Positions 1-64,000 of a DNA stretch of 64,000 nt are shown here, one piece after another. Both the position numbers and the translations under genes were made by a program. Within the stretch, counting starts at the first letter, position 1, and each line of letters begins with the position of its first letter. Source of the stretch: Synechococcus sp. BIOS-U3-1 (GTDB lineage Bacteria; Cyanobacteriota; Cyanobacteriia; PCC-6307; Cyanobiaceae); assembly GCF_014279975.1 (NCBI RefSeq), contig NZ_CP047936.1:310001-374000 (forward strand), in the 5' to 3' direction. A model generated the notes under the pieces. That model was not told the origin of the DNA. It saw only the letters and a program-made list of their open reading frames with translations, and ran no database searches.

Positions 1-22
1 CGGTTTCTGAATTCAACTAAGG

Positions 23-1501
23 ATGAGTACCCCTCGCACGCTGTTCTGGCACCGCCGCGATCTGCGCTTGGCGGACAACTCAGGTCTTCAGGCGGCCGTA
101 GCACTAGGCCCGGCTGTGACTGGCGTTTATGTGCTCGATCCGGCTCTGATCACTCCGCCACCCCAGCTGCCGCCGATGGCACCAGCCCGGTTGTGGTTTC
201 TGGTGGAGAGCCTGGTCGAACTGCAACAGCGCTGGCGCCAGGCCGGTAGTCGCCTCCTGGTGTTGGCCGGTGATCCTGTTCAACTGTTGCCGCAGCTGGC
301 AGATCTTCTGAACGCGCCCACTGTGGTCTGGAGTCGCGATGTAGAGCCCTATGCCCGCGAGCGTGACCGTCAGGTGGCCAAGGCCTTGCAGACCGATGGG
401 CGCAAGCTGCTGGTCGACTGGGACCAGCTGCTAGTGGCGCCGGAGTCACTCAAAACTGGTGGTGGTGATCCTTATCGGGTGTATGGGCCATTCCTGCGCA
501 ATTGGCGTGGTCAGGTCGAGCGCCTCGGCCCAAGCACCACAGAAGCTCCGCAAGGCCTGCAGGATCTGACGCAGTCCCAGCTTCAGCAGATCAGCTCTGC
601 AGAAGGCGATCTTGGTCGGCTTTGTTCCCAGGGACAGTCTGAGCTTGAACGTCTGCGTAGCAACCATGGCTTCGCAGGTACCGACGTGTGCCCTTGCCGC
701 CCTGGAGAAATCGCAGCAGGCGACCAGTTGGTGACGTTCGCTGACGGCCCCCTGCTTGGCTACGAGCCGGACCGCAATTTCCCGGGGCAGCAGGGGACTT
801 CATCCTTAAGTGCGGCTCTGAGTGTTGGCACGGTCAGCCCCAGACAGGCTTGGTGTGCTGCTCAGAGCGCCAAAGAGATCGTGCGCAGTGATGAACAGCA
901 GCATGCGATCACGGTGTGGGAGCAGGAGTTGGGCTGGCGTGAGTTTTACCAGCAGGCGTTGTTCCATTTTCCCGAATTGGCGGATGGTCCCTACCGCGAG
1001 CAGTGGCGACGCTTCCCCTGGGAGAACAACGAACAGTGGTTTGGCTTCTGGAGAGAGGGCCTAACGGGGATGCCGATCATCGATGCAGCGATGCGTCAGC
1101 TCAATCAGAGCGGTTGGATGCACAACCGCTGTCGCATGATTGTCGCTTCTTTTCTGGTTAAAGACCTGATCTGCGATTGGCGTTGGGGCGAGCGGGCGTT
1201 CATGGAGCTGGAGGTGGATGGCGACCTTGCGGCCAACAACGGTGGTTGGCAGTGGAGTGCCAGCAGTGGAATGGATCCCAAGCCCTTGCGAATTTTCAAT
1301 CCGGCGACACAGGCATCAAAGTTTGATGCCGATGGCGATTACATCCGTCACTGGTTGCCGGAGCTGCGCCATGTGAACACCAAGGATCTGATCAGTGGTG
1401 AGATCGGTGCATTGGAGCGACGCGGATATCCCGAGCTTCTGATCGATCACAAGAAACAGCAAGCCCACTTCAAGGCGCTGTATGCCACGATCCGATCCTG
1501 A
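23..1501 (+). CDS. phrA: Class I deoxyribodipyrimidine photolyase
   Basis: DNA repair flavoenzyme that splits cyclobutane pyrimidine dimers using blue light. The 492 residues have the full family layout: an N-terminal antenna-binding Rossmann domain opening with LFWHRRDLRLADN, then the helical FAD domain with WEQELGWREFY, GWMHNRCRMIVASF and NNGGWQWSAS (the two Asn near residues 405-406), and the closing RIFNPATQASKFD motif typical of class I enzymes. The family in cyanobacteria usually carries an 8-HDF antenna. The ATG directly follows a TAAGG. It runs convergently into the aminotransferase gene with only 2 bases between stop codons. A second, split photolyase-like pair lies about 2.4 kb downstream. 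Confidence 0.95.
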   Translation: MSTPRTLFWHRRDLRLADNSGLQAAVALGPAVTGVYVLDPALITPPPQLPPMAPARLWFLVESLVELQQRWRQAGSRLLVLAGDPVQLLPQLADLLNAPTVVWSRDVEPYARERDRQVAKALQTDGRKLLVDWDQLLVAPESLKTGGGDPYRVYGPFLRNWRGQVERLGPSTTEAPQGLQDLTQSQLQQISSAEGDLGRLCSQGQSELERLRSNHGFAGTDVCPCRPGEIAAGDQLVTFADGPLLGYEPDRNFPGQQGTSSLSAALSVGTVSPRQAWCAAQSAKEIVRSDEQQHAITVWEQELGWREFYQQALFHFPELADGPYREQWRRFPWENNEQWFGFWREGLTGMPIIDAAMRQLNQSGWMHNRCRMIVASFLVKDLICDWRWGERAFMELEVDGDLAANNGGWQWSASSGMDPKPLRIFNPATQASKFDADGDYIRHWLPELRHVNTKDLISGEIGALERRGYPELLIDHKKQQAHFKALYATIRS

Positions 1502-1503
1502 GC

Positions 1504-2715
1504 TCAGGCGGCCACGCCGCAGGTTTGCGAGTCCAGTGGGGCGGTTTGGATGAGTAGCGAGCGAAGCACAGAAATGACCTGTTCTTGCTGTTCGTTGGAG
1601 AGCTCGGGGAAGATCGGCAGACTCAGCACCTCGCTGCACAACTGCTCGGTTACAGGTAGGCGGGTGCTTTGGTGTTGATCGGCGTAAGCCGGTTGGCAAT
1701 GTATGGGAATGGGGTAATAAATGATCGTGCTCACTCCCCGCTCCTGAAGGCTCTGTCTCAGCCAATCACGGCAATGACTGCTAGGTAGTCCGAACTCACT
1801 CGGGCGATGGCTGGCATTGGAGGAGACCTCAGTTGGACAGACCGTGACACGCACGACAAATTGATTCCAGCCATGGTCGTTGCAAGTCGACGCATCGGGT
1901 AGCAGCAGGCCTGGTATATCCTGGAGAGCTTCGCGGTAACGCTGGGCGATCTGCCGGCGCCGATCAACCCACTGGTTGAGTCGGGGCAGTTTCACGTTGA
2001 GTACAGCGGCCTGCATCGCATCGAGCCGACTGTTGTAGCCGAGCTCCGTGTGCAGGTAGCGGCGGGGCATGCCGTGTACAGCCAGCTCACGCATGCGCTG
2101 AGCAAGCTCTGCGTCGTGGCAGGTGATGGCTCCGGCATCACCTGCCGCTCCAAGATTTTTGGTAGGAAAAAAGCTGAAGCAGCCCGTATCGCCCCAGCTG
2201 CCCACCGGTCGCCCCTTCCAGCTCGCTCCTGTGGCTTGAGCACAGTCCTCAATCACGCGCAGATTGTGGTCCTTGGCGATCGCCATCAACCGCGTCATGT
2301 CGACAGGCCGACCGAACAAATGCACCGGGATTAGGGCTTTGCTCGCCGCAGTAATCGCCGCAGTGATTTGATCGAGGTCGATCAGGTAGGTGAGTGGATC
2401 GACATCCACGAACACGGGTGTCGCACCCACAGCGCTAATCGCTTCGGCTGTGGCAAAGAAGCTGAAGGAGGCTGTGATGACTTCATCACCGGCCCCAATT
2501 CCGAGCGCTCTCAACGCCAGGATCAGTGCATCAGTGCCGCTATTGCAGCCCACGGCGTGGGCAGTCCCTACCGCCGCTGCGAAGGCTGTTTCAAACGTCT
2601 TGATTTCGGTGCCACCGATGTACTGCCCGCTGCGCAACACACGCAGCGCGGCTTCATCGAGTTCCGGCCCCAGGTCGGCGAGCTGCTGACTGAGGCTGAA
2701 GGGAGGCACCTGCAT
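1504..2715 (-). CDS. DegT/DnrJ/EryC1/StrS family PLP aminotransferase
   Basis: Sugar-type aminotransferase of the family that converts nucleotide-linked keto-sugars to amino-sugars for surface polysaccharides. Visible features are the cofactor aspartate in IEDCAQA (about residue 157) and the Schiff-base lysine in FFPTKNLGAAGD (about residue 186), with HLFG and GYNSRLDAMQAA further family blocks. The open frame extends 36 codons upstream, but those codons lie inside the preceding thioredoxin-like gene and look unlike the family, so the ATG giving MQVPPFSLSQQ is preferred; it lies 10 bases after that gene's stop codon, suggesting cotranscription. The sugar substrate cannot be read from the sequence. 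Confidence 0.9.
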   Translation of the reverse strand: MQVPPFSLSQQLADLGPELDEAALRVLRSGQYIGGTEIKTFETAFAAAVGTAHAVGCNSGTDALILALRALGIGAGDEVITASFSFFATAEAISAVGATPVFVDVDPLTYLIDLDQITAAITAASKALIPVHLFGRPVDMTRLMAIAKDHNLRVIEDCAQATGASWKGRPVGSWGDTGCFSFFPTKNLGAAGDAGAITCHDAELAQRMRELAVHGMPRRYLHTELGYNSRLDAMQAAVLNVKLPRLNQWVDRRRQIAQRYREALQDIPGLLLPDASTCNDHGWNQFVVRVTVCPTEVSSNASHRPSEFGLPSSHCRDWLRQSLQERGVSTIIYYPIPIHCQPAYADQHQSTRLPVTEQLCSEVLSLPIFPELSNEQQEQVISVLRSLLIQTAPLDSQTCGVAA

Positions 2716-2725
2716 GGGGGGCACC

Positions 2726-3343
2726 TTAAGCCGGTGCCCCGAACCACGGTGGCTCCTGTCCGGGATGCCACTTGATGTTGCAGCCGACGGATGGCTGCTG
2801 TTCCTTGCTGACAGGTTGGCCATTCAGGACCGCATCCAGTGCCTTGCGCAGATCGCGACCATCCAGTTGAACGTCGTTCCCCGGGCGGCTGCCGTCGAGC
2901 TGACCGCGATAACGCAGGGTCTGTAGACCCGCATGATCTGGACTGAAGAGATAGAACTCTGGTGTGCAGGCACCCTTGAGCGCTTTGGCCAGGTTCTGCT
3001 GCTCATCCAGCAGATAAGGGAACCTCCACTGTCGCTGCTCCGCCTGATGGCGCAGCCCTTCAGGACCATCCTGGGGATGGGTGATGAGGCTGTTGCTGGA
3101 GACGGCCAGCAGGGTCACCTCTGGGCCGTAATGCTCAGCAATCCTGCTTAGTTCGGGTTCCACATGCTTCACAAACGGGCAGTGCGCGCAGATCAGCATC
3201 ACCAGCAGCGGTTGTGCAGGCAGCTCGCTGTCGCTGAGAGTTGCTGAGTCAGCGGCACCGATCAAGCTTCCGCTCACCACGGGCAACTGGAAGGCAGGCA
3301 GCGCTTCGCCGAGCGGCAGCATGGTCGAGGGAGTGAGAGCCAT
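2726..3343 (-). CDS. Thioredoxin-like / peroxiredoxin-like family protein
   Basis: Thiol-disulfide protein of 205 residues with a thioredoxin fold. The active site is CAHC at residues 52-55, embedded in LICAHCPFVKHVEPEL, the signature of the AhpC/TSA-related group often annotated as thioredoxin family protein. No signal peptide or membrane segment is visible, so a cytoplasmic role is likely. It is the first gene of a probable two-gene unit with the aminotransferase, which starts 10 bases downstream; the functional link between the two is not obvious. Exact reductant and partner are unknown. Confidence 0.85.
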   Translation of the reverse strand: MALTPSTMLPLGEALPAFQLPVVSGSLIGAADSATLSDSELPAQPLLVMLICAHCPFVKHVEPELSRIAEHYGPEVTLLAVSSNSLITHPQDGPEGLRHQAEQRQWRFPYLLDEQQNLAKALKGACTPEFYLFSPDHAGLQTLRYRGQLDGSRPGNDVQLDGRDLRKALDAVLNGQPVSKEQQPSVGCNIKWHPGQEPPWFGAPA

Positions 3344-3415
3344 GGCGAACGAGCAACAAATGGTGCATCGCTCTTCATCCTGGTTCAGAATCCGGCGCTC
3401 CGGTGCAGTGAACGC

Positions 3416-3973
3416 GTGCTCAGGCGTGCCCAGGCAGCTCGGATCCCAGTCATTTCGCTAGCTCTGATGCTCGGAGCCTGCTCGGCACCGCAAGCTGCCA
3501 GCTGGAAAGTGTTTCCGCTGCAGCGGCGTATGCCCCATGACGGGCTTGCGGTTGTGAGTCAGCCCGATGGCTTTGGTCTCCATTTGTTTCTTGAAACCGA
3601 CACTGACGATCCAGGGGAGTGCAAACCCCGCTGGTTTCCCGATGCGGCACGTCTCTTCAATGGCAATGGCACAGCGCCCTTCAGCGCAGGGCTGGCGCCG
3701 CGAGAGGAATTCTTCGCTGCTGTGCGTCGCAGCGATGTGCGCCGTGCTTTGCAGGCCGAGTTGAAGGCCCTCTGCCAGCAGCGGGCTCCCCAGGCCCGCT
3801 GGCAGTGGACGCCCCCGCCCACCGAGGCCTCGGAACTCATGCCACTACACCTGCCGGCTTATGAGCGGCGGGATCTACTGAGGGATCCCGCCAAAGAAAA
3901 GCGGCTTGAGGACGACCTGCTGGGTGACGCTCAGAAGGCTTCCCAGACCACTGGTTCGGCCTCTCGCCAGTAG
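3416..3973 (+). CDS. Putative lipoprotein of unknown function
   Basis: No recognised domain. The N-terminus has two arginines, a hydrophobic stretch and a lipobox LGAC at residues 19-22, so the mature protein would be lipid-anchored at Cys22. The rest (185 residues in total) is soluble, with an acidic/basic C-terminal tail rich in Lys, Asp and Gln. The assumed start is GTG; no better ATG exists before the signal region. The last 43 bases overlap the 3' end of the photolyase antenna-domain gene on the opposite strand. Confidence 0.6.
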   Translation: MLRRAQAARIPVISLALMLGACSAPQAASWKVFPLQRRMPHDGLAVVSQPDGFGLHLFLETDTDDPGECKPRWFPDAARLFNGNGTAPFSAGLAPREEFFAAVRRSDVRRALQAELKALCQQRAPQARWQWTPPPTEASELMPLHLPAYERRDLLRDPAKEKRLEDDLLGDAQKASQTTGSASRQ

Positions 3974-4359
3974 CGGCTGAATCGACCAAGCCGTGGTGGT
4001 CGCGGCATGGTCACGAACGGTTCTGGTTCAAGCAGTTCCAGTGGGCAGTGCTCTTCGATGGAGGTCGCGATGCGTTCCAGGCGAGGGTCGACGGGCAGGC
4101 TGCTCAAGATGCCATCTGCGTTGTGTCGTTCAGCAAAGGCAATCACTTCCTTGACCACATCGCCCTTGCGCAGGGTGATGGGCAGATCCAGGGCGCTTTC
4201 GTACAGGAAGCCAAGCCGCTTGCGGCTGATACGGGCTTCCTGGATCCAGCGGGTATCAAAAACAAAGAGGGCTGGGCTATTCGGCCGTTCAAGCAGCGCT
4301 GGGTTGCGGGAACCGAGTGCTTCCTCGTGCACCCAGATGACAGGGCGTTGAAAAGACAT
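3931..4359 (-). CDS. Stand-alone photolyase/cryptochrome N-terminal-like domain
   Basis: 142 residues resembling only the alpha/beta antenna domain of the photolyase/cryptochrome family: it opens MSFQRPVIWVHEEAL, then PALFVFDTRWI and a GILSSLPVDPR segment where photolyases form the Rossmann-like fold. No FAD domain follows in this gene; a FAD-domain protein is encoded immediately upstream on the same strand, whose stop codon ends 3 bases before this ATG. The two products could form a heterodimer equivalent to a photolyase. The gene order (FAD domain first) is the reverse of the usual domain order. Function in repair or light sensing is inferred only. Confidence 0.7.
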   Translation of the reverse strand: MSFQRPVIWVHEEALGSRNPALLERPNSPALFVFDTRWIQEARISRKRLGFLYESALDLPITLRKGDVVKEVIAFAERHNADGILSSLPVDPRLERIATSIEEHCPLELLEPEPFVTMPRPPRLGRFSRYWREAEPVVWEAF

Positions 4360-4362
4360 GGC

Positions 4363-5343
4363 TTATCGCTTCGGTCGGGCCATGGCCGCTTGGCCGCTTC
4401 CCTTCAGGCTCTGCTGTCGGCCTGAGCGTTGCTGGTGGTTGCGGCTGCGTCTGGTCGGTACATCGCGAATGGAGCCCTGATTGGCGAACAGCTGATTTTC
4501 CAGCTGTTCGTAACTGCCCTCGAATGGACAGCGCTCACTGCTGGAACAACTTCTGCAGAACTGTCCATCGCTGAACCGTTCCAAATTGCCTTTGTTGAAA
4601 AAGTAAGGCTTGTGGCTGAAGCTGCTCGCGACCCACTGCCAACTCAGGTGGTTGCTGGAGGGATCTCCATCTAGGAGATGCTCCAGAAACCAGTCTGCGC
4701 CCGCTTTCCAGTGCACCTTGCGCCAATGCACTACATAAGCCGCCATCCACATTCGGGCGTGATTGTGCAGCCAGCCGTGGGTGGTGAGCTTGCTTTGAAA
4801 TTCATCCATGCAGGCCAGACCTGTTCGTCCTGTGCGGATGTCTTCAGGTAGCTCTCGGGCGTAAGTAGCAGGGTCGTGTCCGGTCTTCAGCTCTTCCTGG
4901 CTGTCGTGAATGCCATCTCCGAGATCTCGCCACATGCGCTGCCAGAAGTCCCGCCAGCCCAGCTCGTTGATCAACTTGCTGCCCTCGTCGCGGCTGCGAA
5001 TGCGTTGGAACACGGCATCACGGACCTCAGCGAGGCTGAGCACACCGTGGCGGATGTAGGGCGACAACCCGGTGACGGCGCCTTTGAGGTGATTGCGGCT
5101 TTTGGTGTAGCGCCGCGGGTCGAGACGAGCCAATTTTGTTTCGGCGGCTGCACGACCTCCGCGCAGTGGACTGAGACTGCCGACGGCTTCAGGAAACTGT
5201 TCGCCCAGCAGGCGATCGAGGGCTCTGCGGTCCGGAAGATCCCTGGGAAGATCTCCAGACTGTTCTGGCCATGACAAAGAGGTTGAGCTGGGCTGCGAGG
5301 GCACCGAACGGCGGACTTTTGAGCAGCCATCCTGTCGATCCAA
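4363..5343 (-). CDS. FAD-binding-domain photolyase-like protein (split photolyase half)
   Basis: 326 residues matching only the helical FAD-binding part of photolyases/cryptochromes: SKLINELGWRDFWQRMW (about 122-138), GWLHNHARMWMAAYVVHW (190-207), and SSNHLSWQWVASSFSHKPYF (229-248), which parallels the NNGGWQW flavin-binding block. Just after it lies a cysteine group, C263, C266 and C272 (FCRSCSSSERCPF), not found in ordinary class I photolyases and possibly a metal or Fe-S site. The first 30 or so residues are poorly conserved-looking; the outermost start is a TTG and internal GTG or TTG starts are possible. It is divergent from fabI and followed after 3 bases by the antenna-domain gene. Confidence 0.78.
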   Translation of the reverse strand: MDRQDGCSKVRRSVPSQPSSTSLSWPEQSGDLPRDLPDRRALDRLLGEQFPEAVGSLSPLRGGRAAAETKLARLDPRRYTKSRNHLKGAVTGLSPYIRHGVLSLAEVRDAVFQRIRSRDEGSKLINELGWRDFWQRMWRDLGDGIHDSQEELKTGHDPATYARELPEDIRTGRTGLACMDEFQSKLTTHGWLHNHARMWMAAYVVHWRKVHWKAGADWFLEHLLDGDPSSNHLSWQWVASSFSHKPYFFNKGNLERFSDGQFCRSCSSSERCPFEGSYEQLENQLFANQGSIRDVPTRRSRNHQQRSGRQQSLKGSGQAAMARPKR

Positions 5344-5424
5344 CGGCTCGAACGCGACCGCTCTTGGGAGTTTGGGTCGGGGATGATGGAGAATCTCCTC
5401 AACAGTTCAGCGAAGACCGGTCCG

Positions 5425-6207
5425 ATGCTTCTCGATCTCACGGGCAAGAAGATCCTCGTTACCGGCATCGCCAACAATCGATCGATTGCCTGGGGCATCG
5501 CTCAGCAGCTCAAAGCGGCCGGCGCCGAGTTGGGCATCACCTATCTCCCAGATGACAAAGGTCGTTTTGAGACCAAGGTTCGTGAGCTCACCGCACCGCT
5601 TGAACCCTCTTTGTTTCTGCCTCTGAATGTTCAGGATCCCGTTCAAATGGAGACGGTCTTTGCAGAAATCAAGCAGAAGTGGGGCGTCCTTGATGGATTG
5701 GTGCATTGCCTTGCTTTCGCGGGCAAGGAAGAGCTGATCGGTGATTACAGCGCCACGAGCTCCGAGGGTTTTGCCCGTGCACTCGAGATCAGTGCCTATT
5801 CCTTGGCTCCCCTGTGTCGTCATGCCAAGCCGTTGTTCAGTGAGAAAGCCGGGGTGGTCACGCTCACTTACTTGGGTGCTGAACGAGCCATCCCCAATTA
5901 CAACGTGATGGGTGTGGCCAAGGCGGCTCTGGAAGCTTCCGTTCGCTACCTCTCCGCCGAGCTTGGTCCGGATAAGCAGGTTCGGGTGAACGCCATCAGT
6001 GCAGGCCCGATCCGCACTCTGGCCAGCTCTGCCATCGGCGGCATCCTCGACATGATCCACAACGTGGAGGAGAAAGCTCCGCTGCGCCGCACCGTCACAC
6101 AGACTGAGGTCGGCAACACTGCTGCATTCCTGCTCAGCGAGCTGTCCAGTGGCATTTCCGGCCAAACCATCTATGTGGACGCGGGGTACTGCATTAATGG
6201 CATGTAA
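5425..6207 (+). CDS. fabI: Enoyl-[acyl-carrier-protein] reductase (NADH)
   Basis: Short-chain dehydrogenase that performs the last reduction of each fatty acid elongation cycle. The 260 residues show the NADH-binding start TGIANNRSIAWGIA and the FabI catalytic set Tyr149, Tyr159 and Lys166 (YNVMGVAK), spaced as in the E. coli enzyme. The frame could extend 14 codons upstream to another ATG, but MLLDLTGKKILVTG matches the usual family start. It is divergent from the split photolyase pair and followed by hisB after a short gap, on the same strand. Confidence 0.95.
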   Translation: MLLDLTGKKILVTGIANNRSIAWGIAQQLKAAGAELGITYLPDDKGRFETKVRELTAPLEPSLFLPLNVQDPVQMETVFAEIKQKWGVLDGLVHCLAFAGKEELIGDYSATSSEGFARALEISAYSLAPLCRHAKPLFSEKAGVVTLTYLGAERAIPNYNVMGVAKAALEASVRYLSAELGPDKQVRVNAISAGPIRTLASSAIGGILDMIHNVEEKAPLRRTVTQTEVGNTAAFLLSELSSGISGQTIYVDAGYCINGM

Positions 6208-6290
6208 CTCTGCGCTGATGGCCCTTGGTCAGCGCCGTCTGTTTCGGCATGATCGGAGCAGCGAAGTCGCCGCCTCCGGAGCTGAACAGC

Positions 6291-6896
6291 ATGCGTACGG
6301 GTGAGATCCATCGAGTCACCGGTGAAACCGATGTCAAGGTGTGCCTGGATCTGGACGGCAGTGGGAGGTGCCAGGCCAGCACCGGCGTGCCCTTCTTGGA
6401 TCACATGCTTCATCAGATCAGTAGCCATGGCCTGATCGATCTGGAGATCAATGCGGTGGGTGATACCCACATTGATGATCACCACTCCAATGAAGACGTG
6501 GGCATTGCCGTGGGACAAGCCCTGGCCCAGGCGCTGGGTGATCGTCGAGGCATCGTGCGTTTCGGTCACTTCGTCGCGCCGCTGGATGAAGCCCTGGTGC
6601 AGGTCGTGCTCGATTGTTCGGGAAGACCCCATCTCTCGTACAACCTCACGATTCCGAAAGAGAAGATCGGTCGCTACGACACCGAGCTGGTCAAGGAGTT
6701 TTTTGTGGCGGTGGTCAACAACAGCGGGCTCACCCTCCATATTCGTCAGCTGGATGGGACCAATTCCCATCACATCGTTGAAGCCTGTTTCAAGGCCTTT
6801 GCCAGGGCGTTGCGTATGGCGACGGAGATCGACCCGCGTCGTGCCGGTGCGGTTCCCAGTAGTAAGGGTGTGCTCGAGCAGGCCGGAGCGAACTAA
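6291..6896 (+). CDS. hisB: Imidazoleglycerol-phosphate dehydratase
   Basis: Sixth step of histidine synthesis, dehydrating imidazole glycerol phosphate. The 201 residues contain the two manganese-binding histidine blocks of the family, [14 protein letters not shown] and [19 protein letters not shown], and [11 protein letters not shown]. Unlike the enterobacterial enzyme it has no fused phosphatase domain, as usual in cyanobacteria. TTG and ATG codons up to 66 bases upstream are open, but [15 protein letters not shown] fits the normal length and has a GGAG before it. Confidence 0.95.
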
Positions 6897-6940
6897 GCCT
6901 TCGCCGCGCTTCACAGTCCGTTACGAGAGGATGGAGGCCG

Positions 6941-8443
6941 ATGCCGTTGTTCTCCGTGACCGTCGCTCCCGCCGCTGAACGTTTCAATCGGTCGGAATGG
7001 GCCAGCGCCTTCCGCAATGTTGAGCAGGAGCTCACTGAGGTTGCGCTTCAGCCAGCGAGGGGCAATGTGCCGTCCGAGCTGCTGGGAACGCTTTACCGCA
7101 ATGGCCCTGGATTGATGGAGCGCGACGGTCAGCGGGTCCATCATCCCTTTGATGGTGACGGCATGATCACCGCGATCCAGTTCAACGCTGAGGGGGTTTC
7201 GCTCACCAATCGTTTTGTGCGTACGGCTGGATGGCAGGCCGAGGAAGCTGCCGGCAAGGTGCTGTATCGAGGGGTTTTTGGCAGCCAGAAACCTGGAGGT
7301 CCACTGGCGAATGCCTTTGATCTGAGGTTGAAAAACATCGCCAACACTGGTGTTGTGCAGCTTGGTGACCAGCTGCTCGCGCTTTGGGAAGCGGCCGAAC
7401 CCCATGCGCTCGACCCTCGAACCCTTGAGACCCACGGCATCAGCTTGCTAGGGGGTGTTTTGAAAAAAGGTGAGGCCTTCAGTGCACACCCTCGCTTCGA
7501 TCCCGGCCATCACGATCGTCCGCGCATGGTCACCTTCGGGGTCAATACCGGGCCACGCAGCACCATCCGCTTGATGGAATTCGCCACGGAAAACGACTCC
7601 ACCGCTGGAATCAAGGCCGGAGACCTGCTGAGCGACCGGCGTGACAGCTTCAACGGCTTCGCCTTCCTGCACGATTTCGCCATCACACCCAATTGGGCGG
7701 TGTTCCTGCAGAACGCGATTGACTTCAACCCGCTTCCTTTTGTTCTCGGCAGGAAAGGTGCGGCCCAGTGTCTGCAATCCAAGCAGAATGGTCAGGCCAA
7801 GTTTTGGCTGATTCCACGGGATAGTGGTGCCTATGCCGGCCAGGCCCCTCGGATCGTGGATGCGCCCGAGGGCTTTGTGTTTCACCATCTCAACGCCTGG
7901 GAAGAGCAGGGTGATGTGGTCGTAGAGAGCATCTACTACAGCGATTTTCCTGCGATCGGCCCCGATGTCGACTTTGCAGCCGTCGACTTCGACCTGATCC
8001 CCGAGGGTTTGCTCGAGCAGTGCCGCATCAACCTGCAGAGCGCCTCGGTGCAGACCACGCGTCTCAGCGAACGCTGCTGTGAATTTGCGATGGTCAATCC
8101 TGCGAAGGAAGGCCTTCCCTGTCGCTTCGCCTGGATGGCGGCTGCAGCGCGTGAGCAGGGTAATGACCCTCTTCAGTTGGTTAAGAAGCTTGACCTGGTC
8201 AGCGGTGAGCGTCAGATCTGGAGTGCGGTGCCCCACGGCTTTGTGAGTGAGCCCTTGATGGTTCCCAGGCCAGGTGCAAGCGCCGAAGACGATGGCTGGG
8301 TGCTTGAACTGGTGTGGAACGGCGATCGGGAAGGTTCTGATCTTGTGATCCTTGACGCTGCTGACCTGCGCGAGCTGGCGGTGTTCGAGCTGCCGTTGGC
8401 GATACCCCACGGTCTGCACGGCAGCTGGGTTGATGCCAGCTGA
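6941..8443 (+). CDS. Carotenoid cleavage oxygenase (apocarotenoid oxygenase-like)
   Basis: Seven-bladed propeller iron enzyme that oxidatively cleaves carotenoids or apocarotenoids. The four iron-ligand histidines can be placed: H183 (FSAHPRFDP), H244 (FLHDFAITP), H315 or H316 (FVFHHLNAWEE) and the C-terminal one in PHGLHGSW. The 500-residue length and position of the first ligand resemble the Synechocystis apocarotenoid-15,15'-oxygenase. Substrate (retinal-forming or other) is not deducible from sequence alone. No signal peptide is visible. The start follows a GAGAGGATGGAGG-like purine-rich stretch shortly upstream. Confidence 0.92.
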   Translation: MPLFSVTVAPAAERFNRSEWASAFRNVEQELTEVALQPARGNVPSELLGTLYRNGPGLMERDGQRVHHPFDGDGMITAIQFNAEGVSLTNRFVRTAGWQAEEAAGKVLYRGVFGSQKPGGPLANAFDLRLKNIANTGVVQLGDQLLALWEAAEPHALDPRTLETHGISLLGGVLKKGEAFSAHPRFDPGHHDRPRMVTFGVNTGPRSTIRLMEFATENDSTAGIKAGDLLSDRRDSFNGFAFLHDFAITPNWAVFLQNAIDFNPLPFVLGRKGAAQCLQSKQNGQAKFWLIPRDSGAYAGQAPRIVDAPEGFVFHHLNAWEEQGDVVVESIYYSDFPAIGPDVDFAAVDFDLIPEGLLEQCRINLQSASVQTTRLSERCCEFAMVNPAKEGLPCRFAWMAAAAREQGNDPLQLVKKLDLVSGERQIWSAVPHGFVSEPLMVPRPGASAEDDGWVLELVWNGDREGSDLVILDAADLRELAVFELPLAIPHGLHGSWVDAS

Positions 8444-8551
8444 ATCAGTCGGATTTGGTGGTGTCTTAAGGGGCGCTGGTCATGGTTCTGCAATCGTCTG
8501 AGGTGGTGCCTGATCTAGACAGCGAAGCAAGATCCTGCGCTTGTTTCGCCC

Positions 8552-9265
8552 TTGACGTCCTCAGTCTTGAATTCCTCAGTCCTGTCCTTGGCATCAGCTC
8601 TGCTGCTGTGTCCGGTGATCTCGCTGCTGCCTAATTCGGCCAAGGCTCAGATACAGGGCCCTTCTTGCAGGGGAACTCTGTTGCAGCTGACTCTGCGCGA
8701 GAGCGGTGAAAGTCGAACTGAGAGCTTCCGCTTCAACCTGCGCCTTGAAGCGGAAGCTTCCAGCAGCGCAGCCGCACTGGAACAACTCAGTGGGCGTTTG
8801 CTCAGGCTGCGCAAGGAGTTGGAGCCCCTAGTCATCGGTCGGCTTGTGACCCCTGCGCCGAGAACGTATGCCACGCCAGGTTCTCAGCAGTTGAAGGGCT
8901 ATCGGGCCTCTACAAGCATCAGCGGAACGGTGGGTCGCAGCAACTACGACACCCTGATTGAGCGTGCCGGCCGTTTGCCGGGCGTTCGACTCCAGGGCAT
9001 GACCTCTTTGCCATCCGCTGAAGGCCAAGACCGCCTGCAAGACCAACTGCTTGAGAAAGCTCTGCAGCGCGGTCGCAGGCAGGCAGAGCGAACAGCATCT
9101 GCCCTGGGGCTACGTCGCGTTGCGTTGCTGCGCATCGATCAACGCAGTCACTCCACCGCCCGCCCCTCTCCAATGGCGGTCAGGGCTGCACCACGATTTA
9201 GGCCGGAGGAAGCACCGCTGCCCAAAGCCAGCCTCAGTCTTGCGTTGGATTACTGCCTGAACTGA
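8552..9265 (+). CDS. SIMPL (DUF541) domain secreted protein
   Basis: Periplasmic or outer-membrane-associated protein of the SIMPL/DUF541 family, whose biochemical role is poorly known. A signal peptide with hydrophobic core and an AKA-QIQ cleavage region is seen in the first 33 residues. The body has the family arrangement of a strand-rich half, then a helical stretch (LQDQLLEKALQRGRRQAERTA), followed by a short basic linker. The only early start is TTG. It precedes the MFS transporter by 41 bases on the same strand. Confidence 0.75.
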   Translation: MTSSVLNSSVLSLASALLLCPVISLLPNSAKAQIQGPSCRGTLLQLTLRESGESRTESFRFNLRLEAEASSSAAALEQLSGRLLRLRKELEPLVIGRLVTPAPRTYATPGSQQLKGYRASTSISGTVGRSNYDTLIERAGRLPGVRLQGMTSLPSAEGQDRLQDQLLEKALQRGRRQAERTASALGLRRVALLRIDQRSHSTARPSPMAVRAAPRFRPEEAPLPKASLSLALDYCLN

Positions 9266-9306
9266 GCGATTCCCCCACACTGACTTTGAGCTGTTGGCAG
9301 AGAGTC

Positions 9307-10560
9307 ATGGAGGCGAGACGCAGCGATCGGTTGCTCTGGGTGACGAGTCTTCTGTTTGTGGTCTGGCTGGTCTGGGTGGAAACCAGCTTTCAGTATTTCG
9401 AAGGTTCACTGGGATCGGATCTGCGTCTGCATTCGGCAGGGGTTGCGCTGGTTGCCGGCAGTTTTTTGTTGCCCTACGGCCTGGTGCAAGTGCCCGTTGG
9501 CCGTTTGATCGACCGGGGCAGGGTCGAGCTCTGGCTGCTGCTGGCGGCTTTGGCCGCAGCGTGCTGCAGCCTGGTGTTTGCGAGTAGCGACAGCCTGCAG
9601 GGGCTGCTGCTGTCCCGTATCGGCACTGGCATGGCTTGCGCTGTGGCGTTCCCTGCATCAGCGTTGCTGGCACGTCGCAGCCTGCCCGCAGAACGCTTCG
9701 CTCTGGCGATGGGGTTCACCGATGGCCTGTTGGGGGTTGGTGCCGCCTTGGCGGCCGTCGTGCCCCTGCTGCTAGGCCGCTCCGGCTGGCGGGATCTGGT
9801 GCTCCTGCAGGGTCTGTCCCTGGCCCTGATTGTGGCGTTGCCGATGCTTCTGCTCGGGGCCAGCCGACGCGCGCCTGCCGTGTTGCCAAAGGCAGAGCAG
9901 GACGTTCGTGTGCAGCGCTGGACCAGGGCTGGAGTCAATCGCCTGATTCAGTGCTGCCTTCTCTACGCGTGGGGGCTTGGCTTCGTGTTCGGGATGGCGC
10001 AGTACGGCCTGCTTTCCAGCTTGCGCGGCTGGTCCAGTCCGTTGATGGAGAGTCTCACCCTGATCATGTCGATCGGTCTTGTGGTGGGGATGGTTGTCAG
10101 TGGGGCTCTTGGTGGCCGACCTCAGCAACGTGGTGGTTTGCTGTTGGCCGGCACCGTGATCACGCTGCTCTCGCTGTTGCTGTTGATCATGCCTTCTCTG
10201 CCTCGTGGGGTTCTGATGCTGCCGGCTTTCAGCTTCGGTGTTGGCATCGGTACGTCCGTGCTGGCGTTCCCGATCGCGGAAGCTGCTGCACCTCCAGGGC
10301 AAACAGCGATGACGGTGTCGATCGTCAACACCTCCGGCACGGTGATGGGCGGATTGATGACGATCGTGTCTGGGCTGATTCTGCAGGCCTCTCCTCAGGG
10401 AGACCTGTCGCTGGTGCTACTGATCTATGGAGCACTGGCCCTATTTGGTGTTGCAATGGCCAGCTGGATCAGTTTCAGCTCTGAGCTGGCTGTCGTTGGC
10501 GCCATTCCTTCCAGGCCAAACGTGGTGCGGTCCAGAGACTCAGCAGAACCAGAGGAGTAA
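9307..10560 (+). CDS. Major facilitator superfamily transporter
   Basis: Inner-membrane carrier with about 12 hydrophobic segments over 417 residues. The loop between helices 2 and 3 has the MFS signature in degenerate form (GRLIDRGRVELWLLL), and a polar central loop follows helix 6. Substrate is not recognisable. A TTG start 7 codons earlier is open, but the ATG gives a typical short cytoplasmic N-terminus. Its 3' end overlaps the 3' end of the convergent BCCT transporter gene by 86 bases, so the last 28 codons are shared on opposite strands. Confidence 0.85.
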   Translation: MEARRSDRLLWVTSLLFVVWLVWVETSFQYFEGSLGSDLRLHSAGVALVAGSFLLPYGLVQVPVGRLIDRGRVELWLLLAALAAACCSLVFASSDSLQGLLLSRIGTGMACAVAFPASALLARRSLPAERFALAMGFTDGLLGVGAALAAVVPLLLGRSGWRDLVLLQGLSLALIVALPMLLLGASRRAPAVLPKAEQDVRVQRWTRAGVNRLIQCCLLYAWGLGFVFGMAQYGLLSSLRGWSSPLMESLTLIMSIGLVVGMVVSGALGGRPQQRGGLLLAGTVITLLSLLLLIMPSLPRGVLMLPAFSFGVGIGTSVLAFPIAEAAAPPGQTAMTVSIVNTSGTVMGGLMTIVSGLILQASPQGDLSLVLLIYGALALFGVAMASWISFSSELAVVGAIPSRPNVVRSRDSAEPEE

Positions 10561-12049
10561 CCGGCACCGCCGTGATCACGATGAAGGCTTGCAGTGCGGT
10601 GACCGAGGTGTTGTCGCCCAGGCTGGTGCCGATGCGCAGCAGCACCAGGGTGAGGCTGCCGATCATCAGAGCCCAGAACAAACGCAGCAGCGTTGGGGGG
10701 GTTCGCTGGCCACTGACCACCATGGCTGCGGCATAACTCATTGAGTCGGCACTGGTGGCCATAAACAGCACCACCAACACAAGACCGACCGGAATCAGCA
10801 GCCAGGACAGTGGAAGCTGGCCGAGAATCGCTAGAAGTGCCCCCGACTCCCCGCTGGCGCTGAGAGGGACACTGATGGAGCCAGGGTCGGCGAGTTCCAG
10901 CTGCATGCCAGAACCGCCGAGCAACGTGAACCAGATGTTGGTCACGATCGGGCAGAGGATGGCCACCGCAAGGACCAGTTCCCGCAGAGTGCGGCCGCGG
11001 CTGACTCCTGCTGTGAACAGACCCATCAGGGGCGCATAGCCGAGGAACCACCCCCAATAGAACACAGTCCAGATATTCACCCAGTTGCCCGAACTGCTGT
11101 TGGGCGCAAGGGCCATGCGCGGCAGATTGGTGAGATAGAGCCCAAATGCGCTGATGAAGTGCTGAATCAGCCAAAGGCCTGGGCCCAGCAACAGCAAAGC
11201 AGCGGCGAGTCCGAGGGTCAGCCATACATTCAGCTCAGACAGCCACTTGATGCCTCGTTGGATTCCACTCACGGTGGAGGTAGCAAACACTGCTGTGAGC
11301 AGGACGACTACGAGTGATTGGAGACCTGCGCTGTCCGTGAATGCAGGCAGCCTCCCCGCGGCGTTACTCAGCTGAAGAGAGAGGAAACCCAGGGGGCCTA
11401 CGGTTCCTGCGATGGCCGCCACTACGGAGAGGCCGTCCGCCAGGTCTCCAAGGGGACCTCCCACCCAGCGGCTGGGAAGGATGCCCACCAGCAGCGTTCG
11501 TGGTCGCAAAGGTTCGCCCCGTTGCTCCTGGATCGAGAGGGTGATCGTCACCGTTGTTGCCACCAGGGCCCAGGCCAGGAATCCCCAGTGCAGGAAGCTC
11601 ACGGCCAGGGATGGATCGACCGCAGCAGCTGTTGATCCCTCCACTCCGACGAAGTAGGGCGCGGGATCTTTGAAGTGGAAGAGCGGTTCGGCTGCAGACC
11701 AGAACACACCACCGCCGGCCAGCAGCGTGCAAATCAGCACAGCACACCAGTCGAAGAATTTCAGGCTCGGTTTGGCATCAGCTCCTCCCAGGCGCAAGGT
11801 CCCGATCGGGCTGACCGCCAGCACGATGGCAATCACAAACAGCAGCAGCACCATCCACTGCCAGAGGCCGCCGAGAGCGTTGCTCACGATGGCTTTTCCT
11901 GAGCTGGTGAAATGTTCCGCCAGTTTGAGGTCAATGGCGGCGACGACAAGAAAAACCAGCAATGGCCCTGCGCCGATCCACAGGGGTTTGCGTTGCCACC
12001 ACTGACTGGTTTCAGTCGCGCCGTCCTGGAGGGTTGATGGGTCGGGCAA
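10475..12049 (-). CDS. BCCT family transporter with altered substrate aromatic box
   Basis: Secondary transporter of the betaine/choline/carnitine family, inner membrane, 12 predicted helices. The signature region reads WTVFYWGWFLGY followed by SRGRTLRE, and helix 4 has HWGFLAWALV. Compared with BetP (recalled), the helix-4 tryptophans are kept but its Tyr197 is Val here, and Trp374 and Trp377 are Phe and Tyr, so the substrate may not be glycine betaine. It is the last gene of a four-gene unit. TTG at 12049 is preferred because the outermost start (TTG at 12145) would overlap the oxidase gene by 71 bases; both are weak. Confidence 0.85.
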   Translation of the reverse strand: MPDPSTLQDGATETSQWWQRKPLWIGAGPLLVFLVVAAIDLKLAEHFTSSGKAIVSNALGGLWQWMVLLLFVIAIVLAVSPIGTLRLGGADAKPSLKFFDWCAVLICTLLAGGGVFWSAAEPLFHFKDPAPYFVGVEGSTAAAVDPSLAVSFLHWGFLAWALVATTVTITLSIQEQRGEPLRPRTLLVGILPSRWVGGPLGDLADGLSVVAAIAGTVGPLGFLSLQLSNAAGRLPAFTDSAGLQSLVVVLLTAVFATSTVSGIQRGIKWLSELNVWLTLGLAAALLLLGPGLWLIQHFISAFGLYLTNLPRMALAPNSSSGNWVNIWTVFYWGWFLGYAPLMGLFTAGVSRGRTLRELVLAVAILCPIVTNIWFTLLGGSGMQLELADPGSISVPLSASGESGALLAILGQLPLSWLLIPVGLVLVVLFMATSADSMSYAAAMVVSGQRTPPTLLRLFWALMIGSLTLVLLRIGTSLGDNTSVTALQAFIVITAVPVTPLVLLSLWTAPRLAWKEWRQRQPAQS

Positions 12050-12074
12050 GGGAGATGTCTTGGCGGGAGGGTGT

Positions 12075-13262
12075 TTAGGCGCTGACGGCTTCGCGCTGGT
12101 GACTCCAGCAGGAAAGATCAACAGCAGGGGTTTCGCCGCTGGCAAGTCGTGCCAGCGAGTCGCCGATCAGGGGAGCGAATTTGAAGGCTTGGCCTGAACC
12201 ACCGGCAAACAGGCTCAGCTTGGGGCTCAGGCGGTCCAGCACGAAATTGACGTCGCTGGCCATTGAGTAGGGACTGATCACTGTTTCGACCCTTTCCTGG
12301 ACGCCTTCGACTTCGTTGAACAGGAACGTGTCGAGCAGTTCGACCAGCCTTGCCGGTGGCTCGGTGGTCATGGCATTGGGTTCTGCGACACGTAGTTCCT
12401 TGGGTGCCCAGTCGATGCCAGCCTTAATTCGTGGCCGGCCGTCGTTGGTCTGGCTGAGTACTGGGAAGCCGTAATACAGACCTCCGTCATCGCCGCGTTC
12501 TTTCTGGAAGCAGAACCATTGCGGATAACGATCCGCCAAAGCAGGGTCCACGGTGTAATGAGCCCAGAGCATGGGCCAGACCTCGAGCTTCGGAGCGAGA
12601 CCCAGCGGTGCCAGCATCAGCTGACTCCAGATGCCGCAGGCCACGACCAGCTGACCGGCGGTGATGTGGTGGCCGCTCTCAAGAGTGACGCCACCACCGT
12701 CGGCATCCAGGCTCGCCACCGGGCAATGTTCGACCAGTTGATGTCCGGCCTGACGGGCTGTACTGATCCAGTGGGCCAGCACCTTGTCGCTGCGCACCGC
12801 TCCAGCGGTGGGCTCAAACAGCCCGCTGAAATCGCTTTTTGGTTTCAGCGGAAAACGGGTTGAAATCTGGTCGGCATTCAGTGCTTCATACGGGATGCCC
12901 TGTTCGTCCATCACCCGGCGGGCACCAGGAATCGACCCTTCGATGGTTTCTTCATCCCAGCTTTCGCCGTAAAACAACAACCCATGGGTTTCGCGCAGCT
13001 GTTCTCCTGCGTGAATCTCTTCCTCACGCCAGAGCCTGTTGGCCTCTTGAGCGAGACGGCAGAGCACGGGGTCGGAGTACATCTCACGAAACATCCGGGT
13101 TTCGCCAAAACTGCTGGCCTTGGCATGCGCCAGGGTTTTGGCCTCGAGCAGCACCACGTCGTTGATGCCGCGACGGGCCAGGGATGCGGCACAGCTGAGA
13201 CCGGCCATGCCACCGCCGACAATCACCACCGATGCCTTAGAGGGAAGAGCGGCTGAGCTCAT
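12075..13262 (-). CDS. solA: FAD-dependent amine oxidase of the monomeric sarcosine oxidase family
   Basis: Flavoenzyme of the family that includes sarcosine oxidase, N-methyltryptophan oxidase, pipecolate oxidase and NikD (which makes picolinate). Visible: dinucleotide fold VIVGGGMAGLSCA at residues 13-25, FGETRMFREMY (52-62), and the C-terminal flavin block GGSGQAFKFAPLIG. In well-studied members a cysteine in a CxYTxTxDxxFxxD motif holds the flavin covalently; here the aligned segment is SPYSMASDVNFVLD, with Ser330 at that position, so flavin is probably not covalently bound through it. The start overlaps the dehydrogenase stop as ATGA. Symbol is by family only; substrate unproven. Confidence 0.82.
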   Translation of the reverse strand: MSSAALPSKASVVIVGGGMAGLSCAASLARRGINDVVLLEAKTLAHAKASSFGETRMFREMYSDPVLCRLAQEANRLWREEEIHAGEQLRETHGLLFYGESWDEETIEGSIPGARRVMDEQGIPYEALNADQISTRFPLKPKSDFSGLFEPTAGAVRSDKVLAHWISTARQAGHQLVEHCPVASLDADGGGVTLESGHHITAGQLVVACGIWSQLMLAPLGLAPKLEVWPMLWAHYTVDPALADRYPQWFCFQKERGDDGGLYYGFPVLSQTNDGRPRIKAGIDWAPKELRVAEPNAMTTEPPARLVELLDTFLFNEVEGVQERVETVISPYSMASDVNFVLDRLSPKLSLFAGGSGQAFKFAPLIGDSLARLASGETPAVDLSCWSHQREAVSA

Positions 13263-14314
13263 GCCTCGTCTCCGAAGCTGAGGCCGATCGGATCGGTCTC
13301 CCGTTCGGCGGTCACTTCCACCAGAGCTGCTCCAACGGAAAGGCCCTGATCGCGCTGATTGAGGTAGTCAGTGGCTCTTTGGCGCACCTCACTGCGCACG
13401 AAGGCGTAGACATCCTCCGCTCCAGCACCTTTCCAGGCATCGGGTGAGAAGCGTTCGATCGAGTCAGCGATGACCGCGCCCGCATTGACCAGTGGATCTG
13501 GCAGCACTCGGATGCCCCGGCGACGCAGGTCGTCGGCGAGTTGAGAGCTTTGGAACGGAGCATTGGCCGCTGGGACCACGGATTTGACTCTCAGGGCCGA
13601 GGCGATTTCAGCATTGATCAGACCTGAGATCGAGCAGGGCAGCAGCAGATCCAGCTTCAGCTCCCACCATGGACAGTCCTGAGGCAGAGGGGTGGCACCA
13701 GGGAAGCCTGCACGTTCGGGACTGAGATCCACGGTGAACACAGTCCAGCCGTGCTCAACCAAGACGCGGGCCACTGTGCCGCCGACGGCGCCACATCCAT
13801 GCACCAAAGCTCGGCCGGGTTTCGCGTCAGCCAGGGTTGATTCGAGTACGGCTTCAACGGCGCCGAGGGTGCCATGAGCCGTTGCTGCGCTGGCATCAAC
13901 AGGACTGCCGACTGCTGCCAGCACATGGGGAGTGAGCTCCGTCAGGCGCTCCATGTCTTCCAGGCTGGTATTCAGATCGCAGCCAGTAATCATGGCTCCG
14001 TCAAGAGACTCCAGAAGCCCAGCGGTGACGCTGATCAGCTCGTCCTTCACCGCTTCCGGCTCGGCGGCGCGCGCCACGATCTTGCCGCCGGCGAAACCGG
14101 TGCCGTAGAGATCGTGCTTGTGGGTCATCAGCCCAGCAAGTCGCTGTCCGTCAGCAATGCAGGCCTCATCGCTTGGGTAATTGAGCAGGCGTAAGCCGCC
14201 GTTGGCGGGGCGGCGCGCATCGGTGTTCTCGGCCACCACGAACACCGATAGATGCTCGGAGACATGTTCAGCTAGCACCGAGACGTCCGGCGCAGGTCGG
14301 GTTGTTGTTGTCAT
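13259..14314 (-). CDS. Leu/Glu/Phe/Val-type amino acid dehydrogenase
   Basis: NAD(P)-dependent oxidative deaminase family. Over 351 residues the leucine dehydrogenase landmarks line up: GGLRLLNYPSDEACIADGQRLAGLM corresponds to the glycine-rich and helix region, the two active-site lysines are K66 (MTHK) and K78 (FAGGK), the catalytic aspartate is D113 (TGCDLNT), and the cofactor site is GCGAVGG at 173-179. The pocket segment GTGFAGGK differs from the usual GLNLGGGK, so specificity may differ from leucine. The ATG shares a base with the methyltransferase stop (TGATG), so translation is probably coupled. An upstream extension of 17 codons is less likely. Confidence 0.85.
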   Translation of the reverse strand: MTTTTRPAPDVSVLAEHVSEHLSVFVVAENTDARRPANGGLRLLNYPSDEACIADGQRLAGLMTHKHDLYGTGFAGGKIVARAAEPEAVKDELISVTAGLLESLDGAMITGCDLNTSLEDMERLTELTPHVLAAVGSPVDASAATAHGTLGAVEAVLESTLADAKPGRALVHGCGAVGGTVARVLVEHGWTVFTVDLSPERAGFPGATPLPQDCPWWELKLDLLLPCSISGLINAEIASALRVKSVVPAANAPFQSSQLADDLRRRGIRVLPDPLVNAGAVIADSIERFSPDAWKGAGAEDVYAFVRSEVRQRATDYLNQRDQGLSVGAALVEVTAERETDPIGLSFGDEA

Positions 14315-15351
14315 CAGGCCACTCTCTCCATCATTTGGTGGTGCTCCACGTAATCCAGGCTCCACTCGGTGGGTGCTGCCGCAATCCGTTTCTCCAAGCG
14401 GCTGTATACCTCATCAGCCACCGCATCTCCGGCAGTGCTGGCGAAGCTGTGACGGCTCCAGCTGCGGATCGTGGCCATCAGTCCAGCGGCGAAGGCAGCA
14501 GTGTCGCCATTCTCCTCCCAGCGGCGGCGGTAGGGGCACTTGACATACACCGTGCGCTCATCCACCAGACGCAGTCCATTGCGGTAGGGCGCCGAGCTTT
14601 GGTCTTTCAGTGGCGCCATGAACTCTTCGGGTGACTTGTAGAAGTTCAGCACCGTTCCCTTGCGGTACTGCTCCTCAGAGATCACGCCTTCATCGGCAAG
14701 ACTCTTCCAGATCTGATGCAACTGGTCGTGCACATTGCGGGTTTCGCCGCCGTTGTTGCCCAGATAACGACCCTCTTCATCGCGTGACAGGTTCACCGTC
14801 AGCAGCCGACCACCAACTTTCAGCTCTTTGCTGCGCAACTCCAAGACATAAGTCCAGTCCTTGAGAGCCTGCGCTGTGAAACGTTTCAGAGCATCGGCAT
14901 CACCGGATGCCAGCACGTGGGTATGGGTATTCAGCGGACCTGGCGACTCGCTCAGCCAGTGCATTGCCGTGGCGGAAAAGCCAAAGCTCACCGTGTTGGG
15001 ACCCACTGATGGCTCATAGAAGCTGCGGGCGCTCACCAGCACCGTGGGCTTGGGAGTGCGCGGGATCTGTCGTGCCAGATTTTCGGCGAGGGCAACGTTG
15101 TCGTTGCTGGGCAGATCGTTACCGATCAGGGTCAGGTGCGCCTGAGGCTGGTTGGCGTGCAAGCGGTCCAGCACCTGGTGCCACAGACCCACGGCAGTCC
15201 CTCCATCGGCGGCTCCGTAATCGATCAGCACATGGCTGTCAGCGATAGCAAGTTGGTCAACACAAGTCAGGGCCCAGTCCGAGGCGGCTTCGATGCAAAG
15301 CAGAGCGCCTTCAGTCTGTGCGCTGTAACCGGTGGTCATGGCGATGGCCAT
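14314..15351 (-). CDS. SABATH family SAM-dependent methyltransferase
   Basis: Methyltransferase of the SABATH family, best known from plants for carboxyl methylation (salicylate, jasmonate) and N-methylation (caffeine, trigonelline). Family blocks are clear: SAM loop LIDYGAADGG (43-51), IGNDLPSNDN (76-85), ARSFYEP (108-114) and MHWLSESP (130-137), whose His-Trp pair contacts the carboxylate of substrates in plant enzymes. It is the first gene of the four-gene unit with dehydrogenase, oxidase and transporter; the 77-base gap upstream contains a CTGACA and a TATCTG 19 bases apart that could be a promoter. Bacterial SABATH genes are uncommon and its acceptor is unknown. Confidence 0.85.
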   Translation of the reverse strand: MAIAMTTGYSAQTEGALLCIEAASDWALTCVDQLAIADSHVLIDYGAADGGTAVGLWHQVLDRLHANQPQAHLTLIGNDLPSNDNVALAENLARQIPRTPKPTVLVSARSFYEPSVGPNTVSFGFSATAMHWLSESPGPLNTHTHVLASGDADALKRFTAQALKDWTYVLELRSKELKVGGRLLTVNLSRDEEGRYLGNNGGETRNVHDQLHQIWKSLADEGVISEEQYRKGTVLNFYKSPEEFMAPLKDQSSAPYRNGLRLVDERTVYVKCPYRRRWEENGDTAAFAAGLMATIRSWSRHSFASTAGDAVADEVYSRLEKRIAAAPTEWSLDYVEHHQMMERVA

Positions 15352-15428
15352 CGACCTCGTCAGCGACAGATACCACCGTACAGGAACTGTTTGTCAGCCC
15401 CTCGTCATCATTAGTGCATCCAAGGGTC

Positions 15429-16016
15429 TCACTGCTGAGACAGCAGTTGCCGCAGGCGAGGTTCCAGCAAGGTGAACGCGCGACCTCGATGGCCGTGGGC
15501 TTTTTTGTCCTGCAGAGACATTTCTGCGAACGTTGCCTGTGTGCCTTCGACTTCAAAAATTGGGTCGTAGCCGAAGCCTTGATCTCCCCTTGGTGTTCGG
15601 GTGATCCATCCCTTGCACTGGCCCTCAACCTCGAGCAACACCGTGCCGTCGGGAGCTGCCACACAAAGGGCTGCGCAGAAGCAGGCGTTGCGCTTGTCTT
15701 CAGATTCGAGTGCTTGCAGCAGCCGAGCGATTCGTTCTGGATCGCTCGGGGCGTAGCGGGCGGAGTGAACGCCTGGCGCTCCACCAAGCGCATCCACGCT
15801 CAGCCCTGAGTCGTCCGCAAGCGCCCACTCCCCGGTCTCTGCCGCCACTGCAAGCGCTTTGATGCGCGCGTTGGCGGTGAAGGTGCTGCCTGCTTCCTCA
15901 ACGTCCAACCCCTCAGGCTGGGCTTTGACCTTCAGCGGTAGTCCGCTAAGCAGACCCTTGAATTCCCGCACCTTGCCGGGATTGCCACTGGCGATGATCA
16001 GGATTTGCGTGTCCAT
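15429..16016 (-). CDS. rdgB: XTP/dITP pyrophosphatase
   Basis: House-cleaning nucleotide pyrophosphatase (Ham1 family) that hydrolyses ITP, dITP and XTP to monophosphates. Family motifs in the 195 residues are ASGNPGKVREF at the N-terminus, ADDSGLSVDALGGAPGVHSA with the catalytic and metal-binding acids, and GFGYDPIFEV. A TTG two codons upstream overlaps the phosphohexomutase stop codon; the ATG beginning MDTQILII starts 2 bases after that stop and is preferred. Cotranscription with the upstream gene is likely. Confidence 0.93.
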   Translation of the reverse strand: MDTQILIIASGNPGKVREFKGLLSGLPLKVKAQPEGLDVEEAGSTFTANARIKALAVAAETGEWALADDSGLSVDALGGAPGVHSARYAPSDPERIARLLQALESEDKRNACFCAALCVAAPDGTVLLEVEGQCKGWITRTPRGDQGFGYDPIFEVEGTQATFAEMSLQDKKAHGHRGRAFTLLEPRLRQLLSQQ

Positions 16017-16018
16017 GC

Positions 16019-17482
16019 TCAAGCGGCCTCCGCGTAGCTGCGCGCCCAGGCCAGCACGGCCGTTACTCGATCACTGTCGGGTGCTTCGCAATACAGCCGG
16101 AGCAGGGGTTCAGTGCCGGAAAAGCGCAGCATTAACCAGTGGCTAGGGCCGAGCCGCAGTTTGACGCCATCCGTCGTGATCACCTCCGTCACGGCCTGGC
16201 CCGCCACTTGTGCTGGTGGCTCGGTCGCCAGTCGTTGTTCCAGGCGACGACGGGACTCCATATCGGGCAGGCGCAGATCGAGCCGGTCGTAATGACTCGA
16301 GCCGCCGCAGCGCTGACGCAGAGCCTGCATGCGGGCTCCCAGCGGCATGCCTCCCTGAACGAGGGCCTCCAGCACGAGCATGGCGGCGAACAATGCATCG
16401 CGTTCAGGCAGGTGCATGCCGAAGCCAACGCCTCCCGACTCCTCTCCACCGATCAACACCTCATTCACCAACATCTCTGCGGCGATGTACTTGAAGCCCA
16501 CGGGTAGCTCAAGCACTTCTCGGCCGTGGTCCTCTGCGACCAGTCGCATCAAGTCGGATCCGCTGACGGTCTTCACCACAGTGCCGGGCAATTGCCTTGC
16601 TCCAGCCAGATGATCGATCAGGAGAGGCATCAGTTGCTGGGTGCTGCAGAAACAACCGTGCTCATCCACTGCTGCGATGCGGTCGCCATCACCGTCGAAG
16701 ACAAGGCCCACTGCAGGCTGCCCGTGGCGACCAGAGGTCTGAACCGCTGCGATCAGATCCTTGAGGTGAGATGCGAGCGGCTCGGGAGGACAGCCGCCGA
16801 AGAGAGAATCTCGCTGGCTGCGGATTTCGGAAACGAGGCCATCGGCATCAGTTTCGAGCAGATCCAACACACAGCCTGCAGCTGAGCCATGCATTGGGTC
16901 CACGATCACCCGCAGGTTCATGGCCTTGAGTCCAGCGGTGATGGCGCTCAGATTCAACTTGGTTCTCAGCCCTTCCAAGTGCTCGCTGCGTGCGTCAAAG
17001 CGTGCCAGCTTCCCCGCAACCGGCACGTTGATGCTGCCTGCCGCCAATCGCTGCTCCACCGCTGCAGTGAAGCTGCCGTCCACTGATCCGCCGAATGGTC
17101 CCTTGATCTTCAAGCCCAGCCATTCGGGCGGGTTGTGGCTGGCGGTGATCACGAGGGCTCCCAAGGCCCCGCGCTGCACCACGGTCCAGCTGCATGCCGG
17201 TGTGGGAACAGGGGTGCTTGTGAGCAGGGGCTCTAAGCCAACTCCGCGAACGGAAGAAGCGATCGCCTCCGCAAGCTCCGGTGCCAGGAACCGGCGGTCG
17301 TAGCCGATCACCACCGTTTTGCTATTGAGCTGAGCCGGTGCTTGGTGGGCGAGTTCCTGGGCGGCCGCCGCCGCCACCGGCAGCAGCCGCTCCAAGGTGA
17401 TGTCCACGCCGAGGATTCCTCGCCACCCGTCGGTGCCGAAACGGATCGGAGCTGCGCACAGAGGGAGGGGAGCCGTCGCCAT
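16019..17482 (-). CDS. Phosphoglucomutase/phosphomannomutase family protein
   Basis: Alpha-D-phosphohexomutase that moves a phosphate between positions 1 and 6 of a hexose. All four active-site loops are present: phosphoserine loop ITASHNPPEW, metal loop FDGDGDRIAAVDEHG, sugar loop GGEESGGVG, and phosphate loop RFSGTEPLLRLY. About 487 residues, normal length. Whether glucose, mannose or glucosamine phosphate is used cannot be settled; a supply role for surface sugars or glycogen is plausible. An ATG 6 codons upstream is open; MATAPLPLCAAPIRFG is preferred because an AAGG sits 6 bases before it. Confidence 0.9.
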   Translation of the reverse strand: MATAPLPLCAAPIRFGTDGWRGILGVDITLERLLPVAAAAAQELAHQAPAQLNSKTVVIGYDRRFLAPELAEAIASSVRGVGLEPLLTSTPVPTPACSWTVVQRGALGALVITASHNPPEWLGLKIKGPFGGSVDGSFTAAVEQRLAAGSINVPVAGKLARFDARSEHLEGLRTKLNLSAITAGLKAMNLRVIVDPMHGSAAGCVLDLLETDADGLVSEIRSQRDSLFGGCPPEPLASHLKDLIAAVQTSGRHGQPAVGLVFDGDGDRIAAVDEHGCFCSTQQLMPLLIDHLAGARQLPGTVVKTVSGSDLMRLVAEDHGREVLELPVGFKYIAAEMLVNEVLIGGEESGGVGFGMHLPERDALFAAMLVLEALVQGGMPLGARMQALRQRCGGSSHYDRLDLRLPDMESRRRLEQRLATEPPAQVAGQAVTEVITTDGVKLRLGPSHWLMLRFSGTEPLLRLYCEAPDSDRVTAVLAWARSYAEAA

Positions 17483-17535
17483 GGCATGCCTTGAGTCCAT
17501 CTGGATTTAGCAGTTGGCCGCCTTAACCTCGGTTC

Positions 17536-19101
17536 ATGGGTGACACCCCTTCTGCTGACAAGCCGCTCACCGACCGACTGCTGCGCAGCTGGTCCCGTTG
17601 CCGGCGCCGCGCATGGCTCGATCGCCATGGTGATCAGAACAAGAGGGTTTACAGCGCCCATCGCACCCTGCAGCTTGATGATCAGCAACGCAGTTTCGTT
17701 GCGTTATTGCCGCAGAAGCCAGGACATGGGGTTGCCGCCTGCGAGCGGGGGGAAGTTGGTGTCGTGGGATTGAGGCTGCGTGGCCGCACCGAGGAGGGAT
17801 ACAGCATCGAGGCCCATCCAGCGCTGTTGCAACGTCAGCCTGGTCGCAGTCGCTGGGGCGATTACGCCTATCGCCCCGTCCTTGCCAGGCAGGGACGACG
17901 ACTCACCAGGGAACATCGGCTTCAGCTGGCGTTGTCAGCTCGTCTGCTTGCACTGTTTCAGGACTCTCCTGTGATGGCTGGGCTGGCTCTGGCTGGAGCA
18001 GGTCGCTACCTCGAGAAGGAGACCGTTGCTCTCAGTGAGAACCAGCAGCGTCAGCTGGATGAAGCACTGCGCAAACTGGCGGCTGACCTGCAGCGAACCG
18101 AGCCACCCCCGCTCGCATCAGACCGACGTAAATGTTCGTTGTGCAGCTGGCGAGGGGTGTGTAACGCCGAAGCTCGACGAGATGGACATCTTAGTGAGGT
18201 CAGTGGTATCGGTGCCAAGCGGCGGGAGATGCTTCTCGAGCTGGGGATTGATGGCCTCAATGCACTTGCCGATGCTGATCCGAATGCCTTGGCGGAGCAG
18301 CTGCAGCGATTTGGAGACCAGCACAGAGCCGTGGCGGCTCCCCTCGTGGCTCAGGCCCGAGCTCAGCGGGATGGGCAGGCGGAGGCTCTGGCCGATTCTT
18401 TGGCTTTGCCGGAATTGATCAATGCGCCTGGGGTGCTGCTGTATGACATCGAATCAGACCCGGATGCCCGAGATGACTTTCTGCATGGATTTGTCTGTTT
18501 GCCTCGGGACCCCGACGGTCGCTGGGCTCTTGAGCAGGCCAGTTACCACCCTCTGCTCATGCTGCAGGAGCATGGTGAAGGCCGTTGCTGGCAACGCATC
18601 CAGCGATTCCTGAACCGTTATGAGGGCTGGCCAGTGCTCCACTACGGCGAGACCGAGTCATTGGCTCTGCGCAGGATGGCCCAACGTCAGGGCGTCAGTG
18701 AGGGGGATCTGCATGCCCTGCGCTGTCGGCTGGTTGATGTGCATGCCCGAATACGCACTCACTGGCGACTTCCCCTGAGTAGTTACGGGTTGAAGACAGT
18801 GGCTGATTGGCTTGGATTCAGTTGGAGTCAGGCAGGGGTGGATGGTGCGAGGGCTCTGCTGTGGTGGAGGCAGTGGCGTGGCACCGGACCGCTGGACCGT
18901 GGGCATGTCCAGGCTCTGCGCTGGATCTTCACCTACAACCGTGACGATGGGTTGGCGACCTGGGCTGTGGCTGAGTGGATGCTCAAAGCTGACAGCCGCT
19001 CTCAACCTCGGGCGGGTGGATCGCAGAAGGTGCTGGGCCGCGCAATGGAGACCACCACATCGTTGTTACCTGCTTGCAATGTTTCTGCATCCAGTGCCTG
19101 A
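17536..19101 (+). CDS. TM0106 family RecB-like nuclease with RNase H-like domain
   Basis: Putative nuclease of 521 residues. Cys22 (SWSRCRRRAW) together with C200, C203 and C209 (CSLCSWRGVC) gives the one-plus-three cysteine pattern of Cas4/AddB-type iron-sulfur nucleases. A helix-hairpin-helix (LSEVSGIGAKRREMLLELGI) follows, then an RNase H-like exonuclease domain opening LLYDIESDP with acids D304 and E306. Such proteins are widespread in cyanobacteria and actinobacteria but lack a defined role; no cas genes are nearby. The 3' end runs 100 bases into the convergent ygfZ gene, so its last 33 codons are also antisense to ygfZ coding sequence. Confidence 0.8.
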   Translation: MGDTPSADKPLTDRLLRSWSRCRRRAWLDRHGDQNKRVYSAHRTLQLDDQQRSFVALLPQKPGHGVAACERGEVGVVGLRLRGRTEEGYSIEAHPALLQRQPGRSRWGDYAYRPVLARQGRRLTREHRLQLALSARLLALFQDSPVMAGLALAGAGRYLEKETVALSENQQRQLDEALRKLAADLQRTEPPPLASDRRKCSLCSWRGVCNAEARRDGHLSEVSGIGAKRREMLLELGIDGLNALADADPNALAEQLQRFGDQHRAVAAPLVAQARAQRDGQAEALADSLALPELINAPGVLLYDIESDPDARDDFLHGFVCLPRDPDGRWALEQASYHPLLMLQEHGEGRCWQRIQRFLNRYEGWPVLHYGETESLALRRMAQRQGVSEGDLHALRCRLVDVHARIRTHWRLPLSSYGLKTVADWLGFSWSQAGVDGARALLWWRQWRGTGPLDRGHVQALRWIFTYNRDDGLATWAVAEWMLKADSRSQPRAGGSQKVLGRAMETTTSLLPACNVSASSA

Positions 19102-19856
19102 CGTCGGACCAGGGCAAGGCCGAAACTGCTCCCCGTTGCCTTGTCTCGGGACACGCTGGTGATGATCCCGGCACGCGAGTTGTTCAGCTTCAGCTGATCG
19201 CCGCTTTCCAGCACATGTTGAGTTTCAGAGGTGCTTTGCCAGCAACGCAGCTGTTGTTTCACGCCACCGCGGGACGCCAGTTTGGCCACGGTTTCCTGTC
19301 CGAGATAACAGCCTTTGTTCAGCTCGACCCAATTGGACAAACCCAGTTCAAAGGGATTGGTGTCGCCAGTGAGCTCCTGATCTCCAAGCGGCCAGCCCTG
19401 TTTGTTGCGCCAGTCTTCCAATTCTGTGGGGTTGCAGGGTGAGAGATCTGCCCAGGGGCTCGTTGGCTCGCTGGTTTCATTGAGCCAGATCACCTGGTTC
19501 AAGTTGGGCGCTTTGCCCGCCTCAAGGCGTTGCATCCGGCGCTGCTGGCGCCTCTTTCCAAGTCGCACCTGGTCTGCAGGAAAGATCACCCGATCAAACC
19601 CGTCAGCGACGCTGTCGCTGTCTCCGTTGAGCACGAGCACATCGGCACCATCTGCATCTAGACGAATTTCAAGCAGGGCCTGTACACGGCCTGTGGCATT
19701 GAGCCAACAGGCCTGGATCAGTTCGCCGTGGGCGCACCCGTCGACCCTGGAGCTGGTCTGGCCATGCAGGAAGCTGCTGCATCCACTGCCTTCAAGACGG
19801 ACGAGGGGGAATCGCGCTTCCCAGATCAACGCTGCGGAGTCCTGATTGCTGTTCAT
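19002..19856 (-). CDS. ygfZ: Folate-binding YgfZ/GcvT-like protein
   Basis: Tetrahydrofolate-binding protein needed in other bacteria for activity of certain iron-sulfur enzymes such as the tRNA methylthiolase MiaB. The diagnostic KGCYLGQE motif is present at residues 181-188, near the usual position, and the protein of 284 residues has typical length. The ATG shares its A with the pyrE stop codon (TGATG), indicating translational coupling with pyrE; a GTG one codon upstream is also possible. The 3' end overlaps the nuclease gene on the other strand. Confidence 0.9.
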   Translation of the reverse strand: MNSNQDSAALIWEARFPLVRLEGSGCSSFLHGQTSSRVDGCAHGELIQACWLNATGRVQALLEIRLDADGADVLVLNGDSDSVADGFDRVIFPADQVRLGKRRQQRRMQRLEAGKAPNLNQVIWLNETSEPTSPWADLSPCNPTELEDWRNKQGWPLGDQELTGDTNPFELGLSNWVELNKGCYLGQETVAKLASRGGVKQQLRCWQSTSETQHVLESGDQLKLNNSRAGIITSVSRDKATGSSFGLALVRRQALDAETLQAGNNDVVVSIARPSTFCDPPARG

Positions 19857-20437
19857 CACTGTTCAAGCTCCTTGGCTCTGGCAGCCACCTCGCTCAGTCG
19901 AAACAGGCTGACCAGTTCCAGGCCCGCTTGATCCATGGCCTCCTGACCACCTTCTTCACGATCCACGATGGTGACCACGCGCCGAACGGAATATCCGGCT
20001 TCTTTCAGCTGGTTCACAGCCTGGATCGAGGACCCACCGGTCGTGACGACGTCCTCCAGCACCGTGACTAGGGCACCTGATGCAGGCAATGGGCCTTCCA
20101 GCCAGGCACCGGTGCCATGGCCTTTGGCCTGTTTGCGCACAATCAGTGCATTCAAATCACGGCCCTGCTGCGCCGCCGCCATGGCCACCCCGCTCACCAG
20201 GGGATCGGCCCCAAGCGTGAGCCCTCCAACGGCCGCGGCATCGTTGTCCACCAGGGCCAGCATGGCGGGACTCAGCAGCGCCAGGCCGCTGCCACTGAGG
20301 GCCACCGGTTTGCAATTCACATAGTGTTCGCTGCTGCGTCCCGACGCCAGGCTGAACTGTCCGTGCCGGTAAGCCTCCCGGGCCAGTCGCTCTAGTAGGA
20401 CCTGGCGATCCGTAGACGGGTCGGAATGAACGGACAT
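19856..20437 (-). CDS. pyrE: Orotate phosphoribosyltransferase
   Basis: Joins orotate and PRPP in pyrimidine synthesis. The PRPP-binding motif [14 protein letters not shown] lies at residues 124-137, and [16 protein letters not shown] at 28-43 forms the N-terminal substrate region; 193 residues is normal length and the frame is intact. A second, diverged copy of its first 55 codons plus upstream DNA lies about 3.6 kb away, on the far side of the gmd-fcl insertion. Translationally coupled to ygfZ. Confidence 0.95.
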
Positions 20438-20519
20438 AAGGGCTGGTGCTTCGCGGATCCTCTACCTAGTTTGCGCGCAGTGATGCCTCTTCCCTTGGAC
20501 AGGCTGCGATTGGGAACTT
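20274..20519. repeat. Direct repeat copy A (pyrE start and upstream region)
   Basis: About 246 bp that pairs with copy B at 23897-24141 in the same orientation. It includes the first ~55 codons of the intact pyrE, the region between pyrE and the next gene, and the first 12 codons of a gene whose complete form lies beyond copy B. The copies share long exact runs such as GGCTGGTGCTTCGCGGATCC but differ at many sites, so they are not a fresh duplication. Together they frame the AT-rich segment with gmd and fcl. Confidence 0.9.
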
Positions 20520-20521
20520 AA
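20483..20521 (+). pseudogene. Truncated 5' remnant of the secreted-protein gene found intact at 24105
   Basis: Starting from an ATG, 12 codons match the beginning of the gene downstream of the insertion (MPLPLDRLRLGT here, starting PPPLDRLRFRT there after its start codon), then a TAA stop is met where the AT-rich insertion begins. This shows that the insertion separated pyrE from its original divergent neighbour and left a stub behind. Confidence 0.75.
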
Positions 20522-21172
20522 CTTCAGTGTTTATGAGGTATGTCCACATCGATAGCATCTAAAATGGCAAGTGTGGGTTAAAAACTTCAAGATTGCGGCA
20601 ATTATTGATCCATAAATTGCATTAAAATGAAATTGCTTAAAAGCCTTATTAGGCCAAAGATTTCAGTTTTAAATATTTAGACATGTATAGGCGTCATGCA
20701 AAATTAAGTAATCTGATAAATCCGAAAAGTGAAAATAATTTTTCTTGAGTATTAAAACGCAGGTCTTTTAGTTGTGAATAGTCGGCTTGCTTGGTGTCGC
20801 AAGCAATCGACAGTAAATCTTTTGAGAATTGAGTCGGAACGCCGGCAATTTAATGTGGATAATGTCATGCATGCAAATAGCAGATTGAAATTAATGCAAC
20901 ATTTTAGCGAAAAGTCTGAAGTGAAAAAAATTTGAGCTTGATTCGAAAAAAATGCTAGAGCCATTTTCTGGCATGCGACTAAATAATTGTATGTTCAACC
21001 TTGGAATAGATTTTAAAATAAATGTACCCAGCAGGCCTGTATAGTTAGTTGCCAACAAATTTTCTGCATTTAAGAGTTTTTTTATTTAAGACCAGGCAAA
21101 GTATTCCTGCCATGTATAAGTTAAAAATCAGTAAATATCGTTAAAGGCCTAAAGGAATTACAACTATTTTTG
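20522..21172. other. AT-rich non-coding stretch inside the insertion
   Basis: About 650 bases of markedly AT-rich DNA downstream of fcl. A 70-codon frame on the minus strand (20752-20964) has biased, low-complexity composition and no recognisable motif, so it is not called as a gene. No tRNA, terminator with a T tract or long repeat was seen. It may be decayed sequence that came in with the gmd-fcl genes. Confidence 0.6.
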
Positions 21173-22180
21173 TTATTTAGCTTCTAATGATGTTAAGTAA
21201 TCTTTGTATGTTTGATGTATGCCAGCGCTGAGGCTAATTTTTGGCTTCCACCCTAGCTGCAAAAGTCTATTTGTGTCCAGATTTTTTCTTGGCGTTCCAT
21301 CTGGCATACTTGCATCCCAGTAAATTTTTCCTTCGAATTGCACTACCTCCGCAATTTGTGTGGCTAATTGGCTGATTTTTACCTCTTCCCCTGACCCTAC
21401 ATTTAACAAAGAAGTCGATTTCTTTTTGTTGTCATTGCTGTCACCTTCGACTTTATTGGCTTTATAATTTTCTAAAACAAAGACGCAAGCCTCGCCTAAA
21501 TCTTCTGAATGCAAAAACTCTCTTAAAGGTGCTCCAGTGCCCCAGCAAGTTACACTGCTAGCGCCTACATGTTTTGCTTCATGAAAGCGGCGAATTAGTG
21601 CTGGTAGTACATGACAATTTTGGGGATGATAATTGTCTCCTGGGCCATATAAATTGGTTGGCATTAAGCTTATCGCGTCAAAGCCATATTGCGTTCTAAG
21701 TGAGTCGCATAATTTGATTCCTGTTATTTTGGCAATTGCATACGACTCATTAGTAGGCTCCAATGCACCTGTTAGCAATGAATCTTCTTTAATCGGTTGC
21801 TCTGCAAATTTGGGGTAAATGCAGCTGCTTCCCAAAAATAGCAAGCGTCTTACGCCGGCCTTCCAAGCACCTTCAATTACATTCGTTTGGATTTTCAAAT
21901 TCTCTAATAGAAAATCCGCTGGATATGTTTTGTTTGCATAAATTCCGCCAACTTTTGCTGCAGCTAAAATAACTATGTCAGGTCTATTTATTTTATACCA
22001 ATTTTTAACAGCTTCTCCATCTAACAGGTCTAGCTCTTGGCGTGTTGGCATTAACAACTCACCTCCCATGGATGTATCGCCATACCTATTCTTTCGCAAA
22101 GCCTTGCATATTGCGCTGCCCGCCATTCCACGTGCTCCTGCAATAAAAAAACGATCATTTGCCTTGATCAAATTGCTCAC
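21173..22180 (-). CDS. fcl: GDP-L-fucose synthase
   Basis: Epimerase/reductase that turns GDP-4-keto-6-deoxymannose into GDP-L-fucose with NADPH. Extended short-chain dehydrogenase features: nucleotide fold [13 protein letters not shown] at residues 12-24, serine in [10 protein letters not shown], catalytic YAIAK, and the family block [30 protein letters not shown] (only in part quoted from memory of the family). Length of 335 residues is slightly above average because of a charged insert ([11 protein letters not shown]). Codon use is AT-rich compared with the genome. The start overlaps the gmd stop as ATGA. Confidence 0.94.
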
Positions 22181-23340
22181 TCTGTTCCTCCTGAGCCCTG
22201 CATCGGCTTTTGGCTTGTAGGTGGATTTTCCATGGAACTCACTACTTTGAATCCTTTCTTCATTAAATAAGCTTCTTTGCTGGCTTCTTCTTTATCAAGA
22301 GCCACCATTTCTGCCACTAGTTCTTCTAAAGTTGTAGTTCGTGCCCAGCCCAGCTTTTCCATTGCTTTTGTTGGATTGCCTAGTAAGGTCTCTACTTCCG
22401 CAGGTCGAAAATAGCGCGGGTCAATTCTTACCACTACTTCTCCGCTTTTGCGTATACCAGTCTCTTGTAATCCCTGACCTTCCCAACGGATTGCACCCCA
22501 TTCAAGTTCAAGGGCTGTTAATTCAATAAAACGCCTCACGCTTTCTTGCCGTCCGGTTGCTATTACGAAGTCTTCCGGTGGACCCTCCTGTTGCAGCATC
22601 CGCCACTGCATTTCTACATAGTCTCTGGCATGTCCCCAATCCCTCTGCGAATCAAGATTACCCATGTAAAGGCAATCTTCTAGGCCCGCATCAATCCGCG
22701 CCAATCCACGCGTGATTTTCCGCGTCACGAAGGTTTCTCCGCGACGTGGACTCTCATGGTTGAACAACACCCCGTTGCAGGCATACATTCCGTAAGCCTC
22801 ACGGTAATTCACCGTAATCCAATAAGCATATAGCTTTGCTACTCCATAGGGGCTTCTTGGATAGAAAGGCGTACTTTCCTTCTGAGGCGTTTCCTGTACT
22901 AAACCATATAATTCGCTAGTGCTCGCTTGATAAATTCGCGTTTTTTTTATTAGGTCGAGGATTCGGACTGCTTCTAAAATGCGTAATGTTCCCAAGGCAT
23001 CACAATTAGCAGTATACTCAGGGACTTCGAAGCTTACTGCTACATGACTTTGGGCAGCAAGATTATAAATTTCATCTGGCTGTACTTGTTGGATTATGCG
23101 GATTAAATTAGTGCTATCTGTCAAATCTCCATAGTGAAGTATTATTCGCGGGTCGTACTCATGTGGATCCTGGTAAAGGTGATCAATGCGATCAGTATTA
23201 AAACTGCTTGATCGCCTTTTGATTCCATGTACTTCGTAACCTTTCTCAAGAAGCAATTCCGCCAAGTAGCTTCCGTCTTGACCAGTAATGCCTGTGATTA
23301 ATCCAATTCTGCGGTCGGTTTTTTTTAATGATGGGTTCAT
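22177..23340 (-). CDS. gmd: GDP-mannose 4,6-dehydratase
   Basis: First step from GDP-mannose to GDP-fucose, rhamnose or related deoxysugars for surface polysaccharide or glycosylation. Motifs: [21 protein letters not shown] at the N-terminus, [20 protein letters not shown], and [15 protein letters not shown] with the catalytic Tyr and Lys. The 387 residues include a C-terminal extension of about 35 residues ending in a Pro/Gln/Gly-rich tail not usual in the family. It is upstream of and overlapping fcl, forming a two-gene operon. Base composition is lower in GC than the flanks, though less so than fcl. Confidence 0.95.
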
Positions 23341-23896
23341 CGAGAGCCTGAGTAAAGTCCTTGATGTAGCGTTTACGCGTAAGGTCTATTTCGATGTTAG
23401 CCTTGCAAGTCAAGATTTACAAGTTTCAAATAAATTGCGCTGTGTGGAATGTTGCTGCAGGTCGAGAGTTGGGCAAAGTCAGTAATGCCGCATGAATATT
23501 TTGCAATAATTGTGATGCAAGGTCTTGCTTATTAATATCAAAATTAAATATCATCGCTTTCGCGGAAAATTATTTAGTTTGGTCTTTAGCCATCAATTTT
23601 GCAATTAGTGTGCTCTTGCTCAGTTTTCCCTTGGAGGGGTTTGGCAATTGACTGGGTGCGAAAAGCGAGATTTCGTAAAAAGTTCATTTTGGCTTGTTTG
23701 CGATGGATCAGTCCAGGCATATCTTTTTGGCTTTATTTTTCAGGTCTGACGCGTAATCAGTAATGCTGCATTCGCATCCTAATTAAATTTGTTAAAGTCA
23801 CACCTTAACAACGTGTAATTCTCGAAATTTGAATAACTTTTTCTGCATTGCTTAGAAGATAAATTAAATTATATTAGTGAAAATGTACATAAGCAG
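23341..23896. other. AT-rich non-coding stretch upstream of gmd
   Basis: About 550 bases without a supportable gene. It should contain the promoter for gmd-fcl. A short sequence, roughly CAGTAATGCYGCAT, occurs twice (near 23482 and 23758) in the same orientation; its meaning is unclear. The right end joins directly into the pyrE fragment. Confidence 0.55.
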
Positions 23897-24060
23897 AGCA
23901 GCGCAAGGCCCCTGCCACTGAGAGCCACCGGCTTGCAGTTCATGGAGTGCTCGCTGCTGCGACCCGATGCGAGGGTGAGCTGCCCGTGCCGACAAGCCTC
24001 ACGGGCCAGTCGGTCCAGCAGGATCTGGCGATCCATTGATGGGTCGGAATTGACGGGCAT
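23897..24060 (-). pseudogene. Truncated duplicate of the pyrE 5' end
   Basis: The first 55 residues match pyrE ([20 protein letters not shown] against [20 protein letters not shown]), then the frame runs into AT-rich sequence and stops after 8 unrelated residues. The PRPP-binding part is absent, so it cannot be functional. Substitutions such as Tyr23 to Cys and Tyr39-Val40 to Ser-Met suggest either relaxed selection or origin from a related strain. Confidence 0.88.
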
Positions 24061-24141
24061 GGGGCTGGTGCTTCGCGGATCCTCTGCCTAGTTTGCGCGA
24101 AGTAGTGCCTCCTCCCTTGGACAGGCTTCGATTCAGAACTT
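23897..24141. repeat. Direct repeat copy B (pyrE start and upstream region)
   Basis: Counterpart of copy A, equal in length to within one base, beginning abruptly in AT-rich DNA and ending 37 bases into the secreted-protein gene. The pyrE part is truncated while the right-hand gene is whole; copy A is the reverse. That reciprocal arrangement is what a single crossover between a chromosome and incoming DNA would leave. Confidence 0.9.
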
Positions 24142-24641
24142 TGTTTCTGCTTCTGTCACTGAGTTTGTTTCAGGCAGCGGCAGTGGCCCGACCGGTGGTT
24201 TGCTCCACCACGTTGGAGGCTCCTTCGACTGCGATCTCTGCAGCTGATGTGACTCCATCACCGGTTGAGGTCACCCGTTGCGGGCCGGTGCAGAGCACTT
24301 CAGCCTTTATGGAAGAGCGCTTCTATGGCTGGACAGCTCCTTATGCCAGCGGTGTGGATCTCCTGCATCAGGTCACGGACCTGCTGGGCATTGCCGTTGC
24401 CGGTCCTCAGGGCAACCGCTACATGGGATTCGGTTTCCCTGATCAGACGATCATTTGGGACGGAACTGCCGTCGAGAACACCTACACGATGCTGCTTGAG
24501 GATCAAAGTGATCCGATCCCCTGGCGCACCGTTGACATCCCCAATGGCTTCAGCGGCAGCCTGGTTGATGACGTGTCCTCGTCAGGTTTTGGCGAGTATC
24601 AAGAGGAGGAAGCCTTTCCGCCTGTGCGTGCCCTGTGGTAA
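24105..24641 (+). CDS. Secreted hypothetical protein
   Basis: No recognised family. The N-terminus (FRTLFLLLSLSLFQAAAVA) is a clear signal peptide, so the mature ~150 residues are periplasmic or exported. Mature part has a few cysteines (three) and an aromatic/Gly-rich centre (GNRYMGFGFPDQTIIWDG). The GTG start is chosen because copy A carries an ATG at exactly this position; a TTG 4 codons earlier is also open. A tRNA gene begins 12 bases after its stop codon. Confidence 0.65.
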   Translation: MPPPLDRLRFRTLFLLLSLSLFQAAAVARPVVCSTTLEAPSTAISAADVTPSPVEVTRCGPVQSTSAFMEERFYGWTAPYASGVDLLHQVTDLLGIAVAGPQGNRYMGFGFPDQTIIWDGTAVENTYTMLLEDQSDPIPWRTVDIPNGFSGSLVDDVSSSGFGEYQEEEAFPPVRALW

Positions 24642-24653
24642 ATCCACAAATCT

Positions 24654-24726
24654 GGGGGTCTAGCAATCTGGTGAATGCAGCGAACTCATAATTCGCCTTA
24701 GGCGGGTTCGATCCCCGCGACCCCCA
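24654..24726 (+). tRNA. tRNA with CAU anticodon (tRNA-Ile2 or elongator tRNA-Met)
   Basis: A complete cloverleaf can be drawn: acceptor GGGGGTC/GACCCCC, a 3-bp D stem GCA/TGC, anticodon arm GCGAA-CTCATAA-TTCGC, variable CTTAG, T arm GCGGG-TTCGATC-CCCGC, discriminator A; no encoded CCA. The first acceptor pair is G-C, unlike an initiator tRNA. CAU is shared by elongator Met and the lysidine-modified Ile2; the arm AACTCATAATT resembles chloroplast trnI-CAU, so Ile2 is slightly favoured. Confidence 0.9.
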
Positions 24727-24739
24727 TCGTTTTGTTCCA

Positions 24740-26053
24740 ATGCGCACCCTGCTGCTGATCGCGCTGCTGGTTCTCCCGGCTCTGTTTTCAGCTGCTGAAG
24801 TGGCCCTTCTTCGGCTCAGGCCCAGTCAGGTGCAGGCTCTCAGTGAGGAGGGCCGCCCCGGTGCCCAGTCGGTACAGCGTCTGCAGCGGCACCTGCGCAT
24901 CGCTCTGCTGATGACCCAGTTCGGGGCATGTTTGTCGCTGGTTGCCTTGGGCTGGATCGGTCGTGGATTCGGTCAGCGCTGGTGGCCACTGGAGATGCCC
25001 GCAGGCCGCTGGTGGGATCTCGCCTGGTTTTTGCTGCTGGTCGTGCTGGCCACCTTGGTTGCCGGCCTGCTTCCACGGGCCTGGGTGCTCAGCCGTCCTG
25101 AGTTCGCTGCCCTGCAGCTTGGTCCTGTTCTCGAGGGGGCGATCCGGGTGCTGAGTCCCCTGTTGTCGTTTCTCGACAGCCTGGCTTCGTTATTGCTGCG
25201 ATTGGCGGGGCTCACTCAGCGCTGGGATGCTCCCGTACCGGCTCTCACGGCCGGGGAGCTGGAGACTTTGATCGAGAGTGGCGCAGTGACCGGTCTCAAA
25301 CCAGACGAGCGCAACATCCTTGAAGGCGTGTTCGCATTGCGTGATACCCAGGTTCGTGAGGTGATGGTGCCGCGATCCGGGATGGTCACCCTTCCCGTTG
25401 AGGTCCGTTTTGCGGAGTTGATGGAGGCTGTGCACCGCACCCGCCATGCGCGCTTCCCCGTCATCGGTCAGTCGTTGGATGATGTCCGTGGGGTCCTTGA
25501 TCTGCGGCGTCTCGCCGAGCCCATCGCTCGGGGCGAGTTGCGTGAGGACTCCTGGCTTGAGCCCTACCTGATGCCTGCGCAGACGGTGCCGGAGACGAGC
25601 AACTTGGCCGATCTGCTGGCCATCATCCGCTCAGGGAACCCCCTGCTACTGGTGGTCGATGAACATGGCGGTACCGAGGGCCTTGTCACTGCAGCAGATC
25701 TCACCGGAGAAATCGTTGGTGATGAACCTGACGATGAAACCGATGAACCGGACCTGGTGCCCATGGATGATCAGCCGGGCACTTGGCTTGTGGCCGGGGA
25801 TCTGGAGATTGTTGAGCTGAATCGTCAGCTGCAGCTGGACCTCCCCGAAGCCAGCGACCATCACACCCTGGCTGGATTCCTGCTGGAACGGCTGCAGCAC
25901 ATCCCCTCACCTGGCGAGGCATTGCGCCACCACAACATCCAGTTCGAGATCGTTGCCATGGCTGGTCCCCGCATTGTGCGGGTGCTTCTGGTTCTGATTG
26001 AGGAGCCGGATTCGCCCCTTGATTCCCACAATCCGGACCAGGGATTGATGTAA
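24740..26053 (+). CDS. CNNM/CorC-type transporter with CBS domains
   Basis: Membrane protein of the hemolysin C-like/CNNM family, linked in other bacteria to Mg2+ or Co2+ efflux. An N-terminal membrane domain of about four helices (residues 1-150) is followed by the TAGELETLIESG linker, a CBS pair starting near VREVMVPRSGMV, an ELADLLAIIRSGNPLLLVVDEHGG-like second CBS, and a C-terminal CorC_HlyC domain (WLVAGDLEIVELNRQL). 437 residues is the normal length. It begins 13 bases after the tRNA. Confidence 0.88.
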   Translation: MRTLLLIALLVLPALFSAAEVALLRLRPSQVQALSEEGRPGAQSVQRLQRHLRIALLMTQFGACLSLVALGWIGRGFGQRWWPLEMPAGRWWDLAWFLLLVVLATLVAGLLPRAWVLSRPEFAALQLGPVLEGAIRVLSPLLSFLDSLASLLLRLAGLTQRWDAPVPALTAGELETLIESGAVTGLKPDERNILEGVFALRDTQVREVMVPRSGMVTLPVEVRFAELMEAVHRTRHARFPVIGQSLDDVRGVLDLRRLAEPIARGELREDSWLEPYLMPAQTVPETSNLADLLAIIRSGNPLLLVVDEHGGTEGLVTAADLTGEIVGDEPDDETDEPDLVPMDDQPGTWLVAGDLEIVELNRQLQLDLPEASDHHTLAGFLLERLQHIPSPGEALRHHNIQFEIVAMAGPRIVRVLLVLIEEPDSPLDSHNPDQGLM

Positions 26054-26108
26054 TTCACTCTCCATTGCATTGATCACCGATAATCAGCCGGTTCGCGCAG
26101 TCCCACTG

Positions 26109-27113
26109 ATGACCGACGCCATGGTTCCGGTGAAGGTCGGCGTGATCGGGATCGGCAACATGGGTTGGCATCACGCGCGCGTGCTCAGCCTGCTCAAGGA
26201 CGCTGATCTCGTGGGCGTTGCTGACCCGGAAGCGCAGCGTGGGGCACTGGCCACTGAGCAGTTTGGATGTCGCTGGTTCTCTGACTACCGCACCATGCTC
26301 AAGGAGGTTGAGGCCGTCTGCATCGCAGTGCCGACCCTGCTCCATCACTCCGTCGGCCTGGCTTGTCTTGAGGCTGGTTCACACGTGCTGATCGAGAAGC
26401 CGATCGCCGCCAGCCAGGAGGAGGCCGCGGCCCTGATTGATGCCGCCAGCCGAGTGGGGCGCTTGCTGCAGGTGGGTCATATTGAACGCTTCAATCCCGC
26501 TTTCCGCGAGCTCACCAAGGTGGTGGCCAATGAAGAGGTGGTGGTGCTCGAAGCTCGTCGTCACAGCCCCCACGCCGATCGTGCCAACGATGTGTCAGTG
26601 GTGCTCGATTTGATGATTCATGATCTGGATCTGGTGCTTGAGCTGGCCAGTTCTTCGGTAGTGCAACTGGCGGCAGCCGGAGGTCGCAGCTCGGACGGGC
26701 CGATCGATTACGTCAACGCCACGCTCGGGTTTGAAAACGGCGTGGTGGCCAGTTTGACGGCCAGCAAAATGAGTCATCGCAAGATCAGGACGCTGAGTGC
26801 TCACTGCCGGGCCAGCCTTGTTGAAACTGACTTTCTCAATCACAACCTGCACATCCACCGCAGGGCCCATGAGTGGTACTCCGCTGATCATGGAGAGCTG
26901 CTGTATCGCAACGACGGTTTCATCGAGGAGGTGAGCACCACCTCGATCGAGCCTTTATATGCCGAACTCGAACACTTCTTGCAGTGTGTGCGCGGCCGGG
27001 AGACGCCTGCAGTGGATGGTCAGCAGGCTTCGAGGGCCCTGCGTCTGGCTGATCTGATTGAACAGGCCGTGGAGCAGCCCGGCGTTGGTGTTCCGATCGA
27101 GACTCCTATTTGA
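26109..27113 (+). CDS. Gfo/Idh/MocA family oxidoreductase
   Basis: NAD(P)-dependent sugar or sugar-nucleotide dehydrogenase type. Rossmann motif VIGIGNMGWHHAR near the N-terminus and the family EKP motif in VLIEKPIAAS are clear, followed by the second domain with HIERFNPA and DLMIHDLDLVLEL. Members with this pattern often oxidise position 3 of UDP-N-acetyl sugars or related surface sugar precursors, but the substrate cannot be fixed here. Starts are possible at TTG 26070, ATG 26109 and ATG 26121; the last gives MVPVKVGVIG. Confidence 0.85.
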   Translation: MTDAMVPVKVGVIGIGNMGWHHARVLSLLKDADLVGVADPEAQRGALATEQFGCRWFSDYRTMLKEVEAVCIAVPTLLHHSVGLACLEAGSHVLIEKPIAASQEEAAALIDAASRVGRLLQVGHIERFNPAFRELTKVVANEEVVVLEARRHSPHADRANDVSVVLDLMIHDLDLVLELASSSVVQLAAAGGRSSDGPIDYVNATLGFENGVVASLTASKMSHRKIRTLSAHCRASLVETDFLNHNLHIHRRAHEWYSADHGELLYRNDGFIEEVSTTSIEPLYAELEHFLQCVRGRETPAVDGQQASRALRLADLIEQAVEQPGVGVPIETPI

Positions 27114-27119
27114 TCTGGA

Positions 27120-30100
27120 TCAGCGCAGTGCTTCCTGATCCGCGAGTTCCCTCAGGGCTTGGATCTGCCACTCCCTGCATTCGGCTGGCGATGACCGGTA
27201 GAACTGAGCCCATGCAGCGGCTTTGTACTGGGAATAGTCCACGGTCTTCTGCTCAGGATGGCGATTCCGCCAGCCCACTCTTACGGCGTGTCCGATGACC
27301 ACATCAAGGGCAATGTCGTCGTCGAAGTGCATGTTGGGATTGGCTGTTGCAAAGGCCATCAATGAGAGCAGGCTTTCAGTGCAGAGTTGTCGGTATTCCG
27401 GTGCTCCAATGCGACTAAGCAGATGCTCCACCTGAATGGCGAAGTTGCGTTCGCCCGGGGTTTTTTCCCGAAGCAGGGCGCTGGTTAGACGGTTGCGGCG
27501 CTCCAGCTTGTCGCCAATCACCAGCCCATGGCAGTGATGTAGCAGTGACCAGATCCCTGCATAGAACTCTTTGGGCACCTGTTGCAGCGAGCCCAGGCGG
27601 ATCCGGTGCTGCAGCCAGTCGCTACCGCTGGGGCTTTCATCCAGGGGTTCGGGGATGTTCCATTCCACCTTGCCGCTCAAGTGCAACAGTTCCCGACGTT
27701 GCAGGGCCGCTCTGGCGTGATCGACGTCGGCCAGCACCGTGCGCAGGCGCAGGCTGATGCGGTGAGGAGGTTCATCGCACAGAGCTTCGAAGGCTTCGTC
27801 TTGACTGCAGTGCTGCTCGGCTGCCAGCTCAGAGGTCAGCAGCAGCAGCAGCTGCCCAAGCTGGAAGGTCAGAGAGCCTCTGATCATGCTCGGTTCACGC
27901 CTGGCGATCCCGTCCAGTGCGAGCAGTAACTCCTGCTGCAGCATGCGTTCGCGGCCGTCACTGCCGCAGGTGCGGTCGATCAGTGCTGCGATTGACTGGT
28001 TGGAGATAGGACTGGTGAGCCGCGATTCGCTGCTGTAGTTCCTGCCGATGACAACCTGTTTCTGGCGGCTCAGCAGGTCCGTGAGGGCATCTTCCAGCTG
28101 AGGATGAATCAGACCCATAGCGCCGGCGCAGCGCCTGGCCACGTTCCAGTCCTCCTGGCTGAGGCCGCGGCGGTAGATCTCTTGCTGCAGTGTGGACAGC
28201 TCAACAGGAGCTCCTTTGGGTCCGCTGAGGATGGCCTGCTGACCAAGTCGTTGTGTCAAAAGCTCCAGGACTTCCGCTTGTTCCCGTAGTGAATGGCTGC
28301 TCCAAAGCCTCTGACGTAGCTCTTCCAAGGGAATGTCATCCAGTTCCTGCTCCTGGGCCGCGGTGAGGTCACTCAGATCGGTGGAGGCTTGAAGCAGTTC
28401 AGCTGCTTGTTGTGTGTTGTCAGGCAGTCTGCTGTGCTCGCTTTCTTCCGGGAGCGTTAACCACTGGGCTTTGCTGGCTAGCGACTCAAGATCAGCGAAT
28501 TCCACAGCAACCCCCTCAATGTTGCCGCTCTGCAGGCGTTGGGTGAGTTCCAGCAGAAGCATTTCTTCCCTCTCCAGCAGAGCGGCTTGCACGGGGATCA
28601 GCAGCAGGGGCGCTCCCTGGCCTTGCCAATGTCGTTGAAGCAGGTGCAGTTCGTTGACGATGCTTTCGATGAGCTGTCGCGGGTCATGGCTGAGAAAAAA
28701 CGTGCCCTCCTCCAGCACAGAGGGCAGAAAAGCCAGCTGTTGTCCGCCCTGGCGATAGAGACGAGCTGTGACCGCTGTTTCCGGTCGCAGTGGTGGGTGG
28801 CCGCTGAGGCCAAGGGCCTGGTCGGCGCCAACGTTGCTTAGCCGTTCTCGCAGCGCTTCAGAGGGGAGCACCGGCAGGTCTGCGGATTGGGGATCGCTGA
28901 CCGGCAACCCCAGTTTTTGCAGTTTTTTCGCGACGGCGTCATTCCCAGGAACCAGTGAAACCAGCACTGTGTCGGCTCCCAGCGTGGCGGGCAGTCGCCG
29001 GCCGCAGGGGTCAAGATCCTCTGCCTTGATCAATCCATCCAGGAGCATGTCTCCAATCCAGGCGAGGCTCTGGGTCCAGAGCAACGGCACGTTTTCATTG
29101 GCGATGCGTTTCTGGCTTCCGGGAGTACGTCGTTCCAGCTCCAGCTGTTCAGCGGGCACGAGATAAAGCTCTGGGAACAGTCGTTCTCCATCGCGTTTCA
29201 CCTGCAGTGCCTGCAGACGTTCACGCCAGAGGCTGGCATCGTCCCAACGCTGCTCGAAACAGGCGGTGACCAATTCGTAGGCGAGGAACAGCGGCCATTC
29301 CGATTCGATGCCTTCAAAGGTGGCCAGCTCTTCACGCTCGTAGTGCAGCCGGCTGATGTCTTCCACCACCGTCTGATGACCATCCCTGCGAAAGCGCTTG
29401 TAGCCGTAGAGACCGCCCAGCTCCCGCCTGATCCGCCTGTTGGTGCGTTCCACCAGCGCTCGATCCTCCACCGCCCAGGCGGGGTAGCCGACCACGGAGA
29501 GGCAGGCGCTGTCGACTTCCTTGCTTGCTGACTCACGCGGCAGCAGCCCCGTTAGGGCTCGTCTCAGACGCACTACAGCACCGTGAGGAATCAGCACCTG
29601 CATGCTTCCGTCTCCATGGGAAGCGCAAAGGTCAACCCCGTTTAATGCCTCCAGTGCGGCTTTGGCCATGCCGATCGAACTGGCATTCCTTTCGGGTAGG
29701 CCGTGGTTGCCCTTGTCGCCGCGCTCCCAGATTCCGTAGTCGGCAACCCGGTAGGCCCTGGCCACGTAATACACCAGGTTCTGGATGAAGCATGCTTCGT
29801 GAGTGTTATGGATGACGGCCAAGCCGCTGGAGCTCAGCTGGGCCAGTTGCAACAGAAACAGTGATGTGGCATCTAGCTGTAGATGACCCCATCCATCATC
29901 GGGAACCACCGGGGCTCCGTTGGCACTGTCGTATTTCGCATGAAGAGCATCCAGTGGATCGAGGCTGCCTTTGAAGCGCTCCACTTTTTCGGCCTGACGC
30001 ATCATGGCGTTCAGTAATCCGCGCATCAGGTCGATGACGCGCTGTTCGAGCTCCCAGCAGCGTTGACAGCGACCTCTCTGTCGCCGGTGGGCAATCGCCA

Positions 30101-30353
30101 GACCCCAGACGCACTGGATCGAATAGATGCAGTCGCGAACCCAGGCATCTCCGTAATTGCCATGCACGGTGTGGGCTGTGCTGGCGGGCAGCAGGCCACT
30201 AATTGGGTTCTGTCGCTGAAGCACCACCCGCTCGATCGAGCGGTCCAGCTGCGTCAGTCGCTGCGCCTTTAGTTGATCCTCTTCACGGTTCGGGTGCGAC
30301 AGAACCATGGTGGCTAACGCGACCGGATCTAGATTCTCTCGTGCAGCGGACAC
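27120..30353 (-). CDS. Phosphorylase kinase alpha/beta-like GH15-related protein
   Basis: Very long protein (1077 residues) related to the regulatory subunits of eukaryotic phosphorylase b kinase, which are themselves built on a GH15 glucoamylase fold. N-terminal motifs are striking: HGNYGDAWVRDCIYSIQCVW (64-83), DDGWGHLQLDATSLFLLQLA (152-171) and YGIWERGDK (206-214) with NASSIGMAKAALEAL following, the same order as in human PHKA. A ~700-residue C-terminal part has helical composition. No catalytic kinase subunit is visible nearby. Role may be in glycogen metabolism; unproven. GTG 30353 is the outer start; ATG 30308 is possible. Confidence 0.85.
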   Translation of the reverse strand: MSAARENLDPVALATMVLSHPNREEDQLKAQRLTQLDRSIERVVLQRQNPISGLLPASTAHTVHGNYGDAWVRDCIYSIQCVWGLAIAHRRQRGRCQRCWELEQRVIDLMRGLLNAMMRQAEKVERFKGSLDPLDALHAKYDSANGAPVVPDDGWGHLQLDATSLFLLQLAQLSSSGLAVIHNTHEACFIQNLVYYVARAYRVADYGIWERGDKGNHGLPERNASSIGMAKAALEALNGVDLCASHGDGSMQVLIPHGAVVRLRRALTGLLPRESASKEVDSACLSVVGYPAWAVEDRALVERTNRRIRRELGGLYGYKRFRRDGHQTVVEDISRLHYEREELATFEGIESEWPLFLAYELVTACFEQRWDDASLWRERLQALQVKRDGERLFPELYLVPAEQLELERRTPGSQKRIANENVPLLWTQSLAWIGDMLLDGLIKAEDLDPCGRRLPATLGADTVLVSLVPGNDAVAKKLQKLGLPVSDPQSADLPVLPSEALRERLSNVGADQALGLSGHPPLRPETAVTARLYRQGGQQLAFLPSVLEEGTFFLSHDPRQLIESIVNELHLLQRHWQGQGAPLLLIPVQAALLEREEMLLLELTQRLQSGNIEGVAVEFADLESLASKAQWLTLPEESEHSRLPDNTQQAAELLQASTDLSDLTAAQEQELDDIPLEELRQRLWSSHSLREQAEVLELLTQRLGQQAILSGPKGAPVELSTLQQEIYRRGLSQEDWNVARRCAGAMGLIHPQLEDALTDLLSRQKQVVIGRNYSSESRLTSPISNQSIAALIDRTCGSDGRERMLQQELLLALDGIARREPSMIRGSLTFQLGQLLLLLTSELAAEQHCSQDEAFEALCDEPPHRISLRLRTVLADVDHARAALQRRELLHLSGKVEWNIPEPLDESPSGSDWLQHRIRLGSLQQVPKEFYAGIWSLLHHCHGLVIGDKLERRNRLTSALLREKTPGERNFAIQVEHLLSRIGAPEYRQLCTESLLSLMAFATANPNMHFDDDIALDVVIGHAVRVGWRNRHPEQKTVDYSQYKAAAWAQFYRSSPAECREWQIQALRELADQEALR

Positions 30354-30357
30354 GTGG

Positions 30358-31116
30358 ATGGAAGCACTGACAACGGGTCCGCGCGATCAACGTCGTTGCC
30401 AAGTTCTCGACATCCCCGTAGATGCCTGCCGGGATGTCACTGCCGCAGCGATCGGCCTGCATGCGGAGGGTGGGGGTCAGATCGTCACGCTGAATGCAGA
30501 GATGACGATGCTTGCTCGACGCAACACCGATCTAGGTTCTGTGATCCAAGCTGCTGATTTGGTGGTTCCTGATGGAGCAGGCGTGGTCTGGGCGCTTGCT
30601 CGCCAGGGCATCAAGGTGCAACGCAGTCCTGGAATCGAGCTTGCCTGGTCATTGCTCAATTACGCCGAAGCCCATGGTTGGCGCGTCGCACTGGTTGGGG
30701 CGTCGCCAGAAGTGATGGAGAAGTTGTCTGATCGCCTTGCTCAGCAGAGTCCATCACTGCAGCTGGTCTTCGCAGAACACGGATATCAGGAGGCCAGTGC
30801 CTGGCCAGAGCTTGAAACAAGATTGCGGCGACTCCGCCCAGATCTGGTGCTGGTGGCTCTTGGGGTCCCCCTTCAGGAGATCTGGATCCCGAGAATGCGT
30901 GATCAGCTCCCCGGTCTCTGGATGGGCGTCGGCGGCAGCTTTGATGTCTGGTCAGGTTTGAAGCAACGTGCCCCAGGCTGGGCCAGCCGTTTGCAGTTGG
31001 AATGGCTCTACAGGCTGTTGCAGGACCCAAGCCGGTGGCGGCGTTATTTTGTTTTGCCTCAATTTGCCTGGACGGTGCTGCGCAGCCCGCGGCGCAGTGG
31101 TGAAGGCCAGCGCTGA
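30358..31116 (+). CDS. WecG/TagA/CpsF family glycosyltransferase
   Basis: Transfers an N-acetylmannosamine-type sugar to a lipid-linked acceptor in surface polymer assembly. Family blocks: VTLNAEMTMLARR, AADLVVPDGAGVVWAL, VALVGASPEVMEKL, VLVALGVPLQEIW and GVGGSFDVWSGLKQRAP. 252 residues with the ATG at 30358; 17 further codons upstream are open but overlap the divergent gene. That gene's outer start lies only 4 bases away, so at least one of the two starts or promoters must lie inside the other's coding region. Confidence 0.9.
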   Translation: MEALTTGPRDQRRCQVLDIPVDACRDVTAAAIGLHAEGGGQIVTLNAEMTMLARRNTDLGSVIQAADLVVPDGAGVVWALARQGIKVQRSPGIELAWSLLNYAEAHGWRVALVGASPEVMEKLSDRLAQQSPSLQLVFAEHGYQEASAWPELETRLRRLRPDLVLVALGVPLQEIWIPRMRDQLPGLWMGVGGSFDVWSGLKQRAPGWASRLQLEWLYRLLQDPSRWRRYFVLPQFAWTVLRSPRRSGEGQR

Positions 31117-31121
31117 ACGCT

Positions 31122-31265
31122 TTAACGGAAACCGACGGAAGCTTGCCAGACGAAGGCCAGCAGCAGGAAAAACAGAGGAATGATCGGGAGGATGTCGATC
31201 AGCGGACCGAAAGCCTGATAGGCCTCTGGAAGTTGGGCCAGCAGGTCGAGGGAGAAAGCAGCCAT
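31122..31265 (-). CDS. psbK: Photosystem II reaction centre protein K
   Basis: 47-residue precursor of a single-helix photosystem II subunit, too small for ordinary gene calling. It starts [19 protein letters not shown], where in the family the part before the mature Lys/Leu-Pro-Glu-Ala-Tyr segment is removed, continues with [18 protein letters not shown] as the membrane helix, and ends SVGFR. The match to cyanobacterial PsbK is nearly residue for residue from memory. It follows tgt on the same strand after 29 bases, a known cyanobacterial neighbour pair. Confidence 0.95.
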
Positions 31266-31294
31266 CCCGGCGGAATACGGTCAGTCTTCGGACG

Positions 31295-32419
31295 CTACCA
31301 CGTGTGATGAGCCGGGGAGTCCTCTTCCCAGGGAGCGAAATCCTCTGAAAAACAGCCGTCCTTGATTGCCTGGCCCATGGCAGTAGTGAAGCGGATCAGG
31401 TGGGTGAGGTTGTGCAGGCTGAGCAGGGTCAGCCCCAGCAGCTCATCACTGCGGATCAAATGGTGCAGATAGGAGCGGCTGTGCTGCCGGCAGGCCTGGC
31501 AGGGACAGGTCGTGTCCAGCGGCGTGTGGTCATGGCGGAATCGAGCGTTGCGCAGATTCCAGCGCTCGCCACCCACGAGGGCTGTGCCGTGCCGGCCAAG
31601 CCGCGTAGGCAGGACGCAGTCGAACAGATCGATGCCGTTGGCGACGGCAACGCTCATTTCCCTCAGGGTGCCGATCCCCATCAGATACCTGGGCCGATCA
31701 TCGGGCAGCAGCGGAGTCACCTGACGCACGATCCTGTGCATGTCGTCCACGGGCTCGCCCACGCTGACCCCACCGATGGCGATTCCTGGCAGATCGAAGC
31801 CGGCGACCGTCCGTGCGCTGGCCTCACGCAAGTGTGGGAAGCAACCTCCTTGCACAATGCCAAAAAGAGCCTGATCGGTCTTCTGATGCGCGTTCACGCA
31901 GCGCTCGAGCCAGGCATGAGTTCGACGACTGGCCTCCTCCACATCGTTCTCTGTTGCTGGATAGGGGGGGCATTGATCGAAGGCCATGGCGACGTCGGCC
32001 CCCAGTGCCATCTGGATTTCCATCGATCGCTCCGGTGTGAGCAGGATGCGACTGCCGTTGCGTGGATTGCGGAAATCCACTCCCTGGTCATCGATGCGAT
32101 TGAGATCGCCAAGGCTGAAGACCTGAAACCCACCTGAATCAGTGAGCATCGGTCCCTTCCAGCCCATGAACCGATGCAGTCCGCCTGCACCTTCGACGAC
32201 CGCTTCGCCCGGTTGGAGATGCAGGTGGTAGGTGTTGGATAGCACCATCTGGGCACCGGTGGTGGCCAACTGATCCGTGCTGACCCCCTTCACAGTGGCC
32301 AGGGTTCCCACCGGCATGAACCGAGGAGTATCGACGACTCCATGGGGGGTGGAGAACCTTCCACAGCGCGCGTCCGTGCGCGAACAATGAGCGCTGATCT
32401 TGAAGTCGAACACGCGCAC
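31295..32419 (-). CDS. tgt: tRNA-guanine transglycosylase
   Basis: Exchanges guanine 34 of GUN-anticodon tRNAs for a queuosine precursor. Landmarks in the 374 residues are the catalytic aspartate in [20 protein letters not shown] for base recognition, the second aspartate in [14 protein letters not shown], and the zinc site [17 protein letters not shown]. It precedes psbK on the same strand and is divergent from cobS, with 28 bases between the starts. Confidence 0.95.
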
Positions 32420-32447
32420 CTCCGCCCGACCTCTGACCCTACGGTGA

Positions 32448-33263
32448 GTGAACTCCGTGATCTGCGCTGCTCTGCGGTTTGCCTCTCCCCCTTGGTTGCG
32501 TGATTTGGCCGGTGCCTGGGTGTTCTATTCAGTGCTGCCCGGCTTGCCATGGCCGGTACCCCGTTTCGAGCGCATCGCCCGCTTTGCTCCCTTGGTTGGA
32601 ACGGTGATCGGTGGGCTGATGGCAGCCCTTTGGCTCCTGCTCAGTGCTTTGAACTGGTCACCTGTGGCGATCGCTCCTGTGGCGCTAGCTCTTGGCCTCT
32701 GGCTCACGGGTGGGCTTCATCTAGATGGCTTGATGGACACCGCCGATGGCCTGGCTGCCGGTAACAGTCGTTGTCTGGAGGCGATGGATGACAGTCGTGT
32801 CGGCGCCAGTGGTGTTCAGGCGGCAATCATCGTGCTCTTGCTCCAGTTTGCAGCGCTGGTCCAGCTGGATGGGTTCGCTCCGACTGCCCTTGTTTTGTCA
32901 GCGATCTTCGCAAGAGTTTCGCCGCTGTGGGCCATGGGGCGCTTCTGTTACCTGCGCGGGCAGGACTCAGGCACTGCGGCTTTTCATCGCAGCAATTGGC
33001 GTGGTTGGAGTGAAGGCAATCCGACCCTGTTCCTGTTGCTTTTGACAGGGCTGCTCTTGTGGGGTCTGCAGCCCAAGCTGTTCATGGCTTGGACGGGTGT
33101 TGTGTTGTTGGGGACTTCGGCAGCTCTGCTTCCGGCTGAGTGGCTGGGCAGGCGTCTTGGGGGTCATACCGGCGATAGCTACGGGGCTACTTTGATGCTC
33201 TGTGAAACCCTCACCCTGCTGGGTTCTTCCTTGCTTGCTCCTGTTCTGTTGCCGGCAGCTTGA
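32448..33263 (+). CDS. cobS: Adenosylcobinamide-GDP ribazoletransferase
   Basis: Membrane enzyme that joins adenosylcobinamide-GDP to the lower ligand base in the final steps of cobamide (in Synechococcus usually pseudocobalamin) synthesis. Diagnostic block [18 protein letters not shown] is present, with multiple hydrophobic segments and [13 protein letters not shown] and [10 protein letters not shown] further on; 271 residues is usual. The start is GTG. The 3' end overlaps the convergent histidine kinase gene by 53 bases. No cobalamin riboswitch fits in the 28-base gap upstream. Confidence 0.92.
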
Positions 33264-34356
33264 GCAGAAAGGCATTGCCATGCATAGGCAGATCCGCATC
33301 CAGGCTCTTTGGTTCGGTGTGGAGTTTCAGTGAGCCGCCACGGTTTTCAGCCAGACGACGGGCCAGCGAAAGACCCAGTCCGGTGCCAGGGCGATCGATG
33401 CTGCTGCTGCCACGCTCACCTTGCTGAAAAATGCGCTCGTGCTCCGTGGCGGGAATGCTGGGGCCTGCGTCCCAGACACAAATTGCATGGTTCAGAAGCT
33501 TCAATCCCAGTGCGGTTCCGGGCGGGCTGTAGCGGAAGGCGTTTTCCAGCAGGTTGGCCACGATTTCAGCCACCACGGCATCGGCTGCTGGGCGAGCGGC
33601 TTGGGTCCATGCAGTCCAACGATCAGGGCCATCCCATGGCCTGTTCTGCAGGGTCGCTGTGGCAGAAGCTCTCTGAATGAGAGGGTTGAGCAGATCTGCA
33701 ACGGTCAGGTCAGGAGCATCTACAGGAACGGGTGGCAGCAGTAGAGGTGTGGAAGCATCCGCCTCCAGCCGGAGCTCGCCCCTGCCGATCCTGTCGAGGG
33801 ATTGGAGATAACGATCCAGCTGATCCTGTTCCTGAATCAGGCTCTCCACCAATGAACGCTGTTGATCCTCTGGGCCAATGCGACGCAGCAGAAGCTGGGC
33901 GTAAGTCCGCAAAGCTGTTAAGGGATTGCGCAGTTGGTGTACCACCAGATTGAGCTGCTGACGTTGCTCGTCAAGCTGGTAATGAAGCTTTCGGCAATCT
34001 TGTTCAAGACCGAGAATGCAAGCGAGAGTTTCCGCGCAGATCTGAAGGCGAGGGTCGTGCTCGACGGGCCTGCCTGGAAGCGGTCGTTGTTCTGCACGAA
34101 GCACGCCAAGCAGCAGGCTCTCGTGCCGCAAGGGGTACCAGCGTCGTTCCTGGGCAACGCTGCGCAGGCTGGGGTCTTCGCTGATTGCCGGAGGTAGTGC
34201 TGAGTCGAGAGGCCACTGAGCCACAAGGGTCAGGGTGGGAGTTGAGCTCTGACTTCGATCGGTGACGTACAGGGCAAGTCGTGCCATGGCTGTATCGACC
34301 GCGAGAGTCTGCAGCTGCTGCTGCGCCAGCTCTAGGAACCGATCGGACAGTTGCAT
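33211..34356 (-). CDS. Sensor histidine kinase with N-terminal GAF-like domain
   Basis: Two-component sensor without membrane segments, so it senses a cytoplasmic cue. Residues 1-120 resemble a GAF domain; the phosphorylated histidine is H140 in VVHQLRNPLTALRTYAQLLL; the ATPase domain has the N box NLLENAFRYSPPG, G1 VWDAGPSIP and G2 GTGLGLSLARRL. No response regulator is adjacent, as is common in picocyanobacteria. Its ligand and partner are unknown. Confidence 0.88.
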   Translation of the reverse strand: MQLSDRFLELAQQQLQTLAVDTAMARLALYVTDRSQSSTPTLTLVAQWPLDSALPPAISEDPSLRSVAQERRWYPLRHESLLLGVLRAEQRPLPGRPVEHDPRLQICAETLACILGLEQDCRKLHYQLDEQRQQLNLVVHQLRNPLTALRTYAQLLLRRIGPEDQQRSLVESLIQEQDQLDRYLQSLDRIGRGELRLEADASTPLLLPPVPVDAPDLTVADLLNPLIQRASATATLQNRPWDGPDRWTAWTQAARPAADAVVAEIVANLLENAFRYSPPGTALGLKLLNHAICVWDAGPSIPATEHERIFQQGERGSSSIDRPGTGLGLSLARRLAENRGGSLKLHTEPKSLDADLPMHGNAFLLKLPATEQEQARKNPAG

Positions 34357-34746
34357 CAGCCGGGCTGCATCACGGAGTACAGACGGTCGTGCGGAACAAC
34401 CTCATGGACTGCTTGCCAAATTGGAAAAAAGTCTTAAGATCGGAGATGCGATCGGCAGCACGCCTTTTCAAGAAGACGTGTTCCCTCGTTGCTCAGATTG
34501 AAGTTGCACTTTCCTTGCCACCTAGGTTACAGCAGAGGTTGATGAATCCCCTGTTGACGTCGACATTTGTCGTTGTGAGCAATGAAGTGTGTCTGATTGC
34601 GAGCCGGCCTTTACCGGATTTCCGCAGTCCGAAACTGATGACCTGAAAAACCTTTTGTGGATTTTCAGGCCATTGTTTAACCAACGGCTGTGTTCAACAG
34701 CTCCTTTCCGTCCACCTCTCAGCTCCCGTCTGCGGGAAGCATCCCT
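34357..34746. other. Non-coding region between divergent histidine kinase and DUF3155 genes
   Basis: About 390 bases with no supportable gene. It must hold the promoters of two divergent genes. A hairpin with an 8-bp stem is described separately. A small RNA cannot be excluded, but none of the RNA classes I can recognise by eye (tmRNA, SRP RNA, RNase P RNA) is present. Confidence 0.5.
34642..34669 (+). other. Hairpin upstream of the DUF3155 gene
   Basis: CCTGAAAA and TTTTCAGG form a perfect 8-bp stem around a 12-base loop, about 80 bases before the DUF3155 start codon. There is no T tract after it, so it is not a typical intrinsic terminator; a 5' leader element is possible. Confidence 0.45.
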
Positions 34747-35115
34747 ATGTCTAAGAAGCGCAAGCGGATTAGCCGCCGCCGTCTTGCCGGTCAGCGCGTG
34801 CTGGCTCACGTTTCAACCTTCCACCTTGAAACCGGTGAACACAAGCCTGTAACAGCGGCTCGCCGTTTCATTGCTGAAGGCTGTCTCGTTCCTCCAGCAC
34901 TTCTCAATGTGCGGCGCAACGAGCACACCACTGACCGTTTTTTCTGGGGTGAAAAAGGTTTGTTCAGTGCTCAGTACGCGGAGGAAAATCACTTTCTCTT
35001 CCCTTCGCTGCGCACCATCGTCGACAGCGTTGGCGAAGAGGTGATTTTTGAAGGCCTGGAGCTTTCCTCTGACGACTGGGAAGAGATGGAAGAGTACGAA
35101 TACGCTTTCGTCTGA
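34747..35115 (+). CDS. DUF3155 family protein
   Basis: Small cyanobacterial protein of unknown function, 122 residues. It begins with a very basic segment MSKKRKRISRRRLAGQRVL and ends with a very acidic tail (DDWEEMEEYEYAFV), giving a strongly polar charge distribution that may suit nucleic acid or ribosome contact, though that is speculation. The frame is open for 19 codons upstream, but the ATG at MSKKRKR matches the family start. Confidence 0.82.
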   Translation: MSKKRKRISRRRLAGQRVLAHVSTFHLETGEHKPVTAARRFIAEGCLVPPALLNVRRNEHTTDRFFWGEKGLFSAQYAEENHFLFPSLRTIVDSVGEEVIFEGLELSSDDWEEMEEYEYAFV

Positions 35116-35127
35116 ACCAGGCGAGAC

Positions 35128-35161
35128 AGCCTCCTGGCCGGGTTATCCCAGCCAGGAGGCT
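35128..35161. terminator. Bidirectional hairpin between convergent genes
   Basis: AGCCTCCTGGC and GCCAGGAGGCT form a perfect 11-bp stem with a 12-base loop that itself can pair (GGG/CCC). It sits between the DUF3155 stop and the end of the convergent hydrolase gene, partly covering the latter's last codons. No T tract follows on either side, so it is at best a weak or factor-assisted terminator. Confidence 0.5.
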
Positions 35162-35748
35162 ATGGCTTCTGCCATGGCTTTCTGAGCGTCCAGCGGAATG
35201 GTGTGTCCACCGGCAAAGGTTTTAAGACTGCATTCTTTTGCTCCAGGTCTCAGCAGCTCAAGCAGCCTGTCTGCTGCGGCAACGGGTACAACCTCGTCAT
35301 TCCTTCCGTGCAGCAGCAGCACTGGTGGACGGGCCAATGGTGGATTCCACTCCGGATGGGGATAGCCACTGCAGCTGATCACTCCTGCCAGTGGCAGATT
35401 GCATCCCACGTGCAGGGCCATGGCCCCACCTTGGGAGAAACCGATCAGAACAGTTTTAGAGAGTGGAATGGCTTCCAGGTCGAGTTTTTCAATGCGCTGG
35501 CGCAACTGTTGCGTGGCTGATGGAACGGCCTCCCAGTCAGATGGGAAAAGTCCGTACCACTGGCGCCCCTGTCCGCTTGGGTGAGGTTCGGGTGCTTGAA
35601 GTCCGATGCATTCAGCAGGAACTTTTGCGGTCGCCGCTAGCCCTTCGCCGAGCGGGAGCAAATCCTCTGCATCGGCCCCCCAGCCATGCAGAAGCACTAG
35701 TCGAAGGCCTCCCGCTCCCGGACCGGCATGAATCACTGAATCAGGCAT
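35143..35748 (-). CDS. Alpha/beta hydrolase (phospholipase/carboxylesterase type)
   Basis: Serine hydrolase of about 201 residues related to small bacterial carboxylesterases. The oxyanion region VLLHGWGADAEDLLPLG, nucleophile elbow IGFSQGG, aspartate in LHGRNDEVVP and histidine in AGGHTIP form the expected triad. No signal peptide, so cytoplasmic. A TTG 12 codons upstream is open, but the ATG (MPDSVIHAG) is preferred. Substrate unknown. It is divergent from purH. Confidence 0.87.
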   Translation of the reverse strand: MPDSVIHAGPGAGGLRLVLLHGWGADAEDLLPLGEGLAATAKVPAECIGLQAPEPHPSGQGRQWYGLFPSDWEAVPSATQQLRQRIEKLDLEAIPLSKTVLIGFSQGGAMALHVGCNLPLAGVISCSGYPHPEWNPPLARPPVLLLHGRNDEVVPVAAADRLLELLRPGAKECSLKTFAGGHTIPLDAQKAMAEAIASWLG

Positions 35749-35807
35749 CAGCTGTTTGACCTGCTGCTGCGTAGGTTGGCCCAAGGTCTTATTCCTGTCC
35801 TGCTGCT

Positions 35808-37394
35808 ATGGCTCCCATTGCGTTGCTGAGCGTGTCCGATAAGCGCGGACTGGTGCCTCTCGCAGAGGCTTTGCATCACCGCTTCGGCTACCAATTGCTG
35901 TCCAGCGGTGGGACAGCCAAGGTGCTCAAAGAGGCTGGTCTGCCTGTCACTCCTGTGGCGGATCACACCGGCGCGCCGGAGATCCTCGGCGGGCGTGTAA
36001 AAACGCTGCATCCCCGCATTCATGGCGGCATCCTTGCCCGGCGTGGTGATGCCAGCCATGAAGCCGATCTGATCGCTCAGGACATCGCTCCGATCGATGT
36101 TGTGGTAGTCAATCTTTATCCGTTTCGGGAAACGGTTGCTGATCCCAAGGTGAGCTGGGACACCGCAATTGAGAACATCGATATTGGTGGTCCGACGATG
36201 GTGCGATCCGCTGCCAAAAATCATGCGCATGTCGCTGTGCTCACCGCCCCGGATCAGTACGACCGCTTTGTGGCTGCGATGGATGCTTCAGGTGGGGCAC
36301 TCACAGATACTGTTCGTCGCCAGCTTGCTGTGGAGGCTTTTGCGCATACGGCGGCTTATGACGCCGCGATCACTCGATGGATGCAATCCAGGCCGGAGTC
36401 AGGAGACACAAGCGATCCCACTGCGGCGGATCTTCCTTGGCTTGAGGCTTTGCCGTTGCGTCAACGGCTGCGATACGGAGAAAACCCCCATCAACACGCC
36501 AGCTGGTACAGCGCGGCCAAGTCGGGGTGGGGCGGAGCCATCCAATTGCAAGGCAAAGAGCTCAGCACTAATAATTTGCTAGATCTGGAAGCTGCTCTGG
36601 CAACGGTCCGAGAATTCGGCTACGGCGCTCACGGCGGCCACCCCGCTAGTCGCGCTGCAGCTGTTGTGGTGAAACACACCAACCCCTGCGGAGTGGCGAT
36701 TGGTGACGGTACAGCTGCCGCATTGAGTCGGGCCCTAGATGCGGATCGGGTCAGCGCCTTTGGAGGCATCGTGGCCTTGAACGGTTGTGTTGATGCAACA
36801 GCTGCGCGTGAGCTCACGAGCCTGTTCCTGGAGTGTGTCGTTGCACCGGCGTTTGCACCTGAAGCGCGGGAGATCCTGGCTGCCAAAGCCAATCTGCGCT
36901 TGTTGGAGCTCTCCCCGGATTCGATTGACTCCGCCGGCCATGATCATGTCCGCAGCATTCTGGGTGGAGTCCTCGTGCAGGATCTCGATGATCAGCCCGT
37001 GACTTCGGATGATTGGACTGTGGCCACTGAGCGAGTCCCCACCGCAAGTGAACGCGAAGATCTTTGTTTTGCCTGGCAATTAGTCCGCCATGTGCGTTCC
37101 AACGCGATCGTCGTCGCCAGGGAAGGTCAGAGCCTTGGAGTGGGAGCCGGCCAGATGAATAGGGTTGGCTCGGCGCAGATTGCCCTCAAAGCCGCAGGTG
37201 ATCGCTGTCGGGGAGCGGTGTTGGCTAGCGATGGATTTTTCCCTTTCGACGACACGGTCCGCTTAGCTGCTGAATATGGAATTACAGCTGTGGTCCATCC
37301 AGGCGGCAGCAAGCGTGATGGGGATTCAATCCAGGCTTGCAATGAACTTGGCTTGACGATGCTTCTGACAGGTCGTCGTCACTTCCTGCACTGA
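35808..37394 (+). CDS. purH: Bifunctional AICAR formyltransferase / IMP cyclohydrolase
   Basis: Catalyses the last two steps of IMP synthesis. The N-terminal IMP cyclohydrolase domain (about 1-195) starts [19 protein letters not shown] and has [13 protein letters not shown] and [14 protein letters not shown]; the C-terminal formyltransferase domain has [37 protein letters not shown] and the closing [19 protein letters not shown]. 528 residues is the usual length. Confidence 0.97.
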
Positions 37395-37474
37395 TGATCT
37401 GAGTGGCAAGAGGGTGCGGTAGTCCACGGCATGAGGGCTGCAGTTTTAGTCTTCGACCATTCATGTGATCGTTG

Positions 37475-37933
37475 ATGCCTGAGTCCCTGTCTTTTGGCCT
37501 CAATTTCGTTCATCCGCTGATGATGTGGCTGTTACTGGCGGCAGGTGGCTACGCCATGTACTTGGGCATCAAGGCCAAGAAGGTGCGTACAGGGACACCC
37601 GAGCAGCGTAAGGCCCTGGTCCGAGGAAAATTTGCCCAGAGACACTTTCTATGGGGCAGCGCGCTGATGGCCGTGATGGTTTTTGGAACGCTGAGTGGAA
37701 TGGCGGTGACTTATTTGAACAACGGCAAACTGTTTGTCGGACCGCATTTATTAGTAGGTCTTGTCATGACCGGAATGATCGCAGCAGCCTCAGCACTTTC
37801 ACCCTTAATGCAGCGTGGGAACCTATTGGCCCGAAAAGCTCATGTCGGGCTGAATATGGGAATGATGACATTATTTTTATGGCAAGCTGTCAGTGGAATG
37901 CAGATTATGAACCGAATTTGGATCAATCGTTGA
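37475..37933 (+). CDS. DUF4079 family membrane protein
   Basis: 152 residues with four hydrophobic segments, found widely in cyanobacteria and related to cytochrome b561-like/ferric-reductase-like small membrane proteins by pattern only. Conserved-looking histidines occur near membrane edges (NFVHPLMMW, QRHFLWGSA, VGPHLLVG, RKAHVGLN), which could bind haem, though this is inference. A TTG one codon upstream of the ATG is open. Confidence 0.8.
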   Translation: MPESLSFGLNFVHPLMMWLLLAAGGYAMYLGIKAKKVRTGTPEQRKALVRGKFAQRHFLWGSALMAVMVFGTLSGMAVTYLNNGKLFVGPHLLVGLVMTGMIAAASALSPLMQRGNLLARKAHVGLNMGMMTLFLWQAVSGMQIMNRIWINR

Positions 37934-37957
37934 GACATGCTGGGGACTTAGATGTTG

Positions 37958-38095
37958 TTAACGATAAAAATCTTCTCGGGTTAAAGGTGTTTTTCTGTCG
38001 TTATTTTTGACGTAAAAGAAGACTGTTGCGGCTACTGCCAGTACGGGAATAGCTGTTAACAGCAAAATTGCAATTGCGGTGTAATCTTGATACAT
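37958..38095 (-). CDS. Small single-helix membrane protein, unknown
   Basis: 45-residue frame: MYQDYTAIAILLLTAIPVLA starts it, the hydrophobic stretch continues to about residue 28, and a polar basic/acidic tail (KNNDRKTPLTREDFYR) follows. Composition is that of the tiny one-helix subunits of photosynthetic complexes, but I do not recognise it as any psb, pet or ndh gene. It lies in an AT-rich, gene-poor stretch, convergent with the DUF4079 gene. Confidence 0.45.
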   Translation of the reverse strand: MYQDYTAIAILLLTAIPVLAVAATVFFYVKNNDRKTPLTREDFYR

Positions 38096-38251
38096 AGAGC
38101 TCTGCGTGAACCAGGTCGTCAATTATACAGTGATCCAGCCATGTATTTTATGATATCCGTTTAAGTTATTTATATTACGTCAATTGTGGTTTGCAGCTTT
38201 TGCGTCCGTTTAATTGAGTTGTTTCGATGTGCACGATGTTGAAAACCGTGA

Positions 38252-38470
38252 TCAGCTCTGTTTTGCGTGTTCTCGGCCTTCTCGAAACACATCGAGATCA
38301 CGCTTAGCGCACCAATAAGCACTGAGTTGCTCGCAGCTCTTGTATTGCATCCAGTTGGCTTCTGCTGCCACAACTCTTGCGTGTAGAGCCCTTTCAGTTT
38401 TCGTTTCAAACTGAATCGTCCCTTGATCCAATGGAGCGTTAATGAAATAGTCCCAATTCGGTTCAACCAC
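38252..38470 (-). CDS. Hypothetical protein
   Basis: 72 residues (MVEPNWDYFINAPLDQGTIQ at the start) with a balanced, soluble, helix-prone composition (TERALHARVVAAEANWMQYK). An alternative 98-codon frame in the same place has less protein-like composition and is not preferred. No family recognised. Confidence 0.45.
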   Translation of the reverse strand: MVEPNWDYFINAPLDQGTIQFETKTERALHARVVAAEANWMQYKSCEQLSAYWCAKRDLDVFREGREHAKQS

Positions 38471-38776
38471 TATTCACGTTGAAGTTGATTTATTTTGGCC
38501 GATCCTGCGCCGCGAAGTCCTCCATTTTTTATAGTTAAAGGAGTAATCTGTTGCTTCAATCTCTGCAAAGAAAGATAGTTGATAGCTCTTTTGATTGCCG
38601 GCTGCGTGTAGTTCCGCTGGCTTTATTAAAGTTTACTTTTGGTTCTGTTGTCAAAGTTGCATCTATTCATGTCATTCAGCCGGGCTTGGCACGTTCTCGT
38701 TCAAGGATTGGGTTCAGCAGAACTCGCAATCTTTCCTGGCTGTCTTAGGATCTATCGACATTGAAATACGGTTCAG
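38471..38776. other. Gene-poor AT-rich spacer
   Basis: Contains one 65-codon plus-strand frame starting at a TTG (38551) that has a well-spaced AAAGGAG before it, but its product looks random (basic, Ser/Arg-rich end) and it is not called. Nothing else supportable is seen. Confidence 0.4.
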
Positions 38777-38971
38777 GTGCTGAAGCCTTTTCTAATATCG
38801 CTGTTGTACGTGAGCAGTTGTGTGCTCGCCTTGCTTCAGGCAACACGTGAATCAACTCCACAGCCGATTGGGCTTCTTATTTTTGCCATGGTCATGACGC
38901 CTTTACTGGTCAGCATCATTGCTGGACTTCCTTTGAATTGCATGTCTTTTCAGAACAAGCAAACCAATTGA
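38777..38971 (+). CDS. Small two-helix membrane protein, unknown
   Basis: 64 residues from a GTG: MLKPFLISLLYVSSCVLALL forms one hydrophobic segment and GLLIFAMVMTPLLVSIIAGL a second, separated by a short polar loop. The pattern suits a small inner-membrane protein. No family is recognised, and neither neighbours nor ribosome-binding site give strong support. Confidence 0.38.
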   Translation: MLKPFLISLLYVSSCVLALLQATRESTPQPIGLLIFAMVMTPLLVSIIAGLPLNCMSFQNKQTN

Positions 38972-39070
38972 TTTATTGATTTGCTTTCTCTGAAAATCAA
39001 TTGATATTGGGTTCGATATAATTGAAAACATTTAGGCTGCCGACAGTTTTGGTTGAAGATTGAAGTGTCA

Positions 39071-39583
39071 TTATCTTGATTCTTCCAAGATTGTTTTGCA
39101 CCAAGCTTCCAAGCGACCCTGCGTCTTTTCTGACTCATTGTCTTCATCAATTGGAAGCCCACAAAACATCCCATCGATCATGCTTTTTGAATCATCAAAA
39201 ATATAGTCTTCACCTGATACACGCCCAATGAGGTTTCCACCAGCTTTCTGGAACGCTGTATAGAGCTCTTCCATTGCATCACAGAAAAATTTGCTGAAAG
39301 CTGCTGAATCTCCAAGGCCAACGATGGCCACAGGTTTTCCTGAACAATTGAGAGCTGGAATCTGCTCGATGTGCTCGTCCCAATCGGTGCCTGACCTTTT
39401 GACGTCGGACCCCGTATTCCAGGTGGGTGTGCAGCAGATCAGGGCCTCACAGTCTTCAATATCCTTGATGTCCTGAAAATCACTGAGCTCTTTGAGTTCA
39501 GAATCAGGAAGGAGCTGGTCGAGCCTCTCGGCGATGTCTTCCGTATGACCGGTTGCTGATGCAAAGACAATCGTAAATTTCAT
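39071..39583 (-). CDS. Flavodoxin
   Basis: FMN electron carrier of long-chain type (170 residues), able to replace ferredoxin under iron shortage. The phosphate loop is FASATGHTEDIAE, the first flavin loop TPTWNTGS, and GLGDSAAFSKFFCDAMEELY parallels the classic GDQxxYxxxFxDA block. The phosphate loop differs from the GTxTGNT form of the housekeeping iron-stress flavodoxin isiB, so a paralogue with a different partner is possible. The ATG is chosen over an upstream start because GAGAGG lies 7 bases before it. Confidence 0.88.
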   Translation of the reverse strand: MKFTIVFASATGHTEDIAERLDQLLPDSELKELSDFQDIKDIEDCEALICCTPTWNTGSDVKRSGTDWDEHIEQIPALNCSGKPVAIVGLGDSAAFSKFFCDAMEELYTAFQKAGGNLIGRVSGEDYIFDDSKSMIDGMFCGLPIDEDNESEKTQGRLEAWCKTILEESR

Positions 39584-39692
39584 AGAGAAACCTCTCAACA
39601 CTATTTTTTCTTGCCGCGAGGCTTCGATCAAATAGTATTTAACAATGCATTGTGGCTTACTATACAGCTGAATTCTGTATCCGGCATGCCTT

Positions 39693-40088
39693 TCAATCTG
39701 CCTCTAAGCCGTTAAATAATTCTTTATGAACTGCAAAAGTATGATATAGCGATGTTGCATTCTCTGGTTGTAGTTTAGTCCCGTCGCATGTGTATGCGAT
39801 TGCACAAACTAAATTTCCTTGCCACGCGATGTTGTCATCGCTTTGATCTTCTGACCAAGTCATCATCGCTTTGAATTGAACAGGGAGATGATGGCCAATC
39901 TTTTCACATGCCTTGCACAATCGATATAAAGCAGGCGGTTTGGATGGCATGGACAATGCCTTCTTTAAGCTGAGTTCATTGAACACCCCGATATATCGTA
40001 TGTATTCAATAATTTCGCTTTCAATGTCGCTGAGATCGGCCTGGCTGATGGCGTTATCGATCTCATTTGGGTTGAGAGTTGGCCTCAC
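39693..40088 (-). CDS. Hypothetical protein
   Basis: 131 residues, soluble, helical in the first half (NEIDNAISQADLSDIESEII) and with cysteines at YRLCKACEK. No known domain recognised. The middle segment MPSKPPALYRLCKACEKIGHH resembles the style of cyanobacterial orphan proteins. It lies on the same strand as flavodoxin, about 110 bases upstream, but AT-rich spacing leaves an operon uncertain. Confidence 0.6.
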   Translation of the reverse strand: MRPTLNPNEIDNAISQADLSDIESEIIEYIRYIGVFNELSLKKALSMPSKPPALYRLCKACEKIGHHLPVQFKAMMTWSEDQSDDNIAWQGNLVCAIAYTCDGTKLQPENATSLYHTFAVHKELFNGLEAD

Positions 40089-40133
40089 GTTGGATTTTGC
40101 AATGTTCGTTGATCAAGCAAGTTTGTAATGGGA

Positions 40134-40457
40134 TCAGTTGCTGATTCTTGTTAAAAAGCTTGGCTTCAGGCTTGTTTGGTAATTGATATCTTCGATCATT
40201 TTTTGGGCGCTTGTGTGGACAACGACGCTGATGTCTTGGGTCGTATTATGAATTTTCCAGAGACCAACTCGAATTTCTGATCTTGCACAGGTCACTTGCC
40301 ATGCGTCTGGTATGGGTGAGCCAACCTGCTTCACGGTGATCTTTGTCCAGTAAGAGTCTCGCCGATGTCCCAGGATTAGCGTGTAAGAGGACGACCCATC
40401 TTCTTTTTTTTCTTTTTGGAAATTCAGCTTCAGAAGCTGCTGACTCCAGTCATCCAT
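40134..40457 (-). CDS. Hypothetical protein
   Basis: 107 residues with alternating polar/hydrophobic composition suggesting a beta-rich small domain (SSSYTLILGHRRDSYWTKIT). No recognised family, no signal peptide. It is upstream of the previous hypothetical gene on the same strand, 45 bases away, so the two may be cotranscribed. Confidence 0.58.
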   Translation of the reverse strand: MDDWSQQLLKLNFQKEKKEDGSSSYTLILGHRRDSYWTKITVKQVGSPIPDAWQVTCARSEIRVGLWKIHNTTQDISVVVHTSAQKMIEDINYQTSLKPSFLTRISN

Positions 40458-40722
40458 GATTGCTAATCATTAAGACTCAATCTTAGTCGCCAATGAATTG
40501 ATTCATGCATCTTTTTTGTCTCCAGCGTGAGCCAATAATTACGATTGGCCGGCAAATCAACCTACCCTTTCTGGAGAGCGAAGGTTTCAATTCGCAACAA
40601 ATTAAAGGGGGTTGTAGTCGTTGTTGTGATGGATTTATTTTTAATTTGGATGACTTGATTTAAGCCTATTTCTTGAAAACATGCTGCGTTGTTGAGCCAT
40701 CGAGGGACGGCCTGGAAAGCAT

Positions 40723-40944
40723 TTATCCCTCTTCAGGGGCAGATGTCTTGTCGGCAGCAGGTGCGGCTTTTTTGTCAGCGGCGGGAGCAGCTTTTTTGTC
40801 GGCAGCTGCGGGTTTTTTGGGTTTCAGCTTGGATGTGTCGAGGTTTTTCTCGCCGAAAGCTTTGTATCCGAGAAAAATCAGGCCGCCCAACACTGGAATG
40901 GAAGCGATCCCACCCACTGCAATCTCAAACCCTGACAATGCCAT
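40723..40944 (-). CDS. Small membrane protein with Ala-Pro-Lys repeat tail
   Basis: 73 residues from the ATG at MALSGFEIAVGGIAS; an ATG 11 codons upstream is also open. One membrane helix (IASIPVLGGLIFLGYKAF) is followed by a tail in which DKKAAPAA occurs twice in tandem and a third partial copy follows. Such K/A/P tails are flexible linkers that often reach across a compartment. Unknown function; the repeat is visible in DNA as well. Confidence 0.65.
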   Translation of the reverse strand: MALSGFEIAVGGIASIPVLGGLIFLGYKAFGEKNLDTSKLKPKKPAAADKKAAPAADKKAAPAADKTSAPEEG

Positions 40945-41264
40945 TGCTGATTGGCCGAGAAAAAGAAAACATAACATATGACCATTTTCACAGTATGCAG
41001 CAAAACTGATGGACTAAAAGGAGGAACTTCAGGATTGATCTGAAGCGTGATTTAAAGCGCTTTGCGCTGATCCTTGGCGACTCATGTTTCAATCAATCAT
41101 GATCAAATATGGATAATTTTTCCTGATTTTTTGAGTCTGTGGAATTAATTGCTGTCTTGACTTGGTAGGTTTTGAAGCATGCTTTCTACGATTAGAAGCT
41201 GTATCTGAGCAGCTTTTGTTAGTCGCTAAGTCTGTTAATCGTTGGCGTTCTCCCTGAGCCAGTG

Positions 41265-41936
41265 TCAGAAAGCTGCTCTCCGTCGTGGAGGGCATGTCAG
41301 TTCGTGGGTTGAGTGGAAATCCTCTTGAACTTTCCAGGTCAGTCTGCGTGAGATCTGTCGCACGATTTGGCGAAGCAGATGGTCGCCACTGGATTGAACT
41401 AGCCCATTGGGGAGCATGGTGATCACTCGGGGAAGTGCGATCCAGACCGTTAGATCAAGCGTCCAGTTGACCCATGTCTGATCGAGCTCCGCGGTGTTCT
41501 CAGGGAGGTCCACCAGGCAGAGATTGGCTTGGAAATCAACGTCATACAACTTCGCCAGAGCTGGGTCGTGATCTGGAAGGGCAACGGTTTCGATCGCGTA
41601 ACTCCTGTCTTGGCGTGGCAGGAGCCGCAGGCCGATTGTGGGCTCCACTTCGAAGCCGAAATTGCCAAAGCGTCCGAGTGTCAGAGCGTATGCCTGGGGA
41701 TCGAGCGCTTCGACTTCCATCGGAGCAGCACACCTGCAGAACCAACCTTGGTGTTGGTCGAGATACGTGGCAATTGTGCTGGGATCTGCCCGCATTTCCA
41801 TGCGGTCACTGAAGTGGCTGCGGTAGCAGCGCACTTGTGGGTCCACGTCCTCGTGATGACGTAGGGCTTCGTCGGATGGTCTCGACAAGAGCAGGACGGA
41901 CGAGCCCCGATCAGGGGAAGTGCTGTGATGAATCAA
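41265..41936 (-). CDS. DUF1997 family protein
   Basis: 223 residues of a family restricted mostly to cyanobacteria and plastids, function unknown. Recognised by the pattern of RFGNFGFEVEPTIGLRLLP in the middle and VWIALPRVITMLPNGLVQSSGDHLL near the end; the C-terminal helix (LRQIVRQISRRLTWKVQEDF) is typical. No signal or membrane helix. It lies downstream of ispH on the same strand, 18 bases away. Confidence 0.85.
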   Translation of the reverse strand: MIHHSTSPDRGSSVLLLSRPSDEALRHHEDVDPQVRCYRSHFSDRMEMRADPSTIATYLDQHQGWFCRCAAPMEVEALDPQAYALTLGRFGNFGFEVEPTIGLRLLPRQDRSYAIETVALPDHDPALAKLYDVDFQANLCLVDLPENTAELDQTWVNWTLDLTVWIALPRVITMLPNGLVQSSGDHLLRQIVRQISRRLTWKVQEDFHSTHELTCPPRRRAAF

Positions 41937-41954
41937 TGTAAAGCTTCGCGGTGA

Positions 41955-43154
41955 TCAATCTGCGTCGCTGATGGCGATCATGCGTTGAATCACGTGTTCC
42001 ACCACTCGATCTGGGGTTGAAGCTCCGGAGGTGATGCCAACGGTGATTGGTCCATTCGGCAAAAAGTCCGTGTCACGGGTTAAGTCTTCGCCGAGTGGTT
42101 TGTGCTCGATGCTGTTGTCCTCGCTGATTCGTTCCGGCGTATCGATGTGGAAAGAGCGGATGCCACGACTGATGGCAATTTCTTGGAGGTGGGTGGTGTT
42201 GGAGGAGTTGTACCCACCGATCACGACCATGAGGTCCAGGGGTTCGTCGACCAGAGAGAACATTGCGTCCTGTCGTTCTTGGGTGGCGTCGCAGATGGTG
42301 TTGAAGGCCAGAAAGTGCTCGTTCAACTTGATGGGACCGAATTTGCTGAGCATCGTGCGTTCAAACAGTCGACCGATCTCCTCTGTTTCGCTTTTCAGCA
42401 TGGTGGTCTGGTTGGCCACACCGACACGCTGCAGGTCGCGGTCCGGGTCGAAGCCTGGAGAGCAGGCATTGGCAAAACGGTCCATGAAGTTGTCTCGATC
42501 TCCGTTGCCGAGGATGTAATCAGCGACTAACTGAGCCTCCTCTAGATCCAGCAGCACGAGATAGGTCCCTGCAAAGGAACTTGTGGCGAGAGTTTCTTCA
42601 TGTTTCACCTTCCCGTGAATGATCGAGGTGAACACATGTTTCTTGTGCTTTTCCACTGTGTTCCACACCTTGGAAACCCAGGGACATGTGGTGTCAACGA
42701 TGTGGCAGCCACGATCATTGAGCAGTTGCATTTCCTGCACGGTGGCCCCGAAAGCAGGAAGAATCACCACGTCGCCATATTCCACACCCGAGAAGTCCTT
42801 CACCCCCTGATCGACAGGGATGAAATGAACATTCATCTTGCGTAGATGATCATTCACCGAAGGGTTATGGATGATTTCATTGGTGATCCATAACCGCTCA
42901 CTTGGATAGTGCTTGCGCGTCTCGTAAGCCATGGCAACGGCACGCTCTACGCCCCAGCAGAAACCAAACGCTTCCGCTAGTCGAACGTTCAGGCGTCCGT
43001 GGCTGAGTTGATAGCCGTTTTCGCGGATGGATCCGATCAGGCTGCTCTGGTATGCCTCTTCCAGGCTTCCAGCGACCTCTTCAGCACGCCCGAATCCACG
43101 ACGGTTGTAGCGGTCGGAATTATGAAGAGAGCGCTTGAAGGCGTGGGTATCCAT
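41955..43154 (-). CDS. ispH: 4-hydroxy-3-methylbut-2-enyl diphosphate reductase
   Basis: Final enzyme of the methylerythritol phosphate isoprenoid pathway, feeding carotenoids, chlorophyll phytol and quinones. The three cluster-binding cysteines are in [27 protein letters not shown] and [23 protein letters not shown] is also conserved. The 399-residue length with an N-terminal extension is the cyanobacterial/plastid form. A symmetrical terminator separates it from amt upstream. Confidence 0.96.
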
Positions 43155-43234
43155 GGCCGCTGCAACAGTGCGATGACTCTATGGGCTGTGGGTGGGAGCT
43201 GTCTTTTGCTGATGGCCGTACTGACCAAATCAAG

Positions 43235-43266
43235 AAAAACCCCGGTCCCTCTGGACCGGGGTTTTT
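43235..43266 (-). terminator. Strong symmetric intrinsic terminator after amt
   Basis: AAAAACCCCGGTCC and GGACCGGGGTTTTT form a perfect 14-bp stem around a 4-base loop, so a T tract follows the GC-rich stem in either direction. It lies 17 bases after the amt stop codon and before ispH, ending the amt transcript. Confidence 0.92.
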
Positions 43267-43282
43267 CATTCTTCCTGGAACT

Positions 43283-44803
43283 TCAGTTGCCGGCAGAGGC
43301 GAAATCGGGATACGCCTCCATGCCGTGTTCGCCGATGTCGAGGCCGTTGACTTCCTCTTCCTCGGTCACGCGAATTCCGCCGAACAGGGCGCCGATCACG
43401 CTCCAAGTGATCCAGCAGGTCACGACAGCCCAGATAGCGAAGGCTGCTGTACCCAAAGCCTGGATACCCAGTTGCTCAAAGCCACCCCCCACAAATAGCC
43501 CGAGAGGTGAACCCTCCTCCTGGAGGTCGAATCCCCAGAGGCCAACGACAAGAGTGCCCCAGATGCCACAGACTCCGTGAACGGAAAAAGCTCCAACGGG
43601 GTCATCGATGCCTGCGCGGTCGATAGCGCTCACCGCGAACACCACGATGATTCCTCCGATCAGTCCGGCGAGCCAAGCACCTACCCATGTGAGGTTGGCG
43701 CATCCGGCTGTGATGCTCACCAGTCCAGCGAGGATTCCGTTGATGATCATCGTCAGGTCCGGCTTGCCTGAAGTGAGTGTTGAGACGATGGTCGCACCGA
43801 TCGCCCCCCCCGCTGCTGCAAGGGTTGTGGTGACGGCGATGTAAGGAACCCACTCATCCATACCCAGCTGTGAGCCAGGGTTGAATCCATACCAGCCGAT
43901 CCACAGAATCAAAGCGCCAAGGGTGGCAATGGCCATGTTGTGTCCGGGAATGGCCTGAGTTCGGCCGTTCACGTATTTACCAATCCGGGGGCCAAGCAGC
44001 ATTGCTCCCACCAGGCCTGCCCAGGCACCGACGGAGTGAACAATCGAGGAGCCTGCGAAATCGATGAATGGCTTGTTGCCAACGCTGTTCAACCAGCCAC
44101 CGTTCCATTCCCAGGATCCTGAAATGGGATAGATAAGACCTGTCAGAACAAGCGAGAAGATCACGAACTCGCCAAATTTGACGCGCTCGGCCACGAGGCC
44201 CGAAACGATAGTCGCTGCAGTTCCTGCGAAAGCGGCCTGGAAGAGGAAGTCAACCGAAGGCACAAGCTGTGAGCACCCCTTTGGACCTTGGCCGGCGGCG
44301 CAGGCGAGGGCATCGGCAGCACTCCAATCGAAGAAAAAGCCTTTGAAGGACAACCAACCGCTGATGATCCAAGGCTCGGTGTTGCCATACATCAATGAGT
44401 AACCCACGACCCAGTAGGCGGTGACGGCTAGTGCAAAGACGAAAAGGTTCTTGGCGAGAATATTGACCGCATTTTTCTGACGACACATTCCGGCTTCGAC
44501 CATGGCGAAGCCTGCGTTCATGAAGATCACAAGTGCGGCTGCAACGAGCAACCAGAGGTTGTCGGCAAGAAATTTCGCAGCCTGCATGCCGTCGAGGTCA
44601 GTTAGACCAACGCCGGCGCGGGCAGACAGGTTGAAGACGCCGAGGCCAAGCAGTGCAACGGGTGCGCAGGCCAGCCAGAGCAAAGCACGATGGCTGCGAA
44701 GCCCCCGGATGCTTTGTAAAAGAAGCATGGGGCCTTCAAGCAGGCTTGCCTCTTGGAGGCGCGCTTTGCGCCGCCGCGATGGCGGATGCAGAGCAGTTGT
44801 CAT
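43283..44803 (-). CDS. amt: Ammonium transporter
   Basis: Inner-membrane Amt/Rh channel for ammonium. The twin histidines of the pore are in SSIVHSVGAWAGL and FSVHGVCGIWGTL; AGTAATIVSGLVAER and GGWLNSVG are further family blocks, and 11 helices are expected. The N-terminus has 25 polar residues before a hydrophobic signal-like segment; an internal ATG (MLLLQSIRG) is a possible start. A candidate NtcA site lies 88-101 bases upstream, consistent with nitrogen control. Confidence 0.95.
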   Translation of the reverse strand: MTTALHPPSRRRKARLQEASLLEGPMLLLQSIRGLRSHRALLWLACAPVALLGLGVFNLSARAGVGLTDLDGMQAAKFLADNLWLLVAAALVIFMNAGFAMVEAGMCRQKNAVNILAKNLFVFALAVTAYWVVGYSLMYGNTEPWIISGWLSFKGFFFDWSAADALACAAGQGPKGCSQLVPSVDFLFQAAFAGTAATIVSGLVAERVKFGEFVIFSLVLTGLIYPISGSWEWNGGWLNSVGNKPFIDFAGSSIVHSVGAWAGLVGAMLLGPRIGKYVNGRTQAIPGHNMAIATLGALILWIGWYGFNPGSQLGMDEWVPYIAVTTTLAAAGGAIGATIVSTLTSGKPDLTMIINGILAGLVSITAGCANLTWVGAWLAGLIGGIIVVFAVSAIDRAGIDDPVGAFSVHGVCGIWGTLVVGLWGFDLQEEGSPLGLFVGGGFEQLGIQALGTAAFAIWAVVTCWITWSVIGALFGGIRVTEEEEVNGLDIGEHGMEAYPDFASAGN

Positions 44804-44890
44804 GGAAAAAAAATGCGAAACTGCGGTTTAGATAGTCCTGATAGGAACCATCAGACCTGCACAAATTGCATAAAAGCGAACACTTTCCGA

Positions 44891-44904
44891 GTCGCCGTTG
44901 TTAC
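44891..44904 (-). promoter_or_regulatory. Candidate NtcA-binding site upstream of amt
   Basis: GTCGCCGTTGTTAC fits the relaxed NtcA pattern GT-N10-AC and one half of the full GTA-N8-TAC. On the amt strand a TATGCA that could be a -10 box follows 18 bases later, somewhat closer than the ~22 usual for NtcA-activated promoters. It overlaps the end of the sfsA coding region. NtcA control of amt is established in cyanobacteria; this particular site is inferred. Confidence 0.4.
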
Positions 44905-45665
44905 AAAATCGCTGATTGCTCCGGCAGAACAGGCTTTTGGCCCTTCCAAAAGATTCGGTCTGCTTCGAAGCTGAATGCACATGGAAGGACCTCAACGCCC
45001 GCATTCATGGCCTGCCGGAATAGCTCTCCGTAGCGTGGATCAGCACTGTCTCCAGGAGCGAAGCAGGTCACATCGGGGCGGCTCAGACACGGCACCAATA
45101 CCCCACGTGCATCAGGCAGCACACCCATGAGCTCCTGAAGGTGTTTCTGTCCCCGTTCGGTCACCGTGTCGGGGAATAGAGCTAATGGCCCTTCGCACCA
45201 GGTGGTGTTTTTCACCTCCAGGTAGATCGGGCGTGGATCAGGGGCTCCTTCATCCGGCGTGAGCAGTAGATCGATTCGGCTGCGGCGGTTCTCTCCATAG
45301 GGCACCTCTGCTTTGATTCCACCGATCGGCCCCAGGGCTTGTTGGAGGCAGCCAGCCTCGATGGCCGCTCTGATCAGGCGATTGGGCAAGGCTGTATTGA
45401 TTCCTACCCAGCAAGAGTCTTCGTTCGTTCCTGGCACTTCTGCCTGTTCCCAGGTCCAGGCCAATTTCCGCTTTGGCGAAGGGGCGTAGCGCAATCGCAC
45501 CCGGCCCCCCGGGTGGAGCACGCCGGTCATTGGTCCGGTGTTGGCGCAGTGGGCGGTTACAACGGAGCCGTCCTGGAGTTGCACATCGGCGAGAAAGCGC
45601 TTGTAGCGCTTGATCAGGACACCCTCGGTTAGGGGTTCGAACTCAAGTAGAGGGGTGCCGGTCAT
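44901..45665 (-). CDS. sfsA: SfsA family nuclease-like protein
   Basis: 254 residues of the sugar fermentation stimulation protein A family, now regarded as a DNA-binding/nuclease-related fold of uncertain role. Family blocks: FLADVQLQDGSVVTAHCANTGPMTG near the N-terminus (in part), SRIDLLLTPDEG and YLEVKNTTW with the putative metal-binding acids. Divergent from murJ. Confidence 0.9.
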   Translation of the reverse strand: MTGTPLLEFEPLTEGVLIKRYKRFLADVQLQDGSVVTAHCANTGPMTGVLHPGGRVRLRYAPSPKRKLAWTWEQAEVPGTNEDSCWVGINTALPNRLIRAAIEAGCLQQALGPIGGIKAEVPYGENRRSRIDLLLTPDEGAPDPRPIYLEVKNTTWCEGPLALFPDTVTERGQKHLQELMGVLPDARGVLVPCLSRPDVTCFAPGDSADPRYGELFRQAMNAGVEVLPCAFSFEADRIFWKGQKPVLPEQSAIL

Positions 45666-45746
45666 GGAGGCGGGCTGGCTGGCGCCATGGTGCCTGGCGG
45701 TGGACCGAAACTCTCTTTTATTAATCGCATGGTTCAGCGGGCATCG

Positions 45747-47354
45747 ATGGGGAGATCTCTCAAGCGCATCGCTCTGGTGGTCACCTATGGCACTTTGCTC
45801 AGCAAGGCTGGAGGCCTGATCCGTCAGCTGGTGATTGCGGCGGCGTTCGGAGTCGGTGCGGCTTATGACGCCTACAACTACGCCTACATCCTTCCCGGTT
45901 TCCTGTTAATTCTTCTGGGAGGGATCAACGGCCCGTTTCACAGCGCCATGGTCAGTGTGCTCAGCCGCCGGCCCCGTGAGGAAGGTGCCCATATCCTGGC
46001 CACCCTCAACACCACCGTGAGTGCTTTGCTGCTCGTGGTCACCGTGGTGTTGGTGCTTGCTGCCGACCCCTTGATCACCCTCGTTGGGCCGGGGCTAACT
46101 CCAGAGCTGCATGGCATCGCCGTTGCGCAGCTTCAGGTGATGGCTCCCATGGCATTGCTGGCAGGTCTGATCGGACTTGGCTTCGGATCGCTGAATGCCG
46201 CTGATGAGTTCTGGATTCCTGCTATCTCACCGCTGATGTCGAGCGTGGCTCTCGTCCTGGGAGTGGGTTTGTTGTGGTGGCAGCTCGGTTCTGAGATCGG
46301 CCTTCCCATGAACGCTCTTTGGGGGGGTGTGGTCCTGGCGCTCTCCACGCTTGTCGGGGCTCTGCTGCAGTGGCTGCTGCAGCTACCTGCATTGGCCCGC
46401 CAGGGGATGGCGAGCCTGCGTCTGTCATGGGACTGGGGTCATCCTGGAGTGCGCGAGGTCTGGCGTGTGATGGGTCCCGCAACCCTGTCTTCGGGAATGC
46501 TGCAGATCAACGTGTTCACCGACATGTTTTTTGCCTCAGGAATCCTTGGTGCTGCGGCAGGCCTGAGCTACTCGAATCTGTTGGTGCAGACCCCATTGGG
46601 CTTGATTTCCAATGCTCTGCTGGTGCCTTTGTTGCCGACGTTCTCCCGACTCACGGCCCCTGAAGACCGGTTGCCTTTGATCGCCAGGATCAGGCAGGGA
46701 CTGATGCTGTCGACCGCTTCGATGCTGCCGCTTGGAGCTTTGTTCCTGGCGTTGGCGACGCCCATCGTCGCCCTCGTCTACGAACGCGGAGCATTTGATG
46801 AACAAGCGGTCCAACTGGTCACGGGTCTGCTGATGGCTTATGGGATTGGCATGCCGGCCTATCTCGGCCGGGATGTACTCGTGCGTGTTTTTTATGCCCT
46901 TGGCGATGGAACAACTCCTTTTCGCCTCTCCATGGCGGGGATCGGCCTGAATGTGCTTTTCGACTGGGCACTGGTAGGTGGCCCTTCCCCCTGGGGGCCT
47001 CAGTTCCCGATCAATCTCGGTGCACCTGGATTGGTGTTGGCGACCGTTCTGATCAATTTGCTGACTTGCCTTGCACTGCTTTTGGCTCTGCAGAAGCGGC
47101 TGGGTGGATTGCCGCTGCGTGACTGGGGTTTCGATTCACTCAAGCTCACCCTTGCGGCAGCGGCTGCTGGAGTGGCGGCCTGGGCGCTCAGTTTTGGCAT
47201 CACCTGGCCTGAGAACTTCATGGGGCGCCTGTTCCAGGTTGGCCTTTCCGGTGCCTTGGGATTGATGCTGTTTGTGCTTTGCGCTCAGGCCCTGGCTGTA
47301 CCGGAGGTGAGCGAGATCAACCGTGGGATTGTCAGTCGCTTCCGGCGTCGTTGA
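45747..47354 (+). CDS. murJ: Lipid II flippase
   Basis: MVF-family membrane protein that flips peptidoglycan precursor across the inner membrane. About 14 hydrophobic segments over 535 residues; family blocks LLSKAGGLIRQLVIAAAFGV near the start, GGINGPFHSAMVSVL, and LVYERGAFDEQAV and GRDVLVRVFYALGD later. ATG codons at 45687 and 45729 are also open; MGRSLKRIALVV is preferred from the usual family start, but the ribosome-binding evidence is weak for all three. Confidence 0.92.
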   Translation: MGRSLKRIALVVTYGTLLSKAGGLIRQLVIAAAFGVGAAYDAYNYAYILPGFLLILLGGINGPFHSAMVSVLSRRPREEGAHILATLNTTVSALLLVVTVVLVLAADPLITLVGPGLTPELHGIAVAQLQVMAPMALLAGLIGLGFGSLNAADEFWIPAISPLMSSVALVLGVGLLWWQLGSEIGLPMNALWGGVVLALSTLVGALLQWLLQLPALARQGMASLRLSWDWGHPGVREVWRVMGPATLSSGMLQINVFTDMFFASGILGAAAGLSYSNLLVQTPLGLISNALLVPLLPTFSRLTAPEDRLPLIARIRQGLMLSTASMLPLGALFLALATPIVALVYERGAFDEQAVQLVTGLLMAYGIGMPAYLGRDVLVRVFYALGDGTTPFRLSMAGIGLNVLFDWALVGGPSPWGPQFPINLGAPGLVLATVLINLLTCLALLLALQKRLGGLPLRDWGFDSLKLTLAAAAAGVAAWALSFGITWPENFMGRLFQVGLSGALGLMLFVLCAQALAVPEVSEINRGIVSRFRRR

Positions 47355-47604
47355 GCCGTACCTCTCGCTCTTCCCTCACTTGTATGGGGAGCTCAATGTG
47401 CTGGCGCCCTACTAACTGAGGGCCTTGCACGGACAAGATTCTGGCTTCGATTCCGAATTCCCGGAAAGCAGTATCGATTTCTTGAATCAGGGCTTTCTCC
47501 ACCTGTGCTTCGGGATCGACGACCTTGCCGATCAGTCGCTCACCCAGGCGGCCGATGCGCTGACGCACCACGTCGCGGGCATTGGTGACCTCGATGATGA
47601 GCAC
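47332..47604 (-). CDS. Conserved cyanobacterial small protein
   Basis: 90 residues from a GTG preceded by AGGA at suitable spacing. The sequence (VVRQRIGRLGERLIGKVVD, then EKALIQEIDTAFREFGIEAR) is strongly helical and charged and looks like a conserved cyanobacterial orphan family, found next to DUF3181. The open frame extends much further upstream, but that part lies in another frame of the DUF3181 gene and is not protein-like. Its 3' end overlaps murJ by 23 bases. Confidence 0.7.
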   Translation of the reverse strand: MLIIEVTNARDVVRQRIGRLGERLIGKVVDPEAQVEKALIQEIDTAFREFGIEARILSVQGPQLVGRQHIELPIQVREEREVRLNDAGSD

Positions 47605-47629
47605 GCGCACTTCCTGAAGCTCAGCAACC

Positions 47630-47920
47630 TTATCGGCAGTGGTCCTCGAGAATCTGCTCCAGCTCGGAAAGTTGAGAGGATGGCAGTAAGCGGCCAAGCG
47701 GCAGCCGGCTACTTCCAGCACCGATGGGAACTTGAACTGCTTCCAGTGCTCGTCGCGCACAGACGGCTGGACCCTGGTCCAGCAGAGCACTGCATTCAAT
47801 GGCCAGAGTCTCAGCCAATCCTGCATCTCCAAGGTAGAGATGCCAGCCAGCGATCTGGAGGTAAAGCCGTTCACTCAGGGCTGCAGTGAGATCTTTTAGG
47901 TCAGCAGCATCAAGGGTCAT
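47630..47920 (-). CDS. DUF3181 family protein
   Basis: 96 residues of a family limited to cyanobacteria and some plastids. Recognised by the N-terminal DLTAALSERLYLQIAGWHLYL and the LPLGRLLPSSQLSELEQILED ending. Function unknown, soluble. It lies 10 bases after the small two-helix protein gene's end and just ahead of the next small gene on the same strand, so the three may form an operon. Confidence 0.8.
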   Translation of the reverse strand: MTLDAADLKDLTAALSERLYLQIAGWHLYLGDAGLAETLAIECSALLDQGPAVCARRALEAVQVPIGAGSSRLPLGRLLPSSQLSELEQILEDHCR

Positions 47921-47950
47921 GGCGAGGGGGTGTCTTCATCCATCGTGCCG

Positions 47951-48205
47951 TCAGGATTCACGGCTGTCTGCATCATCAACGGGCCGCAGCTTCAGAACCA
48001 CAGCGAGGTGGATCAACAGGGCGGCCAACCAGATTTCACTGAAGAGATCCAGGTGATTCCATGGGTGCCGCATCGACTGGACAAACCACAGACCACTGTT
48101 GACTGCGACGAAGGCCCCAGCATGCAGTGTGAAATTCACAATCCGGCTGAAGTGCCTGTAGAGGGGATCTGTGTTGTCACCGGTGCCGTACCAGCGGATG
48201 GGCAT
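47951..48205 (-). CDS. 2TM domain protein
   Basis: 84 residues with two hydrophobic helices (FTLHAGAFVAVNSGLWFVQS and EIWLAALLIHLAVVLKL) linked by a polar turn with HPWNHLDLF, the pattern of the 2TM domain family. The ATG giving MPIRWYGTGDNTD is preferred to an upstream ATG whose extension is basic and unlike the family. Membrane location; role unknown. Confidence 0.7.
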   Translation of the reverse strand: MPIRWYGTGDNTDPLYRHFSRIVNFTLHAGAFVAVNSGLWFVQSMRHPWNHLDLFSEIWLAALLIHLAVVLKLRPVDDADSRES

Positions 48206-48296
48206 TGGGAGTGTCGTTCCAGTGCAACGATTCTGGCGTGTGGATGGCACCCTGTTGACGAACGGCACCTTCGTGGGGTCAGATGGTGTGACGCAA

Positions 48297-48370
48297 GCGC
48301 TTGTAGCTCAGCGGATTAGAGCATCTGACTACGGATCAGAGGGTCGGGAGTTCGAATCTCTCCAGGCGCG
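48297..48370 (+). tRNA. tRNA-Arg (ACG anticodon)
   Basis: Full cloverleaf: acceptor GCGCTTG/CAGGCGC, D stem GCTC/GAGC, anticodon arm TCTGA-CTACGGA-TCAGA, variable GGGTC, T arm GGGAG-TTCGAAT-CTCTC, discriminator G, no encoded CCA. ACG (read as ICG) serves CGN arginine codons. Confidence 0.97.
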
Positions 48371-48376
48371 TTTGTG

Positions 48377-48402
48377 AAACTGCCTCAGGGCAGTTTTTTT
48401 TT
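48377..48402 (+). terminator. Intrinsic terminator after tRNA-Arg
   Basis: AAACTGCC and GGCAGTTT form an 8-bp stem around TCAG, followed by a run of T to nine in total, six bases after the tRNA 3' end. Confidence 0.88.
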
Positions 48403-48404
48403 GC

Positions 48405-48426
48405 TCACGTCCTGTCACGTCACGTC
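48405..48426 (+). repeat. Triple CACGTC repeat upstream of glyA
   Basis: Three copies of CACGTC occur within 22 bases, ending 49 bases before the glyA start. Could be a regulator site or chance; nothing decides this. Confidence 0.4.
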
Positions 48427-48474
48427 AAGGCAGGACTCGTTGCTTACGATTCGGGCAAAGCAATATTGCGACGC

Positions 48475-49764
48475 ATGGCGGATTTCGCTTCGACCCCGAT
48501 CAATGCATCTCTGGCATCGTCCGACCCGGCCATTGCCGGCCTGATTGATCAGGAACAGAAGCGTCAGGAGACTCATCTGGAGCTGATTGCCTCCGAGAAC
48601 TTCGCATCAAGAGCGGTAATGGACGCTCAAGGTTCCGTGCTGACTAACAAGTACGCGGAAGGGTTGCCGAGCAAGCGCTACTACGGCGGTTGTGAGCATG
48701 TCGATGCAATCGAAGAGCTGGCGATCGAGCGCGCCAAGCAATTGTTTGGCGCAGCCTGGGCCAATGTTCAGCCTCACAGCGGCGCTCAGGCGAACTTTGC
48801 CGTGTTCCTGGCGCTGCTTCAGCCCGGAGACACGATCATGGGTCTTGACCTCTCCCATGGAGGCCATCTCACCCACGGTTCTCCGGTCAACGTCAGTGGG
48901 AAGTGGTTCAACGTCGTTCAGTACGGCGTCGACAAGCAAACCCAGCGCCTTGATATGGAGGCGATCCGTGCATTGGCTCTCGAGCACAAGCCGAAACTGA
49001 TTGTCTGCGGGTACTCCGCCTATCCCCGCATTATTGATTTCGCAGCGTTCCGCGCGATCGCCGATGAGGTAGGCGCCTATTTGCTTGCAGACATGGCCCA
49101 TATCGCCGGACTTGTGGCAGCGGATGTTCATCCAAACCCCGTTCCTCACTGCGATGTCGTAACGACCACCACACACAAAACACTGCGTGGCCCCCGCGGT
49201 GGCCTGATCCTCTGCCGTGATGCTGAGTTCGCCAAAAAATTTGATAAAGCCGTGTTCCCTGGCAGTCAAGGCGGCCCCCTTGAGCATGTCATCGCTGCGA
49301 AGGCAGTCGCCTTCGGAGAGGCGTTGCTGCCCTCGTTCAAGACTTACAGCCAGCAGGTGGTGGCCAATGCCTCCGCACTGGCGGAGCGCTTGATCGAGCG
49401 GGGGATTGATGTGGTGAGCGGTGGTACCGAGAACCATGTGGTTCTGCTCGATCTGAGGGGAATCGGGATGACCGGAAAGGTCGCAGATCTGCTCGTGAGT
49501 GATGTTCACATCACAGCAAACAAGAACACTGTTCCCTTTGATCCTGAATCCCCCTTCGTGACCAGCGGCCTGCGTCTGGGTACTGCTGCCCTCACAACAA
49601 GGGGCTTTGATGCCGCAGCCTTCCGTGAAGTGGCGGATGTGATCGCGGACCGATTGCTCAATCCTGAGGACGACGCCATTCAGGCCAGTTGTCTCGAGAG
49701 GGTGGCCAGCCTGTGCAGCCGTTTCCCCCTCTACGCCACTGCTGCGGAGCCGGCGCTTGCCTGA
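48475..49764 (+). CDS. glyA: Serine hydroxymethyltransferase
   Basis: PLP enzyme interconverting serine and glycine with tetrahydrofolate; supplies one-carbon units and takes part in photorespiration. Family blocks: [30 protein letters not shown], and the cofactor lysine in [15 protein letters not shown]. 429 residues. The ATG ([10 protein letters not shown]) is preferred to a TTG three codons upstream. A long antisense frame inside this gene is a shadow and not called. Confidence 0.97.
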
Positions 49765-49854
49765 CTGGTCCACGGTCCACTGGATCTTGCATAAAGGGCT
49801 GCCTAAGATCCCAGTGTTTCGGCCCTATCCGGGTCGCCACCTCCGGAGTTTTGT

Positions 49855-51000
49855 TTGACTCTCGCGGGTACTCCCCTCGCAGTTGCTGTCGGGATCTTCG
49901 TCACGTCGACGTTGATCACTACAGCGATCGCTCCGTGGGTGATGCAGCTCGGACTCAGACACGGCTTTACTGACGCCCCAGACGCACGGAAGCAGCACAG
50001 CGTCCCGATGGTGCGTCTCGGCGGCATTGCAATGGTGCTGGGGTTTTGTTTGGCGCTTGGCCTCACCTGGTTGTTAGGGGGGTTCGGGATGTTGACCCCA
50101 GCGCGAGATCAGCTGATTTGGACAACTCTGGCTGGATCACTTTGCTTTTTTGTGATCGGCCTGGCAGATGACCTTCTTTCTCTCTCCCCGTGGCCGAGAT
50201 TGGCTGGCCAGGTGGCTGTGGCTGTTGTGGTCTGGTCACAGGGGGTTCAGATCGGTGCGATTGATCTTCCCTGGCTCTCCAGCAGCGCCGAAGCAGTGAT
50301 CCTTCCGGATGTGATCAGTCTGCTCGCCACGGTGATCTGGCTTGTCGGAATCACCAATGCGATCAATTGGTTGGATGGTCTCGATGGGCTGGCTGCCGGC
50401 GTTGCCGGTATCGCTGCGATCGGTCTGGTGTCAGTGAGTTTTTCTCTGCATCAGGTGGCAGCTGCTTTCTTGGCAGCATCCCTGGCTGGCTGCTGTCTCG
50501 GATTCCTTCGACATAATTTCAATCCCGCCCGCATTTTCATGGGTGATGGTGGTTCCTATTTCTTGGGTTTCAGTCTCGCGGCGATCAGCATCGTTGGGCC
50601 TGCCAAGGGACTCACCACAGTCAGCCTTCTTTTGCCGCTGTTGATCCTTTCCCTGCCTCTGGCAGATATGTCAGCAGTGATCATGGGGCGTTTGCGCTCT
50701 GGCCGTTCGCCCTTTTATCCCGATCGTCGTCATCTCCACCACCGTTTACTGCGTGCAGGCTTCAGTCATCGCAGAACGGTCCTGCTGATTTACGTGTTCA
50801 CGCAGTGGTTGGCGTCAATTGCCATGGTGGTTGCCAATGTGGAGATGCGTTTCCTCTGGCTCGCGTTGGCTACAGCGATCCTCGTTGGAACCGTCATGGT
50901 GATGCAGCGTCATCGCCACAGTGACATTGTGATTGATGCGCCCGAGCAAGAATCTCAGCAAGAGTGCGCTCAGTCGTGCTGTTCGGATTCCCGTGGCTGA
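49855..51000 (+). CDS. WecA/MraY-family phospho-sugar transferase
   Basis: Inner-membrane enzyme linking a sugar-1-phosphate to undecaprenyl phosphate, the first step for many surface polysaccharides. Motifs: [17 protein letters not shown] and [14 protein letters not shown] carry the metal-binding and catalytic aspartates, and [10 protein letters not shown] is the basic cytoplasmic histidine motif; about 11 hydrophobic segments in 381 residues. The TTG start has GGAG before it. Probably WecA-like rather than MraY because of the HLHHRLL motif. The stop overlaps the cinA start by 8 bases. Confidence 0.87.
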
Positions 51001-52264
51001 AGCTTCCCCATCCTCTGGGGTTGAGATTCTTTGCGTCGGCACCGAGCTGTTGCTCGGCAACATTGTCAACGGCAATGCACGTTGGCTTGCAGAGCAATTG
51101 GCCGCTCTTGGACTACCTCATTTCCGTCAGACCGTAGTTGGGGACAACCGTGAACGCTTAATTGCTGAGGTGCAGGCCATCTCTCGTCGTTCACGGGTGC
51201 TGATTACCACCGGTGGCCTGGGTCCGACTCCCGACGACCTCACCACCGAAGCGATTGCAGCTGCGTTCTCCACACCATTGGAGGAGCGCCCTGAGGTCTG
51301 GGACGACATCACTGCCAAAGCCCATAGTCGTGGCCGGGAGCCTGGAGCCGAGACGCGCCGGCAGGCTTTATTACCCCTTGGTGCAGGCTTGCTGCCCAAT
51401 GCCACCGGAACGGCCCCAGGAATGATCTGGTCCCCGATTGAGGGATTCACTGTGCTCACTTTCCCAGGAGTGCCCAGCGAGATGCGAGCAATGTGGCAGT
51501 CCACTGCAGTGCCTTGGTTTCAACAATCTGGGCTTTCCAAAGGAGTGTTCAGCAGTCGATTGATGCGTTTCTGGGGTATTGGAGAGTCCAACCTTGCTGA
51601 ACAGCTCCATGACCTGCTTGATCAGAGCAATCCAACGGTGGCGCCTTATGCCGGTCGTGGTGAGGTCAAGCTGCGCATCACGGCCCATGCCCCAGCCGAA
51701 GTTGAGGCTCTGCGTCTGCTGGATGCCACAGAGGCTGAGTTGCGTCAGCGCACCGGCACGCTCTGTTTTGGCTGTGATGCTCAGTCGCTGGCTTGTGTGG
51801 TTCTCGAACAGCTTCGCCAGCGGAAGCAAACTCTCTCGGTCGCGGAATCCTGCACCGGCGGTGGGTTGGGGGCTGAACTCACGGCGATGCCAGGATCATC
51901 TGATGTGCTGCTGGGTGGAGTGATCGCCTACTCAAATGCCGTCAAACAGCATTTGCTCGGTGTTTCAGCGGATCTCCTTGAGGAGTTCGGTGCGGTCAGT
52001 GATCCTGCGGCTCAAGCCATGGCTGAGGGCGCTCGACGCATCACGGGCAGCGACTGGTCGATGGCGGTGACGGGTATTGCCGGCCCTGCTGGTGGTTCAG
52101 CGGAGAAGCCGGTTGGATTGGTCTACATCGCCGTTGCCGGCCCCGATGGTTGCTTCAGCCAGCCCATCCGTCTTGGTGAAAGTCGCGGACGCGACTGGGT
52201 CCGTACCGTGAGCGTGGGAGAGGCATTGAATCGATTGCGATTGCGTCTGATAGAGACGATGTGA
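50993..52264 (+). CDS. cinA: CinA family competence/damage-inducible protein
   Basis: Two-domain protein: N-terminal molybdopterin-binding-like domain ([37 protein letters not shown]) and C-terminal PncC-like nicotinamide nucleotide amidase domain ([29 protein letters not shown]). 423 residues. GTG at the start of VAEASPSSG is chosen because the outer frame reads through the previous gene. The role in transformation or NAD salvage in cyanobacteria is not settled. Confidence 0.9.
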
Positions 52265-52307
52265 TGGATGTCGGCCATTAGGGTTAACAGGTGAAGGCTG
52301 ACATGAA

Positions 52308-53711
52308 ATGAGCAGCGGAACCCTCTACGACAAGGTCTGGGATCTGCACTGCGTCGCAGATCTTCCTGGAGGTGCCACTCAGCTGTTCATCGGTCTGCAT
52401 CTCATTCACGAGGTCACCAGTCCACAGGCCTTTGCCGCTTTGGACGACAAGGGCCTTCCAGTGCGCTGCCCCGAGCGCACAGTTGCCACGGTGGATCACA
52501 TCGTTCCCACCATTAGCCAGGAGCGACCGTTCTCTGATCCCCTGGCCGAGCAAATGCTCAGCACTCTCGAGCGCAATTGCGCTCGTCATGGCATCACCCT
52601 GAACGGACTGGGGAGCGGCCGTCAGGGAATCGTGCATGTGATTGCACCTGAACTTGGCCTCACCCAGCCGGGAATGACGGTTGCCTGCGGTGATTCCCAT
52701 ACCTCCACTCATGGAGCCTTCGGGGCGATTGCCTTCGGTATCGGTACGAGCCAGGTGCGCGACGTGCTCGCCAGTCAGAGCCTTGCCATGAGCAAGCTCA
52801 AAGTACGCCGCATCTGGGTGGAGAACCGACTCACTGATGGGGTCTTCGCCAAGGATCTGATTCTCCATGTGATTCGGACTCTCGGCGTGAAGGCCGGAGT
52901 TGGCTTCGCCTATGAATTTGCAGGGCCTGCGATTGAGGTTCTCTCAATGGAGGAGCGGATGACCCTTTGCAACATGGCGATTGAGGGAGGTGCACGCTGT
53001 GGGTATGTCAATCCTGATCAGATCACCTTTGATTATTTGAAGGGTCGCGCCGAGGCTCCAGCTGCGGAGATCTGGGACCGTGCTGTTGCCTGGTGGAGTT
53101 CACTCGCCTCGAATGACGATGCGAGTTTCGATGATGAAATTCGCTTCGATGCTGCTGCCATCGCTCCCACGGTCACCTGGGGCATCACGCCTGGACAGGG
53201 CATCGGGGTCGATGAACGCGTACCGATTTCAGACCAACTTGATCCGGCTGACCGCCCGATTGCCGAAGAGGCTTATCGCTACATGCATCTTGCTCCCGGC
53301 CAGCCCATCGAAGGCGTGCCTGTGGATGTCTGTTTCATTGGCAGTTGCACGAATGGTCGTCTCAGTGATCTTCAGGCCGCGGCTGCTGTGGCTCGCGGTC
53401 GGCACGTTGCCGAAGGCATCAAGGCTTTTGTGGTGCCTGGTTCGGAACAGGTAGCTCGCGCCGCGATCAAGGAAGGACTTGATCAGGTGTTTCGTGAGGC
53501 AGGTTTCGAATGGCGTGAGCCTGGCTGTTCGATGTGTCTGGCCATGAACCCTGACCGTCTCGAAGGCAGCCAGATCAGTGCGAGTTCAAGCAACCGTAAT
53601 TTCAAGGGTCGTCAGGGTTCCGCCAGTGGCCGAACCCTTTTGATGAGTCCGGCGATGGTGGCTGCAGCTGCCATCGCTGGACGGGTGAGCGATGTGCGTC
53701 AGCTGAGCTGA
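52308..53711 (+). CDS. leuC: 3-isopropylmalate dehydratase large subunit
   Basis: Aconitase-family enzyme for leucine synthesis, isomerising 2- and 3-isopropylmalate with LeuD. The 4Fe-4S cysteines appear in [13 protein letters not shown] and [33 protein letters not shown] is also conserved. 467 residues, full length. leuD follows on the same strand. Confidence 0.97.
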
Positions 53712-53774
53712 GTGCACACCGCATTCAGTGCCATTCCGCCCCTGACCATTTCGCCCAACGCTGATTGTTTTGTG

Positions 53775-54389
53775 ATGACTGAGACCACCGCCTTCCCTCA
53801 GGGCCCGATCGGCCGTGTTTCTGGCCGTGGACTTGTACTGCGGGGTGATGACATCGATACAGACCGGATTATTCCAGCTCGTTTTCTCAAGTGTGTGAGC
53901 TTTGAAGCTCTGGGAGAACAGGCCTTTGCTGATGATCGAAAGGAACTGGCCGGAGCACACCCGTTTGACCAGCCGGAGCATCAGGGAGCATCGATCCTGG
54001 TCGTGAATGACAATTTCGGCTGTGGTTCAAGTCGTGAACATGCGCCGCAGGCACTGATGCGCTGGGGGATCCGTGCTGTTCTGGGCGTGAGTTATGCCGA
54101 GATCTTTCAAGGCAATTGCCTCGCGCTGGGAATTCCCTGTGCCACAGCCACGGCTGATCAGATCTGCGCTCTTCAGGATGCGGTTGAGGCTGATGCCACA
54201 ACTGAATGGACGCTTGATCTTCAGGCGCTCAACTTCAGTGATGGATCAATGTCTCAGACCATTTCCCTGGCTTCAGGCTCTCTGGACATGCTCCGCACTG
54301 GCCAGTGGGATGCCACTGGCCAGCTCGTGGCGAGAGATGCGGAGCTCACCCGCACGATGAAGGCACTCCCCTATTTGAATGGTTTCTGA
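53775..54389 (+). CDS. leuD: 3-isopropylmalate dehydratase small subunit
   Basis: Swivel-domain partner of LeuC. Conserved RGDDIDTDRIIPARFLK and NDNFGCGSSREHAPQAL are present; 204 residues from the ATG at MTETTAFPQG. The frame is open back to the leuC stop, but those 21 codons are not family-like. Together with leuC it forms a two-gene operon. Confidence 0.95.
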   Translation: MTETTAFPQGPIGRVSGRGLVLRGDDIDTDRIIPARFLKCVSFEALGEQAFADDRKELAGAHPFDQPEHQGASILVVNDNFGCGSSREHAPQALMRWGIRAVLGVSYAEIFQGNCLALGIPCATATADQICALQDAVEADATTEWTLDLQALNFSDGSMSQTISLASGSLDMLRTGQWDATGQLVARDAELTRTMKALPYLNGF

Positions 54390-54469
54390 GCTCGGTGGAA
54401 GCTTTTGATGAATGCCCCATGGCAGGCAGAGACCAGATTGTCTAAGACTGAGATAGAGGCACTGATGCC

Positions 54470-54940
54470 ATGAATCAGTTTCGACCTGTTCAGCTTGCTG
54501 CTGTCCTTCTGGTCAGCGCATTGATTCCTGTGACTGCCAAGGCTGAGCCGATTCAGTCATTGCTCGTTCAGCCATACGGATCGGCCAAGGAGCGATTGTT
54601 GATCAGCGGTGCCTGTTCTGGTTGTGATCTGCGCTCGGCTCGTTTGCAAGGCGCCCATCTGATCGGCGTGGATCTTCGCGATGCCGACCTCCGCGATGCT
54701 GATCTACGCGAAACCAACCTGGAGGGGGCTGATCTCAGTGGCGCCCGTCTTGATGGAGCTGATCTGCAGGGAGCGCAACTCAGCAATGCTGATCTCTCTA
54801 GAACCGATCTGCGTCGTGCTGATCTCCGTGGAGCTGTGGTGATCAATGCCTATGCACCGGATGTACGCACAGATGGCATGCGTTTTGCAGGTGCGGATCT
54901 CACCGGCAGCCATCTGATTTACGGGGGTGGACCCAACTAA
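54470..54940 (+). CDS. Secreted pentapeptide repeat protein
   Basis: 156 residues with a signal peptide (LAAVLLVSALIPVTAKAEP, cut after AKA) and roughly 12 tandem A(D/N)LxX pentapeptides between about residues 53 and 122, e.g. ADLRDADLRETNLEGADLSG. This forms a right-handed quadrilateral beta helix. Two cysteines (CSGC) precede the repeats. Such thylakoid-lumen or periplasmic proteins are numerous in cyanobacteria; function unknown. Confidence 0.88.
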   Translation: MNQFRPVQLAAVLLVSALIPVTAKAEPIQSLLVQPYGSAKERLLISGACSGCDLRSARLQGAHLIGVDLRDADLRDADLRETNLEGADLSGARLDGADLQGAQLSNADLSRTDLRRADLRGAVVINAYAPDVRTDGMRFAGADLTGSHLIYGGGPN

Positions 54941-54952
54941 AGCAGGCTCTGG

Positions 54953-57900
54953 TTAGAACGGTCGCCGGTCAAGTTCGTTGGGGAGATTGCGTGGTGTGTA
55001 GGGGATGAAGGGCTGCCCTGTCCCCGTGAAGTTGAAGTCATTCAGGCGGAATCGGAAACCGCCAATGCCTTCGTAGGGATTGAAGTAAAAACCAAGGTCA
55101 TAACTGCGGCGCTGCCAGCGCAGCTCAATATTGGAATTGATCACATTGCCGTAGAACTCGGAGTTGGGATCAATGTTCACGCCAAGGCCTGCATTCAGGA
55201 GTAATGGCCCAGCAAGCTGCTGGGTGATGCCGATGCCGAGGGTGGCGAGGTCCACTGACTGGTCGAATTCAAACGGACTGTCTCCGTTTTTTAGGGTGCC
55301 GCCACCGGCGATGGAAAGCTGGGTGTAGTCAAGAAAAGACTTGCTGAACGTGCCGAGAGTGAGCGTTGGTCCACCGGTGAGGCTGATCGTGTTCTGACTC
55401 TTTCCGGTCCCGAAGGCTGCCAGAGATGTATTGATGTTGGTGCGCAGAGTCAGGCCAGGCACGATGGCTACTGGCGAGTAGCGGTAAGCGGATTCCGGAG
55501 TAAGTGCAGCAGGTTTACCGCGCCAGAGTGGATAGCTGCTGTTTAACGATCCGTAGAAATTGGCCCGCGTGGTGTCGATGAGGTTGGTACTCGTGAAACT
55601 CTCAGCCTGGTAATTACCGAGGCCAAAGCGCCAGATGTAGTCGTTTGAAAGCTTGCCCCATCGCCAGTCGCCCTTCTGCTCAGCGAAAGCGCCGTAAGCG
55701 CTGTATACGTCGGTCTCACCAAGTGAGCCGTTCCAGGTGCGGTACCGATAAGCGCCAAAGAAACGCGTTTCTACTTGGCCAAGTAGGGGCAGCTTGAAAT
55801 AGCGATTCACGTTGCCCCAGAAACGGCTGCCATTCATGAAATTGCTGGGATTGAACGTACTGATATCGGCTTCCGCCTCAGTGTTCCAGCCCAGAACCGT
55901 GCCACTGAGTTCGGCCTCAAGGCCGAACAGGTCTCCGAGGGCATTGTCTTGTGTTGCTTTGGAGCTATCGATGGGTGTTCCTGGTGCCACGTAGCTGTTG
56001 TTGCTGCCGTCAATCGCTCGCTGTACCAGCAACTGGGGTTGCAGATCCAGAATGAAGTTGTCCGACAGTTCGATGGACTTGAGTTCGCGGCCAACGAAGA
56101 AACCACTGCGATCGTCTTTGTCGATACTCAGCACCCAGCGGTTCACGACCTCTTCTTGTTTTTGAATTCTTTGTGTCCTGGAGACGGGGATTGGCAACCG
56201 CTCTTCAACGATCAATCGGTTGCGCTGGCTCTTGATCAGGATGTCTCCATTCTCTTGCTCCGTGGCCACAACATCCTCCGCATCGATGCGGGTCTGAGCC
56301 GGTGTGTAGGGATCATTGCTGAAGCTCATCCGGCTGGCTGTCCAGCCCTCGGGGGTGAATGTCACCTGGGTCGCCTGGATCCGCCAACGGCTGATTTCGC
56401 CACTGATCAGCTTGCTTTTTCCGCGTTGATTCAGTTGGGAAGGCTTCACTCCGCCATATTTGTTTGCGGCAAGAACTTCGCTGTTGCGGACTTTGTCACT
56501 GTCACCCTGGCTTTGCTCGATCACCAGCCGCTGCTGCAGCTGGATGCTGCTGATCCGTTGATCAATGGCTGCAATGGCCGCGCTGCGACGTTTCTCCTGT
56601 TCAGCGAGAGAAAGGCTCGAGTCAGCGTGCTGCGACTGAGGCTGTGTGAGATCTGCAGCAGCTGAGTTCGCAGCTGTTTCCCGCACAGGATTCCCAAGAG
56701 TGATGTCTTCGAGTTGTTCGCTGAGACTCTGCGATTGGATCCGCGCTGCGCGGTCGGAATCTGGGCAGCCCAGCGGAGGCGGCGCTTCAGGACTCACCGG
56801 TTCAGGTTGATCCTGCCCCCAGCGATAGCGGAGTCCGACCAAGTAAGCGTTGCTGCCTTCCTTTACGCCGCTGTAAGTCCCGAAGGCTCCGGAGCGGTGG
56901 TGGATCCGTCCCACCATCGAAAGCTCCGGAGACACCGATGCTTCCAGCTCAAAAGCGAGGTAGTTGAGCAGATTCGCGTAATTCTCGCGGTAGGTGCGCT
57001 CGTAATTGCTGACCGCAGAGTTGTAGCTGATGCCTTCGACGAAGCCGAGGCTGAGCCAGGGTTGAACCCACAGGCGAGCACCAATGCCGAGGATGCCCTC
57101 GCCGAATGTTTGGGCCGGGGTATTTGCGTTGGGAATGGTCTGATTGAACGGGCCCCCTTGCTGTTCATAGGCCTGGTGGGCAAACAGATCAGCCTCCAGC
57201 TCCAGTTGCAGCGGTCCTGCTCGCCAGATGCGTTTCTGCATGCTGACGCCAAGCAGATATTCAGGACGCATCCTTCCGTTGAACAAGAAGGTGTCGCCGA
57301 AGTTGGAATCAATCATCTGTCCGCCCCAGGCGGTGATGGCCCAGGGGTGCGGATGCCAGTCGGGGATGGGTGGGATGGCCGGTGGGCAAGCCATGCCTTC
57401 CCCATCCTTGCTCTCTGGTGGGGTGGTGTCCGAGACCAGCCATTCTTCGCTGGGCAGAGGCTGTTCCCTGTCCCAGAAGCCTGCATCATCACCCTGGGGG
57501 CTGATGCGATTAGCCGTGAACGCGTCAAGCTCGATGTCAATGGCAGTCGGGAATCCCAGGCCAGTGCTCTCGATCACTGGCAGCAACCTGTCTTGGCTTG
57601 GATCCTCTGCAGGGACCTGACCCGATGGCGGTGCGTTGGACGTCGGTGCTCCTGGGTTGCTCGGTCGTGGGTTGAAATCAACGGCAGCGGTGTCGAGATC
57701 GAGAACGCCGTAAACGTCCGCCATTGAACCGCTGCCTTGGATCAAGTTGAACCGCAGGCTGCTGGCCTGGAAATACTGAGCACCTTTGCGATAACGAACA
57801 CTGCCGCGAGCGAAGAGGCTGTTGAAATTCGTGTCGAACTCCAGGCGATCTGCTCGTAGGACCCCGCCATTGATCACCGCACTGACGTTGCCTTCGGCTA

Positions 57901-58183
57901 CGAACAACTGACGCTTGGCGTCGTAAGTCTGGCGGTCGGCCCTTAGGCGCAATTTGGGAGGAGGCTGAACGTCTGCCAGAGGTTCTGCAATTTCCGCTTG
58001 CTTGGCCTCGGTTGTCGACGCCTCGCTATCCCCATCTTCGTCAGCGGACGATTCCACTCGGGTGGGTGGAATCACTCCGAAGTCGACCAGGTTCTCAAGA
58101 CCTTCTGATCGCGCTGGGCTTCCCAGGACTGCAGCCACAGCCAGAAGTCCCGTGACCGTGATGGGAGATCGGGAAGCTGGCAA
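54953..58183 (-). CDS. DUF3769 LptD-like outer membrane protein
   Basis: 1076 residues, the cyanobacterial counterpart of the LPS transport barrel LptD. A signal peptide (LLAVAAVLGSPARS) precedes an OstA-like N-terminal domain (RADRQTYDAKRQLFVAEGNV, then YRKGAQYFQASSLRFN), a long central linker with LptD-like second jellyroll pieces, and a C-terminal beta-barrel ending in alternating aromatic strands (DLGFYFNPYEGIGGFRFRLND). Start is a TTG. It lies downstream of psbI on the same strand. Confidence 0.85.
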   Translation of the reverse strand: MPASRSPITVTGLLAVAAVLGSPARSEGLENLVDFGVIPPTRVESSADEDGDSEASTTEAKQAEIAEPLADVQPPPKLRLRADRQTYDAKRQLFVAEGNVSAVINGGVLRADRLEFDTNFNSLFARGSVRYRKGAQYFQASSLRFNLIQGSGSMADVYGVLDLDTAAVDFNPRPSNPGAPTSNAPPSGQVPAEDPSQDRLLPVIESTGLGFPTAIDIELDAFTANRISPQGDDAGFWDREQPLPSEEWLVSDTTPPESKDGEGMACPPAIPPIPDWHPHPWAITAWGGQMIDSNFGDTFLFNGRMRPEYLLGVSMQKRIWRAGPLQLELEADLFAHQAYEQQGGPFNQTIPNANTPAQTFGEGILGIGARLWVQPWLSLGFVEGISYNSAVSNYERTYRENYANLLNYLAFELEASVSPELSMVGRIHHRSGAFGTYSGVKEGSNAYLVGLRYRWGQDQPEPVSPEAPPPLGCPDSDRAARIQSQSLSEQLEDITLGNPVRETAANSAAADLTQPQSQHADSSLSLAEQEKRRSAAIAAIDQRISSIQLQQRLVIEQSQGDSDKVRNSEVLAANKYGGVKPSQLNQRGKSKLISGEISRWRIQATQVTFTPEGWTASRMSFSNDPYTPAQTRIDAEDVVATEQENGDILIKSQRNRLIVEERLPIPVSRTQRIQKQEEVVNRWVLSIDKDDRSGFFVGRELKSIELSDNFILDLQPQLLVQRAIDGSNNSYVAPGTPIDSSKATQDNALGDLFGLEAELSGTVLGWNTEAEADISTFNPSNFMNGSRFWGNVNRYFKLPLLGQVETRFFGAYRYRTWNGSLGETDVYSAYGAFAEQKGDWRWGKLSNDYIWRFGLGNYQAESFTSTNLIDTTRANFYGSLNSSYPLWRGKPAALTPESAYRYSPVAIVPGLTLRTNINTSLAAFGTGKSQNTISLTGGPTLTLGTFSKSFLDYTQLSIAGGGTLKNGDSPFEFDQSVDLATLGIGITQQLAGPLLLNAGLGVNIDPNSEFYGNVINSNIELRWQRRSYDLGFYFNPYEGIGGFRFRLNDFNFTGTGQPFIPYTPRNLPNELDRRPF

Positions 58184-58295
58184 ATCCGCTCAAGAGTGGC
58201 CGGTGATCCTCACACGAGCATCCTCGGCATCTCTCCTGAAATGACCAGTGTTCGTCGTGACCCCTGAACGGAGTGCGCTCAGATCACGTCTGCAC

Positions 58296-58415
58296 TCAAT
58301 CTTCCAGGTCTTTGCGACTCGGAGTGCGGCTCGGGTCACTCGCCAGAAATCCAAAGACGAAGATCCCGATAAAAAAGAAGACGACCGAGTAAACGGAAAT
58401 CTTGAGGGCGAGCAT
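58296..58415 (-). CDS. psbI: Photosystem II reaction centre protein I
   Basis: 39-residue single-helix subunit of the photosystem II core. It reads [20 protein letters not shown] then [19 protein letters not shown], which matches PsbI over its whole length (conserved SDPxRxPxRKDLE tail). Missed by length-limited gene finding. It is on the same strand as the LptD-like gene, 112 bases upstream of it, and divergent from the alpha-mannosidase, with 37 bases between starts. Confidence 0.95.
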
Positions 58416-58452
58416 GGAGACCGACCGGCGTCTGGGATAGCGCCATCATCTT

Positions 58453-61400
58453 ATGGGTCAAGGTTGTGAGATCACGATGCAGCCCCCTCTACAGCCCCGG
58501 CGATTGGCTTGGATTGAAACGTTTCGAAGTCGCAGCCACCTCAATCGGCTGCCTTTTTGGCATCGTTGCGGCGATTTGTGCCGCCATTCCGTCCTTGAAG
58601 AGCCCTGGGGGGCGCAGCATCGACCTGATTGGGCGAAGCGTGGGCTGTTGATCTGGCCAAGAGGGGGCGTCTGGTTGCGAATCGAGCAGACCATCGCCTG
58701 GCCAGAGCATTGGCAGCATTGCGAGGAGAGCCTTGAGCGTCTCGTGCTCAGTTGGTGGGCAGACCAGGTGCGGCTCTGGGTGGATGGGGTTCTCGTTCAT
58801 GAAGGGGACCTGTTCGACACGCGCTGCCGCTGGAAGCTTCCGGCTCACTGGAGGCATGGGGTAGGGCTGAGAGTGCTTCTGGAGCTGCGCAGTCCTTGTC
58901 ATGACGATGGTGCACTGATCAGAAGTGATCTGGTGAGGGAACCTGCGTCGCCTGCTCTTGATCCGCAGGGGTGCTTGCTTCCCCAGGCCCTTGAACTCAC
59001 TGGCATCACGGCAGAGTCGGTTCCTGAGTTGTGGCTTGACTGCGATCCGCTCTCTGGCAGGGCGGTGTCTCAGGTTGATCAACACCTCGCGGGACAGGCT
59101 CGTGCCAGCGGAGGACTGCACTGGGTGGGTCATGCCCATTTGGATCTGGCCTGGTTGTGGCCCGTTGCTGACACTTGGCAGGCGGCTGAACGCACCTTCC
59201 GCTCTGTTCTGGATCTAATGGAGCTCTTCCCGGAGCTGCATTTCGCTCACTCCACTCCGGCTTTGTACGAGTGGGTGGAGTGCCACCGTCCTGCGTTGTT
59301 TGCACGCATTCAGCAGGCCAGTCGTCTGGGCCGTTGGGAGCCCATTAACGGTCCCTGGGTTGAGACCGACTGTGTCCTTGTGAGCACGGCTTCTCTCTGG
59401 CGACAATTTGCAATAGGCCAGGAGACCAGCCATAGACAGTTCCCTGAGTGGCAACATGACCTGGCCTGGTTGCCGGACAGTTTCGGATTTGCCGCTGGGC
59501 TGCCAGCCGTCGCTCACGTCACCGGTGTGCGCTGGTTCTGCACACACAAGCTGGCCTGGAATTCCACCAACGTTTTCCCACACCGTCTGTTTCGCTGGCG
59601 AGGCCGCGGCGGGGCCGAGCTGCTGGCGTTGATGTTGCCAGGCATCGGTACGGATGCCGATCCACTGGCCATGCAGCAGGAACAGCAGCGCTTCTTGGCC
59701 AAGGCAGGCGTTGATCAAGCGCTGTGGTTGCCCGGAGTTGGTGACCATGGCGGCGGACCCACCAGGGAAATGCTTGAAGAGATGCAGCTCTGGCAAAATC
59801 ATCCACAGGCCTCTCCACGTCGAGCAGGGACGGTCCGTGAATACTTGACGCAGCTGGAGCCGCTCAGAGCTTCATTGCCCGTCTGGAAGGACGAGCTATA
59901 CCTGGAACTGCATCGGGGCTGTGCCACCACACGTCCGGATCAAAAACGACACAACCGCACCCTGGAGCGCCTGCTGCGGGAAGCTGATCTGGTGGAGGCC
60001 CTTGGGGCTGGCTCGACGCAGCGGCGAGACTGGCAGGTGCTGCTGTTCCAGCAGTTTCACGACATTCTCCCGGGAACATCGATTCCTGAGGTGTTTGATC
60101 AGGCGGAGCCCCAGTGGCGAGCGGCCCGCCGTGCTGCGGCAGTGTTGCGGACTGCCGGTCTCCGTCAGTTAATCAGTCATGCATTGCCCGCGGACTCAGG
60201 GCCTGGCAAGAGGTGCCAACGCTGGGCATGGTGCGGCCTTCAGCCACTGCAGCGCTGGTCTCCACTGGTGCGGCTGCCGCTAGGCCGGTGGTCGTGTGAG
60301 GGCAACAACCTGCCGTCACAGGTGGCTCCAGGCGGGGATCTGTGGGTGCAGTTGCCCGAGGCCCAGGGGGTGATGGCACTGCCTCTGGAGTGTCATCAAG
60401 ATGCAGCCGCGGTTGCGACAGCTGCTCCTGTAGTGCGGAATCCGGTTCGGGTTCAGGTCATCGCCGAGCAGAGCTGGCGACTCAACAATGGTCTGCTCAC
60501 GCTTGAGCTGGACCACAGGGGACTGACTCGACTGCAGGACGAGCAGGGTGTTGATCAGCTCTCAGAACCATTGCAGTTCAAGCGCTACAGCGACCGCGGT
60601 GAGTTCTGGGATGCCTGGGATCTGGCGGCGGATTATCCGCAGTACCCACTGCCGATGGCTGCTGACTGGCAGCTGGAGCTCGTGGAGCAGGGCCCGCTGG
60701 TGGCCAGGGTGGTGCTGCGCAGTTCGATCGAGAGCAGCGCGTTGCGTATGGATGTGCTGCTGCGAGCCGATAGTCCCGCCGTAGAACTGCAAATGACCAT
60801 CGACTGGCATCAGACCCATGAACTGCTTCGCATGGTCTGCCCCCTGGCTAAGCCAGCGGTGCGCTGGGCTGCGGACACCAGCGGTGGCGTGATCGAACGA
60901 CCCGCTGTTGCCTTGATGCCCATGGAGCAAGCCCGTTGGGAGGTGCCTGTGATCTCCTGGTTGGCTAGTGAGGAAACATCTCCCGGCGGTGGACTTGGCG
61001 TCTTGCTCGACGGTCCTCAGGGTGTTGATGCCGGATCGCATCACCTAGGAATCTCGTTGCTGCGTGGGCCAACCTGGCCCGATCCATCGGCGGATCGGCG
61101 ACTGCATCGTCATCGCCTGGCCCTGATGCCAGTTGCGAAGGGGTGGTATCGGGATGGTCTTGCGCAGGCAGCGATTCACTTTCGTGAACCGGGTTGGCTC
61201 GGACCGCTTGAATCCCGTGATCGCTGGCGGGGTTTCCCTGCTTTACCCAAAGAATTAGTACCGATTTCGATTCGACCGGATCAATCAGCAGATGCGATTA
61301 AAAATTCGGTCCTTATTCAGCTGTTGAACCCCGGTGGCGCAAGGGTGAAGTGGTCACCTGGCGATCAGGGCTGGTGGATTCAGGATCAACAACATTCCGC

Positions 61401-61455
61401 TGAGATCTTTCCAGGAGCCCTGAAAGAACTGCGCCTAACCCCTCAGTCGTCGTGA
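58453..61455 (+). CDS. GH38 alpha-mannosidase
   Basis: Glycoside hydrolase of 1000 residues. Zinc-binding H229 and D231 are in VGHAHLDLAWLWP, the catalytic nucleophile is D342 in LPDSFGFAAGLP, and LPGVGDHGGGPTRE supplies the other zinc-side residues; the C-terminal beta domain carries YSDRGEFWDAWD-like blocks. No signal peptide is visible, so it probably acts in the cytoplasm, on stored or recycled mannosides. ATG codons at 58453 and 58477 both fit. Ends 13 bases into psbN on the opposite strand. Confidence 0.92.
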   Translation: MGQGCEITMQPPLQPRRLAWIETFRSRSHLNRLPFWHRCGDLCRHSVLEEPWGAQHRPDWAKRGLLIWPRGGVWLRIEQTIAWPEHWQHCEESLERLVLSWWADQVRLWVDGVLVHEGDLFDTRCRWKLPAHWRHGVGLRVLLELRSPCHDDGALIRSDLVREPASPALDPQGCLLPQALELTGITAESVPELWLDCDPLSGRAVSQVDQHLAGQARASGGLHWVGHAHLDLAWLWPVADTWQAAERTFRSVLDLMELFPELHFAHSTPALYEWVECHRPALFARIQQASRLGRWEPINGPWVETDCVLVSTASLWRQFAIGQETSHRQFPEWQHDLAWLPDSFGFAAGLPAVAHVTGVRWFCTHKLAWNSTNVFPHRLFRWRGRGGAELLALMLPGIGTDADPLAMQQEQQRFLAKAGVDQALWLPGVGDHGGGPTREMLEEMQLWQNHPQASPRRAGTVREYLTQLEPLRASLPVWKDELYLELHRGCATTRPDQKRHNRTLERLLREADLVEALGAGSTQRRDWQVLLFQQFHDILPGTSIPEVFDQAEPQWRAARRAAAVLRTAGLRQLISHALPADSGPGKRCQRWAWCGLQPLQRWSPLVRLPLGRWSCEGNNLPSQVAPGGDLWVQLPEAQGVMALPLECHQDAAAVATAAPVVRNPVRVQVIAEQSWRLNNGLLTLELDHRGLTRLQDEQGVDQLSEPLQFKRYSDRGEFWDAWDLAADYPQYPLPMAADWQLELVEQGPLVARVVLRSSIESSALRMDVLLRADSPAVELQMTIDWHQTHELLRMVCPLAKPAVRWAADTSGGVIERPAVALMPMEQARWEVPVISWLASEETSPGGGLGVLLDGPQGVDAGSHHLGISLLRGPTWPDPSADRRLHRHRLALMPVAKGWYRDGLAQAAIHFREPGWLGPLESRDRWRGFPALPKELVPISIRPDQSADAIKNSVLIQLLNPGGARVKWSPGDQGWWIQDQQHSAEIFPGALKELRLTPQSS

Positions 61456-61583
61456 TCATCGAAGGGATCGTCCAGGCGTTTGGACGGTGGTCCGAAGGCT
61501 GTATAAACGCCAAAACCAGTGAGTCCGAGCAGTGCGGTTAACACTGCGATTGACACCGACAGCGCCGGGGAGGAGCTTTCCAT
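61443..61583 (-). CDS. psbN: PsbN, photosystem II assembly factor
   Basis: 46 residues: [20 protein letters not shown] starts it, followed by the membrane segment end [15 protein letters not shown] and the acidic tail DDPFDDHDD. This matches cyanobacterial PsbN. It is divergent from psbH, the classic arrangement, and its 3' end overlaps the alpha-mannosidase gene by 13 bases. Confidence 0.95.
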
Positions 61584-61669
61584 CACATCTCTCGACAGGA
61601 TCAGCCCTGTTCAGGGCCGGGACCCCTACAGTATCTGGACTGAACTTCACCCGAGACCTCAGGGCCGCT

Positions 61670-61870
61670 ATGGCACAACGCACTCGTTTGGGCGATCTGC
61701 TCCGTCCCCTCAACTCCGAGTACGGCAAGGTTGTGCCCGGATGGGGTACAACTCCCGTCATGGGCATCTTTATGGTGCTGTTTCTGGTTTTCCTATTGGT
61801 CATTCTTCAGCTCTACAACCAGTCGCTGATCCTTGAAGGAATCAATGTGAACTGGAACGGCGGCGCCTGA
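61670..61870 (+). CDS. psbH: Photosystem II reaction centre protein H
   Basis: 66-residue phosphoprotein-type subunit near CP47, one helix. [20 protein letters not shown] and [15 protein letters not shown] are characteristic; the C-terminus is NVNWNGGA. The frame is open upstream over psbN's antisense, but this ATG is the conserved start. It is followed by tatA after 22 bases. Confidence 0.96.
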
Positions 61871-61892
61871 TTCGGCCCGCTCATCACCTTCC

Positions 61893-62132
61893 ATGAACAT
61901 TTTCGGCATCGGACTTCCTGAAATGGCCGTCATCGGAGCCGTTGCGCTTCTGGTGTTTGGGCCTAAGCGTCTGCCTGAATTTGGTCGGACACTCGGCAAA
62001 ACCTTGAAAGGTTTTCAGACGGCTTCCAAGGAATTTGAGCGCGAAATCAGTAAGGCGATGGCAGATCCGGAGGAACTTCCACCCTCCTCTTCATCCGATG
62101 CTGCGTCATCGCCAAAGGGCTCTGAGGACTGA
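61893..62132 (+). CDS. tatA: Twin-arginine translocase subunit TatA
   Basis: 79 residues: short N-terminal helix (MNIFGIGLPEMAVIGAVALL), the FGPKRLPEFGR hinge, and an amphipathic helix ending in a Ser/Asp-rich tail, as in TatA/E. Forms the protein-conducting oligomer that exports folded proteins to the periplasm or thylakoid lumen. Shares strand with psbH and pth, 3 bases before the latter. Confidence 0.92.
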   Translation: MNIFGIGLPEMAVIGAVALLVFGPKRLPEFGRTLGKTLKGFQTASKEFEREISKAMADPEELPPSSSSDAASSPKGSED

Positions 62133-62135
62133 TCG

Positions 62136-62768
62136 GTGATCAAACGTGGGGACCTCCGTCTGGTGGTCGGACTGGGCAATCCGGGTGAAAAATATGCATC
62201 AACTCGGCACAACGTCGGATTCATGGCGCTTGAGCTGCTCACAACACGTGAGGGTGGGAATTTCAAGGCGATGTCAAAACTTCATGGTGACCTCGCTGAT
62301 GTCGGTTCCGGTTGCGCTCGACTCAGGTTGCTGATGCCCCAGACCTACATGAATGACAGTGGCCGTTCGATCCGTGCAGCACTGGATTGGTTTGATCTGG
62401 GGATTCATCAGCTGATTGTGCTCGTCGATGACATGGACTTGCCGCTTGGACGGTTGCGCTTGCGGGCGCGCGGTGGTGCCGGCGGACATAACGGTCTGAA
62501 GAGCACTATTCAGCATCTCGGCACCCAGGAGTTCGCCCGCCTTCGTATTGGAATCGGCGCTCCCGGTCGCAATCCTGAGGAACGCCGTGCCCGCACGGTG
62601 TCTCACGTCCTTGGTCAGTTCAACCGTGCTGAGGAACCTCTCCTTCAGGAGGTGCTGCGGGAAGTGTTGTCCGGCCTCGATCACATCCAGCGGCAAGGCT
62701 TGGATCGGGCAGGAAATGCCATCAATGCGGTGAATCTGGAGCCTGCTGTTGATGGCGATCCGGCCTGA
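62136..62768 (+). CDS. pth: Peptidyl-tRNA hydrolase
   Basis: Releases tRNA from prematurely terminated peptides. Conserved VGLGNPGEKYASTRHNVGF (catalytic His), MPQTYMNDSGRS and GGAGGHNGLKSTIQHLGTQE are all present in the 210 residues. GTG start. Its stop overlaps the next ATG by 1 base (TGATG). Confidence 0.96.
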   Translation: MIKRGDLRLVVGLGNPGEKYASTRHNVGFMALELLTTREGGNFKAMSKLHGDLADVGSGCARLRLLMPQTYMNDSGRSIRAALDWFDLGIHQLIVLVDDMDLPLGRLRLRARGGAGGHNGLKSTIQHLGTQEFARLRIGIGAPGRNPEERRARTVSHVLGQFNRAEEPLLQEVLREVLSGLDHIQRQGLDRAGNAINAVNLEPAVDGDPA

Positions 62769-63025
62769 TGGCGCCATTGCCTGTCACCACGGCTCATCTT
62801 CGGGTGCACCAACACAGCTTCCGAGACAAGTGTCTGCAGGGTGAGGTTCAGGCGGGTGGCTTCACCTGGACATTTCACTGGTTGTTTGACCGGGGTGAGC
62901 TGAGTGTGGAGCCCTCCCTGGGTAGAGCGTTGATTCAGGACGCGTTGCTTCGCTTTCTTGTCAAATCCGACTACAGGCTGGAAGCCGGAGGTGATTACAG
63001 CTTTACTGTGAGGGCGCGTTTCTGA
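62768..63025 (+). CDS. DUF3146 family protein
   Basis: 85 residues of a small cyanobacterial family of unknown function. Recognised by the strand-rich pattern GGFTWTFHWLFDRGELSVEPSLGRALIQDALLRFL in part and the YRLEAGGDYSFTVRAR ending. Translation is likely coupled to pth through the 1-base overlap. The 3' end overlaps the convergent YqgF-like gene by 23 bases. Confidence 0.8.
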   Translation: MAPLPVTTAHLRVHQHSFRDKCLQGEVQAGGFTWTFHWLFDRGELSVEPSLGRALIQDALLRFLVKSDYRLEAGGDYSFTVRARF

Positions 63026-63440
63026 GAGGAGCTGGTCCCGGCCAGAAGATTTGGCGGCCCAGCTCCGATTCAAGAATGACCAGGGCAGCCACGGCATCAA
63101 GTTCGGTAGGTGGTATCAGCAAACCTTGGGGGATTAATCGCCGCCATCCTCTTGGCGGCCATAGCTGCCAGTAACGCTTGCGAGCTTGCAGTGTGGTGCC
63201 GCGCTCATCCACCAGCTTGACGGGAAGATCCTCAGGAAGCTCATTCCTCAAGCTGTCGCTGGCTGTGCCATCCCCCAGCACTAAGCATTCAACGGGCGCG
63301 ATCTGCCTCCAGCACTGCAGGGTGTGCAGCACAGCCTTGGTTGCAACGACATGACCTTCGATGACGCAGTCACTTTCGCAATCGACCAGGACTAACCCGC
63401 ATTTGTTGCGTCCTGGGTCAACAGAGACGATCCAGCTCAT
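63003..63440 (-). CDS. YqgF/RuvX-like RNase H-fold protein
   Basis: 145 residues opening WIVSVDPGRNKCGLVLVDCES, the first strand and acid of the YqgF/RuvC RNase H fold, with ECLVLGDGTASD as the second strand and VDERGTTLQARKRYW as the third. Relatives process pre-16S rRNA or resolve junctions, but the short length and divergent end leave the exact role open. Its start overlaps the DUF3084 stop as ATGA. Confidence 0.75.
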   Translation of the reverse strand: MSWIVSVDPGRNKCGLVLVDCESDCVIEGHVVATKAVLHTLQCWRQIAPVECLVLGDGTASDSLRNELPEDLPVKLVDERGTTLQARKRYWQLWPPRGWRRLIPQGLLIPPTELDAVAALVILESELGRQIFWPGPAPLRNAPSQ

Positions 63441-64000
63441 GGAATCTCGTCCTGAAGCGTTGAAGTTGGCCGTAGCCGGCGGCTCGGACGGAGCTCGACG
63501 GCTATGGCATCGGCGGTTTCACTACGCTGCGCGGCCACTGCTTCCAGTTCAACCAGTCCGCCGCTTCGCTCGGTCAGCTCTCGGGCGAGTGTGTTGACGG
63601 CGTTGGCATCAAATTGAAGTCCTTGGCTGAGAGACCCCCGTCGGCGGACCTCCGCCAGGGTGGACGCCAGCAGCAGGTTGATGCGGTTTCGCACCGCTTC
63701 TGGATTGGTGTCTTGGCTGGCAAGAGTCGTTTTGGCCAGAACCTCTCCCTCCATGGTGATGGCCACATTGGGACGCACATCCGGAAAGGCGTAAACCACG
63801 CGCTCACCACGCAGCACATTGGCCGCTGAGCGCAGCAGCACCACCCAGGTGCCAGGTTTGCGGATGGCTTGTTCCAGCCTTTCAATGTCCTGGCGGGGCA
63901 CAAGGATGATTTGGCGATCCGGAGCCTGTCCAGGCAGAACCTTTTGAAAGGCCTGCAAATTGGCTTCTCGCAGCACCTGGTCAATCACTTGCCTGGCTTG
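63437..64000 (-). CDS. DUF3084 domain protein, C-terminal part (cut by window end)
   Basis: Only the last ~188 codons are present; the frame remains open to the window edge with no start that fits, so the gene continues outside. The visible part matches the C-terminal domain of the cyanobacterial DUF3084 family (VPRQDIERLEQAIRKPGTWV, then NRINLLLASTLAEVRRRGSL); family members are membrane-anchored with an N-terminal coiled coil. Overlaps the YqgF-like gene by 4 bases. Confidence 0.85.
   Translation of the reverse strand, partial: QARQVIDQVLREANLQAFQKVLPGQAPDRQIILVPRQDIERLEQAIRKPGTWVVLLRSAANVLRGERVVYAFPDVRPNVAITMEGEVLAKTTLASQDTNPEAVRNRINLLLASTLAEVRRRGSLSQGLQFDANAVNTLARELTERSGGLVELEAVAAQRSETADAIAVELRPSRRLRPTSTLQDEIP

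Follow-up and report, generated by a model that had tools for sequence, protein, structure and literature searches.

Four neighbouring genes in a 64,000-nucleotide stretch of Synechococcus sp. BIOS-U3-1 (the window) probably make homarine (N-methylpicolinate) from L-lysine by way of picolinate. Open reading frame and Pfam analysis of the window identifies them as a methyltransferase (MT), an amino acid dehydrogenase (DH), an oxidase (OX) and a BCCT-family transporter (BCCT), all on the minus strand (Table 1).

In the proposed pathway, DH would take the alpha-amino group off lysine in an NAD(P)+-dependent reaction, assuming that it works in the direction of deamination, and the resulting keto acid would cyclise spontaneously to piperideine-2-carboxylate. 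OX, as a NikD-type flavoenzyme, would oxidise this to picolinate, removing four electrons in two steps. MT would move a methyl group from SAM onto the ring nitrogen, yielding the zwitterion homarine, which the BCCT would import or recapture. A sequence-only reading of the same DNA had suggested this route. The DH pocket, the kinship of OX with NikD, the co-occurrence of the genes and the presence of homarine in strain WH7803 argue for it; the departures of OX from NikD, the O-methyltransferase nearest to MT and an approximately 90-fold difference in homarine between strains count against it.

Table 1 Genes of the putative homarine cluster in the window
Gene	Product	Length	Positions	Strand	Pfam match
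MT	SABATH-type SAM methyltransferase	345 aa	14314..15351	-	PF03492, E 4.7e-23
DH	Glu/Leu/Phe/Val-type amino acid dehydrogenase	351 aa	13259..14314	-	PF00208 + PF02812
OX	MSOX/NikD-type FAD oxidase	395 aa	12075..13262	-	PF01266, 3.2e-44
BCCT	BCCT-family transporter		10475..12145	-	PF02028, 5.1e-126

Organization of the locus

The sequence-only reading had described four genes on one strand with short stop/start overlaps, and its coordinates and enzyme junctions are confirmed. The stop codon of MT and the ATG of DH have one base in common (TGATG), and DH and OX overlap through ATGA at 13259-13262. The DH frame encodes the tabulated protein from the start at the MT stop, and 368 aa from an upstream GTG at 14365. 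The start of the BCCT is uncertain: it is either TTG 12145, within OX, or TTG 12049, just past the OX stop. With starts picked by script, 46 of 52 copies show a 1-4 nt overlap between MT and DH, the other six having a gap of 5, and the DH/OX overlap is 4 nt in 48/52.

Conservation of the gene set

Across 300 genomes of the family, MT and OX are present in an identical set of 53. DH is found in the same 53 genomes and once more as an orphan, and the BCCT is found above its cut-off in 52 genomes, every one of them a cluster carrier. Both the co-occurrence across picocyanobacteria that the sequence-only reading had proposed as a check and its link between transporter and cluster are thereby borne out. 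In each of the 52 neighbourhoods retrieved, MT, DH and OX lie side by side. Since the junction overlaps recur in most of the 52 copies and the enzymes co-occur in 53/300 genomes, the four-gene grouping is not due to chance. In Prochlorococcus the MT-DH-OX triad stands in a different gene context, and in one Prochlorococcus carrier the BCCT is located elsewhere than the triad. Two of the strains have a broken MT frame.

The triad is conserved as a unit into another phylum: in Microbulbifer, MT, DH and OX are adjacent and 35-44% identical to the cluster proteins. Thirty-six other distant MT relatives (L127-L163 without L143) were set aside as support for the cluster, as no DH or OX match (E <= 1e-8) was found beside them in flanking stretches that are in some cases short; they probably act on other substrates. 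A plasmid relative in Rhizobium (30%) adjoins a different FAD oxidoreductase, and a search of phages for MT gave no match. Among Synechococcus, the distances of MT, DH and OX correlate (r 0.75-0.91); this calculation ignores species history and is not counted as evidence.

The dehydrogenase pocket

The PDB chains closest to DH are of the leucine and tryptophan dehydrogenase type. The catalytic lysines, the aspartate and the Rossmann motif are common to DH and to the Leu, Trp and Phe dehydrogenases (ELFV): K66, K78 and D113 are kept in 94/94 copies, the catalytic residues of LeuDH being Lys68, Lys80 and Asp115, and HGCGAVGG matches GxGxxG.

The difference lies at two positions of the side-chain pocket, which in LeuDH is apolar and lined by Leu40 and Val294. 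DH carries N38 at the first position (Asn in 93/94 copies, with one X, and in 3/3 Microbulbifer) and D284 at the second (Asp in 94/94 and in 3/3 Microbulbifer). The apolar pocket of the leucine, tryptophan and phenylalanine dehydrogenase class is therefore not found in DH, and neither the Asn nor the Asp occurs in six PDB references or in the six readable plasmid controls. These controls come from 7 fetched of 62 records: the A. brasilense one was misread (wrong or broken frame) and carries no weight, the PheDH stretch stops before the second pocket site, and alignment of the plasmid copy from T. roseum is poor there. DH is 27.9-32.1% identical to its plasmid relatives, among the 15 listed of 62. 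The D284 site is ungapped in MAFFT, whereas HMMER aligns 8gxd and 3vpx with a gap of two residues at this site.

An asparagine and an aspartate at pocket positions that are apolar in LeuDH suggest that DH is suited to a cationic substrate such as lysine. We propose that it is an L-lysine alpha-dehydrogenase yielding piperideine-2-carboxylate. The earlier claim that the dehydrogenase acts on lysine thus gains a polar, acidic pocket of the kind that lysine would need, as a prediction from residues that depends on the alignment at D284.

Relation of the oxidase to NikD

OX has the MSOX-type DAO fold with the FAD motif GGGMAG. NikD, the picolinate-forming MSOX-type enzyme of nikkomycin synthesis, is its best PDB match by phmmer (5e-36) and by profile (4.8e-42), and its top fold match (Z 36.3 over 366 residues, 3.0 Å). 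The margin over MSOX is small (Z 34.7, a difference of 1.6), so the fold match is supportive only. Overall identity was rejected as proof of the NikD class, since OX is about equally identical to the sarcosine oxidase 7exs (33.1%) and to NikD (31.7%).

Residues E108, Y264, D284, R59 and K361 of OX are equivalent to the active-site residues E101, Y258, D276, R53 and K358 of NikD. These equivalents are present in 93/93 picocyanobacterial sequences (some genomes counted twice) and in 3/3 Microbulbifer. Plasmid-borne relatives served as controls (11 of 83 records, one of them, from Gemmatirosa, with a broken frame and no weight): Glu101 occurs in 0/11 and Asp276 in 1/11, the latter in an alignment column that is gappy among the controls. 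Residues 104-108, E108 included, are modelled at pLDDT < 50.

At two positions next to the flavin, OX departs from NikD. S330 replaces C321, to which the FAD of NikD is covalently bound (Ser in 92/93 and Asn in 1/93 picocyanobacterial copies); Microbulbifer keeps the Cys in 3/3. Q358 replaces W355, which sits at the flavin in NikD (Gln in 93/93 and in 3/3 Microbulbifer); the plasmid controls have His at this position. We propose that OX is a piperideine-2-carboxylate oxidase giving picolinate. Its earlier description as NikD-like stands as far as E-value, profile, fold, Glu101 and Asp276 are concerned, and is to be qualified at Cys321, at Trp355 and in overall identity.

According to PMC4021061, nikkomycin synthesis leads from lysine through piperideine-2-carboxylate to picolinic acid via a monomeric-sarcosine-oxidase-type enzyme. 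The proposed route would share with the NikC (SanL)/NikD route the oxidation of lysine-derived piperideine-2-carboxylate to picolinate by an MSOX-type flavoenzyme. In the cluster, a dehydrogenase replaces the lysine 2-aminotransferase, and a methyltransferase replaces the picolinate-CoA ligase.

The methyltransferase and the nature of the product

MT is a member of the SABATH family, scoring 82.3 bits with PF03492, above the curated cut-off (gathering score 29.8), and is the sole match to this family in the window's genome. Like plant SAMT, the caffeine-type synthases and mycobacterial FAMT, it has the PF03492 domain and the fold over its whole length (Z 27.5-31.9 with solved members); unlike them, it lies on a bacterial branch, only 15-23% identical to solved members. 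The top fold match is the fatty acid O-methyltransferase FAMT (Z 31.9), followed by the N-methyltransferases CkTcS (30.1) and XMT (29.5). The fold was rejected as arbiter between N- and O-methylation, and the sequence does not settle this either. We propose that MT is a picolinate N-methyltransferase catalysing the last step. Of the earlier suggestion of pyridine N-methylation by a SABATH enzyme, family membership holds, and the methylation itself is tempered by the nearest solved relative.

This relative, together with the capacity of SABATH enzymes to form methyl esters as well as N-methyl products, leaves some room for another methylated, amino-acid-derived zwitterion or ester: one made by the same DH-OX logic from ornithine or arginine, methyl picolinate, or a ring that is N-methylated and partly oxidised. 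The DH residues point only to a cationic or polar side chain, and the OX active site differs from that of NikD. We nonetheless regard such a product as unlikely, as the strains in question contain homarine when grown axenically and the co-occurrence of the BCCT with the cluster favours a zwitterion over an ester.

The transporter

The BCCT scores 421.4 bits with PF02028 (gathering score 27); like BetP, TmaT and DddT, it is a full-length member of the family, and it is the sole BCCT in the window's genome. Its score with the NCBIfam glycine betaine equivalog NF047988 is 293.6 bits, below the cut-off of 650. WAWWIAW of TmaT reads WGWFLGY here, and DddT likewise has Tyr at the last place. From its family, we propose that it serves uptake or retention of homarine or another betaine.

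The solved structures closest to the BCCT bear the names of trimethylamine, glycine betaine and DddT transporters, and characterised MSOX-type enzymes oxidise N-methyl amino acids. The cluster might then salvage or degrade a betaine or an N-methyl amino acid that the BCCT brings in, with OX as demethylase, DH acting on the amino acid and MT in a side role. The best NCBIfam model for OX, N-methyl-L-tryptophan oxidase, would fit this, with a score below cut-off. Such salvage is improbable, however: a SAM methyltransferase always accompanies DH and OX; Prochlorococcus MIT9201 retains MT-DH-OX, while a BCCT match was not found in its genome; and OX has Asp at the position of NikD Asp276, where MSOX-type controls mostly carry other residues.

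Homarine in marine Synechococcus

Marine Synechococcus, diatoms and other planktonic organisms contain homarine, which is turned over in the surface ocean and whose synthesis is stated to be genetically uncharacterised (PMC8269262, PMC8269247). This agrees with the earlier view that its biosynthesis is unassigned; no paper assigning the genes was found among those listed in the literature searched, which covered a minority of subscription papers and no bioRxiv preprints.

Axenic cultures of WH8102 and WH7803 contain homarine (PMC8269262, corrected by PMC10134881). The published values were afterwards divided by 25 (PMC10134881): the sequence-only reading, which had called homarine abundant in marine Synechococcus, is right about its presence, and the abundance that it gave is to be tempered. 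WH7803, which carries all four genes, is the low-homarine strain, with about 0.2 mM vs up to 18 mM, ~90-fold below WH8102 (PMC10134881), a gap that gene presence does not explain. Both measured Synechococcus strains are positive, so a comparison of cluster presence with homarine content was set aside as a decisive test.

The homarine route in print, from shrimp work, passes through quinolinate (PMC8269262), and it is very improbable that Synechococcus decarboxylates and N-methylates quinolinate with other genes while the cluster does something else: the ~90-fold difference would leave space for this, whereas a search for PF03492 alone found no second methyltransferase of that family in the window's genome, and in homarine-containing WH7803 a NikD-like oxidase and a methyltransferase lie together.

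For homarine synthesis from lysine, the balance tilts towards a gene set of marine picocyanobacteria that would comprise an ELFV lysine alpha-dehydrogenase, a relative of NikD that binds its flavin noncovalently, a SABATH pyridine N-methyltransferase and a dedicated BCCT, with the Microbulbifer module implying homarine or picolinate chemistry. If true, this would allow homarine production to be traced by its genes in genomes and metatranscriptomes, add a bacterial pyridine N-methyltransferase and a lysine alpha-dehydrogenase, plus possible natural mutants, and bring homarine or picolinate chemistry to a second phylum through Microbulbifer.

In WH8102, known here from the literature alone, the BetT-like SYNW0229 belongs to the predicted operon SYNW0229-0233, which matches the cluster and is a further point in favour of the lysine route; the salt-shock work on this strain employed microarrays (PMC2874817).

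A gene cluster consistent with homarine synthesis

The window covers 64 kb of a genome that consists of one 2.71 Mb contig and that, judged by its relatives, comes from a marine Synechococcus. The window contains a SABATH-type methyltransferase (MT), an ELFV-type dehydrogenase (DH), a NikD/MSOX-type oxidase (OX) and a BCCT transporter, all four on a single strand, as the sequence-only reading had described. The overlaps of 1-4 bases that it reported are also found: 1 base belongs to both the MT stop and the DH start, and the sequence ATGA is common to DH and OX. The start position of BCCT is uncertain. A Ham1-type gene comes next upstream, again on this strand. At the other end lies a convergent MFS transporter gene that overlaps the end of BCCT; it adjoins the cluster in only some relatives.

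Coordinates of the cluster and of features discussed in the text
Feature	Location	Strand
MT, DH, OX, BCCT, in that order	window 15351 down to 10475	-
MFS transporter gene	window 9286-10560	+
Orphan DH (locus L165)	G030:C23:76572-77573	
Distant MT relative beside FAD-binding oxidoreductase, Rhizobium sp. CB3171 plasmid	L225:7944-10339	

A route to homarine (N-methylpicolinate) is, in our moderately confident view, the simplest account that takes in all four genes together with the chemistry known for the producers. Lysine would be converted to piperideine-2-carboxylate, this to picolinate, and picolinate to homarine. Compared with the NikC/NikD route to picolinate, a dehydrogenase takes the place of the aminotransferase, and the N-methyl cap is an addition.

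Oxidase and dehydrogenase

The kinship claimed earlier between this SolA-like oxidase and NikD stands: NikD is its closest solved relative in a single-sequence search (5e-36), in a profile search (4.8e-42, the next family at 8.4e-37) and in a fold comparison (Z 36.3, 30% identity; MSOX, Z 34.7, 22%). The structure model of OX has a mean pLDDT of 78, falling below 50 at 47-60 and 104-108, and the active site was therefore read from the alignment. NikD residues Glu101, Tyr258, Asp276, Arg53 and Lys358 are retained in 93/93 picocyanobacterial copies (some genomes counted twice) and in 3/3 from Microbulbifer. Among 11 MSOX-type controls, none has the Glu101 equivalent and one has that of Asp276; most of these controls have a shorter Glu101 loop than NikD and OX do. 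Counting against the NikD assignment, OX differs from NikD at the flavin-linking Cys, which is Ser in 92/93 picocyanobacterial copies and kept in Microbulbifer, and at Trp355, which is Gln. OX probably binds FAD noncovalently and carries out the reaction of NikD, the specifics being less certain.

DH retains the lysines and the aspartate that LeuDH uses in catalysis. Two positions lining its side-chain pocket correspond to LeuDH Leu40 and Val294, and to Lys89 and Ser380 of glutamate dehydrogenase. Nearly every copy, and Microbulbifer too, has Asn38 and Asp284 there. The first is Leu, Met or Ala in LeuDH, TrpDH and PheDH references and in six readable plasmid-borne controls. The second, aligned ungapped in MAFFT and with a two-residue gap for two references in HMMER, is Val in LeuDH and TrpDH references and six plasmid controls; the PheDH stretch covers only the first. 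An acid at the second position would suit a cationic substrate. Of the cationic amino acids, it is lysine whose keto acid cyclises to the six-membered ring on which the nearest relative of OX acts (PMC4021061), and lysine is the proposed DH substrate.

Methyltransferase and transporter

The MT model (mean pLDDT 76) has a full SABATH fold. Among solved structures it best matches a fatty acid O-methyltransferase (Z 31.9), and after that the N-methyltransferases CkTcS (Z 30.1) and xanthosine methyltransferase (Z 29.5). From the logic of the product, we infer that MT N-methylates. The nearest relatives of BCCT are TmaT, DddT and BetP; the TmaT stretch WAWWIAW reads WGWFLGY in the window.

Bacterial SABATH relatives of MT recur in conserved, differing neighbourhoods (loci L134/L140/L144, L149/L150/L159 and L160/L163), which suggests a diversified family. 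On the Rhizobium plasmid, a distant relative (30%) lies next to an FAD-binding oxidoreductase, with transposases around them; the two may be a further pairing of a methyltransferase with a flavoenzyme.

Distribution of the cluster

The same 300 family genomes were searched four times, with MT, OX, DH and BCCT. MT is present in 53, OX in the identical 53, and DH in 54, the extra copy being an orphan (61% identical). BCCT exceeds the Pfam cut-off in 52, all of them among the 53 carriers, of which only Prochlorococcus MIT9201 is missing; none of the 247 non-carriers has a match above that cut-off, and one match falls below it. The co-occurrence that the sequence-only reading had proposed to check is thus found, in counts that are not independent trials because the genomes are related. 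In 52/52 neighbourhoods fetched, MT, DH and OX stand side by side and share a strand, and BCCT follows in 50 of them. MT occurs in 24/24 near-complete genomes of the window's genus (30/31 overall, the copy in G239 being split) and in 17/19 of the genus of G174 (28/34 overall). Across 386 genomes of the phylum, 21 matches to OX at E <= 1e-25 fall inside the family and one, weak, outside.

A species-genome scan kept 80 loci out of 91 MT relatives, 43 picocyanobacterial and 37 others. All three enzyme genes are present, at least in part, in 42 of the 43 (one is a contig-end fragment) and in one of the 37, Microbulbifer L143 (MT 35%, DH 36% and OX 44% identical to the window's). In that family OX occurs in 3/144 genomes, immediately preceded each time by DH and MT, with one MT truncated where its contig ends; an MFS transporter precedes MT-DH-OX in two of the three. 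By eye, a LacI-type regulator lies further up from the MFS gene in L143 and L183. One picocyanobacterium, G092, has all four genes together without the usual Ham1/phosphoglucomutase neighbours. Two Prochlorococcus (29-30% GC) have the three enzymes (51-56% identical) in another context with no BCCT alongside; one has a BCCT elsewhere in its genome, the other none.

Homarine in producer strains

In a set of axenic cultures on inorganic nutrients, both Synechococcus strains contained homarine (PMC8269262). A correction divides the published values by 25, giving up to 18 mM and, in WH7803, about 0.2 mM (PMC10134881). The 18 mM value presumably belongs to WH8102, from a sentence giving WH7803 nearly 100 times less; in WH8102 homarine is 0.2% of particulate carbon (PMC10134881). 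WH7803 (CT971583.1) has all four genes, with unbroken matches. In WH8102, SYNW0229 is a BetT-like gene within the predicted operon SYNW0229-0233 (PMC2874817), and synteny suggests that OX, DH and MT follow it. The roughly 90-fold gap between the strains is unexplained by gene presence; differences in expression, the presence of competing osmolytes or losses into the medium could account for it.

Broken and orphan copies

In loci L080 (G242) and L083 (G239) the reading frame of MT falls into two parts that are out of frame with each other, and DH, OX and BCCT match along their length. Provided that the split does not stem from sequencing error, the two strains are naturally deficient in the methyltransferase. 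L038 (G112) has an OX broken close to the start, and BCCT of L056 (G273) has one in-frame stop. The orphan DH belongs to a relative in which neither MT nor OX has a match; the stretch around it has 73% GC, and the enzyme may be retained or repurposed.
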